Positions 1 to 64,000 of a stretch of 64,000 bases of DNA are shown here, one piece after another. The notes below the pieces were generated by a model, which was not told where the DNA came from, did no database searches, and worked only from the letters and a program-made list of their open reading frames with translations. The position numbers and the translations under genes are program-made. The first letter of the stretch is position 1. The number at the start of each line of letters is the position of its first letter. This DNA is from Lineus longissimus (Eukaryota; Nemertea; Pilidiophora; Heteronemertea; Lineidae): contig NC_088326.1 of NCBI RefSeq assembly GCF_910592395.1, forward strand, positions 12,157,001 through 12,221,000. Direction: 5' to 3'.

Positions 1-602
1 ACCAAAATTCATCAACGCTAAACCAGAACTTATATTCGTCCGACAATTCTCCCAGTCATCTAAAGTCGACAACGAAACCGGATTGAAACCAAATGTGTTT
101 ATAATAGGTGGCGCTATATACAAATTATCACCCGTTTGCATAAATATCGGACACAACTGAATGACGTTGACCCAAGAATGGACAGTTTCGTCTACCTGAG
201 CACCAAGACATTGTAAAGACGACTCACAAACTTGATCCACCATCCATGCGATTGTGAAATTTTTCGGCGTAGTCCGCCACAGCAGTGGTTCACCTATCAC
301 AGGTTGTTTGCACTGGATGGCCCCAAGCACTAGTTGTAAACATTGCAATAGCACACTTGATAAAGCGATGGGTAATTTCTTAAACGGATTCATTCTTGGA
401 TGGATTAATTTATGGAATGTTGATAAGAAGTATGGACTCTGGTCTTTTGGAAGGTCTCCCGATGCGGCGATGGTTACATGGCTGGAAGAGGAAATATTTT
501 TATAAGATTATCGGTATCAAATGGGCCGGGATTGATGCATGGACTATACCCATGCCAAATATAATCGATCATTTTCAAAATCAAACACAACTGCTCAAGA
601 TT
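1..602 (-). CDS. Partial CDS of an unrecognised protein, runs off the left edge
   Basis: On the minus strand about 160 codons are open from about 483 down to base 1 (…FLSTFHKLIHPRMNPF…, …NTFGFNPVSLSTLDDWEN…). A second open stretch of about 40 codons (NLEQLCLILKMIDYIWHGY…GPFDTDNLIKIFPLP) lies just upstream in another frame, from 602 to about 480, after an acceptor-like AATCTAG. The two frames meet near 475-490, where the first ends in a TAA. One indel (frameshift or assembly error) would join them; alternatively the TTTCCTCTTCCAG there is a real acceptor and the upstream stretch belongs to an alternative exon. Amino-acid composition is protein-like with conserved-looking Trp and Cys. I do not recognise the family. 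No start codon is assigned. Confidence 0.5.
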
Positions 603-2081
603 CTAGATTAAAAAAAAATAACCCAATATATACCAAAAGAATAAATCAACTGCCCCAGAGTTATGTACTAATGTGTGAACATCCCTTTTGATCAATGATA
701 AACCATTGATTGACTATGTACACTGTATGCATACATTGTATACGCCTAGTCCGAAGTGTCAAAAACGGCAAAATATCCGAAGTAAAAACTCTACCTTAAG
801 AAATAAAAAACACATTAGAAACACAACAATCTTATGAACGGATCATTAGTTCAAATATCCACATAGTGTCTTTGTTTTTTAATCCATCTTTGTGCTGTTT
901 GAGAGCATTTTGTTATGAAAACATAGCACTTTTGTAGCGTAGCGTGCCACAGATCTGGACGATGGCCGTTGTTGTGGTCGTTTTTTGTAAATATTGGGAA
1001 TTTTGTCCTCTTGAGGGAGAGAATTGATGAAAAATAGGGTGCGAATTGCATTTTTTCCCTGCTGATGCTTTCATGATGCCAACCCATAGCTTTTCGGCCT
1101 TTAGATTTCGGATGTGTTTTTGAGGCTAAGTGCCAAAAATGGCAGTCTTCTTTCGGGCTGTCAGGTTGTGACATGTCTTCCAGAAAGGCACGTCCCTGAT
1201 CTGATCTGCGATTGTCTGCTGTACTACTGGGTGGCCCAGAATTATTTTACCTCACATAATGGATACACATTAGCATTCTATTGTGCAAGGGAAAACCTTT
1301 CTGGGCGACCCTGTAGAGTTTCATGAGTTTCCCATCTGCCTCAGGTTGGCCAATGATTTTGACAGGACCCCAGCTGGCGCCATCTGAGCTAAAAAAGCAA
1401 AACTACGCGATTACATCAAATCAAAAATTACTCCGTCTCGGGGTGGACATTTTCCCCCCTTTTTAGGGAGAGAACGGGGGACGAGTTATTCCATGAACCC
1501 CAAGCATGGTGCTGACAAGTCCCATGCTTATCTTTATTACTTCCGACGCGGTATCCAACGACGGAACACTAGCGGCAAATCGAAGAACTAGAACCAATAT
1601 TGTATATTATTGTGGTCCTTTATCTGTTTATAGCGTTTCAGAAGGACTTATTGAGGGGGGGGGGGTTAAAAATGATCCAGCATGATGCCTGAACAGAAAT
1701 ACCCCTACAAGCAGCCTAACAGCAACTTCGGGGACCAGAGTTAGGCCTGGAAGAATTTCCTCTCCCATGGGGCCTGGCGCCAGAGCGTTCGGCACGATTC
1801 ATACTGGGCATGCGCTTCAAGGCCCGAGATCCGTCGCTTACCGAGTCGTACGCGCTAGTTGTGCTGAGTGTGGATGGACTGTCAATACCGATCGTGTTGG
1901 TATTCCTTGAATCGAGGTTGCCCATTTTGTTAGAAACAGGTGACCGAACACCGGAAGCCGACGCCCCCTAACCTAGTTCATGACGAGTGAAATGCCGTCA
2001 AGTACCAGTCTCTGTAATGATTGAATGGAGGAGACTGCTGAAAGAGTCTAAAACTAAAACCTGACGTGTCTCGGATCCAAA
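603..2081. other. No gene recognised
   Basis: Short ORFs on both strands (for example 851-1174 minus) have no recognisable motif. There is a poly-G run near 1656-1666. The last 100 bases should hold the SDF2 promoter and 5' UTR, but I see no clear TATA box. Confidence 0.4.
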
Positions 2082-5000
2082 ATGGCGGTCGGTGGAATGA
2101 GTTTGGGGAATTTTGGTGTTTTAATTTGTTTTTTCGTTGTCTTCTGTGACTATTTAGTGTCAGCAGGTATGTATAAAGTTGAATCGAACAGTAAACAACC
2201 ATTTGATAAACCATTCTGACCTACGTATTCACCGAAATTCACTGATAACTGCACGCAACTCTGAAAAATTTCTGAACTTTTTAGTGCACAGGGTGATTTA
2301 AAAAAAATGCTGACTGACTTGGCTGCAGGCCTGGATCATTTTCAAAACGATTGTTGCTTTACTTTTCACGGGATGCAGAGTTTCTCACTGGCTGCATGGT
2401 GTCTAACTGTCAAAACTAGCCTCTCACAGTGCAACTGTAGATTCATGCAGTTGACTGGGACTGGAGCAACGTTTACATAGTCATAGTGTTGGCCGTCGTC
2501 ACATCACGATGCATTGCAGCTCTGACGGTTACTCATTAACGTGAACGCTGTCCCCAATCAAGTGCAACTGCAACGATCTATTGGTCTATGTGTTTTTCTA
2601 AGATACCACATCAGGTACTATGCGATAAGTGATAGGCCTTCTTCGCAACAGTTTGCAGACAGGTAACAAAAGCAAAGAAAAGCCAGAACAACCACTGACT
2701 GATGAGCTGAATCTGTTTTGGGCCCTTTATCTGGTGCGATAGGTGCTATGCCTACTTGTTCAATAGTTAAGTTCAAGGCCTGCATCATGTCTCTATCTGT
2801 GCCATCATTCAATCTTCAGGGATTTGGTCTTGGTTTTCATCGACAAGTACAACCAAAAAAATCACGGGTTTGTCTTGGTGTTTGGTATATTTGCCCTTCC
2901 TGCTGTAAAAAAATGACAAACTGCGTCAGCAAGACCGATAAAAGACTGGTTGGCAAAGGACAGGAAGTGAAAGGCCCAGATTAAAATTCAGCATTGTTGT
3001 CTTGCTATGTTGGAAAACGCCATCTGAGTCTGAAAAAAGGCGCAGAAAGCTTTTCTGCTCTTGTTGCGTCTTTGGTGGACTGATTGCAATTTTTGCCATC
3101 CACATTGACAGCTTTTGGATTTCCCTGTATCACAAAACCTCCTGACCTTTGCTGTCCAACCCATGTAAAAAGAACCTGGCATCATTTATCATTAAACCCC
3201 CTGCAGCTGGTGCCAATACTTGACTTGCCAAACTCAGAAATGCAGCGCCACTCGCGGATAAAGATAGAACAACTCGACATTTTTTTCACCGGTTTTCGCT
3301 GCGCATGCGTACCAGCCGTCATCTTTCACGGCGACGGACAAGAAAAACAACTGTGCTACACGCAGTGAAAGCAAATTCACACAGGTAAACTGGTTATAAC
3401 TGTGGTACGTCTGTTTCTTAACAGGTAAAAGTTATCGGATTGCTGAATTATCGTAAATCATGAGCCTTAAAGAACTTTTTGAACTCTCAAAAACTTACAC
3501 AAAACAAGTTCAGATTGCCGCCATTATTAGTTTCCGGATGGCTGGTACGCATGCGCAGCGAAAACCGGTGAAAAAAATGTCGAGTTGTTCTATCTTTATC
3601 CGCGAGTGGCGCTGCATTTCTGAGTTTGGCAAGTCAAGTATTATTGCGACGGAGTACAGGACAGACTCCTGGAGCTGTCAGTGTAGACCCCGTTGTGTAG
3701 TCCCTCTGGCCCAGGATGGACATTGGACACTTAGTATTTATTTCTCAGGCCAGGATTTGACACTTGTTCACCAAGGTCCGCAAGGGTGTGAAATGTCTAA
3801 AGCCGGAAGGGCTCATCGCATTTTCTATTCTACCAGGACATAATTTTGAAGCAATCCCATTAAAACATTATTGGAATTGCAACCAAAATCTGAATTTTTG
3901 CATGAATTGGGACCCTTGATTAGGCTGAAGATTTCAAAGCATAGACTGATAGGAATAGAGCAGTCCCTGGTCCTTTGCCACCGCTTTTCTTGCATTTGTT
4001 ATCAAGTATCTCCTGTGCTGCCCCCTGTGAATAGCATCTGGCATCATTTATCATGTCTTTACACCTCCTGCTGTTATGCTGTCCTTGGTAGAGCATCTTT
4101 CCTTGCATTGTTCGTTGTTCTCAGTGGGGCAAGACAAATGTAAATACATGACTTGACAATATCCAACCTCTGGTGGAATGTCGCTGAAGTTACTGCCATT
4201 GACGTATTAAGAGTGAAAAATAGCATCACATTCTAGATGCATGCAATCACGAAAATAAAAAAAAAAAGACGAACATGCCATTGTTGCATTGTGCTGCATG
4301 TGGATGTAACAATGTCTGGTGTCCTGATGGTAGACTTAGACGCCCCCTCTCAGAGGTCTGATGATTATCTTCAGGTCGCCCTATTGCAGTATAAACTTAG
4401 CGCTTGGTTCCGTATTCAGAAAATAGCTCCCCTTTCACTTTAATACATGTATATCAATCATAATAAACTTCCTGAGATATCCTCTGTGAATAGCGTCTGG
4501 CTTCATTGCCCTGCAGTTGAGGCAGACTATTGTCACGGAGAACATTTCCCACATCATTCTCAGCAATTTGTGACCACCTTGCTCTTAAAATAACACCCTT
4601 TCCTTTTTTTTATCCGAGTTAAAAAAATCCATAAATCCAAATGAATCAAGGACTCTTAGTCTTGTCCATGAAAAACATATGATCATATACCATTCCAGAC
4701 TTTCAGTATGAGTTCGTGACATGTGGCTCAGTCCTCAAGCTCCTCAACACACGATCGGCCGTTCGACTCCATTCCCACGATGTGAAATATGGGTCGGGCA
4801 GCGGGCAACAGTCGGTGACGGGCGTCGATGAAACGGATGACCATAATAGCTATTGGCAAGTCAAAGGCAAAATGGGAAAGGATTGTGTTAGAGGGTAAGT
4901 GTTTTTCTTGATCAGTGCCTCTCATAGTCGTAAGTTTCCACCTGTGAATAATCTGCCAGTATGTCGTACATCTATTTGAAAAGAAAATGTCTAGATATTA

Positions 5001-7311
5001 TGTTTTTAAAATAGCATTCCGCGAAGTTACTATTTATAGCTCACAAGGTCATTTGCATAAGATATTGATGACTTTTTAGTCACGTGACAGTCGGACATCG
5101 ACACTTATTTCTAAGCATTTGAGCTTATTTCAAAGTCAATTATCTTTGACCCTGCATTGTTTTTAGCATGAATGATACCATAGAGTCAGAGAGAGAAATA
5201 TTCAGAACAATTATGTAGTATTTCCAACACTCGGACATGTGCCAGATTGAATCTAACTGCCCTAGTTAGAAAGCCTGAATCCATTACGACACCGCATGTT
5301 TGTCCGACATTGCCTGTAGTTCAGCGATGAGGAAATAGAGGGCAGCAGCTGCAGTGACGTCATCTTCGCGGAATGCTATTAGAGTATTAGCCACCATTTG
5401 TAATGGTACCACAATTTTTTTTCACCCGATTCTTTATGGACGATAATTCCTTTAAATATTTGTTGTTCTTTTGCAGAACTCCTATAAAATGCGGCGAGAC
5501 CATCCGGCTGATGCACATTCAAACAAAACGCAACCTACACAGTCATCATTTTAGCTCGCCGCTGTCACATAATCAAGAAGTCAGCGCCTTTGGCGAAGGG
5601 GGAAATGGCGATGAAGGTAGGAACATAGTCTTACTCCTCTTCCTGCATGCCTGGGGCTTTCCAATTAAAAACAGCCTGTTAGGCCCTCATACTGAACAAG
5701 ACTGAGTCTTGTGTTGATTCAGTTGGCCCATGAAGGCGACCTCCATCTACCATCTCACTGAGAGTGACTCCAATGATTATTGATTGATAGGAACTGCCTG
5801 TATGGAGGTCTGGAGTCCACTACAGGCTACTGTCCAGCTCTGTGGGATCTTTTACTTGCCCTGGCATAGACACTCGGGTACGAGGGACCAGGGCTTCAGT
5901 TTCATCCTAGAGACTCTCAAATATTTGATACACTGTACGTGTTGTGAAGAGCCAATAATTTCAGTTCCATGCCGGTTCATCCAGACAGACAACCCTGGGA
6001 TCGAAACCCTAGCTCTATTGCTTGGTAATGGTAGCCAGCAGTGTTAAACCAGAAGGCTACGGGTCCCCTCAAACTAAGCTAACAGTCATTAACGAGTGTT
6101 CACTTTGATGCCACCGATAGTCAAGGTGTGTCATCAGTAGAATTCAAATCATCCTTGTTATGCGGTCCACGTAAACGTGATTTTGTCTTTCGTAGGTGAC
6201 CATTGGATGATCCAGTGTTCAGGGAGTTACTGGAGCCGAGAGGACAGAGTGAGATTAAAACATGCTGTGACAGCAAAGTAAGTGACAATGGACATTATCT
6301 TTCAACCAGTGCTTTACCTGGGAAATAGAAAATATTGAATCCGATTGAAAACTTTGGTGGTGATTCAAAGAACACGTTGCCGATGGCGTTTTTGATTTTG
6401 GCTGTTTTTCCGACAATGTGTCACAAATACTTTAGGATAATTACAGCAGAATCTCTATAGGGACACCCTCGGGACTGACAAGTGCTGTCATAGAGCTGTC
6501 CTATTAGATAGGTCATATTGATTGGAAAGAACCAAACTATGTCCAAAACTTGTGTCTTTTTAAAATGGAGAGGGTGTCCTTACTAGAGAGGGTATTCTTG
6601 ATAGAGAGGTATCCACTAGGGAATGTTCGATTGTGTATGCTTTGATTTCTCCTGTACGTGCAAAAACTTTCGTTGCATAGTTCACAAGTGGCCTTCAGTT
6701 GAATGTTGAGACTGGACTAGCGTGGAGAGGTGGTTTGCTATGACTCAGAGAGGTGGTTTGATATGACTCAGAGAGTTTGTTTGCTATGACTCAGAGAGGT
6801 GGTTTGCTATGACTCAGAGAGGTGGTTTGCTATGACTCAGAGAGTTGGTTTGCTATGACTCAGAGAGGTGGTTTGCTATGACTCAGAGAGGTGGTTCGCT
6901 ATGACTCAGAGAGGTGGTTTGCTATGACTCAGAGAGGTGGTTTGCTATGACTCAGAGAGGTGGTTCGCTATGACTCAGAGAGGTGGTTTGCTATGACCCA
7001 GAGATGTGGGTGATTCTCCGCGATGTCGCTGCCGATTTCACACGATGAAGACTGTTCAGATGACCTATATAGCTCCCCTGGTTGGCATTTGACAAAAATT
7101 ACGTGTTCTTATTTCTTTCAGATACCTACACGTCACTGGCGACAGTTACGGACGTCCAATTTACGGTCAGCGCGAGATCAGCGCATACCAGTCAGCAACA
7201 GAGAGTAACTATTGGCAAGCAATGGAGGGAATTTTCGTGAAACCGACTGAGAATAATGCATGGGCTGGTACCGGTGGTCCATCCAGTTCATACGTCCATG
7301 ATGAATTCTAG
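2082..7311 (+). CDS. SDF2: SDF2/SDF2L1-like ER protein with MIR domains
   Basis: Coding exons 2082-2166, 4699-4894, 5477-5616, 6196-6277 and 7122-7311 join in frame (693 nt, 230 aa) with GT-AG introns. Residues 1-28 are a hydrophobic signal peptide. The rest is a cysteine-containing MIR beta-trefoil: VTCGSVLKLLNT, LHSHDVKYGSGSGQQSVTG, then RNLHSHHFSSPLS and NQEVSAFGE, then YLHVTGDSYGRPIYGQ and NYWQAMEGIFVKP. These match the SDF2 family almost motif for motif and the length is close to the human proteins (about 211-221 aa). The protein ends HDEF, a variant of the HDEL retrieval signal of SDF2L1, so residence in the ER lumen is likely. Family members act as co-factors of ER Hsp40/BiP chaperone complexes. 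I cannot tell SDF2 from SDF2L1 orthology; the C-terminal signal favours an SDF2L1-like role. Introns carry an inverted repeat, a SINE, a MITE and an AP-1-rich minisatellite. Confidence 0.93.
3215..3642. repeat. Perfect 103-bp inverted repeat with 222-bp spacer
   Basis: Bases 3215-3317 and 3540-3642 are exact reverse complements by eye (ends AATACTTGAC… and …GTACCAGCC). The arms contain TGCGCATGCGT, an NRF-1-like site. The spacer contains GCCGCCATTA, a YY1-like motif in reverse, and a short ORF. It lies in SDF2 intron 1, so the pre-mRNA could form a long hairpin. Identity of the arms suggests a recent origin or gene conversion. Confidence 0.85.
5790..6064 (-). mobile_element. tRNA-derived SINE, family 1, reverse copy
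   Basis: The reverse complement begins GTAGCCTTCTGGTTTAACAC (A-box-like), has a B-box-like GGTTTCGATCCC, and continues with a body shared with the copy at 50836-51165 (GTCTGGATGAACYGGC, TTGGCTCTTCACAA, GGGCAAGTAAAAGATCCCAC). Two copies in opposite orientations define the family. It sits in SDF2 intron 3. Confidence 0.75.
6441..6640. mobile_element. Mariner-type MITE, degraded copy
   Basis: TTACAGCAGAATCTCTATAG… and …GGGACACCCTCGGGACTGAC match the cleaner copy at 7992-8168; the right end is diverged. In SDF2 intron 4. Confidence 0.6.
6725..7006. repeat. 23-bp minisatellite carrying AP-1 motifs
   Basis: About 12 head-to-tail copies of GTGGTTTGCTATGACTCAGAGAG (given in two parts: GTGGTTTGCTA and TGACTCAGAGAG). 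TGACTCA, the canonical AP-1/TRE heptamer, occurs 11 times at strict 23-bp spacing from 6741 to 6971; the last copy has TGACCCA. In SDF2 intron 4. Confidence 0.92.
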
Positions 7312-7991
7312 ACATTTTGACATTCCAGAAATGATTTTACTTCGGATTTTATTAACCTTTCTGTCAAGCTGGATTTGTTGACAGGCTGTTGTGGACTCCT
7401 TACACTTACGGTTGAACATTCAACACATTGAATGTCACGAACTAGACCAGTATGCCGGGGTAGCAAACAGGCAGAGGAGTCGATGTCAGCCCAATTAATC
7501 GTCCTGGTTGAATTGCAATTACTTTGTTCTATTGGGTACCTCCCACTGAAAAGAACGTGGTGAAACCAGTCCACACATCGATGTCCGTCACAGTCCAAAC
7601 AATATCAAGATGTTTGGGAGCTGGGGTTACGGCCATTTTTTTTCAAAACCTCATAAAAAATATCAGTCTGTATCAATGTCTCTGTGTTCAGATAAGGGAA
7701 AGGGGTCAAATCTAATCCAAACCCTTTTGATTTTTGATGCATTTCAATGTTTATGGACCCTCGCTTAGAAAGCCCATAGCAAAGAACTGGGGACAATGAC
7801 TGATGTTGCCCAGTTTCGTCATGTCCGTGGGCAATATCATTATTGATTAACCCTCGTAGGTTGGAAGGGCGCAGTGAAGTTTCAAAAATTGCGACTTCTT
7901 AAAACAGATGTGTGTTTTCGATTTTGTAAGTCGGTATTTATAAAAGAATAAAAAAGGACATTTTCTATTTGGATTGTTTCATCTTTGATTA
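7312..7991. other. SDF2 3' flank, no further gene seen
   Basis: Presumed 3' UTR and flank. Short ORFs in this stretch show no recognisable motif. Confidence 0.4.
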
Positions 7992-8168
7992 CAGTAGAAC
8001 CTCTCTATTAAGGACACCCTCGGGACTGACAAGTGATGTTCTTAACAGAGAGGTGTCCTGATTAGAGAGGTCAAATTGAATGGAAACCACCAGTTTGGGT
8101 CCAAACCTAGTGTCCTAATTGAGAGGTTGTCCTTAATAGAGAGGTGTCCGCTAAGGGAGGTTCCACTG
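7992..8168. mobile_element. Mariner-type MITE, clean copy
   Basis: Terminal inverted repeats CAGTAGAACCTCTCTATTAA… and …GGGAGGTTCCACTG are flanked by TA on both sides, the Tc1/mariner target duplication. It is 177 bp with no coding capacity. The interior repeats the motif AAGGACACC/GGTGTCC. Related copies are at 6441, 8911, 39472, 40905 and 43590. Confidence 0.75.
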
Positions 8169-8245
8169 TATTTGTATGTACCCATTCAAAGTGGGTCTAC
8201 CATAATATCGTGGCAGTATTGTGGATTGAGCTTTCGGCAAGATTG

Positions 8246-8330
8246 ACATATCCCGATGGTCTAGTGGTTAAGACATCCACTTCGTGAACGGGAAAGTCAA
8301 ATGTTCGAGGCTTGTAACCTCTTTCTGATG
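8246..8330 (+). mobile_element. tRNA-like Pol III head of a SINE
   Basis: GATGGTCTAGTGGTTAAGAC looks like an A box and TGTTCGAGGCTT a degenerate B box about 40 bp later, as in tRNA-Glu/Asp-derived SINEs. The acceptor stem does not pair, so a functional tRNA is unlikely. Confidence 0.45.
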
Positions 8331-8910
8331 CAGTCCGATGGTTAGCCACTAGTTGTTTATAGGGGCAACAGGACTGAAGACACAATACGTTCAGACTCAC
8401 ACTTTCCCGATATTCAGGTTTTTTTCACTCCAGCGAAATATCGAGAGGCCGAGTGAGTTGAAGACCATCCATTATATGAGGATGGCTGCACGAAGAAGGT
8501 TGTGAAATTTCCTCCTAGATTCCTGTTTTGCACATCCTTCTTAAAATCTTGCAAACCAAGCCGAGCTCTTGGTCAGTCCAATACGTCATCCTGATCATCC
8601 TTCCTCTGTGGAACAGGCAGCAAGACAAGGCCAGTCAACTGCATCGGGAGTGTAAGGTAAGCCGGCCAGTCTCACTCTTAGGAGAAGTCAAAAACTGACA
8701 TCTGGTTCTGTGACATATCATATTGTTTCTTATAAAAGCCACGAAAAACATTCCAGAAGTAAGATTGATAAGACAACAACATTCTTTTCCAGTTTAAGAA
8801 ATCTTTTTCTTAATTTAATATTTACAATAAAAATTCTTACATTTACATTGTTTCCATCTGACTCGCAGTAGTTACAGTGAAGTCCTTTTTACAATAATAA
8901 TTTACAAGAA

Positions 8911-9092
8911 TACAGTGCCTGACTGCGGACACCTCTCTACTGCAGACACCCTCTCTAATATGGACACTGTTTTGGTCCAAAACCTGTAATTTTCATTCAA
9001 ATTGACCGCTGTTATCAGGACACCTCTCTAATAAGGACAGCAGATTTCAGTTCGAAGGCCAAGGGTCTCCATAATAGAGAGGTTCTACTAAC
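8911..9092. mobile_element. Mariner-type MITE, diverged copy
   Basis: Begins TACAGTGCCTGACTGCGG and contains CACCTCTCTAATAAGGACAG and AATAGAGAGGTTCTACT, matching the family at 7992-8168 with many substitutions. Confidence 0.55.
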
Positions 9093-10035
9093 TATACTCG
9101 TAATTAGCAGTCCTGTACAAGAAAGCACATTTGAGTAATTTACATCATCAGACGTGGCGATGAGATTATTTAAGGGCAGTCGGAGAGACGCAATCTGAGA
9201 CATTTTCCCTCTGGCTGTACTCTGTACTTCAACCAATGAGGGGAAAGGTCTCGAGAGGAGGGAGGGGGTGCAGGGAACAGAAGTAAAATTTGCCTCCGAT
9301 TACCTCGTGATGCCACACAGGAACTGTGAATTTTATTTTAAGGTACACCCTAGCAGAAATGTCCGATTCTCATATTGCAGAGAAATATCATGCAACAAAC
9401 CTAGGTTCTATTTACATTTGAAATTTACACCAATTGCTAACCTTGACAACAACTAACATATATTTTTGGTAAGTAGCAACCGACACCTATTGATAAATGA
9501 GCGAATGATCACAAGAGTATATTGGCTATCCGTGATGGCCAAATTTTCCCCTTTGTTATACAATATAAATGCACTTGCTTTGAAAGACAATGGGGCTGAC
9601 GTGATATAATAAACTAAAAAGTTTATCATTTACAGATTTGATGACCACCCCCGACCCCTCCCAAAACCCAAACAAAGACAATTTTTGTTGAAAACATGAA
9701 CTTAACAACTTGGGGATATTTGAAACCCATTCCTGGCTAGCATGAAATCTGCAGGCCTAGTCCACAGTGTTCTAGAATTTGGCAATTATGAACAGAAAAC
9801 TTTCATAGTCTAATTTATTTGTGAAATCCGTGAAAATAAAATGTCACCAAAACCAAAACTGATATTAGTAAGAATTCAGCGATGTCATAATCTTTAATAA
9901 CAGATCCTGGGCCATTGAAGAAAAAACGTCTGTGAAAACTTTTCAGTTTTCAGTTCTCGAATTTGACGGTAAGAAGTCCGTGACATCATAATATCGTTTA
10001 ATGGCAAATCCTCTGTCGATTGAATCAGAAATTCT
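9093..10035. other. Intergenic / CREBL2 3' flank
   Basis: AT-rich, no gene or repeat recognised. It probably contains the 3' UTR of the minus-strand CREBL2 gene. Confidence 0.4.
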
Positions 10036-12024
10036 CTAACCGTTACTTCCACCACCATGTTTCTCATTGCCATGGTTACCACCACTGCAACAGGAAACTG
10101 GCACCTCCATGGCGTCAAGGAGGATACGATGGACATCCGAAGGGATGTGACCTTGGTCGATCTTGTGACACCATTTCTTGCACTACAAGATGAAACGAAA
10201 GTCATTTTAAAGTGAAAATTGATTCTTTAAAGTCTTAGAGGGGGACTATAGGCAGGAGCCGAGATGCTAATTTGGCTGTCTTCAGGTGACTAATATATAC
10301 AGTAAGGGCACTGGGTCATGTCAGATTCAGCACTAAATGTATTCCTCGTACGAGCGTGAATCATTTCAACGTAATGTGAGATGTGAGATACCCTATTGGC
10401 GGCTTCGTATAACTTCATCTTGCCTGCCTAGCTGCTGCCTATATTGTCCCTTTAAAAGATAAAAGAAGTTTTGCCATTCTGTCAGTTATGAACAGAAGGG
10501 AGGCCATAATTATCTATCACCGCAGAACTGGACACCCCCTTTAAAGGGATGTTAGTCTTAATCATACTCACAGTCTCTAGTTCTTGTCTCAAGGCATGGA
10601 TGGCTCGTTCACGGTCAGTGACAAGCTCCTCAACGTACTGGTACCGCAACTTCTTCCTTGCCCGACATTCCCTTGCACTTTGGCGACTCCGCTCCAGTTT
10701 GACCTTGACATCAACCTTTGTCGGCCGACGACCTCTGCGGCCAGTCTTCTTGACTCGCCCACTGCCAGCCTGGGAGACATTTGAGAGTTGGGTTTTTACA
10801 TCATCTGTGTTGACCTGATCTTTGGCTTCCTCAATCTGAACAGATGTGGACATGTTTACTTGTTACAAAAAGAGACGAGATAACATTATCCTTAGTTGCT
10901 TGCCAGATTTAGGATGACAAAACTATGGATTGGACTGGGAGAGTCTGAAGTGACAGTCATCGCTTTCCACCGCCTGGAATTAATGAACTGGTGCCCTGTC
11001 CCAGCTCATTTCCTAATGTTCCCCTGGTCGTATCGCCCAGGTCTGACATTCCCCCAATCAGAATTGCAGGGTGCTGCATGGTTGAATTAGCCAAGCATTG
11101 GATGTGCATCATTTGGCTTTGAAAACATAATATAGATTCATGCACTTGATTGGGAACAACGTTTACATGACGTAGTGTTGGCCGTCGTCACATCACCATG
11201 CATTTTACATTAATGTGACGTGACGAGACGCGACGTTTTCGTAAACGTTGGTCCAAATCAAGTGCATGGATCTATAGTAACCGAGTGACTAGCTGGGTGC
11301 AACACATACATGCAGAACCCCGCCTTTACAATTGGGGGAACGAGAACTCTGTGAACAAAGATACGCACCCGCTTAATAGCATGATTGATTATGCATGAGA
11401 AATGATTACGTAATGCCAAAATCCAATATAACTGTCAATTTCCCCCCTGGGCCTCTGTTCTTTTATATTATAACTTTAAACATACCTTCTTGTTCCTTGT
11501 GTAGCCAAAGGCCGACCCACACCTCACATTTTGTGACCTATCTGCCAAGTGCCTTGACCAAGGACCTGCACCTCACACTTGACCCTTCTGCATGCCAAGT
11601 GCCTTACCCAAGGACCCACACCACTACCTTCTTGACCCATCTGCCAAGTGTGTTGCCCTAGGACCCACACCTCACTTGACTTAGGGTGTATTCAACTTCC
11701 AACACCAGCACATTTTCTCAGCTCGCAATTCCGACTCGGATATCATAATGTTGACCGCACAGGCGGTGGAGAGCAAACTGTCAGTCCAGAGTTTCCCAGT
11801 CCAATCCATAGTTTTGTAATCCATAGTTTCCAATACCCCATGCACTCCATCCACTCAGATCCAGCTGGATCTGGAATGACAGAAAATGAAACTACACCTT
11901 CACAAAAACACCCTATTTTAGACATTAACAAATCTCGACATTTTAATATCATTGTACAAACCTTGACTTTCATATCTTCTTGTTCAATTGTCAGCATTCG
12001 CTGCTCCATAAATGCCTCTGCCAT
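10036..12024 (-). CDS. CREBL2: CREBL2-like bZIP transcription factor
   Basis: Preferred model: exons 12024-11962, 10835-10572 and 10182-10036, all phase 0, 157 aa (human about 120). The basic region LERSRQSARECRARKKLRY at residues 68-86 is nearly identical to human CREBL2, preceded by the basic GRRGRRPTK and followed by QYVEELVTDRERAIHALRQEL (short zipper with L84, L92 and L107). The last exon gives KKWCHKIDQGHIPSD, matching the conserved tail after the zipper. In flies the orthologue is REPTOR-BP, a partner in TOR-responsive transcription; a nuclear metabolic regulator is the family expectation. The first exon (MAEAFMEQRMLTIEQEDMK…) is inferred from an in-phase donor at 11961 and acceptor at 10836. 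Alternatively translation starts at the ATG at 10853 (142 aa). A MITE occupies intron 2. Confidence 0.88.
10238..10455. mobile_element. MITE with GGGGGACTATAGGCAG ends
   Basis: The ends AGGGGGACTATAGGCAG and CTGCCTATATTGTCCCT are imperfect inverted repeats. There is no coding capacity. Other copies: 54010-54456 (interrupted), a fragment near 23636-23700 and a 3' fragment at 61505-61545. Located in CREBL2 intron 2. Confidence 0.7.
11500..11680. repeat. Short tandem-like repeat
   Basis: The phrase TGCCAAGTGCCTTGACCAAGG and variants followed by ACCYRCACCTCAC recur about four times at 50-60 bp spacing, in CREBL2 intron 1. Confidence 0.55.
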
Positions 12025-12205
12025 CGTAAAAACAGTGAATATATTTCGAGGAAATAATGCTCTTTCTGGCAAAGTATTGTGCAATGGCTTATTGACATTC
12101 TGACGTGCCAGTCACGTGGTTTGTTTCCAGAAATAGAACCAAAACAGATAATCTGATTGGATCTCACCTCGTCCGCGGTTATTGGGGTCAATCGGGTCAG
12201 CTATG

Positions 12206-12470
12206 GGCGGTTATAACCGCAAAAAAGGGACAACCCATAGCGAAGACAAGGACAGCGTGAAGCAACACCTAACAACGTCGTGGCAGGGACAAAGAAGGTT
12301 GTGGCAGAAGAGAGAAAGAACACTGTTGCCGGGACAAAGATCATTGTAGCAGAGACAAGGAATACTGTAGCAAGGACAAAGAACATGTGAGCGAGGTCTA
12401 TGTTACGCATATGGGCGGTTATTACCGCAAATAAAGACAAACCAAAGCAAAGACACTTGTGTAGCATATC
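12206..12470. repeat. Dispersed repeat with GGGCGGTTATWACCGC palindromes
   Basis: GGGCGGTTATAACCGCAAA (12206) and GGGCGGTTATTACCGCAAA (12413) bracket about 200 bp of degenerate 24-bp units of the type GTAGCAAGGACAAAGAAC. The right part (AAAGACAAACCAAAGCAAAG…CTCCTATGTGTGCCACAT) recurs inverted at 30880-30990, so it is mobile or dispersed. Confidence 0.6.
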
Positions 12471-14668
12471 AAGGACACTTAGATTGATACTCCTATGTGT
12501 GCCACATCAAAGACATCTGGAATGCATGTTTTTTTTGATACAGCATACAGCGCCACCACGCGGGGCCTAATGGTATTAAGATCAAGAGGTGAAGGCTTGA
12601 ATAGCTCCTGGGTGAGTTCACAGTAGGGGCCTGCAAGTAGGTCCCACTGGTGCTGCCACATTAAAGGTTCAGACAGCTCCTAGATGAGTTTTCAGTAAGG
12701 GCCTGTAATCCATTTTTAACCTTTAAATAACATAGATAACGCCAACTTAAATAAGGTACTTTCTTAGTCTCCTCTTGGCTCCCCCAAGGAGGCCAATCAA
12801 CAACAACAACGTCAATATATATACAACAGGATGCCGCAGCCTTTATTAACTACTGCATCGTTACTATGTACTCTGCAGCCACAGGTTACAGGATATACAG
12901 CACCTTTGGCTGAAAACATGGATCATAGTACAAGAACCAAATTGAACCGGACAAATGCAACCGAAAAACGCACCTTGCGCCTAAAAAGCCCTTAACCCAC
13001 CAGCACTGATCACGTGCCGCACGCGCCTCCAAGGCAACTGCCCCGCGGAGACAACTATTTCCCGCTCCATGCTGTGCCGCGGGAAACATCAAAATTATAC
13101 ATTTTGTACTTCATTATTTACATCATACATTTTACATTTTATAAACAATATTTGATTGAGAAAAAATGGGTGAGAAAAAGTAATTGCCTTTGCTTACCCT
13201 TTTTATCACTTTTGAATGTTTCAAACCTTTCAAGCCCAGTGCCCATTTAGAGCTGCTATTACCATTAAACTGTGCATTATGCTCACTGAGCCTCTGAGTT
13301 TTGAAATCTGATAACAAACTTTTCCCAAATAAAGCAAACAACTGGGTTCAAGCAAGTTTAAAACCAGTGATAAGATTGTATTTCAGCTTGGCCACAGTTA
13401 CCCTGAGTGTGTCATCTTCCTGGAGTTTAGATAAAGACCAGTGAGTGCCTAACCTTAGCTACGTTGCGCCTACACCTACTACACTCACTAGTCTCAATCA
13501 TATCGCTAACAGCTACACTACAAGTGGCTACGGATGACGGCACTAACTGCCAGTCATGAAATAAACTAATGTTGTACTACTGCTATCAAAACCCTGTAGG
13601 CCTAACCCACCTCTAATCTAGCTATAATGACCAACATTTACCACTAAAGAAAAAAATTGTAATGCAAAAAAAATTCTCTGCAAAAATTTTAAAAAATTAA
13701 AAATGATAAAAGATGTGGGACAAAGGAAGGTGACACAGTATTAAATGATAAAGTTATCAACATACTTTAGTGGCTTATTTGATTCACAGACTATCTGAGA
13801 ACAGGAAGGCGCTCCCAAGAGCATTCAGGCTTGAAAGGTCTAAATTACATTAGTTTCAAGGGTGCAAAACACACTGGGCCACAGTGCAAGATTATGTGCA
13901 GTTACATACAGGTGATCTTCAAGCATGTAGGTAAATCACATTTTGGAACAAATCGTGGAAGTTGCAATTTGAAACAATGTGACCAGCCACGCAAAAAGGG
14001 CGGTAGGGACCAAATTCATGAAATTGAATTATTAGTAGATTGTAATACCTTATAACATGTAATTTCAGGATAACTTAGAATGTTTTGACATCATATCCAA
14101 GATTTCTCCGCTCGCCATTGTTCAAAAACTCTGTCAAATTTCACACTTTTCATGAAATAAAAGAAACTTTTGTGGACAATTCATATGCTACCACTCGAGT
14201 CAATAGGGGATTCCCTGTGATGTCAGCGCTCGAATTGGCACTTGCCTCAAACAAGAGCATCGAGGGGATTGTCCTGCTCTGTATCAACGTGCATGGATAG
14301 TTGTTTTATCAGGTTCGTTCCAAACAGTATTCCTTGTGTTGTAGCTGCAAAGAGAAACACTTGACACTTTCAAAACCAGTTTAGACAATCTCTGGAAAGA
14401 TAAACGTTCATATTTTTACTACAAGTGAGACCACTTTCCCACCGTACTTTGTTTTTTTCGTGTTTTTATAAAGCGCCTGGTCTATTTGTGGTTTTCTGTG
14501 TAGGCACCATATTTTGATATACAAACAATAACAGAGAATGACCAGTTTGATAATGACTCTCAGTATAAAAGACAAGGAATGAGGATACCTCATTAAAGAA
14601 TTGAGATGGAAAATAGACTGTATTGCACTGATCTTTCACAAACCTTATAAATTGAAGACCCAAAAAGG
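12471..14668. other. No gene recognised
   Basis: AT-rich spacer. ORFs at 13132-13341 (-), 13831-14055 (+) and 14085-14300 (+) have no known motif and no splice context I trust. Confidence 0.4.
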
Positions 14669-14785
14669 CTATAAAACTTCCACAATGATGGTGATGAAGT
14701 GATTTTCCTCGTCAGTGGTTTTGCAGCGTATCCACATCAAGGCAAGTCTTTCGAGACGATCTTTGATGGGTTCTCCTTTGAAGTC
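14669..14785 (-). CDS. Putative terminal exon of an unrecognised minus-strand gene
   Basis: After a good acceptor (ATCCCCATTCCATAG) 39 codons are open to a TAG: DFKGEPIKDRLERLALMW, then IRCKTTDEENHFITIIVEVL. The composition is strongly protein-like. Further upstream on the same strand, 15149-15126 is a possible 24-nt micro-exon (AARTKKEK) between TTTCAG and GTAGGA, phase 0 at both ends, which would join it in frame. Exons beyond would lie in or past the satellite array. I do not recognise the protein. Confidence 0.4.
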   Translation of the reverse strand, partial: DFKGEPIKDRLERLALMWIRCKTTDEENHFITIIVEVL

Positions 14786-15112
14786 CTATGGAATGGGGAT
14801 CTCAGTAATTCAGATGTGATCCTAGGCATTAAAATATTAGAATAAGAATGACGCGTTCAATTTGGAATAAAATCTCAAGCAAAACTTTTCAAAACTCCCT
14901 GGAAATCTCTCCTCTAGATCTTTACAGTGTTGTTGGAATCCTTTTTTGATGTTCTTGAATATATTGGATGATTCAGCAGAAATGTATCATACACATATCA
15001 CATAATATCTCAGTCATTGCTGTAAACTTCAATCTATGGCAATAAATTGCTGACTATCTACAACTTGGTGGACAAGGAATGAGGATATATTAAAGAATTG
15101 CGTCAGCATTGT

Positions 15113-18100
15113 CTGGGACTCCTACCTTCTCTTTTTTCGTTCTCGCTGCCTGAAATGATACAAGCATACAACCACATACCACCTAGTGGTAGCCAGATTT
15201 ATGTTAAAAATCTGTCAAAAGTGACCTGTGCAATGCTATTTTAAAGCGATGCTTGAAACCTACTGGTAGCCAGATTTATGTTAAAAATCTGAAAACAAGT
15301 GAACAGTGCATGCTATTTTAAAGCCAGCATCTTTCGTCACTTTACAAACTAACATCTAAATCTTACCTACCCTCGAAACTCGACTGCCTGAGCCATTTCC
15401 TGACCTCAGGCATTGTCTGGGATCGAGTCTCCTACCTTCTCTTTCTTGATTCTTGCCTGGCAATGCTGGTCATCCATCCTTCAATTGAAGAAGCTGCCTG
15501 AAATGATACAAGCATACAACCACATACCACCTAGTGGTAGCCAGATTTATGTTAAAAATCTGTCAAAAGTGACCTGTGCAATGCTATTTTAAAGCGATGC
15601 TTGAAACCTACTGGTAGCCAGATTTATGTTAAAAATCTGCAAACAAGTGAACAGTGCATGCTATTTTAAAGCCAGCATCTTTCGTCACTTTACAAACTAA
15701 CATCTAAATCTTACCTACCATCGAAACTCGACTGCCTGAGCCATTTCCTGACCTCGGGCATTGTCTGGGATTGAGACTCCTACCTTCTCTTTCTTGATTC
15801 TTGCCTGGCAATGCTGGTCATCCATCCTTCGATTGAAGAAGCTGCCTGAAATGATACAAGCATACAACCACATACCACCTAGTGGTAGCCAGATTTATGT
15901 TAAAAATCTGTCAAAAGTGACCTGTGCAATGCTATTTTAAAGCGATGCTTGAAACCTACTGGTAGCCAGATTTATGTTAAAAATCTGAAAACAAGTGAAC
16001 AGTGCATGCTATTTTAAAGCCAGCATCTTTCGTCACTTTACAAACTAACATCTAAATCTTACCTACCCTCGAAACTCGACTGCCTGAGCCATTTCCTGAC
16101 CTCGGGCATTGTCTGGGATCGAGTCTCCTACCTTCTCTTTCTTGATTCTTGCCTGGCAATGCTGGTCATCCATCCTTCGATTGAAGAAGCTGCCTGAAAT
16201 GATACAAGCATACAACCACATACCACCTAGTGGTAGCCAGATTTATGTTAAAAATCTGTCAAAAGTGACCTGTGCAATGCTATTTTAAAGCGATGCTTGA
16301 AACCTACTGGTAGCCAGATTTATGTTAAAAAACTGAAAACAAGTGAACAGTGCATACTATTTTAAAGCCAGCATCTTTCGTCACTTTACAAACTAACATC
16401 TAAATCTTACCTACCCTCGAAACTCGACTGCCTGAGCCATTTCCTGACCTCAGGCATTGTCTGGGATCGAGACTCCTACCTTCTCTTTCTTGATTCTTGC
16501 CTGGCAATGCTGGTCATCCATCCTTCGATTGAAGAAGCTGCCTGAAATGATACAAGCATACAACCACATACCACCTAGTGGTAGCCAGATTTATGTTAAA
16601 AATCTGTCAAAAGTGACCTGTGCAATGCTATTTTAAAGCGATGCTTGAAACCTACTGGTAGCCAGATTTATGTTAAAAATCTGAAAACAAGTGAACAGTG
16701 CATGCTATTTTAAAGCCAGCATCTTTCGTCACTTTACAAACTAACATCTAAATCTTACCTACCCTCGAAACTCGACTGCCTGAGCCATTTCCTGACCTCA
16801 GGCATTGTCTGGGATCGAGACTCCTACCTTCTCTTTCTTGATTCTTGCCTGGCAATGCTGGTCATCCATCCTTCGATTGAAGAAGCTGCCTGAAATGATA
16901 CAAGCATACAACCACATACCACCTAGTGGTAGCCAGATTTATGTTAAAAATCTGTCAAAAGTGACCTATGCAATGCTATTTTAAAGCGATGCTTGAAACC
17001 TACTGGTAGCCAGATTTATGTAAAAAAAATCTGAAAACAAGTGAACAGTGCATGCTATTTTAAAGCCAGCATCTTTTGTCACTTTACAAACTAACATCTA
17101 AATCTTACCTACCCTCGAAACTCGACTGCCTGAGCCATTTCCTGACCTCAGGCATTATCTGGGATCGAGACTCCTACCTTCTCTTTCTTGATTCTTGCCT
17201 GGCAATGCTGGTCATCCATCCTTCGATTGAAGAAGCTGCCTGAAATGATACAAGCATACAACCACATACCACCTAGTGGTAGCCAGATTTATGTTAAAAA
17301 TCTGTCAAAAGTGACCTGTGCAATGCTATTTTAAAGCGATGCTTGAAACCTACTGGTAGCCAGATTTATGTTAAAAATCTGAAAACAAGTGAACAGTGCA
17401 TGCTATTTTAAAGCCAGCATCTTTCGTCACTTGACAAACTAACATCTAAATTTTACCTACCCTCGAAACTCGACTGCCTGAGCCATTTCCTGACCTCAGG
17501 CATTGTCTGGGATCGAGACTCCTACCTTCTCTTTCTTGATTCTTGCCTGGCAATGCTGGTCATCCATCCTTCGATTGAAGAAGCTGCCTGAAATGATACA
17601 AGCATACAACCACATACCACCTAGTGGTAGCCAGATTTATGTTAAAAATCTGTCAAAAGTGACCTGTGCAATGCTATTTTAAAGCGATGCTTGAAACCTA
17701 CTGGTAGCCAGATTTATGTTAAAAATCTGAAAACAAGTGAACAGTGCATGCTGTTTTAAAGCCAGCATCTTTCGTCACTTTACAAACTAACATCTAAATC
17801 TTACCTACCCTCGAAACTCGACTGCCTGAGCCATTTCCTGACCTCAGGCATTGTCTGGGATCGAGTCTCCTACCTTCTCTTTCTTGATTCTTGTCTGGCA
17901 ATGCTGGTCATCCATCCTTCGATTGAAGAAGCTGCCTGAAATGATACAAGCATACAACCACATACCACCTAGTGGTAGCCAGATTTATGTTAAAAATCTG
18001 TCAAAAGTGACCTGTGCAATGCTATTTTAAAGCGATGCTTAAAACCTACTGGTTAGCCAGATTTATGTTTAAAATCTGCAAACAAGTGAACAGTGCATGC

Positions 18101-21100
18101 TATTTTAAAGCCAGCATCTTTCGTCACTTTACAAACTAACATCTAAATCTTACCTACCCTCGAAACTCGACTGCCTGAGCCATTTCCTGACCTCAGGCAT
18201 TGGCGGGGATCGAGACTCCTACCTTCACTTTCTTGATTCTTGCCTCGCAATGCTGGTCATCCATCCTTCGATTGAAGAAGCTGCCTGAATTGATACAAGC
18301 ATACAACCACATACCACCTGGTGGTAGCCAGATTTATGTTAAAAATCTGTCAAAAGTGACCTGTGCAATGCTATTTTAAAGCGATGCTTGAAACCTACTG
18401 GTAGCCAGATTTATGTTAAAAATCTGAAAACAAGTGAACAGTGCATGCTATTTTAAAGCCAGCATCTTTCGTCACTTGACAAACTAACATCTAAATCTTA
18501 CCTACCCTCGAAACTCGACTGCCTGAGCCATTTCCTGACCTCAGGCATTGGCGGGGATCGAGACTCCTACCTTCTCTTTCTTGATTCTTGCCTGGCAATG
18601 CTGGTCATCCATCCTTCGATTGAAGAAGCTGCCTGAAATGATACAAGCATACAACCACATACCACCTAGTGGTAGCCAGATTTATGTTAAAAATCTGTCA
18701 AAAGTGACCTGTGCAATGCTATTTTAAAGCGATGCTTGAAACCTACTGGTAGCCAGATTTATGTTAAAAATCTGAAAACAAGTGAACAGTGCATGCTACT
18801 TTAAAGCCAGCATCTTTCGTCACTTTACAAACTAACATCTAAATCTTACCTACCCTCGAAACTCGACTGCCTGAGCCATTTCCTGACCCCAGGCATTGTC
18901 TGGGATCGAGTCTCCTACCTTCTCTTTCTTGATTCTTGCCTGGCAATGCTGGTCATCCATCCTTCGATTGAAGAAGCTGCCTGAAATGATACAAGCATAC
19001 AACCACATACCACCTAGTGGTAGCCAGATTTATGTTAAAAATCTGTCAAAAGTGACCTGTGCAATGCTATTTTAAAGCGATGCTTGAAACCTACTGGTAG
19101 CCAGATTTATGTTAAAAATCTGCAAACAAGTGAACAGTGCATGCTATTTTAAAGCCAGCATCTTTCGTCACTTTACAAACTAACATCTAAATCTTACCTA
19201 CCATCGAAACTCGACTGCCTGAGCCATTTCCTGACCTCGGGCATTGTCTGGGATCGAGACTCCTACCTTCTCTTTCTTGATTCTTGCCTGGCAATGCTGG
19301 TCATCCATCCTTCGATTGAAGAAGCTGCCTGAAATGATACAAGCATACAACCACATACCACCTAGTGGTAGCCAGATTTATGTTAAAAATCTGTCAAAAG
19401 TGACCTGTGCAATGCTATTTTAAAGCGATGCTTGAAACCTACTGGTAGCCAGATTTATGTTAAAAATCTGAAAACAAGTGAACAGTGCATGCTATTTTAA
19501 AGCCAGCATCTTTCGTCACTTTACAAACTAACATCTAAATCTTACCTACCATCGAAACTCGACTGCCTGAGCCATTTCCTGACCTCGGGCATTGTCTGGG
19601 ATCGAGACTCCTACCTTCTCTTTCTTGATTCTTGCCTGGCAATGCTGGTCATCCATCCTTCGATTGAAGAAGCTGCCTGAAATGATACAAGCATACAACC
19701 ACATACCACCTAGTGGTAGCCACATTTATGTTAAAAATCTGTCAAAAGTGACCTGTGCAATGCTATTTTAAAGCGATGCTTGAAACCTACTGGTAGCCAG
19801 ATTTATGTTAAAAAACTGAAAACAAGTGAACAGTGCATACTATTTTAAAGCCAGCATCTTTCGTCACTTTACAAACTAACATCTAAATCTTACCTACCCT
19901 CGAAACTCGACTGCCTGAGCCATTTCCTGACCTCAGGCATTGTCTGGGATCGAGACTCCTACCTTCTCTTTCTTGATTCTTGCCTGGCAATGCTGGTCAT
20001 CCATCCTTCGATTGAAGAAGCTGCCTGAAATGATACAAGCATACAACCACATACCACCTAGTGGTAGCCAGATTTATGTTAAAAATCTGTCAAAAGTGAC
20101 CTGTGCAATGCTATTTTAAAGCGATGCTTGAAACCTACTGGTAGCCAGATTTATGTTAAAAATCTGAAAACAAGTGAACAGTGCATGCTATTTTAAAGCC
20201 AGCATCTTTCGTCACTTGACAAACTAACATCTAAATTTTACCTACCCTCGAAACTCGACTGCCTGAGCCATTTCCTGACCTCAGGCATTGTCTGGGATCG
20301 AGACTCCTACCTTCTCTTTCTTGATTCTTGCCTGGCAATGCTGGTCATCCATCCTTCGATTGAAGAAGCTGCCTGAAATGATACAAGCATACAACCACAT
20401 ACCACCTAGTGGTAGCCAGATTTATGTTAAAAATCTGTCAAAAGTGACCTGTGCAATGCTATTTTAAAGCGATGCTTGAAACCTACTGGTAGCCAGATTT
20501 ATGTTAAAAATCTGAAAACAAGTGAACAGTGCATGCTGTTTTAAAGCCAGCATCTTTCGTCACTTTACAAACTAACATCTAAATCTTACCTACCCTCGAA
20601 ACTCGACTGCCTGAGCCATTTCCTGACCTCAGGCATTGTCTGGGATCGAGTCTCCTACCTTCTCTTTCTTGATTCTTGTCTGGCAATGCTGGTCATCCAT
20701 CCTTCGATTGAAGAAGCTGCCTGAAATGATACAAGCATACAACCACATACCACCTAGTGGTAGCCAGATTTATGTTAAAAATCTGTCAAAAGTGACCTGT
20801 GCAATGCTATTTTAAAGCGATGCTTAAAACCTACTGGTTAGCCAGATTTATGTTTAAAATCTGCAAACAAGTGAACAGTGCATGCTATTTTAAAGCCAGC
20901 ATCTTTCGTCACTTTACAAACTAACATCTAAATCTTACCTACCCTCGAAACTCGACTGCCTGAGCCATTTCCTGACCTCAGGCATTGGCGGGGATCGAGA
21001 CTCCTACCTTCACTTTCTTGATTCTTGCCTCGCAATGCTGGTCATCCATCCTTCGATTGAAGAAGCTGCCTGAATTGATACAAGCATACAACCACATACC

Positions 21101-23165
21101 ACCTGGTGGTAGCCAGATTTATGTTAAAAATCTGTCAAAAGTGACCTGTGCAATGCTATTTTAAAGCGATGCTTGAAACCTACTGGTAGCCAGATTTATG
21201 TTAAAAATCTGAAAACAAGTGAACAGTGCATGCTATTTTAAAGCCAGCATCTTTCGTCACTTGACAAACTAACATCTAAATCTTACCTACCCTCGAAACT
21301 CGACTGCCTGAGCCATTTCCTGACCTCAGGCATTGGCGGGGATCGAGACTCCTACCTTCTCTTTCTTGATTCTTGCCTGGCAATGCTGGTCATTCATCCT
21401 TCGATTGAAGAAGCTGCCTGAAATGATACAAGTATACAACCACATACCACCTAGTGGTAGCCAGATTTATGTTAAAAATCTGTCAAAAGTGACCTGTGCA
21501 ATGCTATTTTAAAGCGATGCTTGAAACCTACTGGTAGCCAGATTTATGTTAAAAATCTGAAAACAAGTGAACAGTGCATGCTACTTTAAAGCCAGCATCT
21601 TTCGTCACTTTACAAACTAACATCTAAATCTTACCTACCCTCGAAACTCGACTGCCTGAGCCATTTCCTGACCCCAGGCATTGTCTGGGATCGAGTCTCC
21701 TACCTTCTCTTTCTTGATTCTTGCCTGGCAATGCTGGTCATCCATCCTTCGATTGAAGAAGCTGCCTGAAATGATACAAGCATACAACCACATACCACCT
21801 AGTGGTAGCCAGATTTATGTTAAAAATCTGTCAAAAGTGACCTGTGCAATGCTATTTTAAAGCGATGCTTGAAACCTACTGGTAGCCAGATTTATGTTAA
21901 AAATCTGAAAACAAGTGAACAGTGCATGCTATTTTAAAGCCAGCATCTTTCGTCACTTTACAAACTAACATCTAAATCTTACCTACCCTCGAAACTCGAC
22001 TGCCTGAGCCATTTCCTGACCTCAGGCATTGTCTGGGATCGAGACTCCTACCTTCTCTTTCTTGATTCTTGCCTGGCAATGCTGGTCATCCATCCTTCGA
22101 TTGAAGAAGCTGCCTGAAATGATACAAGCATACAACCACATACCACCTAGTGGTAGCCAGATTTATGTTAAAAATCTGTCAAAAGTGACCTGTGCAATGC
22201 TATTTTAAAGCGATGCTTGAAACCTACTGGTAGCCAGATTTATGTTAAAAATCTGAAAACAAGTGAACAGTGCATGCTATTTTAAAGCCAGCATCTTTCG
22301 TCACTTTACAAACTAACATCAAAATCTTACCTACCCTCGAAACTCGACTGCCTGAGCCATTTCCTGACCTCAGGCATTATCTGGGATCGAGACTCCTACC
22401 TTCTCTTTCTTGATTCTTGCCTGGCAATGCTGGTCATCCATCCTTCGATTGAAGAAGCTGCCTGAAATGATACAAGCATACAACCACATACCACCTAGTG
22501 GTAGCCACATTTATGTTAAAAATCTGTCAAAAGTGACCTGTGCAATGCTATTTTAAAGCGATGCTTGAAACCTACTGGTAGCCAGATTTATGTTAAAAAT
22601 CTGAAAACAAGTGAACAGTGCATGCTATTTTAAAGCCAGCATCTTTCGTCACTTTACAAACTAACATCTAAATCTTACCTACCCTCGAAACTCGACTGCC
22701 TGAGCCATTTCCTGACCTCAGGCATTGTCTGGGATCGAGACTCCTACCTTCTCTTTCTTGATTCTTGCCTGGCAATGCTGGTCATCCATCCTTCGATTGA
22801 AGAAGCTGCCTGAAATGATACAAGCATACAACCACATACCACCTAGTGGTAGCCAGATTTATGTTAAAAATCTGTCAAAAGTGACCTGTGCAATGCTATT
22901 TTAAAGCGATGCTTGAAACCTACTGGTAGCCAGATTTATGTTAAAAATCTGAAAACGTGAACAGTGCATGCTATTTTAAAGCCAGCATCTTTTGTCACTT
23001 TACAAACTAACATCTAAATCTTACCTACCCTCGAAACTCGACTGCCTGAGCCATTTCCTGACCTCAGGCATTATCTGGGATCGAGACTCCTACCTTCTCT
23101 TTCTTGATTCTTGCCTGGCAATGCTGGTCATCCATCCTTCAATTGAAGAAGCTGCCTTAAAAGAT
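15113..23165. repeat. 348-bp satellite array, about 23 copies
   Basis: The phrase GCTGCCTGAAATGATACAAG recurs every 348 bp (15145, 15493, 15841, 16189, 16537 …) to about 23151. Copies are more than 95% alike by eye. Each unit contains an internal duplication of about 78 bp beginning TGGTAGCCAGATTTATGTTA, ending GCGATGCTTGAAACC in one half and GCCAGCATCTTTCGTCAC in the other. The rest of each unit reads TCGAAACTCGACTGCCTGAG … TCTTGATTCTTGCCTGGCAA. Edge units are diverged. The 70-aa ORF at 22992-23204 is simply the longest open frame in the last unit. Confidence 0.97.
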
Positions 23166-23927
23166 ACAAGCATACAATCACATCTCATTCTCCTTACAAA
23201 CTAACATCTAACCTTACCTTACCTTACCTTGAAGCAGGATCGAGAATACTACCTTGCTGTTCTCCCTTCTGTCCTTGGTTAGGGTTGATTGTCATCATTG
23301 GGATGAAACATCAGAGGAGAGGGGAAATCTGGCTCTGCACTCGAACTTTGTTTTTGATAAACAACTCTTTCATCATACGATACAATCAGGATTATATTCT
23401 TTAATGTGCCAGGATGGGGGTGGCTGGGGTTGATGCATGGTGAATGCAGTTTTAGTGCACGGGAGGGAAGGTGAGTGAAGTGATGGTTGGTGCAGTGATA
23501 GTGCTGAAGGATAAAGGATATATTCCTGACGATATCAACAATGAAACAGTTGAAAAGATAATAAGGGAGTCTGAGTGTGTACAAGTCATAACCCGAGCAG
23601 ACCTGAAAAGAAGGCGTGAGTGGGTCAATTAAGGTGCCTAATATGTAGAGTAAGGGCACTGGGACATGTTTGATTTGGCACTAAATATATTCATAAACAT
23701 TCATGTACACAATAAACTTTCTGTAATTTTGAGCATAGCCATGTAAATACAGTATTGGAATGTGAATAGCAAGAGTTGGCAGAAAGTGAATGGGGTTATA
23801 CCTTTCATCCTGACCTTAGGTTTTGATATACACCTACCTCGTTGACAAATATCAAGGAGTATATTTTTAAACCACATGGTTCCGTCAGGATGTGGCATAT
23901 GGGGTGCAGGCACCCAGGTGCAATGAA
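23166..23927. other. Array flank, no gene recognised
   Basis: Begins with a diverged satellite edge containing ACCTTACCTTACCTTACCTT and a degraded half unit. A MITE fragment (GTAAGGGCACTGGGACATG) is at about 23650-23700. A minus-strand open stretch (IVSYDERVVYQKQSS…) at 23279-23420 could be an exon but lacks support. Confidence 0.4.
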
Positions 23928-26490
23928 ATGAAATGAAATTTATTGGCCAAAACACAATCTTTGCATATAAGGCACGAAACACAAATGCAAATGTACATTA
24001 CTATCAATATATCAAAACAATAAATTTACAACATAACCACAATCCCACGTTGCTATCGTTACAGCACAGCTAATCAGAGGTCTAAAAGCGCTCTAGTTTT
24101 CTGAAGAAAACCGAGACATATGCGTTATGAAGACACAGTGACAGTAAACACACAAATAATGCAGCAACTGCATGTACATGTAATTTCAAACAAACCAAAA
24201 AATTGTAGTAACTGCTATGATTATTTACAGGACTAGAAATATTTAGGAACGTATTCAACATTTACGTTCCTAATTTTGAAAGCTTTGGTTATAAAATGTC
24301 CCAATGATGACACGACATGAAAATCTGTAGATGACAGTGTTTTTATGAATTTTAAGTCATTGGGAAGATTGCAGTTAGGCAAGTTGAGTCGGGACCGTTG
24401 ATGGTTGAAAAGATTACATTCAAACAGGAAATGAATCTCTGTTTCAACTTTATTGCAGTGGGGGCACAATCTTTCTGCAACCGGGGTGCCCGTGTATCTG
24501 CCAGACTCAATTTTTAATTTGTGATTACTTATCCTAAATCTAGTTAAATGAATTCGATCAATGGTCGGCAGCATCATTGATAGATAACTTTCATATGTGA
24601 AAGATGATTTGAATTGTCTGTAAAGACGGAGTTTGTTTTTCTGTGCAGGGTTCCTACATACATCATTATACAATATGGAATGCCATTCCTGTTGGTACAT
24701 ATCCTTTAACCTCATATTAAACAGAGAAATATCAACATTTGACACCTGGAAGTGGAGGAGTGACTGCCAAATGTTCCCAAGGCCAGAAAGATTTAAAGAC
24801 TTTTTCAGAGAGCCAATCCATGAAGATTTAGGATACCGTTTGACATTATCTAACTGAGATTTGAAGGCGAGTTTTAGGAGAAGATTATTGTTATTAACGT
24901 CAGTTACATGTTCACAAAAACGTAAAATTCTAGTAAGAATAACAACCTTCAAAGGATATCTCCCAAGTTCCCCAAGCACAACAGCATTGGGAGCGTATTT
25001 AGAGACACCTAAAACCTCTTTGCAAAATTTTAATTGCAGAGAATCAATACTGTTATTTGATTTTAACGACTCAAAACCCCATATCTCGCATCCATAAGAT
25101 AATACTGGGAGAACCATTGCATCAAATAGCTTCATGGATAAATGCACATCTTGCGAGAGTGATACAGGTTGATCATGCTTCAATTTGAAAACTGCCTTCC
25201 TGGCTTTATGACATATATCAGTTGCAGAGAATGAACATTTGCCAGAGGCATCTAATTTGATACCGAGGTAAGTGTAACTGTCTGCTACCTCAATCACTGA
25301 ATTATTAAATAGATACGTGTTTACCATGTCACACCTTAATCGTGGACTTTTAAACTCAACTACCTTTGTTTTAGATCTGTTCACTGTCAGATTCCACATA
25401 CTGCAGTACTGTTGAAGGCTGGCTAAAGTTTTATTCAAACCTTCAGCAGAGGAGGACAGTAAAACCAAGTCATCAGCATATAGTAAACAACATAATTTAT
25501 AATAATCAAGTTCAACACAATCATTACTATTTGATAACAAATGGCTTGGCAGATCTGACAAAAATAAATTAAAAAGAGTTGGACTCAACGAACAACCTTG
25601 CCGGACACCTCTAGACGTTCCAATTTTGGGAAGGAGACCGTCCGCCAGTTTAATTTGTGTCGAGCTATTTGCAAACATCGACTGAATAATATTGTACATA
25701 TTCCCTGTAACATTGCACTTTTGGAGCTTGTAGAGCAGACCAGGTCTCCAAACTGAGTCAAAAGCTTTGGAAAAACAAAAAACATGAGAAGAGACCTGTT
25801 TTTTTCTTTAAATTTGTATTTGTCTTGAAGAGACTTAAGGATGAAGGCGTTGTCCGAGGTGCGAACATTTTTCCGAAACCCACCTTGCTCTGGCGGGATA
25901 TGACCATTTGCATGTCAGCCGAGTGTTGACTAATTTAGTGAATAATTTACCAAGACAACTCGAGAGGCTAATACCCCTATAATTATTAGGGTCTTTTTTG
26001 GTACCTTTTTTATGTAAAACAGTCATATAGTCATTCGCCCAACTGGAGGGAAAATTTCCGGACTCAAGAATGGTATTGAACAGCTTACTGAGCGGTTTGA
26101 CTAACTTTGATTTTCACTTGAGCATCTCATTGAGAATATTGTCTGGACCACCAGCCTTACCATTTTTTAGTTGTTTCAACTCCAGAAGTATTTCATCTGA
26201 AGTTATTGGATCATCAAGTGGTTCTGGACCACTATTGCTCCTTTCAAGAGCTTCAAGTTGAGCAACAATATTTTTCTGGAAGGGCTTTAGTTCCAGTTCC
26301 ACCGTGGGATCAGAGAGTATACCTTTAAAGTGGGTAAACCATGTATCTGGAGAAACGTCATCTCCAGGTGACCTTTGTTTGGTTTCCAATTTTACCTTCT
26401 TTAAATAATCCCAAAATAATTTAGAATCTTTTGCCTCCAACTGGGATAAATCATTCTTCAACTGGTTCAGATTCGGCCTATGCCTTTTTA
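23928..26490 (-). mobile_element. Decayed CR1/L2-like non-LTR retrotransposon
   Basis: Minus strand, 5'-truncated (no endonuclease seen). Fragments in order: ITSDEILLELKQLKNGKAGG near 26150; SGNFPSSWANDYMTVLHKKG and DPNNYRGISLSSCLGKLF near 25990; SKAFDSVW near 25760; then a 488-codon frame 25699-24233 with GTSRGVRQGCSLSPTLFNLF, the catalytic LYADDLVLLSS, and a C-terminal Cys/His motif CPHC…EIHFLFEC. Frames change at least three times, and the Asp expected before FSKAFD is not visible (Cys in that frame), so it is inactive. The 3' end carries repeated TTTCA units typical of this group. Confidence 0.88.
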
Positions 26491-26494
26491 GCTC

Positions 26495-27625
26495 ACCTCT
26501 TAGCAGAGGTGAGCTTATCCCATACCGTGGCGTCCGTCGTCCGTCGTCGTCGTCGTCGTCGTCCGTCGTCGTCCGTCGTCCGTTAGCAGGGCACGTTTCG
26601 TAACTGTTAGAGCTATTGAGTTGAAACTTGGTACACATGTACCCTTATGTAATGACACCTTGGAGACCAAGTTTCGGTCCGATTCGTTTCATGGTTTGGC
26701 CACCAGGGGGCCAAATGTTAAAAGTGAAAATATGCAATATCTCCCTTAATAGTAGTCGGGAAATTTTGAAAAAAATATGGTAGGTACTTCTAGGAAAGGT
26801 GCATCATATATCCTCCGGGTTTTTGATTTGACCTCCTTTTCAAGGTCACAGAGGTCAAATGGTGTAAATTGGCCGTTAGGATGTAACGATGGCACGTTTC
26901 TAAACTGCAATGACTATTGATACCAAATTTGGTACACATTAACCCCTTAGTCAGGTGATCTCAGGGACCGAAGTTTGGTCCAATATGATTCACCACTTGA
27001 CCACCAGGGGGCAAAATCCAAAAACCTTAAAAATGTGATTATTCCTTAACTTCTTGCCCGATTGCCACCAATTTGATATCATGGGTACATCTAACCACCA
27101 TACAGTATATGTCACACAGGTTTGTAATTTGACCTTCTTGTCAAGGTCACAGAGGTCAAATGGCGTAAATTCGCCGTCAGGCCGTAACTATGGCACGTTT
27201 CTTAACTGCTATGACTATTGATCACAAATTAAGTACACATGTACCCCTTGGTCAGGTGATCTCAGATACCGAAGTTTGGTGCGATCTGATTTGCCGTTTG
27301 GCCTCCAGGGAGGGGGCCAAATCCTAAATTCTTCAAAATGCCATTATTCCTATTAATTACTTGCCCGATTGGCACCAATTTTATATCATAGGTACATCTA
27401 ATTCTAACAACCATTCAATGTGTCACCCGGGTCTTCTTTGATTTGACCTACTTTTCAAGGTCACAGAGGTCGAATGTACTGTAAATTGGCCATTTTGGGG
27501 AAATTTGTAATTGCTTGGACCTACATCAAACCTAACACTACATGACACAATACCATGCTCTTTATCCATCTTTCCTCCACATGAGGTGAGCACAATGGCC
27601 CTGGCCATTTCATTCTTTTCTTTCC
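26495..27625. repeat. Dispersed element with three ~300-bp internal units
   Basis: Starts AGAGGTGAGCTTATCCCATA with a GTCCGTCGTC/GTC-rich stretch, and ends GAGGTGAGCACAATGGCCCTGG. Between them three similar units each contain GGCACGTTTC…AACTG, TTGGTACACAT, GACCACCAGGGGG and TCAAGGTCACAGAGGTCAAA. Part of the end recurs reversed at 28115-28150 (ATGGCCAAGGGCCATTGTGC). It has no intact ORF. It abuts the truncated 5' end of the LINE. Confidence 0.75.
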
Positions 27626-27749
27626 CATTTTCCTTCTTCTGTGTCTAAGGCGGTGCCTTAAAATAATTTAATACATTGCGGACAATTTTGTTATGGAACC
27701 AGTTGAAGAGTATAATATTCTAAAAAAATTCCAAAAAAATTGTGTACCT

Positions 27750-27880
27750 TTTTTACCTATTTATGCCATTTTGTGTACCTTTATTCCGGTACCTTTATTT
27801 CCAGTACTTTTATTTCCTGTACTTTTATTTCCTGTACCTTTATTTCCGTACCTTTTTTTCCTGTACCTTTATTACATAGA
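27750..27880. repeat. Degenerate 15-17-bp tandem repeat
   Basis: Repeats of CCTGTACCTTTATTTC and variants, about seven copies. Confidence 0.75.
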
Positions 27881-28611
27881 TTCCTTTGGTTCACACTCCA
27901 TTCAGGCTAATTAGTTCCAAGGGGGACTGCCTAATTTTGTTTGTCGACCAATGTTTACTTGGGTTCAGACTATGGATTCTCCTGACAATTTGGTTTAGCA
28001 TGTCTCAGCCCAAACTATTGTAGAATAACATGAAAATACCTTACATACAAAACCCAGGGATGAGCTGAATACGAAATCCAGGGATCTCAAAAATGAGCAG
28101 AAAGATTTTCTCTAAATGAAATGGCCAAGGGCCATTGTGCTCACCGATGAATCATTGGAGCACCTACCATAAAAATATCATCGATATTCTGCCGCGGCAT
28201 GATTCAAAAGCCAAAGGTAAGCCAAAAACCAAGATGGCGGCTCGATCGGTCACGTCGGTGTACACTTCGCTACATCATCAATATTGATTTCGAAGTTTGA
28301 ATAAAATTGGACGCTTTAGAACATGATATTAGGGCCTAAACAATCAAGAGAGACTTAAAACGGCAGATAAGCAGTGAACATGGAACTTACATCAGATGAG
28401 CTTCGTCAAATTCCACGAAATCCACCTGTCCCTCATGAGAAATCGGGAGTGAATGAGTTCTGTGCTCTTTCACAATTCGCAGTGACGTTGTATAGACATG
28501 CGCACACGGTTAATGGTGACAGAGACATGCGCAAATTGTCAAAGAAAGGGATTACCAAACTCCCGGATCAAACCTCCCAAAGTTGTCGGCCTGGACGCGC
28601 AAGAGCAACTT

Positions 28612-28692
28612 TAGCCCAGAGCATAGCGCGTCGGACTGACAGATATCGTTGCTAACTGTGCGTGGGTTCGAATCCTGTTGGGAGTGAGTTTT
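28612..28692 (+). mobile_element. tRNA-like SINE head
   Basis: TAGCCCAGAGCATAGCGCGT resembles an A box and GTGGGTTCGAATCCTG a perfect B box, with spacing as in tRNAs. I cannot fold a proper anticodon arm or acceptor stem, so a SINE head or tRNA pseudogene is likelier than a tRNA. Confidence 0.45.
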
Positions 28693-28836
28693 AAGATACT
28701 TACTTTTTGGCGTTTTTGGGCTCCGGCCGGTCAGTTAAGTTTTTCAGTATGTTGATTCATGGCTGTGATGAAAAAACCTTGGTGGTTAAGACTATATAGC
28801 CATCAGTGAACTAGACAATATTGCCTAGAGGCTTAA

Positions 28837-30320
28837 CCCGTTGACTGCCAGCTACGAGTTTACTCGTAGTTGAAGGTCACCCTTGGTTGCCGACTACGAG
28901 TAAATTCGTAGTAAGACGTAGTACAGTAACTCCTCTTCAAAATCGTTAATTTCACCCCATGGGACATTTTAACAGTATTTTTGCCCTTGTGTCAATAGTT
29001 TAGTGTATGGGCAATGCGAATAACAAATAATACACGTATCTCACGAAAACGATTTTTTATTAAAAAAATCAAGTTACAATATCGTCACCAGGAAGTCATG
29101 TTACAAGTAGTGACCATGAAGCCTGTATGTCCCTGAAAGGCTGTTCATTTTCCTGAAAAAGTTCTATACTAAAGAAATGGATGGAGAACCCTTTGCATAA
29201 CATCATATATTCAACAAAGTATAATTCAAAAATAGTGCACATTCCCGTGCAGTTTTTCGTCACCATGAAGGTTGGTGTCATCAAAGATTCCAAGTGTACG
29301 CGGTTCAAAAAATATTGTGAAGGAAATTACTGTAAAATAACAAAATATTTTGAAACACTTTCAACATCTCGTACATCATGTACATTGGTAACTACTTTCT
29401 CCACTCTACCAACTTATGCCAGTCAAACAGTGTGAAAGTGCCTGAAACAAACATCCACACAGAGAGCCGGTTTGTCTTTATATTTTGGACAGAAGTACCT
29501 GGTTTCTTTTCTGATACCCCGTCGTGTGCAGACGCGGCAAGATTTCGTTGATCGTTGTTTCTTCTCCGATGGTGGAATCGAATTCAAGTAGTGAAAGGGG
29601 TCCGCATCTGCAACTGCTACTGGTGGTCTCTCTATGCGTTCCATAACTTCTGGCCCAAGTAAGTGCTTGATGATGGTGTCGCGAAACTTGAGTCGTTGGC
29701 GCATTGCGGTGCCAGTTTCAGCAGAATACAACATATGGGCATTCGACACCCAAATCTCAAGCAAGTAAAGCCCCATCTTCTTGTACTATCTAATGGTTTT
29801 GCGAAGAGCTGAGTAATATGACAGCATTTGATCAGATCTGTCCATACCAGACATGCCCTTATTGTAATCGCCCACGACATTGGGTTTTTGCGATGCCTTG
29901 TTATTCCGGTTGCGGACCTCCACCATCTCAACGCGGTGCATATTGCTTATGGTGAATACCTCTCGTTTATCCTTCCACTTGCAAACAACAACTGACTCAG
30001 ACCGTGCCCAAGGCCCTCATTTCTGACGCATCTGTTTCTTTATCGTTTGGTCCAGCTGCACGGTCGTTGCTTGCCGCATTATCAGGGGTACTAGTATCTT
30101 TATCAGAAGGATCAGCACTCATTACCGATTCGTCTGCATTATCCATGTCAGATTCCTCCAGCATAAGTTGGTCAGCTACTTGACTCGTAGTTTGCGCATG
30201 TTTGCCGAGAAAAAAAGGCCTGACCGTGCCCAAGGTCAGTTGGAAAATGTACCACGTGGTGCAACGTGAGAGCAGACGACATATCATACAGAAAAGGCGG
30301 CAATGTCGAATGTACAACCC
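28837..30320 (-). pseudogene. piggyBac-like transposase remnant
   Basis: One end is clear: TTAA (28833-28836), the piggyBac target site, then CCCGTTGACTGCCAGCTACG, followed by two subterminal palindromes around CTACGAG/CTCGTAG. The minus strand encodes VCKWKDKREVFTISNMH, then KPNVVGDYNKGMSGMDRSDQ, MLSYYSALRKTIR, a TAG stop at 29788-29786 where Trp is expected, then YKKMGLYLLEIWVSNAHMLY and a C-terminal Cys-rich ribbon (CRVCTRRGIRKETRYFCP … CVDVCFRHFHT). An acidic N-terminal piece (DMDNADESVMSADPSDKD) lies at 30020-30180 in a different open stretch. The catalytic core between them is missing and no matching second terminus is visible. Dead, internally deleted copy. Confidence 0.85.
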
Positions 30321-31370
30321 TCACATCTACTTTGACACTTTCCCGCAAATGCAGTGAATACTAGAACTGAGATTTCACAGGAGCACCTGTGCATTCATGA
30401 CTCCAGGGTTGTTTTGAGGGCGATATCGTAAGAGTTGGTCTTGAGTATGGGAACCTGAAGGTCCGTGAGGCACGTACCTGGGGAGAGAAGACTAGTTGAA
30501 CGATGGGATCTGTTCATGGAGAAGAAGTGTTGAGTGGCTTTGTATCGTGTACTCTTGCTGACCAGTGGTTGAAGGAACACTACTATTGATCTCATTATAT
30601 GAATACCATTTAATTACAAACAAGTGAAAACAGATCACATCATATTCCTGGGCATAAATTAAAATAGGAGTGCGGGAACAAGGTTTTTTTAGCAGGAGGA
30701 AAGCGAGAACATTTTGCGCCGTCGTATTCCGATTTGACTGGTTAGTGGTGAAATCTGCTTTTACTTTTGCAAATTAACATATTCGTTTTCTGGTTCTAAC
30801 GTTGTCTGAATTAAAGATGCATTCCCAATGCTTGACTGGTCTGGCAAGAGGCATTGCCAGGAAAACGTGACGTCATTTGATGTCTTTGATGTGGCACACA
30901 TAGGAGTATCAATCTACGTGTCCTTGATATGCTACACAAGTGTCTTTGCTTTGGTTTGTCTTTATTTGCGGTAATAACCGCCCATACAAGACCACGTAGC
31001 GCGTAGACAACAGTGTCAAGGACAATTAGTTCATTCCAAAGACAGCAGGTGGCGCTCGCGTTGCTTTCTAATAATCCTTGCCCTTTGGTGACCTTTTAAG
31101 CCATCTGAACCGAATGAGAAAAATTGTTTACATTGGATACACGTTAACCATAGTAGCGCTTCGTAGAAAAGCCCTTTTCTGCTGCGCGCTTTTAATCTCA
31201 TACCGTTGTGGCGTATCATGGTCACGTGGTCACATAGGTCACGTGGTGTAGCCTTAACTTAATTTTGTTGCCTCAGAAGAGGACAACGTTGAGTTGGTGA
31301 ATTGGTTTGGATGGAGATGACCCTTACGAAAAAAATCTCAGATTCACCATGGTAAAATCGGCGGAGTTGA
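30321..31370. repeat. No gene; includes inverted copy of the 12.4-kb repeat
   Basis: At about 30880-30990 TGTGGCACACATAGGAGTAT … GGTTTGTCTTTATTTGCGGT and AATAACCGCCCAT are the reverse complement of 12415-12510. Nothing else recognised. Confidence 0.6.
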
Positions 31371-31500
31371 CCGTACGTGCTCACCATGGTGAATGCAGCG
31401 TTCACCATGGTGAATTCAAAGTTGACCATGCTCACCATGGTGAATTATTTCACCGTCCCAATTCACTATGGTGAAGTGCTGTCAGTTTGCCATGATGAAA
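31371..31500. repeat. Cluster of TTCACCATGGTGAA palindromes
   Basis: Around six near-perfect copies of the 14-bp palindrome YTCACCATGGTGAA within about 130 bp, including 31401, 31432 and diverged forms near 31348 and 31464. Confidence 0.7.
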
Positions 31501-31536
31501 TTGAGACACTAATGAAATTTTAATGATGGTGGTATA

Positions 31537-32388
31537 TATGGCAAGCCAAAGCGGAATTTATTCAAGACTTTAGAATTACCATTCAAGAAGTTAAATATAA
31601 GTTCAAGAAGGAAATATATGTTCAAGACTAAAATATGTTCAACCTTGAATCAAATGTTTTCAACCTTGAATAAAATATGTTCAACCTTGAATAAAATATG
31701 TTCAACCTTGAATAAAATATGTCCAACCTTGAACAAAATATATTCAACCTTGAACAAAATATATTCAAGACTCACGTGACCATATTCAAGACGCACGTGA
31801 CCACAAAATTGATGACGTAGAGCGTAGAATCTGTGGTACTTCCGATGCGTTCTGTTTCACGACAGGCATTGCGCATTTTGAACCTATAATTTGCCTGATA
31901 TGTCTGTGAAACATGTATCGACTCTGACATTCACTCGGCATCCATATCATGATGTGTAGGATTACAGTACATGTCAGGTGTAGGCGGCTAGGTACGTGTA
32001 CAACCATGTGTCAAAACCTCGTGCGAACAATTCGAGCTCCGAAACGCAACACAAGTACCATGGGTTCGGGAAAGTCCGGACGCGGGTTCGGGAAAGTCCG
32101 TAAAGCATCAAAACATGAGCAACTACGTCATCAATTTTTGTGGTCACGTGCGTCTTGAATATGGTCACGTGAGTCTTGAATATATTTTGTTCAAGGTTGA
32201 ATATATTTTGTTCAAGGTTGAATATATTTTGTTCAAGGTTGACAATATTTGATTCAAGGTTGACAATATTTGATTCAAGGTTGACAATATTTGATTCAGG
32301 ATTGAACATATTTTGGTCTTGAACATATATTTAACTTCTTGAATAGTAATTCCACGGTCTTGAATAAATTCCGCTTTGGCTTGCCATA
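31537..32388. mobile_element. 852-bp foldback element with 6-bp target duplication
   Basis: The ends TATGGCAAGCCAAAGCGG and CCGCTTTGGCTTGCCATA are exact inverted repeats. The arms stay complementary for about 270 bp (31537-31819 and 32123-32388) and are built of tandem 18-20-bp units (TATGTTCAACCTTGAATAAA). GGTATA flanks both ends (31531-31536, 32389-32394). The paralogous segment at 33330 reads GGTGGTATAAGAGGGCCGG without the element, an empty site. No transposase inside. Confidence 0.85.
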
Positions 32389-32600
32389 GGTATAAGAGGG
32401 CCGGCGAATCTAGGAACTGGAAGAAGAGGGAGCGTGCTCTGCATTTCTCATCAAAATTCCTGGAGAGGTCGGTTCCAAAATTTCATGAGTGGTCAATTTA
32501 AAAAAGTTTACATCAATTAGGAGCCGTGCGTCTGGTATACCCGCTTGGATCCGCGCCTGATAAACGTACATGAATGAATAATAACGAAAACATTTTTCAA
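32389..32600. repeat. Segmental duplication, copy 1
   Basis: GTATAAGAGGGCCGGCGAA … CCTGATAAACGTACATGAAT matches 33336-33536 at roughly 90%. Confidence 0.85.
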
Positions 32601-32631
32601 AAATCTCGAAAAAATAGATTCGCCGGGGCTC

Positions 32632-32695
32632 GAACTCGTGACCAACCATTCCACAGTGCAACCGTCTAACCGCCGAGACCATCAAGGCTTTAATG
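32632..32695 (-). mobile_element. tRNA-like SINE head, reverse
   Basis: The reverse complement reads GATGGTCTCGGCGGTTAGAC (A box) and CACGAGTTCGAGCCCCGGCG (B box). Adjacent to the duplicated segment. Confidence 0.5.
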
Positions 32696-33335
32696 GTAGA
32701 CCGGGATTTTCGTTGGTCAAGTCGTTGGCATATTGAAGAAGCGCCATTCTTGTGACGAGGTTATACGCTGGCGGAAGGGTAATTGGGTACAAATAGTTCC
32801 AAGCTAACCGTATAATTCGATAATGCGACAGTTATTTCTTGATATATCGCATTTATATAGCTCGGTGATATTATAGATAATGTTCGTAGTTGATTTTAAT
32901 GTTTGAATGGCTTTCTCAAAGAAGTTTTTAGAAGCGAGGTCAACATAACAGGGTCAAAAGAAATAGTCTTTTGGCGCCAATGATGTCAGCAATGGCGAAT
33001 TTGAATTAAGATTCGATTCCTTTGTCGTCGGAAGTGCATGCGCAAGCACACGGCAATCGTATTTATTTAGCTCCGTGCACGTGATTTGAAGGGACAGTTT
33101 GGGTGTGGGATTTAGGTGACCAGGAAGATGATATGTAATTTGAATCTATCCGCCTGCAGCTCATCACTGTAGTTACAAACTAAATGCTCATCACTGATAA
33201 TGAATTTAGCGCCTACATGTCAAACTATTCTCTGGAGTGCTCGAACACCTAAATCAGTGTGTAGTTCAGCTTGAAAAGTTCGGGTGAAGGGGTTTTCTTC
33301 GTGATAATATTCATAATGGTATAAGGTGGTGGTAT

Positions 33336-33540
33336 AAGAGGGCCGGCGAACTGGAAGAAGAGGGAGCGTGCTCTGCATTTCTCGTCAACATTCCTGGACA
33401 GGTGTGTTCCAAAATTTTATGAGTGGTAAATTAAAAACGTTCACATAAATTAGGAGCCTTGCGTCTGGTACACCCGCTTGTATCCGCGCCTGATAAACGT
33501 ACATGAATGAATAATAGCGAGAACATTTTTCAAAAAGCAC
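33336..33540. repeat. Segmental duplication, copy 2
   Basis: Second copy of 32389-32600, lacking the tRNA-like part. Confidence 0.85.
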
Positions 33541-33710
33541 AGTAACATGTGCATATCTTTGCTAATTTTGACTATTTAGCTATACAGCCCTGTATATGCA
33601 ACATAGTTAATTAATTCTAAGATATGCATGCATGCCATGGTGACCAAATTGAGAATCACCGATTGTTGGTGTATGGGACATGACCTATCCTCCCATGCAG
33701 CCATTGCAGG
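33540..33710. repeat. Local duplication, copy 1
   Basis: ACATGTGCATATCTTTGCTA … CATGACCTATCCTCCCAT recurs at 35508-35665. The flanking phrase CTATTCTCTGGAGTGCTCGA (33225) also recurs at 35670. Confidence 0.85.
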
Positions 33711-33959
33711 CCCCTACATCAATTGTGAAATTGAGACACATTATTTTATCCTTAGGGTAGGCCCCCTAAACCAACACCTAACACTTTCTCAACCCCAATA
33801 CTTGACCTGACCCAATGTATGTCTGCCCTTATCAGCCCAGGAACTCCCCAACCAAAGCAAAATCATGAAGCCCATCGCACTATTGTCCGTCTTCTGTCAT
33901 GGTACAGGCAACGGCAATTGCGATTGGTGAAATCCCAATATCTTTCTGTCTGCATGGTC

Positions 33960-34590
33960 TGTGGGATGTGGAAACAATCAACCTCTGCCAGCTGCTTATC
34001 TATTCAGATTGTGAAGGCCTTGACACAACATAAAAGCTCTGGAACAACTACCCTCTGCCAGCCAGTTATCTGGTCAGGTTGGGAAGACCTTGACACAACC
34101 TAAAAATTACACCAAGGTTACCGCTAATGAACTTTGGAGACGACAGGGCAGCCTACGTAACAACCAACCTCTTCCAGCTGGTTATCTGGTCAGGTTGGGA
34201 AGACATTGACACAACCTTCAAAGGGTCCTTTAGCTGTACAAGACAACATTACACTGTGATACAAGACAACTGATTTGGTCGCACCGTGGTAATCATCTCA
34301 CAAGGACGGACAATGGAACAACCAACCTCTGCCAGCTGGTTATCTGGTCAGGTTGGGAAGTCTTCTTCTTCTTCTCGTTCGCTCTAGACAGTCAAGTCCG
34401 ATCTTCTGATGTATTCTATGGTGTCATTGACACAACTTCAAAGGGTCCTTTAGCTGTACAAGACAACATTACACTCGCGATCTACATGGGTGATACAAGA
34501 CAACTGATTTGGTTGTACCATGGTAATCATCTCACAAGGACGGACAATGGAACAACCAATCTCTGCCAGCTGGTTATCTGATCTCACGAG
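33960..34590. repeat. Scrambled tandem duplications
   Basis: CTCTGCCAGCTGGTTATCTG occurs five times with variants (33980, 34050, 34165, 34328, 34561), and CAAAGGGTCCTTTAGCTGTA twice (34219, 34439). One copy is interrupted near 34373 by TCTTCTTCTTCTTCTCGTTC and about 60 further bases. No coding capacity recognised. Confidence 0.75.
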
Positions 34591-35504
34591 ACTGGCTGTA
34601 CCCAATATCTACCTGAAAACTCTTTAAGTACAACTTGAGTACTACTTGGGACCACAGTCATCTTAGAAGACTGGTGAATCCTCCCAAAGTCCTTTCTCTC
34701 ATGCAGAACGTGCCACCAAAAAGACATCAATATATACATAAAAATCAATCAATCTGTCTACAGTGTAATTTTGGAAAGAAGCCCTCAAATTCGTTGTCAG
34801 TCCTCGTTAGATTTTTCGCCGTAGCAGCCAATAGCTGGTCTCAAATCATCCACAACAATCAACAGAACATTGGGTTTCTGGGAATGTGCGATACCTGAAA
34901 CAAATGCCAACACAACCGAGATGAAAGTGGATACAGAATTGTGACAAAGATACTGATGATAACATCACACATGCCAATGGAGTATTTAATTGTGCTGGCT
35001 CCTCAATTAGAAATTACTCGAAGAGAAATTTGTCCAAGAGACATCTCCAATAATCATATGGGCAGTCTCATCAGTCAGTCGGTCCTAAAGACATTTCTAA
35101 TAAACATGGGGACAATCTTTTCCGAGTGGTAATCTGTCCAATTGACCACGACCAAGTATCTGATTTATAGTAGGGGCCTATATGTAGACTAGGCCTGTGG
35201 TCTGCTGGTATGACCCATATTTTGGGTATTGTAAAATTGTTATGACAAATATATTTAAAAAACTCTTACATAAGAATATTGATTGGTGTAATAGGTATCT
35301 ATCGATAAAATCAAGATCACTTTCAGGTTGATATTTCTTGAGATGAAAACGAAAGAACATATTAGTGAAGGCACATTAGCAAAACCAAAATATTGATCTT
35401 TCAGAAATTAGTTAGGTATCAAACTTTCGTTTATCTGCTCAACGTTTTGAAGTGGTCGTGATCGCGTAATAGACGAACGCCTGCTGACCAAATACTCGTA
35501 GCAC
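34591..35504. other. No gene recognised
   Basis: Short ORFs without motifs; moderately AT-rich. Confidence 0.4.
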
Positions 35505-35507
35505 AGT

Positions 35508-35665
35508 GACATGTGCATATCTTTGCTAATTTTGACTATTTTGCTATACAGCCATGTATATGCAACATAGTTAATTTATTCTAAGATATGCATGCATACA
35601 TGCCATGGTGACCAATATTGAGGATCACCGATTGTAGATGTCTGGGGCATGACCTATCCTCCCAT
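35508..35665. repeat. Local duplication, copy 2
   Basis: Matches 33540-33710 at about 90%. Confidence 0.85.
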
Positions 35666-35704
35666 CTAGTCAAACCATTCTCTGGAGTGCTCCAACACCA
35701 CGAT

Positions 35705-37975
35705 TTGGTTGTGACCGTCTCATCTCTCTCACCATGTTGGCAACACGGTGGAGCAGCCAGGACTGATTCGGCCTGGCTGTGACCGTCCCATCTCTCTCAC
35801 CATGTTGGCAACACGGTGGAGCAGCCAAGACTGTTTTGGCCTGGCTGCGACTGTCTCATCTCTCTCACCATATTTTGGCAACACGGTGGAGCAGCCAGGA
35901 CTGATTCGGCCTGGCTGTGACCGTCCCATCTCTCTCACCATGTTGGCAACACGGTGGAGCAGCCAAGACTGATTTGGCCTGGCTGTGACTGTCTCATCTC
36001 TCTCACCATATTTTGGCAACACGGTGGAGCAGCCAGGACTGATTCGGCCTGGCTGTGACCGTCCCATCTCTCTCACCATATGTTGGCAACACGGTGGAGC
36101 AGCCAGGACTGATTCGGCCTGGCTGTGACCGTCTCATCTCTCACACCATATGTTGGCAACACGGTGGAGCAGCTGGGACTGATTTTGCCTAGCTGTGACC
36201 GTCTCATCTCTCTCACCATATGTTGGCAACACGGTGGAGCGGCCAGAACTGATTTGGCTGGCTGTGACCGTCTCATCTCTGTCACCATGCTGTCAACATA
36301 GTGGAGCGGCCAGGACTGATTTGGCCTGGCGGTGACTGTCTCACCTCTTTCACCATGTTGACAACTGGGAGAGCAGCAAATACTGACTTGGCCTGGCTGT
36401 GACCGTCTCATCGCTCTCACCTTGTCAACACGGTGGAGTAGCCAGGACTGATTTGGACTGGCTGCGACCGTCTCATCTCTCTCACCATGTTGTCAACACG
36501 GTGGAGCAGCCAGGACTGATTTGGACTGGCTATGACCGTCTCATCTCTCTCACCATGCTGTCAACAAGGTGATGCAGCAAGGGCTGATTCGGCCTGGCTG
36601 TGACCGTCTCATCTCTCTCATCATGCTATCAACACGGTGCAGCAGCAAAGACTGATTGGCCTGGCTGTGACCGTCTCATCTCTCTTACCATGCTGTCAAC
36701 ACGGTGGAGCAGCCAGGACTGATTTGGCCTGGCTATGACCGTCTCATCTCTCTCACCATGCTGTCAACACGGTGGAGCAGCCAGGACTGATTTGGCCTGG
36801 CGGTGACTGTCTCATCTCTCTCGCCATGCTGTCAACACGGTGGAGCAGCGAGGACTGATTCGGCCTGGCTATGACCGTTTCATCTCTCCCATCATGCTGT
36901 CAACACGGTGGGACAGCTAGGACTGAATCGGTCTGGCGGTGACTGTCTCATCTCTCTCACCATGCTGTCAACACGGTGGAGCAGCGAGGACTGATTCGGC
37001 CTGGCTATGACCGTTTCATCTCTCCCATCATGCTGTCAACACGGTGGGACAGCTAGGACTGAATCGGTCTGGCTATGACCGTTTCATCTCTCCCATCATG
37101 CTGTCAACACGGTGGGACAGCTAGGACTGAATCGGTCTGGCTATGACCGTCTCATCTCTCTCGCCATGCTGTCAACACGGTGGAGCAGCGAGGACTGATT
37201 CGGCCTGGCTATGACCGTTTCATCTCTCCCATCATGCTGTCAACACGGTGGGACAGCTAGGACTGAATCGGTCTGGCTGTGACTGTCTCATCTCTCTCGC
37301 CATGCTGTCAACACGGTGGAGCAGCTAGGACTGATTCGGCCTGGCTGTGACTGTCTCATCTCTCTCGCCATGCTGTCAACACGGTGGAGCAGCGAGGACT
37401 GATTCGGCCTGGCTATGACCGTTTCATCTCTCCCATCATGCTGTCAACACGGTGGGACAGCTAGGACTGAATCGGTCTGGCTATGACTGTTTCATCTCTC
37501 CCATCATGCTGTCAACACGGTGGGACAGCTAGGACTGAATCGGTCTGGCTATGACCGTTTCATCTCTCTCATCATGCTGTCAACACGGTGGAGCAGCGAG
37601 GACTGAATCGGTCTGGCTATGACCGTTTCATCTCTCCCATCATGCTGTCAACACGGTGGGACAGCTAGGACTGAATCGGTCTGGCGGTGACTGTCTCATC
37701 TCTCTCACCATGCTGTCAACACGGTGGAGCAGCCAGGACTGATTTGGCCTGGCTATGACCGTCTCATCTCTCTCACCATGCTGTCAACACGGTGGAGCAG
37801 CCAGGACTGATTTGGCCTGGCGGTGACTGTCTCATCTCTCTCGCCATGCTGTCAACACGGTGGAGCAGCCAGGACAAATTTGGTCTGGCTGTGACAGTCT
37901 CATCTTTCTCATCATTATGGCAACACGGTGGAGCAGCCAGGACTGATTCAGCCAGGACAGATTCCAGCCGATGAG
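35705..37975. repeat. 68-bp minisatellite, about 33 copies
   Basis: CAACACGGTGGAGCAGCCAG begins at 35741, 35809, 35879, 35947 and so on, a 68-70-bp period. Each unit also has GACTGATTTGGCCTGGCTGT and GACCGTCTCATCTCTCTCAC. From about 36880 to 37680 a variant (GGGACAGCTAGGACTGAATC) alternates with the standard unit. Because 68 is not a multiple of 3, the repetitive minus-strand ORFs here (for example 35729-36079) are fortuitous. Confidence 0.96.
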
Positions 37976-38528
37976 ACAGTAGTATATCTCTTCTGTATGT
38001 GCCCCCCCCCCCTTCATAACTCACCATGTTGCCACACTCCTGATTTCCTCTCTCTTCCAGGCTTCCCGCCTCCAGTCCAGCGACAATGCCTTGCAAGATT
38101 GTCCTGTGCCAGTGAGCTGTCCAAATCAGCTGAGGTTCCATCTTCTCACTGTGCCATTCATCAATTCAGTTTTAAAAGGTCGAGTTCAGGGACAAATGGC
38201 ACAACTAACCAAACACAGAGTCTACTTTCCCCAACAACAAAATACACAAAACAAACTAATTTTCAATGTATAAAAGAAACGCTATATTCTGTCAAATGAA
38301 TAATATAAATACAAGTGTACAAGTACTATCATGATGGATTCCATCTCATACATATAGACCTCTCTTCTCAACATTTTTGTCAGCGTGATTTCGACCGAAT
38401 GCTGTATTTTGGTAAAAACAGATGAATACACCCTCAGCAATTATTGCAAAGCCCAAAATCAAATTACTTTTTCAATATCTTTTAAAAAGTTTGTTTGTTA
38501 TTTCCCTTTTTGTTTTTGTTCTAGTCAT
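37976..38528. other. PDCL3 3' flank
   Basis: Poly-C run near 38002. No gene recognised; part is probably the PDCL3 3' UTR. Confidence 0.4.
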
Positions 38529-41486
38529 CTACCAATCGTCGTCATCGTCACTATTGGTATTATTTACAGCGCTGTTCCTAATGGCGGAATCCATGACGTC
38601 GACCACTTCCTTCCTTGGTGGTTCGGTCAACGTTGTGGCAATAGCATCAGTTTTTGATAAGATCCATTCCAAATCTGAAATACGATAAAACGTTATCCGA
38701 GTTCCCTTAAAGTCATAGGATGAACTGTTCGCTATTTCTTTGTCTTTACTTAGATTAAATTAAAATTAAATTACCATATTTTATAGTGCCCTATACAGGT
38801 AAAACGAGCTCTAAGGCACTTTACATTGGTAAAACACTGGTGTAAAACATAAGAAATTTAAAACAATGGTAATAAAGGAAAATATTTTTAAAAAAAAACT
38901 AGAGCACTTTACATTAGTAAAACATTGGTGTAAAACATAAGAAATTTAAAAACAATGGTAATTACTTCTGCTATTAGAAGACACTCATATAACACTTTTC
39001 CACAAAGAGCTTCTTACTAAGTGCTTCCCTCAATCCTAAAACTTAACTTACTCAATGGTTCTTGCCCATTGCCCAAGCTCTCAAATGGCTTATCAGGCCG
39101 GAGCTCATCACAGTTTTTAAAAGTTTTTTAAGCAATTAGGAGAATCACTCCCCCACATGTAGGATTTTTTGGGAGTAGGATGCTGCTCCAGATATGATTC
39201 TTAGTCATTTGGGCAACTGATCCTTAAAATAAAATCTTACCATCTTGTTTCAGATTCATCCCGCCAAAATTAACTGCCCCTACCATCTGCTTCTTCAGAT
39301 CGCCGTTATTGTAGATAAATATTGTTGGGACATGCTTGTCTGGGTAATTTTCTATGCAGAGATGAGCTTCGCTGATTATGAATTTCGTTTCGGGGAACTT
39401 CCGAGCCAGGTTGGATAGGTGTTGGTTCATGAGTTTACAAAGGGGTATTCTGAAATGAAGGATTGAAAACTAATACAGAGGAACCTCTCTCAGCGGACAC
39501 CTCTCTAATAAGGACATCCTCTCTTTTGAGGACACTCATTTTGGTTCAAAATAGGTTGTTTTTACTGTTGGAATGGTGTATGGTACAAGGTTTATATTAC
39601 TGATTTGGATCATAATGTCATTGCATTTTGTCATTTGGATTTTCTTATAATTTTCCGTGGCGCAATTGGGGATGAACACCAAATAGAACAGTCAGCATTA
39701 AACCACTTATGAACATATTAAGTGACCATCCCCTTTGACCTCTCTAATCAGGACACCTCTATTACTTGAAAACAACACGAAGGCCAAATGTTTCTTATAC
39801 TTACGAGTTTTTGTAAATATGTAGTATAACCCAGATATCCTTCCCAGCATTATTAACTTCCTTCACATAATCGGCCTTTGTGATTTCTAAAACGCTTCCA
39901 AAAACCGCTTTCCGTTGCGCTGCTTTAATCTCAGCTATCCTTTTTCTCCTGAAATGCAATAAGATAACCGTTGCATATTAAATTGGCTCAAAATCAGTCT
40001 GCAAAGAAAGACAATATCACAGTCTGTGGACAAGGTTGTTGAGGTTGGTTGGTCCACGGGATTAAGATATTTTGCCCATACAGCTCCTGTACACCTGCAC
40101 ATACCACTGACCCTGATCACAATGGCGTAACAATATATCAAAAGTGTAAACATTCCTTACTTAATTTCCTCCATTATTCTAAGTTCATCCTCATCAATGT
40201 CGTCTTCTATTTCATCGAGTTCATCCAAGTCCATGTCATCCATCTGTTTACCTGGAAAAAGACAACAGATAGGATGAGATAGAGAAATTCTCAATTTGGG
40301 TGGTCATTGGTATATTTTTCTTCCATTGTACGAGTATGATTTCTGATTTAAATCACGCTAGAGGGAGTTTCCTTCATTCTAGTGTGTGTTTCAGGGGGAG
40401 GGAGATAAAAAGTCCTTGAGTCATGGTAAGGATTTGTTTCCCCTTGAGGTTGAAATGCGCCTCCTCCTGTCCATTCAAGGAAAAGTTCGGACAAGTATAA
40501 TTTCAGTTTTACTGGTCTAGAAACACCAATACTGTCTATGCACTCTATCTATTTCCCAACCTCTCTGAACTTCCCAAAAGCCAGTAAACAGAGCCAGCCA
40601 GGTGGATGTCAGGATGAGGGAATCTAACTGAAGAGACAAAATCTAGTCAACAACATTACTTTTCGACTTCCACAAAAGTTCGCGTTGTTCACTTTGACTT
40701 CCACTCAACTTTTTGTCATACTCACCTTCTGTCTTTTGCTTGATGGCACTGTCGATCATTCCCTGAATCTCATCCTCGGTGATGTCGAGCTCCTTTGGCG
40801 GGATGATCCCTTTGGCTCGGAGGATGTCATTCCATTCGGTGTCTTCATTTGGATCCTGCAACAAAATCGGTGTGACTAGTTTGTACTTGACTGTTAGTGT
40901 TTGTACAGTGGAACCTTCCTAAGCACACACCTCTCTAATAAGGACACCCTCTCTAATAAGGACACCCTCTCTAATAAGGACACCCTCTCTATTAAGGACT
41001 CTAGTTAACTTTTGGTCCCAAATTGGTTCTCTCCATGGAATTTGACCTCTTTTATCAGGATTCTTCTCTATTCTGGTTTGTACAATGTGTATGTGCTTGA
41101 ACCTCAGGACCTTAACGTCAACTTCGACTCCTATTTCTTCAACTGATGACCTTTTTGGGGCTGTGATCTGGGATTATAAACTCCTTCTGCACACACACTT
41201 TGACTTGTACTTGTGGGTTTACAGTATACTGGAATCTGTAGAGACTGTAGTGTAGAAATCAGTATGTGTAGGCCTATGTGAATGCGGGTACTATCATGCT
41301 GTACTAGGCCTACCTGCAGTACCTAACCTGTCTCACTCTCTCTCAGTACTCTCTCTGTGTTGTTGACTAAGCTGTTTTACTGGGCCACAGCCCAAACACA
41401 TTTTTGAGCAATTTACTACCAAAAATATTAAAACTCTTTCAATTAATCGAATCTCTGGTTCACAACCTACACATACGTACCTGCAT
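38529..41486 (-). CDS. PDCL3: Phosducin-like protein 3
   Basis: Exons 41486-41481, 40855-40726, 40251-40161, 39948-39805, 39449-39241 and 38674-38529 join in frame to 241 aa (human 239). The first exon codes only MQ, and the protein opens [19 protein letters not shown], the family signature. An acidic helical region follows ([20 protein letters not shown]), then the thioredoxin-like fold: [63 protein letters not shown]. The end is acidic (NSDDDDDW). The family binds the cytosolic chaperonin CCT and modulates folding of client proteins; human PDCL3 was also described as a VEGFR2 chaperone and IAP-associated factor. The fold lacks a CXXC redox site. It is divergently paired with PHF20. Introns contain mariner-type MITEs. 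Confidence 0.95.
38805..38965. repeat. Tandem duplication of ~90 bp
   Basis: GCACTTTACATTGGTAAAAC … GAAATTTAAAACAATGGTAA is repeated as GCACTTTACATTAGTAAAAC … in PDCL3 intron 5. Confidence 0.8.
39472..39770. mobile_element. Mariner-type MITE, diverged copy
   Basis: TACAGAGGAACCTCTCTCAG, CACCTCTCTAATAAGGACAT and later ACCTCTCTAATCAGGACACC, with a long unrelated interior. PDCL3 intron 4. Confidence 0.5.
40905..41062. mobile_element. Mariner-type MITE with internal tandem units
   Basis: TACAGTGGAACCTTCCTAAG followed by three or four 19-bp units CCTCTCTAATAAGGACAC. PDCL3 intron 1. Confidence 0.6.
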
Positions 41487-42030
41487 TTTGAAGATCGGGT
41501 GAGCAAATGAGGAGAATACAGTGAATTAGTCAGGTAGAGAAATGTCCAATTATGGGCAGTGATTCACATTTGCTTTACTTCCGCATGCGTAATTGGGTTG
41601 CGCAGAAAATTCAACATGGCTTCTTCTGAAAATTTCTGAGAGGTAGCGCAACAAATTTCATCAGATTTTACCATCATTGCCTTGCCTGAATGTAATATCT
41701 TAGCGTTTTTCTGGTGGATAAAATATCAAAGATATTAATGCTGATAGTCTTGATGAGTGTACTTTGATGAAACGGCTGTACACATGGTTGTTTTGGTTTG
41801 ATGTGTTTACAAAATGTACACATGTTGTGTACAAAATGTATTGTAGGCCTACATGCCTGTACAAAATGTACTGCTGAAAAGTGAAATGGTTACATGTATT
41901 TTTTTCCGATTTATAGTGGGTTTCACAGAAAAGATGTTTTGTTATTTTTCTTTAACCCCTTTTTTGAAAATTGGTTGCACATTTAAAAGCTGATTTGTGC
42001 TTTTCACAGAGTTTTCTCCCCCAACCTACC
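41487..42030. promoter_or_regulatory. Divergent promoter region between PDCL3 and PHF20
   Basis: The two start codons lie back to back about 545 bp apart. CCGCATGCGTAA at 41581 resembles an NRF-1 site, common in TATA-less housekeeping promoters. A TTTCACAG at 42002-42009 just before the PHF20 ATG may be the acceptor of a 5' non-coding exon. Transcription start sites are inferred, not seen. Confidence 0.5.
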
Positions 42031-45000
42031 ATGTCTGATGAGAAAAAGTTTGACCCGACCAGTGGCGGGCCAGTTGTTGAAGCATTAAATGGACACAGTA
42101 AAGACAATTCAATACAGAGAAACACTGGCAGGCCCCTTGAAGAGGTGTGTAGGTTATGCCATGGCCGGTGTCATGGTATTTTGTTCTTTTTTCTTGCAGA
42201 TTCAAACCTTGTTTCATTTGTTATCGCCTTATCGGTCTGTGTGTGAATTTTTTTACGTAACTGTACCCCAACCTAAACTTCAGAGTGGTTACTTACTCTG
42301 GCAGACCCTGTTAACCTCATCAGTTCCTATAAACAAATGAAACAAGGTGGATCTGTTCTTTTTTGTGTTGGTTACCAGATCATGTAGGGGTAGAAGAAAT
42401 TAGGGCCTTTTTCAACTAACAGTGACTAGTGTAGAATATTAGGCTAAGAACGGTAGATAGATTGCGAGAAAATTCCATAGCGACTTCTCACCCTAACTTG
42501 GAAGGTTACCACCCTTCCCTGACTTTTTAAAAGGGTTTCTATAGGGCCACCCTTCCTTTTGTTGCACACTGGCAAATCGTTTTGAATATCAAGGGTACCA
42601 TCCTTCCTTGAGAAAACCCTATAATGAACCCTGGACACTGATTCAGACCCCAAGGAGTATATTTCAGTCCCACTGGTCATCTGGTAGATTTTTAGCTCCA
42701 ACATTTTGAGAGCAGTATTTTCCTTCAAGTTAGGTTGTGGGGTTTAATGAAAAAATCTTTGCCCCGGCTCCCTGAAGAACTTAAAGTTTTCGAAATCCCA
42801 GACCAGAAAATTTTTCCTTTTTTTTGCTGTGCACACCCCTGAATGAACAATACATGTACTTCATCTCTTTCTTCCCCATTCAATCAGTTATTGTGTCGCT
42901 GATTTTCTGTTGGAATTTTTATCTGTCACTGTTCTAATATTGTATCTTTTGCTGTTTCTAGGTGAAGTCATACAGTAACGGCATTCCGAAGCCTGGAAAC
43001 TCGCCTGCGTCAAATTTGCCGCCGATCAAAAAGGATATGAAGACGCGCCAAGATGATGAAGAAAAGGAACCGACCCCGTCTGCTTCCACTAGGAAGGGGT
43101 CCACAGGAAATACCCCCGACTCCAAAAAGACAACACCGCCGAAATTCCCGCCATTGCCAGACTCGCCTGACTGGGAATGCGGCAGCATGGTGGGAAAGAT
43201 ACGGACGCGTAACTTGTCGTCTGCTAGTGTCAGTTCGGCAGGGTCTTCGTTGAAATCGTCAAGGTTTCCGGTTCGTCCTGGAATATCTTGGAGAGTGAAC
43301 GCACGGGTCGAGGCAATGGACTTCCTCGAGAAGTGGTACCCGGCCAAAATCGTTGAAATGGACGAGGACGATTTGACGATTCTGATACATTTTGAGGGAT
43401 GGAATCAACGCTATGATGAGTGGGTTCCTATGACGACGGACCGCCTTCGACCGATGACAAGACATTCAGATCGCAAGGAGGGGAAGCCAGTGACTAAATT
43501 GGTAAATGTTCAGGCTACATTGTGCTGCAAAATGGGAACTTTTTTGCTGGAGGTCAATTTGAATGGAAATAATCTACTTATACTTGGTCCAAAATTAGTG
43601 TCCTTAGTAGAAAGGGTGTCTTGCTTACAGAGGTGTCCATAGTGGAGGTTTGACTGTACTTGAATAAATGATCTATAAAAAATACTTTATATTCCAGGTA
43701 CACAAATTGGGGGAAAAAGTTCTGGCAAAATGGACAGATTGTCGTATGTACCCAGCTAAAGTTGTCTCCGTGAATCAAAACGGCTCGTACGAAGTTGTTT
43801 TCTACGATGGCTTCAAGAAGACTATCCAGCCGATCAATGTGAAGCCACTTCCGGCCCACATGCAAGAGGAGGTTCAGGTAGGTTCAAACCATTCAAGGAA
43901 CGGGAAAAGGGGATGGGGGGGGGCTGAGAATATGTTCCCCAAAATAATTAAAGTTACAAAAGTGGTACCGTGTGAAAATGGTCAGTGGAAGCTTTCCAAT
44001 GAATGGTTGTGTCTGTATACATGTGATGATGGGATTCTTTTTAAACCATACTGAAAAAATTCCAAACCGAGTTCGATAACGTCTGTCTGGCTATCTGGCG
44101 ATCAAATAAAGGTCTGGTCTGGTCTGGTCTGGTCTGACGCATTGATATCAAAAACCTGGGAAAACACTGAAATTGTACCTCAAGCTTTGCCGATTCCATT
44201 TCAGAACATTGCATTTCCAGCCGTAGCTCTATCGCCCCCAGTTCCGCCTCCGAAGAAGAAAGAGGACGGACCGTTGCCAAGGTCGAGGTCAAAGGAGCGG
44301 GACAAGGGGAAAGAACAGAGCAAGTCTAAGTCGAGGGACAGGTCAAAGAGCTCTGGGAGTGAACAGGGTATAGCTTGATGTCATGTGTAATCCGTCACAG
44401 CAATACCAGGCCCATGTCGTGCAGAAGATGAGCCTAAATGACACCAGGAGATAATGGAAGAAATTGATGTGCTCATATTTCACAAAAGGCTGAAAATGGT
44501 GAAATGAATAACCAGTCCGCTTCAACTGTCAAGCTCGGAGCGACATGCACCTGGTTTTGCTGTGACGGGTCACACGTTTTAAAGTAAAAAAGACCTTTCA
44601 GAAATTTATGAAGAATTCGTTTGTAATATTTGAAGGCGTTATTCTTGTACACTTGGCCACAGCGGGTCCTATTCATGTTCCGTCTCTTTAATCTGCAGGT
44701 GGTTCTGTTCCAAGGAAAAATTCCGAGAAGTCTGCAGAGTCGTGTAACCCGATGCTGTCACGACGTAACAAGGGGCAGAGTCGGTCCCTCGACAGCAAGC
44801 CCCCTGCACGGAAACCTAGCGGAGATAATCAGGACAGGAAAGGTGAGGTAGGATCTGGAAAATCAGGGATCAAAATTAAGGCGGCAGTCCCATGGGGATT
44901 ATTTTTTAATCTGGGTACGAACGAGCACTGGCCCCTCCTTAGATTTTCTGTTTGGGGGTAAGGCGGCAGTTTGAAAGGAAAACTCGCCCAATATCAATAA

Positions 45001-48000
45001 TATTTTGTGATAAATGTTGGCTAATTATAACAGTATGAGTTTTAAGATTTTTTCAAGGCTTTTTCACTTAGTTTCAGATGGGCTTAAAAGTGGTCTTTTC
45101 CCAAATGAGGCCTCAAAAGGGGAGGTAGACCCAGGGGTTGAATATATTGGTTCCCTAGATGGCCTGGCATTGGACTTGGGACAAAAATGTAGGCATTTTG
45201 TTGTAGTGTTACTTAGGTATCAGTATTTTGTCATGATGTGATTGTCACTGTTGGAGAGCAATTCTAATACCTTGGTGTCTCCCATTATCTTTTCAAGGGG
45301 AAAAAACATCAGCTTCGTTCTGAGTGAGGGGGGCCTTGGTGACTCAACCAAGACCTCCTGGGTTATGGTAAATATCATTCACTGATAAGGAGGCATTTTA
45401 GAATTGAAATTGAACCCAAAATACTGAAGCTATCTATATTCCTTATTCTTTCACTCAATTTGTAATTTTGTTGTATATTTCAGGTGAACCAAAACCTTCT
45501 GATCTCGGTGGCCTATTCTCCCGAAAACGGAAGATAAAAGTCGGAGGGATATTCCAAGCAAAGCGGCTCAAACTTGACCCAGATGTGGCACAGACTCAGA
45601 AAAAACTACCCAGTCCCAAGTCTCCACAGAAACTGAACCGACAGAATTCAAAACCTAAGACACCGGGTCCACCCAAAGTGCTGAAGTTGTCGGATTTGCC
45701 AAAACCAGGCGTGCCTTTATCGCCAGGCGGGCATGTTTTAGCTGTGCCAGGGAGTCCACGCCGCGTAGGGTCACCGGGAAGGTCACCTGTAAGGTCACAG
45801 GGGATGTCACCGACAAGGTCGCCGCTCAAGGTCGAGGCAAAGAAGGGCGGGACGAGGACTGTCGCGGAAATAAAGAAGAAACTCATGGATAAGAGAAAGG
45901 TGGGTGAAATCAATAAGCAGTTAAGACAAGTCTTTGTTGTTGATTCTTGGTAAAATGTTGGAAGAAACCAGGTCCCCTGTTGATGGTGTATTGCTCTTGT
46001 GAGACCTTACCTTAGGACCCTTCGTGCCCTAGGTGGCACATGGGGCGTTCCCCAGGGTCCTCCACTCAAGTCTGTTGGCTGCTCGCTGTCTGGCTGCCTC
46101 CCACGTTAGGCCCTTCTCTTGAAGTTCCTTTGCCATGGAACGCCGCCAGGTCTCTCTTGGTCAGCCTCTATTCCGTCTCCCCTGTGGTGTCCATGTGAGT
46201 GCTCTCCTTGGCAATGCGTTTGCAGGCATTCGGAGCACATGGCCCAACCATTGCCATCTTCGTTCCTTCACCATCTTCGTTCCTTCTTGTGAGAAGTTAG
46301 ATTTAAACTTTGTAAGATTTTGATGAATTCTATCGTTCTGTCTGACACAAACTACTCTCGCCTGCTCTATTGGTTGGAAAATATCTTTGCAATCTTTTCC
46401 ATGTGGTCGACCTCAATAGCCATACCTGACAATGTTTTATTCTTTGAAGTGTGAAAAAAAGTTTCGAGTTCTTTGAAACCCGCCAACACATTCCTCAATA
46501 ACATAGCCTGTTGTCTGCTTCCAGGCCATAGAGGCGGAGCGACAAGCCAAGCATTTAGCAGAGGAGGCTTCCAAACCACCTGTGACAGGCCCAGCTGATG
46601 GTAAGACCTTATCTACATCTAATTTGACAGCATAAATGGAATGCCCTATGCCTCAGACAATCGGACAAAAAATAACAATTTTAGAGCCTTTTTTTGCAAG
46701 TTCAGGTTCCAAGGATAAAATATTTACATATTTGTGACGCCCTGCCCTGCCAACTCAAGCAGCTACACAACCCAAGTTGGGAACCAAAATCTGTTTGCTT
46801 GGGGCATTGTCAAATCTCAGTCCCTTCATGAATATTTCCCAATTTCTCCATCGCTAGGCCTGGTGCCCGAGTCACAGTCGCCCCCGTTCACACCAGAATC
46901 GGAGCCGGTACCTGACACACCTGAATCAGGAACAGAACTCCTGGCTCCTGCCTCACGTGTCGAGGAACCAGACCGGCCCGCAGGTTAGGTTTATGACTTC
47001 TCCTTGATGTGTGTGTTTTCCCATGGGCGGTCAACATTTAGCAAAAACACATCACTAAACGCAAAGATGTGAAATTTCAGCTTTTAGGGGTTTTTCATTT
47101 TCTCCTCCCAGAAAATATTTAATCTGACACATCTCAGGTTTGTGTAGGAATTTGAACTTTTTAAATCAGATCAAAGTAAGCACTTCAGAGGCATATTTTT
47201 GCAAGTGAGGGCAGTTCTGGGGCAAATTAAGGACAGCACACGTAGGTCTTGATGGTTTCCCTACAAACGTGTCAGACTCTTGGCATAATATTTCTCACTG
47301 TGGGCCTGAATTTGTCTCTCTATACTCCCTAGAAACTGGTCCTTATGCCGTCACATCACCGGAGGTACCAGAAAACCAACAGCCGCAAAAAGTGCTGGAA
47401 AATCTTCTAAAAGGTGGTGACATTGAGAAAAAAGAAAGTAAAGAGTCGATGCCACTGGGGTCTAAAAATTCTGATGACGTCGTGGATCCATCTCTGATGG
47501 GGACATCGCCAGCAACCGAGGACACGCCTGACCTCTCCCCTGCTGGGCAAAAACCTGCACCAGCCAAAGATTCGCTTAATAAGCCCTTGGGCAGGGTTGC
47601 ATCGAGGAGGTCCAGGGACTCTGTTGGTCGGTCTGCTACGGGGTCAAGAGCTGTTGGTTCTAAGGGTGCCAGGGTGAGACGAGAAGGTGATTAGAATTGA
47701 TTATCCTTTTGTTTTCGTTTCTGGTTCTTTTTGCGTCTCATCAAAATGTCCCACCAAAACATTCTTGGGTTTAGTAACAGTGAGAGTCACTACATGTGGT
47801 AGCTGTAGCATGAAATTGATGTTGTAAAGATTAGGCAGGGCATATCCTGCGTGACAAAACAATCTGGGAACCGGCGAAAATCATTTTGGATTAGGAGAAT
47901 CCACAAATCCATCCTTCAGGTACTAATGAAAACAGGTTTTGTGATGTTTAATTTCATGATGTGTGAAAATTTATGAAAAAAAATTTGAAATCTGATTTTT

Positions 48001-51000
48001 GCGGATTATGAACTTCATTTCCAAAAATAACTTTTTTGGCAATTTGAGATTAAAAACCCCCCAAAACTCTTCGTTTTACAGTTAAGTTCTGTCCCTTGTC
48101 ATAAACCTAAAGCTACTTTCATTTCTTCTTTCTAGGCGCCGCGGAACGAGCCGAGAGACCGAGCCGGAAGAGAACACAGTCGATGCCCGCACAAGCGCAG
48201 GACGACAGCAACTCGGCCGTTTCTTCAGACGGATCAGTGAATACAAAGAGTAAGCAGACAATGGGTGATATGAATAAGACTAGCAAATGCTTTTATCTAA
48301 ATCTCCATGTACATTTACACTAGGCCTTCCTGTACAAAACCGGAGTAAAAGCATTTGCTAGTCTTTATTCATATCACCCAATGTAGCACACCAGTCTTCA
48401 CTATCACACCAGTTTTTGATGTTACGCGACACCGACTGGCACAGAAATCCTGTGGACATTTTTTCATACAGAATTTCTTCCCTTATGACGAACACCCTTT
48501 CTTCTGAGACGATCAAAACCATGAGATTCACAAAGATGAATCAATTTGACATAAACTTTATGATTGTCGCAAAAAGTTCCGTCTATTTTCATAAATGAGT
48601 GGTCTTGTAAAACATTGTGTACATTTGAGTGTTGTTGTTCTCTGAGAGCAAACCTGGGGACGGAAAAAATCTGAGGTTGGTGATGATGCCAACAATCACT
48701 AGCTGAGTAATCTGGTTTATTTTCAGTTGCGGCTAAGGCATTCAAGATCGACCCCGACCATAACGAGTTCAAATGTCCGTGGGACGATTGTGGGAAAAGT
48801 TTCCGCAAGGAGAAGCTCCTCGTCTACCATATTAAATATTACCATTCGAACGACGGAAAGCCGCCACCACCGCCGCCACCTAGAAGGAGGAAGCAAACTG
48901 TTAGCATGTGTAAGTTCGAAGCAAAAACCGTTGATGACTATGTAACAAATTTTTCAATCATGATTCAAGCTCTTGTACAAACTGCCACTGGGCATCAGGA
49001 CCAGCATTCGTAGTTTGCCACCGCTGCCAGCTAGGTAGCTACTTGCTCCTGGGTGGAGAGAAGCAAGTAGGGTTAAGTTCCTTGCTCAAGGACACAATTA
49101 TAAGACAGCGTTGACCCAGCCGAGAGTCAAACCCATGACCTCTTGGTCTAAGCCTTGTGCTCTAACCACTGATCTCCCCGTTCATTCCATAGGTTCCACT
49201 GACTCCACTGAAGCGACTCCTCCTCCGAGATTTGAAAAGGTGGCCAGGAGCCGTGCTGCTAAGAAGGTCCGCGGTCATTCTGCCCCCAGTATCATCATTC
49301 CGGACACTGCCGGTGAAACTTTGGAGGCCCCAGCGCCACCTGAAGTGAAGCTGGAAATCGATGATATTGATGAGGATAGGGAGGCTGCAGTGCTGCTGGA
49401 ACATGCAGAAGGTAACGCATGGAAATGGAATTTGATTATTTTCTTAGAATCAATGTTATATTTCCTGACAAATTAGATGACGAATTATTGGAGGCTATAT
49501 GGTGTTAAAGAGGTTCTATCTCTGTTCAATGCATGTCTACAAAATTTTCTTCAAAGATTTGATCAAATGTTGACTTTGCAGCAAGTTTTTACCAACTGTT
49601 CTCATGTCAAACTGGTAATGCATGCTCCTGTACATTGTTTTGTGTATTTTACTACAATGCATGTAGACTTTCTACATACAATGCATGTATGTAGTACAAT
49701 ACACAAAACAATGTCCTCATTTCAAACTTGTAAAGCACGCTCCTGTACATTGTTATGTGTATTGTACTACAATGCATGTAGAAAGTCTGGTGATGGGTTT
49801 GAACTAAAAGTGTTATGGGTTCCAAATTCAGTGATGTCAGTGAAGTTTGGGGGCTCCTCTGCGACATGCACTGATCAAGGAAGAGAGGCAAATTCTTTGT
49901 TTGTTCTTTAAATTTTCATTCTTTTCTGTAGCGGCTGCTGATGCGGAAAAACTTGAGCAGAGGGAACGTCAGGATTCGATCGGGACCGAATCAGTGGATG
50001 TGACGGAGGATGAGCGTGGTAGCAAGGATGAGGTGGTCAACTGTATGTGTCGCTTCAACGAGGAAAACGGGTTGATGATACAGGTGAGCGTTAGGAAATG
50101 ATGCCCTTTGATGATTGATATGAAAAACAGGACTGATGTCCCTCTGTGCAAATGAAGATCTCATTGAGCAATTAGCTTTTATCATGACTGAGAATGAGCA
50201 TGTTTCCGAAGATAAGGTTGTTCTCATTGAGCAATTAGCTGTTATCATGACTGAGAATGAGCATGTTTCCGAAGATAAGGTGGTTCTCATTGAGCAATTA
50301 GCTGTTATCATAACTGAGAATGAGCATGCTTGCAAAGATGAGGTTGTTATATGTATGGGTCGGTGCAATGTTGTTTAGGAAACGCTAAGTGGGACACAAT
50401 GCTGGCAAATTGGCCTAGACTAATGCAGTTTGCGCGACGCTTTTCAATCAAAACTGTCGAATTTTCTACTTGCAGTGTGAGGTCTGTCTGACGTGGCAGC
50501 ATGTTTCATGCATCAACATCTCCGAAGAATCCCTCCCGCAAAAATACGTCTGCTGGGTCTGTTTAAATCCGCCGGGCGTGCGGGAAAGTGCACGGTTCAT
50601 CTATGACCAGGAGTGGCTTAAACAGGGCACGTTGCCGCGGTTCAGCTTCCTGCCGACACATGACAAGGGCCGGAGGTCACCGGTGATGAAGACCACTCAC
50701 AGTCTTGCCGGTGATATCCATGGACTCAGTTTGTTGATAAATGCGACGAAGAAAAATATTTTGATTCTGAAGTAAGTAGAGTTATCGTACTTCACTCTTC
50801 AACTTGTTTTCATGAAAAAAAAATCTTAGATGAGCTTCGTAGCCTTGTGGTTAACACTGCTGGCTACCAGGCAATACGGCCCGGGTTCGATCCCGGGGAG
50901 AACCCAGGATTGTATGTCTGGATGAACTGGCGTGGCTTTCAAGGAACTAAAATTCCTGGCTCTTCACAATACGTCATGAGGTAGAGGGTCTGTCGGATGA

Positions 51001-53277
51001 GATAAAAGGCTGTGGTCCCCTGGATCTGAGTGTCTATCCCGGGGCAAGTAAAAGATCCCACATAGGTTGACGGTAGCCAGTGAAGACCAGCCTACAGTGG
51101 ACTCCATACCTCGGGCAAATACCTAATAGGGTTACGACGCTGGTAATGATATGATATGATGATGATCTGTTTTCTTATTTAGCACCGAGGATCATGAAGA
51201 CTTGAAGATCTGGGTCAAAAATTGGGAACAGGAGCCAGACGATGACGACGACGACGACGATGATGAGTTAAAACCCGATGAAGAAATCGTCTACGGTCAA
51301 AATATAAGTGCAGTTTCCATGGAAACGAATCAAACTGTTGAAACAAATGTGAGTGTTGACCCTTTGGAGTCCAGTGCGAGTTTTCTGAGTGCGAGTCATG
51401 GGGCGTTAGATTTGAAAGAGTATGATGAGAAAAACGTTATTCCACCATATGAGGATTTGTCAAATCAGGAGATTATACACGGGGAGTTGGATGTGAAGGA
51501 GGAGACTGTAGATGGTGATCACAGGCAGCTGGACGAGGAGAGCTTTAAATTAGTAATTGAAAACTCCGATACGGAGGTTGAGGGAGAGGCTATGGGTGAT
51601 TCTAAATTGGAGAATGGTGTGTCGCCGGCAAGTTCAAATGCTACGATTATCATGGATTCGAGTTCGCGATGCGCGTCTCCAGAATTGGCCAGTTTACCTG
51701 TAGATTCAAAACCAGCACCGACGGATACTGAGGAATCCTGCGCTGATGCAACGAATAATGTCAACCTGGTCCCCAAAGAATGTATGGACTCGACCAATAT
51801 TGCAGCTGTGTCAACAAACCTTGCAGCAACAGTGACATCTAGTGATGAAATTCACAAAGACGATTGTACGATAAATTTAATTCCATTAGACGTAAGTGCA
51901 GCTACGACCGACGATAATGCTATTTCAAAGTCTGATGGGAAAGATTTATCCGTTTTGGCGACTGGTGCAATCAGTCCTGAATCCATAGAAAATGCTACGA
52001 ATCCTCTATGTGATGACATTGAATCCGTGACATCGCCCAAACTAGTCGGGGAGGGATTTACAGATACACCACCAGGTGACGCTGAGGAGGATACTGCAAC
52101 CAACGATGCCATGACAGGGTCTGGACGGAGCAGTGCGGCATTGAGTGATCATTCGTACGTCCCCAAGCAGTGTCAGGACTATAAACTGTCACCTGTACCA
52201 AGTCGCATTCGGTTGACCGGCAGCAGTGTTTGGACCCCAGTTACTAAAGTAAGTGCCGTTGTGGTAATACTGATGAGTTCTTACAGCGCTTCTCCTGGTT
52301 ACCCTGCTCAAAATCTCTGGGGATACCCAAGGGGGGATACCATATCATTAACCCGGGCTCCATAGAAATCAATCTTGGAGCTATCATCAGGTGCTCACCT
52401 GAATTCGACCAGTATGACACACTGAAAACACAGAGATATTTGCGTTCGGACAACCACACAGGGTCATCTTGCTTAGATTTTCTTTTTGGTAGCCATTTTT
52501 CACGATTAAACGTAATAAAACATAAAACAAAGAAAACTTTGTCAATAATCGTCGGTCCTCATTCTAGAGTCTGTCCAATATGGAGGAGTCGTCAACAAGC
52601 AGTGATGCAGCCATTACCATCGTTACCAATCCATTTGAAAACTGCAAACAGAACCTGCTGTCGCATATCTCGAGCGTCCAGGATGACATCGACATCCGGT
52701 TGGATTTTATTGAGGAGCAAGTGGCAGGTTTGTAGATTAGTTCTCGGTCTTCTCACCAGGGGGAGATGCTCGTCATTAAATAACTTGGTTGATGAATTCT
52801 GGTATTTTCACTCGCCTGTGATGACATGTGAGAATATCTCTCAATCTGCTTGGAGAATGTACAGACGTCACTGTAGTGTAATCTGAATAAATGGGTCATA
52901 GAGTTTGAGGTGCTGCCACCTCGTCATAGATTAGGGTACTGTACAAAATGGCTGTCATGTTCTAGAAATATACTTCAAGTGTTCAGAGTTTAAATCCATC
53001 GTTATCTTCTTTCGGAACGCCCATCGGCAACTGAACAGTCACCAACCCCAGTTACTGGAAGTCAATGTTGGCAGAGAGAATATCGTTCTATCTATCTGTT
53101 TGGAGAATGAGATTTTATATATTTCTCTACATGTATTTTCCAGCACTTGAGGCGCTGGACCAAGCTAGCAAGACATCGCATCAAGATCCTCTCAGCGACA
53201 TGCCACAGGTGAAGAAGTCGTTACGAACATTACTCCATGACTTAGCGAAAGTGAAACGATTGGCGGCTTTTCATTGA
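42031..53277 (+). CDS. PHF20: PHF20/PHF20L1-like chromatin reader (Tudor, C2H2, PHD)
   Basis: Seventeen coding exons join in one frame (4437 nt, 1478 aa): 42031-42144, 42962-43501, 43698-43877, 44205-44367, 44699-44842, 45484-45899, 46525-46600, 46858-46983, 47333-47686, 48136-48249, 48727-48909, 49193-49411, 49932-50083, 50476-50771, 51183-52248, 52568-52727, 53144-53277. Tudor 1 is about 146-204 ([26 protein letters not shown]) and Tudor 2 about 219-270 ([20 protein letters not shown]). Basic Ser/Pro/Lys-rich linkers follow, then a C2H2 finger (C759, C764, H777, H782; [14 protein letters not shown]) with a [10 protein letters not shown] tail. The PHD finger is C914/C916, C928/C931, H936/C939, C953/C956. 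A 356-residue acidic exon 15 and a C-terminal helix ([18 protein letters not shown]) end it. The family reads methylated lysines and belongs to the MOF/NSL acetyltransferase complex. It has about 140 extra N-terminal residues and is longer than human PHF20 (about 1012 aa). Confidence 0.95.
43590..43655. mobile_element. Mariner-type MITE end fragment
   Basis: GTCCAAAATTAGTGTCCTTA … GAGGTGTCCATAGTGGAGG and TTTGACTGTA match the right half of the 7992-8168 family. PHF20 intron 2. Confidence 0.6.
44391..44570. repeat. Foldback with ~29-bp arms
   Basis: CCGTCACAGCAATACCAGG (44392) pairs with CCTGGTTTTGCTGTGACGGG (44551) with few mismatches. Probably a small MITE in PHF20 intron 4. Confidence 0.65.
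46000..46270 (-). mobile_element. 3' fragment of a LINE ORF
   Basis: Minus-strand translation gives [20 protein letters not shown], then a RGRPRETWRR motif broken by a stop (RG*PRETWRR) and [20 protein letters not shown]. This is the typical C-terminal tail of RTE/Jockey-like reverse-transcriptase proteins. It lies in PHF20 intron 6. Confidence 0.75.
48258..48383. repeat. Hairpin with ~38-bp arms next to a splice donor
   Basis: GGGTGATATGAATAAGACTA (48263) pairs with TAGTCTTTATTCATATCACC (48359), loop about 50 bases, two small mismatches. It starts 8 bases after the PHF20 exon 10 donor. Confidence 0.85.
48985..49186 (-). mobile_element. tRNA-derived SINE, family 2, reverse
   Basis: The reverse complement starts GGGGAGATCAGTGGTTAGAG (A box), then GTCATGGGTTTGACTCTCGG (B box), then a body with CCTTGAGCAAGGAACTTAAC and CTTCTCTCCACCC. 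A fragment of the same body (TGGGTGGAGAGAAGCACAGA) is at 57557. It ends 7 bases before PHF20 exon 12. Confidence 0.75.
49607..49790. repeat. Mixed direct and inverted repeats
   Basis: GCTCCTGTACATTGTTTTGT (49624) and GCTCCTGTACATTGTTATGT (49740) are direct copies, while GTACAATACACAAAACAATG (49694) is an inverted copy between them. PHF20 intron 12. Confidence 0.8.
50130..50380 (+). pseudogene. Decayed, tandemly expanded copy of PHF20 exon 13
   Basis: CTCATTGAGCAATTAGCT recurs at 50160, 50223 and 50286 (63-bp period), and the frame stays open: [20 protein letters not shown] repeated, ending [15 protein letters not shown] and a stop. This last part aligns with exon 13 ([15 protein letters not shown]) in DNA and protein, and each 21-residue unit resembles [13 protein letters not shown] of that exon. 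It therefore looks like a partial duplication of the PHD exon followed by unit expansion, inside intron 13. It lacks the second half of the exon and its donor, so a functional PHD is not encoded. Confidence 0.65.
50836..51165 (+). mobile_element. tRNA-derived SINE, family 1, forward copy
   Basis: A box GTAGCCTTGTGGTTAACACT, B box CGGGTTCGATCCCGG, a body shared with 5790-6064 and a tail of GATATGATATGATGATGAT. In PHF20 intron 14, ending about 18 bases before exon 15. Confidence 0.8.
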
Positions 53278-53684
53278 GAGAGATACGAGGCGATGTGACA
53301 TTTCTGTATTTTGAGGAAGTCTGTTTTTTCCGTTTCGGAAAGAGATATAATTCAACAGTAAAACTGAAAAGAGCTAGGCCTTAGCTCAATGTAGAACTTT
53401 ATTGGTTTTACACTATATTAGTGTAGGCGTAAGGAATGCGGGCCATCATTGGGATATTCAGGACATCGATCGGACCTAAAAGGACAGTTGGAGTAATGTT
53501 TTATTTTTAGTGACCTGATTCACTGTAGATGGTATGTCACTCCACTGCCTGATAGGAGCATATTTTGAAAGTGTGTCCTAGAAAAACGTTTGGCATTTTT
53601 GTTGAATCATGTTTGTGATTACTGTGTAATTATTTCGTTCTTGTAAAATGTACAAAATTGTAAAGCAGGTTCAAATTAGTAAAA

Positions 53685-53690
53685 AATAAA
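53685..53690 (+). other. PHF20 polyadenylation signal
   Basis: AATAAA about 410 bases after the PHF20 stop codon, in an AT-rich context. It is the first good signal downstream. Confidence 0.6.
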
Positions 53691-53699
53691 CAATTTGAT

Positions 53700-54009
53700 A
53701 CAAAAATACTGTTGTTGGATATTGTGTTGTTTGCTTGACTCTTTGCTGGAGAAATCTTTATCTGAAACCAAATGCACTGTCCTGATTTTGTGCAGTTGAC
53801 AATGATGCTGTGAGAAGGGCTGAAGAATTAGAAAGACTCCTTTCTACAGAGATTCTACTACCAAAGCACTTGTGCCCATTGGGATGCATTGTGTTATTTC
53901 CAGGAAATTTCCCAAGATGTTGATGGATGTCACTTTCTTGAAAATCATGGTTCAAACATGACATTTGTAGAGATGTAGCAAGCAGCTACTGTCATCAGAT
54001 TGGTTGTTA
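53700..54009. other. Intergenic, nothing recognised
   Basis: No repeat or ORF with support between the PHF20 3' end and the MITE. Confidence 0.4.
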
Positions 54010-54456
54010 CATCGGCAGGAGCAGAGGGGCTAATTTGGCCATCTTTAGGTGACCAATATACACAGTAAGGGCCATGAGGCATCAGATTCGGCACTTAATA
54101 TTTTACTCGTACAAGCATGAACCATTTCGACGGGTGTCTAAAAAGCTTAGACCTTAGACCTTCGACCTCTAGAAACCTCACGACCCTTGATATACTAGAA
54201 ACATAAGACCCAACTTGAAACCTATTTATTGTAAGACCCTTGATACTAGAAACCTATGCCCCAACTAGAAACCTAAAACCTAAAGGTTTCTAGTGGGTCT
54301 TAAAAGTTTCTAGCATCAAGAGTTAGGTTTCAAGAGCCTTAGGTCTTAGCTTTCTATACAACCATTTCGATGTACTGTGAGATATGAGTGACCCCTATTG
54401 ACAACTTTGTGTAACTTTAGCTTGTCTATCTGCTGCTGCCTATATATTGTCCCTTA
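54010..54456. mobile_element. MITE interrupted by a nested foldback element
   Basis: The outer element matches 10238-10455 (CTAATTTGG…, CAGTAAGGGC…, TGCTGCCTATA…TTGTCCCTT). Within it 54131-54359 is foreign: it starts GTGTCTAAAAAGCTTAGACC, ends GGTCTTAGCTTTCTATAC, and folds on itself around AACCTAAAACCTAAAGGTTT. AACCATTTCGA occurs on both sides (54120-54130 and 54360-54370), an 11-bp target duplication. The uninterrupted 10.3-kb copy shows the empty site. Confidence 0.8.
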
Positions 54457-54753
54457 AGAAACCCTTTTCAAAACACCGGGAACTGTGTTTCAAAACACCA
54501 TTTGGATTTTGCACGTGCGTTTGTTTACAATAAATTTCATTTCACATGACCTGCTAGCGCGGATTGGATATAACATTGTCCAGAACTATGAACCGATGCA
54601 CTCTTTCGTCTTCCGATCGACTCTATCACAATCCAAAATTTTGGGCCGGCGGATTGATATCCAATATGGTATCTACCATGCGTGTCGCAGAGGTGATTTC
54701 AGAACCTGCGCAAACTCGAGAGGAGATTCCACCTTCACCTTGACCTTGGAAAA

Positions 54754-57700
54754 ATGGCACTTGCAAGAAGTACAGGCAGATTAATTTCTCTTTTGAGGTA
54801 ATGCCGATAATTTAACTTGATGATGTAATAAATGGTGAATTAAAGTTGATGAAAACGAGTTGTTTGAATAATTCGCGTTTATGCATAAGAGCTGACAATG
54901 TTTAAAAAGTCAAGCAAACAACGTTCCTGTTTTCAGTGTGGTCACCATGCATTTAGTCCTTTAGTGTACCCTAATTTCGACAGTACCCAAACTCAATCGA
55001 AGCCTGACCCGTTCTTGTCGTGACGTAAGCTTTGTTTTCAGCCCAGTGAGATAAAGTTGATACGAATGCCATTCAGCTGACAAACTGTGTCGTTCATCAA
55101 TGAATCAGTTGTTGTTGACCTCTCAACTAACTCGTTATGTCGGTATGATGATGATGATGCAACCTACTACAACGCCAACAGCAACCAACAGCACTCCACA
55201 GTCTACATCATACACATGCAGCCTCTGACTCTGAGTCTGACTCTGAGCCTGGGGTAGAAGAACAGTAGAAAAAATTCCACTCCATGAACTTGAGAAACCT
55301 CTTGTGGTGGTGGAGTGGCCAAACTTTGCAAAGTTATGGGGTCAGTCTCTGTTGATTTTGACTTCATGTCACTGTCAGACATGATAAATTGACTGATTAA
55401 CTTGAATACATTCATACCTTAATTGATTTAAAGGGATTAACAGATTTCGAGAAACTCTGTAAAATTCTGAATTCTGAGACACAATCCGTTATAATTAAAA
55501 CAGGAAAATACTTGAAATCTATATGGGATTTAAGAAGTAGTTTACTTCTGACATAACACTTGCTCTTTCCTGTATACTCTACTGTATTTTCTTTTCCGTA
55601 ATGTATCCTGTATTTTGTGCTGTATTCTGAATTCTGTATTTTGCCATAGTATCCTTGTATACATTAAGCGCAATAAAATATTATTATTATATTATTATAA
55701 ATGATATTATTTATTAATTATTGTACTGAACCAGGTCAGGTCCAAAACAAAAACAAATGTCCACACTCGGAACCTGTCACAGACAGAAGGCCTAAGTAAG
55801 GACCTTAAAGGATTGGACAATGACATAAGCCAATTTGACCCTCGCCCTTTGTTCCAGATTAAACGTATGACTTGTCAGTGCCAAAACAAACTCTGTCGAA
55901 AGGTCTAATTGTCCATTTGTGAATTCATAAATTTACGAATGACTTTATGAAGGACTCCAACTGCCAAAGCTCTGGTGGCCTTGGACTGGTTTAATTTGAG
56001 CATTATCGTTATAGGCCTACTTTGCTCTTTTTTTCCAGGCAGAACACCCGGATGATGGCCGGTGGTGAATGGGGTGCAGGAGAGGGAAAGGTTAGTGAGA
56101 TATTTGCTAGGTTTACTTGCATCTTTCGTGAACAGAGGTCGAACTCTGTTGTATTGGAAAGGTGTTGTGCTATTTATTACAATGAAAGGTATTGTGCTGT
56201 ACAGGGAAAGGCATTGTGCTATATATAAGGAAGGTAATATTGTGCAATGCAAGACTCAATATCATTATTGTGGTGTGTACTGAAATATTTATGAGCATGC
56301 CATTGAAACGTATTAGACCACATATAAACATTTTGAAGAGCTCCCAATGAGGAACCCGCAGACCTAAAAATCCAGATGGCAGCACCAGTTGGCAGGTTTT
56401 GTTGTGCAGGTCCCTCATTTTGATTGAAAGAGGCCTTCTTTTTGTACATGTAGTGAACTTAGTTCAGTGGCACATTGCCAATGACCGAGGGCCTAGATGC
56501 CTTCGGGCTTGGTGCCTTAAAAACTTGTCTAGCCATAATGTTTGCTGTGGTAAACTGAAGGTGTTTGGCTCGTGTCGGTCAATGTCTGGTCTTGTTGTGC
56601 TTCGAGAGGAAGAGTCAGTATGCAGTGTAGGCTTCTGACGAGGAGTGTTTTTCAGCGTGCTAAAAACGTGTGGTATGATAATGTGCCGTCTCGGACATTA
56701 TTAGAGAGGATCAGGAAGGGCCAAAAATATGAACAGGTATTTCTCTGAACAGTTCTTCAGATCAGAATGGAGGATGTCAAACAGCAATGGAAGAACGAGT
56801 TCGAATTTTATTTGAATCGTTTCAACTCAAAACAAGATATTTCCGTTTTTGCTATTTTTGTGACTGAAAAACAGAGTTTTGAATTTTTTATCGTTTTAGT
56901 CATGAATGCTCTTGTGTTAATGTTGGCCCGAATGCTCTGAAATTTAGAGGACAGAAGAGTCATAGACGAAGTCATAGCATGGTTATTAACTCCAAATTGT
57001 TTGATTTGGCACATCTTGTTATTCATTTTGCGATGGAACTCTTCATTTGTGTCTCTGCTGATACAACCCCCCTCCTTTCACTCCATCCTCCATCAAGGGG
57101 CACCAACTAACCTGGTCAACAATTAATGAGCAAAATTTGTGTGTGGAATATTAGAAAATGAAAAGCCCATTGGTGTCAATGATTGTGTCTTAACAGGCAT
57201 GGCATGCAATCAGCTATGATGCGTTTCTTTTCTTTTCAGGGTGGTGGAAAAGGGGGATCTATTAGGTAAGTTTGTCACCACTTCCAAGGGGGCAAAGATG
57301 GCTCCAAGAAGTCCATTTTCCAAATATGCCAAAACATTGGTTTGGTCGTGCAAAAACTCATTTAGGTTGTGATAAATCTAACAGAATTCAGCTGCTCTAA
57401 GCACCTCACATCTGCCTGGCTATCGGCCCGTATATTCATGGTACTAACAAGCTCTGCTCCCTGAGAGCATTAACAGGTCCGAGGTGTGACTATAATGGCT
57501 CAGGACTGACATTCCTATTCTTGCATCCTTTGCCAGCAAAGTACTCGTACTCTTGGGTGGAGAGAAGCACAGACAAGTAAGTGCCCAGCTCAGGGACAGA
57601 AAGCAAAACCTTGAAAATACAATGCTCGTGAAAATTTGGCGGTTTAATTGAATTTGTCAACTCACTTTTGCAGGGATGCCGGCGGTTCATTTGGTAAGAT

Positions 57701-60700
57701 GGAGGCCGCCCGAGAAGAAGAATACTTTAGGAAGTTGGTAAGTTGATTATGACCACTTTCGTCGTTCCTGGCTTAAAAAAATTGAGTTTCATTAGACCAA
57801 GTGATGTCACCGTGCACAGTACAGCCATGGTGGACATCATCTCATGTTTTTACATCAATTTCAAATCTTTACTAGAATCAAGTCATCAGTCCATTCCTGA
57901 TTGGTGAACATTTGACTAATCTACAAACGTTCTATTTATCAGATAAATATCAAAATAAATATTCGTATTTTCTTGATTTATGGATCAAAATATCTTAGAC
58001 TTTTGCTAGTAATATACATGTAGGGTATACTCTGGTAGCATTACAAGTGTACCTCACCTCTGAACAGAATTTTAAGCTCACCGTTCAAACTTGTTGTACA
58101 TGTACATTGTTCATCGAACTATTTGTGTAACAAGTCCTTCCTCTTCAGCTTCAAGGGATTTTCTTTCTTTCTGGGGTGCCTTGGATTTGATGCCACGTAT
58201 CCTAATGATCCCATTCACCATTCCAATTCAGACACAACTTGAATCAATAGAGTATTTTGGCAGTCCTAGCCTACTACCGACTCCCTAAATTGCATCTTTG
58301 AGGATATTTTGGTGCATCAACTCTTTTCATGACCATCCACCTGGCAATGGAAATTCCTTCCTTTACCTTTATACTCTGCGGACAAAATTCCTAAATATCA
58401 TATTTTTGAAAAAAATTAAATTTCTCATTTTCTTCCGAATGTTGCTCAGAGTCAAGAGGTGGCCAGCATGCCTTCATTCTTGGGATATTTTCTCATTGAG
58501 TTTCAATAAAACACATCTCGATTTCAGCAAAAGAAACAATTCGGGGACATGACGGAAGGCCTCGAGAAAGAGATTGAATATCACGAATATCATGTTAAAC
58601 ACCATAAGGTAGCCTCACCTGCTGCTCAGAGACGAGACCCGTCAGGTTTTCTAGTTTTGGGCGACGGGTTAACTGATCACTCATGAGTAATCAATGGATA
58701 TAATCGTGGCTCTTATAGTGATAACACTGTCACTGAAGAGAATCTGGCCTGAAAAATGCCTTGGCCTTGCAGACAAGCGATTTAAATCGCAGCTTTATGC
58801 AATTATAATCCCTGCTATGTGCGACCAAGTGACCTGTGTGTAATCACGGTTATCAGATTCAGGTCACGGCAAAACACGAAGTATTGGAGTGATCAGATAG
58901 CCATTGCGTTCAAAACTAGGAAGCTCTGTTTCGTCTTTAATAGTAGGCCATTGTTGTCTTGCACTGCCGTAAGATGGGGTGACTGTGGTCCAGAGTGGGG
59001 TGAAAATGACCCATACCCTTTCCCCTATTCATCTTGAACCATTCATGGTAAATCTTCTATTTCAGTTGAATCAATGTACAATATATGTTACAATATACAT
59101 GTAAAAGTCAATTCAATCAGAGGACTAATCTTATAGGGCCAAATTCATAGAGGGCGTTTAGCTTAAAAAAACAGCGTTTAACTACTGAATAGACAGATTC
59201 AGGTCCTTCATGTAAATCTTCACAGAATATGAATAGGCCCTGAAACTGATTAGAGAGAAGTTGCACACGTCTAACCCTTAAACGCCCTTTATGAATTTGG
59301 TCAATATAGTTTAGCCCACATAAGATTTGGGAGTTTGGTAATTTCACCCCACTTTACGGTAGACTGCTAGTATAGTGTTGCTGTTCTTTTAGACCAGGCG
59401 GCTTTTTTCGTTGGATGAATATGGTTATTGCCGTGGTGTTTTCCATTATTTTGACGTGAAAAAGTCTATGATGACATGAAAGATGTGATCGGAAAGAGTC
59501 ATTTGAAAGCTTTCAAATGACTGGTCACGTCAATGGTTTTAAAAATTGCCAAAAAAACTTGTACTCCTTTGCGAAATTTTAGGTCACTCTTGGTACTGAT
59601 AATCGGATACCTAAAAATGTTGAGTATGACAGAGTCAAAATTGTAGGTTGTTTCACTTTGCATTCATTCGATAGCCATATTCATCTAATTTTGCATGTGT
59701 GTTCTGATGGGCAACATGACAATCTTCCATTGGCTCTGCATTCTCATGTAAAAGTCATTTATCCATTTCAGGCAGGGCATATCTTTCTTTCCCCCTCACC
59801 TAGTAGCGCCCCCATGCTTGGCACAGCTTAATCATCCATTTCACCTCTTACTTTACTTAATAACAACAGCAACAACAACAGTTGAAGAAACTCCATGACC
59901 ATCATGAACACGAGATTGATAACCACGAGGCCGAAATTAAACGTCACAAGGTACACCAAAAATATAAACAACCAAGGGCAAGATAAGTTCAAGTTGCCCA
60001 CTAAGGCTTCTGAATTCTCTCAGCCCTGATTACATCTCTTGGTGCACAGCCAGAAGTCTCTACGCCTACGAAAATTCCTTCCGATTTCCGTTTTGAATAA
60101 CAGGCCTTTCATTCACATGACGATGATGTGCGCAAGTGGCATTGCGATCACTCGAGCACTTGTAACTGCGACAGATACTACTAAAACAGCGCCATCTGGT
60201 GTGCAGTCATTGAATTGTAGTTTCCTCGGAGAAGTAAATATTGGCGTAGAAACTCGGGTGGATGCGGCAAGAAATGTAACCATAGACTGTCGGGTTCAAG
60301 AGCATCGTCGCAACCACAGCAGCAGAAAGGGTCACAGGTTTTCCTCGACAATAGTATTGAAAAGCTTCTTGGGTAATTTTCTATTTGCATAATCAGCAAC
60401 AAAGTCAGCTGCGAGGACTGCGGGCTCATTTAGAGGAGGAGGTCAAATTTCACGAAACTGAAATTGTTGGGCATAAGGTAAAGAAATGGCTGCTGTATCC
60501 TGGAATATATTCGCAGGCGTTTTTAATTCACGGTGAATGAGTGTGACTATGAAATTGAACAGTGTGAAAAACATTTTTGAGGGGAATTATTAAATGAAAG
60601 CCCGTATTTGGTCCGACCTTTTGAGAAGGAACGAATATATTCTGGGATACAGTAATTTCTTCAACCTAGCTATGCTTTACCGAAACCAAAAGAAACATTT

Positions 60701-61666
60701 CGCGGAGTGGTTTTCATTTTCAGGGCTTGAGATAACACTGAAAAATGATGTCTTTTGAGAATGTTACAGGTAATACTGTATGAAACTTGGCCCAGAACCA
60801 GGACCAGGACCCTCAAGCTTGGAATTGTAAACAAACAAATTCAAACTGTTCAGGATTTCGGAGATAAAATGTTTGGTTTGACTCCTTACCTAGGAAGTGC
60901 TGCTTGAGCCCTGATTCTAAACTGCTTGAAATTCTACCTCGGTGACTTGGCTTTTAGCTGTACATAAACTGTGGGCTGTGCTGAGGCCCCATGAATTATA
61001 TTTTAGTTTTGAACTTATGCCAGTGCTACTAATGGTCTTGTTCTTATGTACCCTTCCCTGGTTTCACATGGCACTTTTGACGTGGTGATTTAGGCATCGG
61101 GTATTGGTGCATTATGACATTCTTAAAAAAAATTTCTTGCATGGTCAAGTACTACTTTTCAGTGTCTTGTTTTGTAGAAACCGCTTCAGTTATTTCCTAA
61201 GTGTGTTGTTTGCGTAGTGTACTAGTGTATTCTGAAACACCTTGGTTACAATGAGCCACAGATTACAGTGTGTAGTGTACTATGCACCCACTGAGCCTCG
61301 TTTTGACGGCAACGGCCGCTTGCGTTGGTGCAAAATATGGAAGCAGTGAAAAATCATTCAAAATTACTTGTCATTGGTCATTGTGAGGTGTTTTATGATA
61401 GAAATTGATACCTCACTGTCGGAGTAAGCTGTCTCATCTAACGCTGCTCATGTGGAATTATCATTTCGCCCAAAAATATGGCTGTCGCCTCGATACTGGC
61501 GTATTTTCATTCTGCCTAGCTGCTGCCTGTATTGTCCCTTTAAGTGAATTCTGTTGGTGAAATTAAAACCTGAAATTCTGTATTTCAGGAGGCGATTGAG
61601 CGCCACAAGAAGAGAATCGGCCAGCTCCACCACGAGGAGAAAAAACACAAAAAGGATGACGATTAA
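54754..61666 (+). CDS. ATP5IF1: Mitochondrial ATP synthase inhibitor IF1 with three alternative exons
   Basis: Constant exons 54754-54797, 56039-56090, 57240-57265, 57674-57737 and 61589-61666, plus one of three 81-nt exons: 58528-58608 (A), 59870-59950 (B), 60397-60477 (C). With any one exon the protein is 114 aa (human 106). Residues 1 to about 20 (MALARSTGRLISLLR…) are an Arg-rich presequence. The inhibitory motif is GGSIRDAGGSFGKMEAAREE with EYFRKL (family: GSIREAGGAFGK…ERYFR), and the C-terminal coil ends EAIERHKKRIGQL…KKDDD. IF1 inserts into F1-ATPase and blocks ATP hydrolysis at low matrix pH. A, B and C are phase 0/0 and all begin with a Q-rich start and end HK. B is closest to mammalian IF1 and keeps the adjacent His pair; A and C change it. 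Including all three would also keep the frame but lengthen the coil by 54 residues. The splicing mode is inferred. Confidence 0.92.
54840..56038. other. ATP5IF1 intron 1, mostly featureless
   Basis: Contains a short ATGATGATGATG run near 55146 and AT-rich TTATTATTATATTATTAT near 55681. No other feature recognised. Confidence 0.4.
57535..57605. repeat. SINE family 2 body fragment
   Basis: CTTGGGTGGAGAGAAGCACA and GCCCAGCTCAGGGACA match the body of the SINE at 48985-49186. ATP5IF1 intron 3. Confidence 0.5.
58528..58608 (+). CDS. ATP5IF1: ATP5IF1 alternative exon A
   Basis: Acceptor ATCTCGATTTCAG, donor AAG/GTAGCC. It encodes 27 residues starting QKKQFGDMTEGL and ending HEYHVKHHK. At the positions of the mammalian His48-His49 pair it has Gly-Leu; the later His (bovine His56 position) is kept. 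Confidence 0.8.
59137..59302. mobile_element. Small MITE with ~24-bp inverted ends
   Basis: GGCCAAATTCATAGAGGGCG (59137) pairs with CGCCCTTTATGAATTTGGTC (59283). 166 bp, no ORF of note, in the intron between ATP5IF1 exons A and B. Confidence 0.7.
59497..59522. repeat. Perfect 26-bp palindrome
   Basis: AGTCATTTGAAAG followed by its exact reverse complement CTTTCAAATGACT. Between ATP5IF1 exons A and B. Confidence 0.9.
59870..59950 (+). CDS. ATP5IF1: ATP5IF1 alternative exon B (canonical-like)
   Basis: Acceptor ACTTAATAACAACAG, donor AAG/GTACAC. It encodes QQQQLKKLHDHHEHE then IDNHEAEIKRHK. It aligns without gaps to the mammalian segment, including LKK…HHE and EI…H. A second CAG 12 nt downstream gives a 69-nt version lacking QQQQ. 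Confidence 0.82.
60397..60477 (+). CDS. ATP5IF1: ATP5IF1 alternative exon C
   Basis: Acceptor TTTGCATAATCAG, donor AAG/GTAAAG. It encodes QQSQLRGLRAHLEEE then VKFHETEIVGHK. The first His of the pair is present and the second is Leu. A second CAG 12 nt downstream again gives a 69-nt version. Confidence 0.8.
61505..61545. mobile_element. 3' fragment of the 10.2-kb MITE family
   Basis: CTGCCTAGCTGCTGCCTGTA and TTGTCCCTTTAA match the right end of 10238-10455. About 45 bases before the last ATP5IF1 exon. Confidence 0.6.
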
Positions 61667-62361
61667 CCCATCGAAGGGTCTAGAGTCGAAATCGTCAAAA
61701 TATTGCGTCATAAAAAGGTGTTGCAATGTCATCCCTCTGTGAAGAAACAGGTTTTTCTTCACCAAAACTTTTTTTCGAATTCTCAGGATACATGTTCTGA
61801 GTTTCGAAAACATCAAAATATTAGTGTTTTCTGTAAAACAATATTTCAATTGATCAATGCGTCTTGAAGGAGAAGTTTTTCAGCAAAATATGCTTTTTCC
61901 TCTGAAAGCAAATAACAAAATGTGCTCATGAATTTTTTTTGAATTCACATGATTTATTTTTCTCTCACCTAACTTTTTCGTTGTTTGTAAGGTATTGTCT
62001 GATTTGTAAAAAATATTATGTATGATGAAATAATTTCTATCTGCTGACCAATTCCCCATACAACTTCAATAAGGCCTTTAAAAATTACTACAATACTGGT
62101 CTAAAGAAAACGATATACGATATACGACTAAGACTTCTTTTTGAAAACATGTATAGAAATGCCTAGATATTTTTTTACCTGGTAGATCATGGCTGATTGT
62201 TATTAAACTTATTTGTAGTTTAGATAGTTTGAAAATGACTTTTTAAGGTAAAAGAAGAAGAAAAGTTGTTAGGACCAAGCCCGCTAAAATGTGCTCGTTG
62301 CAAATTTGCCCCTTGCTTGTACATAATATACACTTCAACAACTTTATTTATGATTTTAGTG
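61667..62361. other. ATP5IF1 3' UTR and flank
   Basis: AT-rich, nothing coding recognised. Confidence 0.4.
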
Positions 62362-62363
62362 TA

Positions 62364-62691
62364 CAGTCCCAGTCACAATTATATACCCACCCTCTGTTTG
62401 GCATATGCAATGCACAGCTTACACTGGTGATGCACACAGTTGTATGCAACTTGCACTGAGCACATATCACTGTGAAGTTTGTGTACAAGTTACACGCGAT
62501 GCATGCAAAACATACAATGATTCTATTGTGCGTAAGGTTCACGTAATTTATCCGCAGCTGCACGTAAATTTGGTCCATTCGGTCGTTGTACCCAATGCAC
62601 ATGGTTTATATGCGTAGTGCATAGGCTGCATATGCATGTACATTGTGCATAACATACGCAAAATAAGGGATGTTTATTGTGATTGGGACTG
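62364..62691. mobile_element. Mariner-type MITE, second family
   Basis: The ends CAGTCCCAGTCACAAT and ATTGTGATTGGGACTG are inverted repeats with TA on both sides (62362-62363, 62692-62693). 328 bp. The interior is rich in TGCA, GCAC and TGTGCAT alternating purine-pyrimidine steps. Confidence 0.8.
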
Positions 62692-62693
62692 TA

Positions 62694-63303
62694 TGATATG
62701 GTCATGTGCTGTAAGTATTATGTTGACTTGGAGTATATCACCTTGTCAGCGCATATGAGTTTGATATTTGCATGTTCGCAGCACCCTGGATGGAAAAGGG
62801 ATTGCCAGTGTGTCATTTTCAGGACATTCTACAAAAAAATTTAAAGGCCCACACCATTCGTTACAAACTTGAAATTTGTTATTGAATTTGAAAATTTCCA
62901 ATTGCGTGAATAGGTACTAAAGATGAATATCTGCATTGCTGTCATGTAGAGAAATAGGTTACCTCAGAGATGAAGTTAGTGTGGGAGTCAGAAGGGGGCG
63001 CCACCTCTCTGTACTCATTGTTGATACTTCATCGACTCTAACCAATTGTCGCGAAATAACATTAAATTTATGTGTGATTTGTTGTCAGGATCTAGAGTTA
63101 TAAACAAACTTCTCTTAAATTGTTGTTGTTGTTTTGTGTTCTTTGCCAGTACTTGGCCTGGGAGCCCGCTCTGGAAATTACAGAACACAGCCTTCAGTTC
63201 TGAAATGGCTTCACCTCGGAGTAGGAATGGTTCTTGAAGCTCTGGAATAAGATAGCTGGCAGCAGTGTTTCCTGTTACTGTTTTGAATGTGTCTGACTGC
63301 AGG
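62694..63303. other. Intergenic, weak exon candidate at 63150-63246
   Basis: After TTCTTTGCCAG a frame reads VLGLGARSGNYRTQPSVLKW then LHLGVGMVLEALE and a stop. Protein-like but not recognised and without upstream support. Confidence 0.25.
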
Positions 63304-63606
63304 TTACCAGGACTCGGCCCACCACAATTTTAAAAAAGTCCAGATGAAAACTCTAGCAATACAATTTTTCAAAGTATTGCAGAACAAAATGGTGTCCGTG
63401 GGCTTAAGCGCTGGTAGGTCAGACACATTCAGATCATAAGTCAGGAGAACACTGAACACCATGTCTATTGTGTTCTGTCTGTAGCTCTGGGCACACAAGG
63501 GATTTTCGTTGCTCCTATCCTTGTCAGGGGGATAGCGGCCCCTTGGAATACCAATAGGCCTCCCCTTCTCTGGGGAGGACAGAATGGTGAAGTACGAGGA
63601 ATCCAA
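63304..63606 (-). CDS. Hypothetical ORF
   Basis: A 100-codon minus-strand frame containing PIGIPRGRYPPDKDRSNENP and FSVLLTYDLNVSDLPALKPT. The composition suggests real coding sequence, perhaps from a mobile element, but I recognise no family and see no clear splice sites. Confidence 0.25.
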   Translation of the reverse strand: MDSSYFTILSSPEKGRPIGIPRGRYPPDKDRSNENPLCAQSYRQNTIDMVFSVLLTYDLNVSDLPALKPTDTILFCNTLKNCIARVFIWTFLKLWWAESW

Positions 63607-63741
63607 CTGCTAAGCTACAAAACTGACTTGGTGGAATCAATTTGAACTTCACAAGCTAGGATCTACATGGTAAGTTGAAGAACAGGAAAATATTTCCTGT
63701 AAAGCCAAGTGCCCTTACATGAATTAAAACATTTGTTTCAG

Positions 63742-63872
63742 AGGAATGATATTGACCCTGTGGTCGCAAACTTAGTCCCAAAAGAGCTGGGCTCAAGGTT
63801 AAAACTTGATTTGCAAGTTCATCCTGAGCAGAATTCTGGGGCTGACATCCATATGTCTGACCCCCTACTGGT
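63742..63872 (+). CDS. Putative internal exon of an unrecognised gene
   Basis: Acceptor ACATTTGTTTCAG and donor GT/GTAAGT frame an open 131-nt stretch: RNDIDPVVANLVPKELGSRL, then KLDLQVHPEQNSGADIHMSD. The combination of good splice sites and protein-like content suggests a gene continuing past the right edge. Confidence 0.4.
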
Positions 63873-64000
63873 GTAAGTCTGTATCAATTACTGTGTTCAC
63901 ATAAGGAGTTCGTCACAAACGGCTTTATAAGAACTGCCTTCAAGGCCTACTTGAACTAGATCATTGTTCTAGAAGAGTCACGTGTGGATAAGATTTTAAC

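What the first reader, a model, noticed from the sequence alone, without database searches (positions are those of the whole stretch)
58528..60477. Three equal-length alternative exons in ATP5IF1 that vary the pH-sensing histidines
Seen: three exons of exactly 81 nt, phase 0 on both sides, each coding 27 residues starting with a Q-containing stretch and ending in HK, between the same constant exons. From the FGK motif, exon B aligns with mammalian IF1 without gaps and keeps both histidines at the His48-His49 site. Exon A has Gly-Leu there and exon C has His-Leu. Known: His49 of bovine IF1 controls the pH-dependent change between the active dimer and inactive oligomers, and replacing it removes pH sensitivity. 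Inference: mutually exclusive splicing yields IF1 isoforms with different pH response or oligomerisation, which would suit an animal facing repeated anoxia. I know of no described IF1 exon cassette of this kind, though I cannot search.
Basis: partly seen in the sequence, partly recalled or inferred. Interest (0 to 1): 0.9.

Follow-up and report, generated by a model that had tools for sequence, protein, structure and literature searches.

The report
Three swappable exons in IF1 gene
In a marine ribbon worm, the gene for IF1, the small protein that stops mitochondrial ATP synthase from burning ATP when respiration fails, carries three interchangeable exons that swap the part with its acid-sensing histidines, and similar swaps are annotated in another ribbon worm and in snails.

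Summary
The window is Lineus longissimus (bootlace worm). Exons A (58528-58608), B (59870-59950) and C (60397-60477) are each 81 nt, phase 0-0, with AG/GT borders. Two 5' starts times three cassettes reproduce RefSeq isoforms X1-X6 letter for letter, so databases already hold the isoforms; the paper searches made here found no description. A profile built without Lineus scores the exons 63, 48 and 40 bits; the next of 33,009 open 81-nt frames scores 4. The cassette replaces bovine residues 38-64.

New here: five more species (Tubulanus, Gigantopelta, Pomacea, Babylonia, Littorina) have isoforms identical except for this 27-residue block. Within gastropods two cassette classes are old; a common nemertean-mollusc origin is unresolved.

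The pH reading is partly supported. B has His48-His49, A Gly-Leu, C His-Leu. But residue 49 is His in only 29 of 218 fetched proteins and in no other isoform set seen, so an H49 switch is Lineus-specific in this sample. Best reading: splicing exchanges the helix joining the inhibitory and dimerising parts of IF1, tuning pH gating or oligomerisation. One-of-three splicing is annotated, not measured; function is inferred.

The parts
54754..54797 (+). 5' coding exon 1a of isoforms X4-X6 (44 nt, starts at ATG)
56039..56090 (+). 5' coding exon 1b of isoforms X4-X6 (52 nt)
56620..56736 (+). alternative first coding exon of isoforms X1-X3 (117 nt of coding sequence)
57240..57265 (+). constant 26-nt exon coding GGGKGGSI
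57674..57737 (+). constant exon with the FGK motif and the front of the inhibitory helix (bovine residues up to 37, Glu26 included)
58528..58608 (+). cassette exon A, 81 nt; Gly48-Leu49, Tyr55; His at 56, 59, 62, 63 (isoforms X2, X5)
59870..59950 (+). cassette exon B, 81 nt; His48-His49, Asn55; His at 46, 48, 49, 51, 56, 63 (isoforms X1, X4)
60397..60477 (+). cassette exon C, 81 nt; His48-Leu49, Phe55; His at 48, 56, 63 (isoforms X3, X6)
61589..61666 (+). constant last coding exon, second part of the dimer coiled coil, with stop codon

Best explanation
[quoted passage not shown] SHOWN by sequence or annotation: three intact homologous exons of equal length and phase; six annotated isoforms, each with exactly one; the same 27-residue block swapped in annotated isoforms of five other species. 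INFERRED: the cassettes are interchangeable stretches of one long helix (bovine 38-64) that cover the end of the F1-binding part, part of the oligomerisation part and the front half of the dimer coiled coil. All keep Gln41 and hydrophobic residues at 42 and 45, so all should still inhibit F1. They differ at the pH gate: B (His48-His49) should form inactive oligomers above neutral pH as mammalian IF1 does; A and C (Leu49) cannot make the Glu26-His49 bridge and should stay active over a wider pH range, like the H49K mutant. The worm could then mix pH-gated and ungated IF1 by splicing.
For: Exact reproduction of X1-X6 from window exons; profile scores far above background; all three isoforms match PF04568; flank-identical isoform pairs in five other species, and in no pair of the 218 fetched proteins outside these six species; AlphaFold2 gives one helix through the cassette for isoforms B and A (monomers, shallow alignments). 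Papers (passages): His49 replacement gives activity at pH 8 and no oligomers (PMC3433140); H49K constitutively active (PMC10906535; PMC6156145); Glu26-His49 salt bridge in the inactive tetramer (PMC3041923).
Against: No read counts, no protein data. Frame allows doubles and skips; no exclusion mechanism found. His49 occurs in no other isoform set seen, so the pH switch would be private to Lineus. Yeast IF1 lacks His49, and PMC3433140 reports pH-dependent activity also in peptides 22-46 and 32-43, so Leu49 need not mean loss of pH response. Residues 39 and 40, whose mutation strongly lowers binding of bovine IF1 (PMC3041923), also differ between cassettes (KK, QQ, QS), so F1 affinity may change as well.
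Confidence: 0.5

Rival explanations
1. The cassette is a true one-of-three exon set, but it tunes something other than pH gating: F1 affinity, dimer stability or another contact, perhaps by tissue or stage.
For: Residues 39, 40, 43 and 44, all of which affect binding of bovine IF1 (PMC3041923), differ between the cassettes. Across the eight isoform sets the regular contrast is at residue 55 (aromatic in 8 of 9 alternative cassettes, His or Asn in 8 of 8 others) and not at 49; classes were sorted partly by residue 55, so this describes and does not test. His55 is one of the five conserved mammalian histidines (PMC3433140), so this could still be about pH.
Against: In Lineus the cassettes differ exactly at the best-studied pH residue of IF1.
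Confidence: 0.35
2. The isoforms are interchangeable in function; the duplicated exons persist without a distinct role, and His49 in B is incidental.
For: Alternative cassettes diverge faster than the B-like class: Lineus B, Tubulanus X1 and Mytilus X3 score 82-104 with each other, while Lineus A scores at most 73 with any cassette outside Lineus. Position 49 varies freely among hydrophobic residues.
Against: All three exons stay open, equal in length and IF1-like; cassette classes persist among Gigantopelta, Pomacea and Babylonia.
Confidence: 0.1
3. Annotation artefact: only one cassette is used in mRNA, or the three are joined in one mRNA.
For: RefSeq X models are computed; read support was not checked; the frame would tolerate double or no inclusion.
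Against: Models hold exactly one cassette each; no doubled (148 aa) or skipped (94 aa) Lineus form stands among the 120 listed of 153 hits, although both lengths were allowed; five other species show the same pattern; P0122, Mytilus-like, carries an alternative cassette unbroken on a listed contig of 1,241 bases, short enough for a cDNA (source unknown).
Confidence: 0.05

Closest known systems
Mammalian IF1 / ATP5IF1 (bovine IF1, PDB 1gmj and 1ohh; Pfam PF04568)
   Same: Same family, register without length difference over bovine 10-81, Glu26, Gln41 and His70 kept; exon B keeps His48-His49.
   Different: The segment 38-64 is encoded by three alternative exons; His55 is Asn, Tyr or Phe; A and C lack His49. 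Human splice forms were not examined.
IF1 isoform pairs in RefSeq: Tubulanus polymorphus, Gigantopelta aegis, Pomacea canaliculata, Babylonia areolata, Littorina saxatilis
   Same: Isoforms with entirely identical flanks and a different 27-residue block at the same place.
   Different: Two cassettes seen per species against three in Lineus; none has His49. Genomic exon structure not seen for these species.
Clusters of mutually exclusive exons (e.g. Dscam, myosin heavy chain; named in the abstract of PMC3228551)
   Same: Neighbouring homologous internal exons of equal length, same phase, compatible splice sites.
   Different: Exclusivity not measured; no enforcing mechanism found; the host gene codes for a mitochondrial ATPase inhibitor of about 115-121 residues.

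Membership tests
IF1 / IATP (PF04568) | Profile match over the curated cut-off | tested here: met
   First member (exon B form) 72 bits against a cut-off of 25; the family is matched by 3 of 3 isoforms, best E 3.4e-20
IF1 / IATP (PF04568) | Inhibitory helix residues that contact F1 (Phe22, Glu30, Tyr33, Phe34, Gln41, Leu42, Leu45) | tested here: met
   Phe22, Glu30, Tyr33, Phe34 in the constant exon FGKMEAAREEEYFRKL; 41/42/45 are Q/F/M in A, Q/L/L in B and C; A only with conservative changes
IF1 / IATP (PF04568) | Inhibition of F1-ATPase hydrolysis | not testable with these tools
   needs purified protein
pH-gated (His48-His49) IF1 of mammals | His49 | tested here: inconclusive
   met in exon B, not met in A and C
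Mutually exclusive exon cluster | Homologous neighbouring exons of the same length, phase and splice-site type | tested here: met
   81 nt each, phase 0-0, AG/GT; profile scores 62.9, 48.4, 40.3
Mutually exclusive exon cluster | Exactly one member in each mRNA | tested here: inconclusive
   true of all six RefSeq models; reads not available
Mutually exclusive exon cluster | A mechanism that enforces exclusion (short intron, unlike splice sites, frameshift on doubles, RNA docking) | tested here: not met
   introns 446 nt or longer, all GT-AG, 81 nt keeps frame; RNA docking: 3 of 60 and 60 of 60 shuffles as good. Protein regulators were not testable, and such a mechanism is not needed for the definition

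The most novel reading that the evidence does not exclude
IF1 of nemerteans and molluscs is governed by an ancient splice switch that exchanges exactly the segment up to the middle of the dimer. The bovine coiled coil spans 49-81, whose midpoint, 65, is the first residue after the cassette; in an antiparallel dimer each cassette would face the partner's constant exon, so any two isoforms could pair. In Lineus this would allow mixed dimers with one pH-gated and one ungated arm, and puts the His49 state (seen here in echinoderms, hemichordates, cnidarians, scallops) and the Leu49 state of most other fetched IF1s into one gene, chosen by splicing: a natural version of the H49 mutant experiment.
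Probability: 0.22. Interest if true: 0.8.

Novelty: new variant of a known kind. Interest (0 to 1): 0.6.

Why it matters
IF1 decides whether mitochondria spend or save ATP when respiration fails, and how far its pH gating and oligomerisation matter in living animals is not settled. A gene that makes IF1 with and without the gating histidine by splicing would make that testable: read out which exon is used with and without oxygen, and compare the isoforms in the test tube. It would also show that a small regulator usually treated as one protein is splice-variable in nemerteans and gastropods.

Tried and rejected
Tried: (1) Docking/selector RNA pairing between introns as the exclusion mechanism: weakest-of-three duplex -25.0 kcal/mol upstream, reached by 3 of 60 shuffles; downstream -23.2, reached by 60 of 60. 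No support. (2) One origin of the alternative cassettes in nemerteans and molluscs: unresolved. Over six two-cassette sets, column 55 masked, the class labelling has the best score (2 of 64 label flips reach it: itself and its mirror), but with one set per clade 6 of 16 reach it in both subsets tried; Littorina was left out of this test because both its cassettes have His55, and Lineus because it has three. The tree has 27 columns, 23 of 33 inner branches open, and its bootstrap had not settled. AU tests rejected none of: Lineus A with Tubulanus X2 (p 0.54), the three Lineus exons as one clade (p 0.33), the five nemertean cassettes as one clade (p 0.36); so separate duplications in nemerteans are not excluded. 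(3) A fourth cassette in the window: none. (4) A second IF1 gene: protein search of the genome gave four exon hits in this locus (E 5.4e-9 to 2.6e-4) and three elsewhere at E 1.8 to 8.2; exons A and C were not hit, so sensitivity is limited. The family search found nothing here nor in 14 controls and says nothing. (5) Inverted repeats in the introns (59122-59317; 60493-60652): copy number not tested, since one search did not complete. (6) Papers: searches showed no paper on IF1 cassettes; searches returned nothing, and only 15 of 2,580, 15 of 16, 15 of 1,743 and 15 of 37 were listed. Only openly licensed PMC papers are held. (7) NCBIfam: no match for the 3 isoforms; that library names prokaryote proteins.

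Rejected: chance open frames; pseudo-exons (all three open, with AG/GT borders and annotated isoforms).

Full report
WHAT IS THERE. Six RefSeq proteins, 'ATPase inhibitor mai-2, mitochondrial-like' isoforms X1-X6 of Lineus longissimus, are what this gene encodes, and the window lies at C20:12157001-12221000 of a 391,118,348-base assembly, the published size for this species (391 Mb; PMC8593623, abstract and passages). Joining the window exons gives the six proteins letter for letter: first exon 56620-56736 with B, A, C gives P0001, P0002, P0003 (X1, X2, X3); 54754-54797 plus 56039-56090 with B, A, C gives P0004, P0006, P0005 (X4, X5, X6). A, B and C are 81 nt each, phase 0-0, AG before and GT after, with introns of 790, 1261, 446 and 1111 nt from the constant exon to A, A to B, B to C and C to the last exon. 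Pairwise they share 45 (A-B), 43 (A-C) and 45 (B-C) of 81 nucleotides.

IS IT CHANCE. No. A 27-column profile from 212 IF1 cassettes of other organisms, the six Lineus proteins left out, was run over 33,009 open 81-nt frames on both strands. B, C and A come first with 62.9, 48.4 and 40.3 bits; the next scores 3.9 and has no AG/GT borders; mean -49.2, sd 10.1. No fourth copy stands in the window.

PLACE IN THE PROTEIN. The match to bovine IF1 runs from query 35-106 to chain 10-81 (1ohh_H and 1gmj_A), so the cassette (63-89 of P0004) is bovine 38-64. By the domain map in PMC3433140 (passages) it covers the end of the minimal inhibitory sequence (14-47), part of the oligomerisation domain (32-44), much of the histidine-rich region (48-70) and the front half of the antiparallel coiled coil (49-81). 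At 41, 42, 45 the cassettes have Q/F/M (A), Q/L/L (B), Q/L/L (C); these residues contact the beta subunit in bovine F1-IF1 (PMC3041923, passages). At 39-40 they have KK, QQ, QS; mutation of bovine Lys39 or Glu40 strongly lowers binding (same paper), which speaks for an effect on affinity too. At 48-49: Gly-Leu, His-His, His-Leu. At 55-56: Tyr-His, Asn-His, Phe-His. Histidines sit at 56, 59, 62, 63 in A; 46, 48, 49, 51, 56, 63 in B; 48, 56, 63 in C. Glu26, which bridges to His49 of another dimer in the inactive tetramer (PMC3041923, passage), is in the constant exon. AlphaFold2 monomers of a B isoform (alignment of 3) and an A isoform (alignment of 18) show one unbroken helix through the cassette with pLDDT over 90 there: in these models the swap changes the helix surface, not the fold. 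With a coil of 49-81 the midpoint is 65, the first residue after the cassette; I infer that cassette residues 49-64 face the partner's constant residues 66-81. This is arithmetic on a published range, not a model.

OTHER ANIMALS. Three searches gave 218 different proteins; each lists only its best 120, of 153, 955 and 1,093 hits, and all three queries were lophotrochozoan IF1s, so the sample leans that way. Among all pairs of the 218, 11 pairs have entirely identical flanks and different cassettes, and they fall in six species: Lineus (3 cassettes), Tubulanus polymorphus, Gigantopelta aegis, Pomacea canaliculata, Babylonia areolata and Littorina saxatilis (2 each) (also 31, where 216 of 218 had the anchor, and 34). 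Two more sets are composites: Haliotis (H. rubra X1 with H. rufescens X2) and Mytilus (M. galloprovincialis X3 with unnamed P0122), flanks near-identical (0.95 and 0.98). Oysters, limpets, cephalopods, pulmonates and others showed no cassette pair in these lists, which does not show that they lack one.

AGE. A tree of 36 cassettes groups Gigantopelta X2, Pomacea C0Q70_07450, Babylonia X1 and Littorina X2 and X3 (95/81) apart from Gigantopelta X1, Pomacea X1 and Babylonia X2 (93/76), as expected if two classes existed before these gastropods split. Littorina's two seen cassettes both fall in the first group, so they may be another duplication. Lineus B scores best with Tubulanus X1 and Lineus A with Tubulanus X2, but Lineus C scores best with Pomacea X1. 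The tree leaves nemertean against mollusc exons open, a label-flip test with one set per clade was not significant (6 of 16, twice), and AU tests do not reject a separate nemertean origin (p 0.36).

WHAT VARIES. Residue 49 is His in 29 of 218 proteins (25 of 201 distinct cassettes), Leu, Ile, Val, Phe or Met in 183 (171), other in 6. By the listing names the His49 carriers include echinoderms, hemichordates, cnidarians, scallops, a priapulid and Owenia. Among the 17 cassettes of the eight sets only Lineus B has it. Residue 55 is aromatic in 8 of 9 alternative cassettes (Littorina X3 is the exception) and His or Asn in 8 of 8 of the others; residue 48 is His in 8 of 8 B-like cassettes and 4 of 9 alternatives. 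I sorted the classes partly by residue 55, so this is description, not a test; over the whole sample 55 is aromatic in 105 of 218.

MECHANISM. For mammals, passages say: above neutral pH dimers form inactive oligomers; replacing His49 leaves IF1 active at pH 8 and stops oligomers (PMC3433140); H49K is constitutively active (PMC6156145, PMC10906535). Inference for Lineus: isoform B pH-gated, A and C not, or otherwise. Cautions: yeast IF1 lacks His49 and a glutamate is proposed as sensor there, and short peptides without the histidines also respond to pH (PMC3433140). One-of-three splicing is annotated in all six models; frame, intron length and splice-site dinucleotides do not force it, and RNA pairing gave no support. 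No reads were at hand.

NOVELTY. The isoforms are in RefSeq and UniRef, so databases hold them. No paper describing them was found (listings with titles and starts of abstracts; capped lists; openly licensed papers only). IF1 and exclusive exons are each known kinds; their combination, its place in the protein and its spread over nemerteans and gastropods were not found described. I rate it a new variant of a known kind.

LIMITS. Species names come from search listings; group names for them are recalled. RefSeq models were not checked for read support, and genomic exon structure was seen for Lineus only. The genome search found no second IF1 locus below E 1.8 but missed exons A and C, so it is not exhaustive. 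PMC3228551 was seen as outline and abstract; PMC9317440, which speaks of two histidine pairs as the pH sensor of animal IF1, as passages.

Noticed in passing
54754-54797 and 56039-56090 against 56620-56736: Two alternative 5' coding exon sets give IF1 different mitochondrial leader regions (MALARSTGRLISLLRQ... and MQCRLLTRSVFQRAKN...), each combined with all three cassettes in RefSeq.
   Followed up: partly
Tubulanus polymorphus P0026/P0057: The constant exon reads FGRKGAAQEEE, so Glu26, the bridge partner of His49 and a proposed pH sensor, is Gly in this nemertean (3 of 218 proteins have Gly there: P0026, P0057, P0046).
   Followed up: no
57240-57265: A 26-nt constant microexon codes the glycine-rich GGGKGGSI stretch.
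   Followed up: no
59122-59317 and 60493-60652: Hairpin-forming inverted repeats in the introns after A (39-nt arms, 77% complementary) and after C (21-nt arms, 90%); copy number in the genome not tested.
   Followed up: no
42962-43639 +: Open frame with Tudor-knot (E 3.2e-6) and MBT (9.3e-5) matches; PHF20-like by recall.
   Followed up: partly
10485-10862 -: Open frame with a bZIP_2 match (E 7e-8); CREBL2-like by recall.
   Followed up: partly
24236-25807 -: 524-residue open frame with a reverse transcriptase match (RVT_1, E 3.4e-25), probably a retrotransposon piece.
   Followed up: partly
35729-38165 -: Repetitive open frames with a recurring QSWLLHRV-like unit, probably tandemly repeated DNA.
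   Followed up: no
PDB 7dtl_A: A solved chain named PSK is an IF1 homologue (E 2.5e-21 to the Lineus profile); origin not looked up.
   Followed up: no
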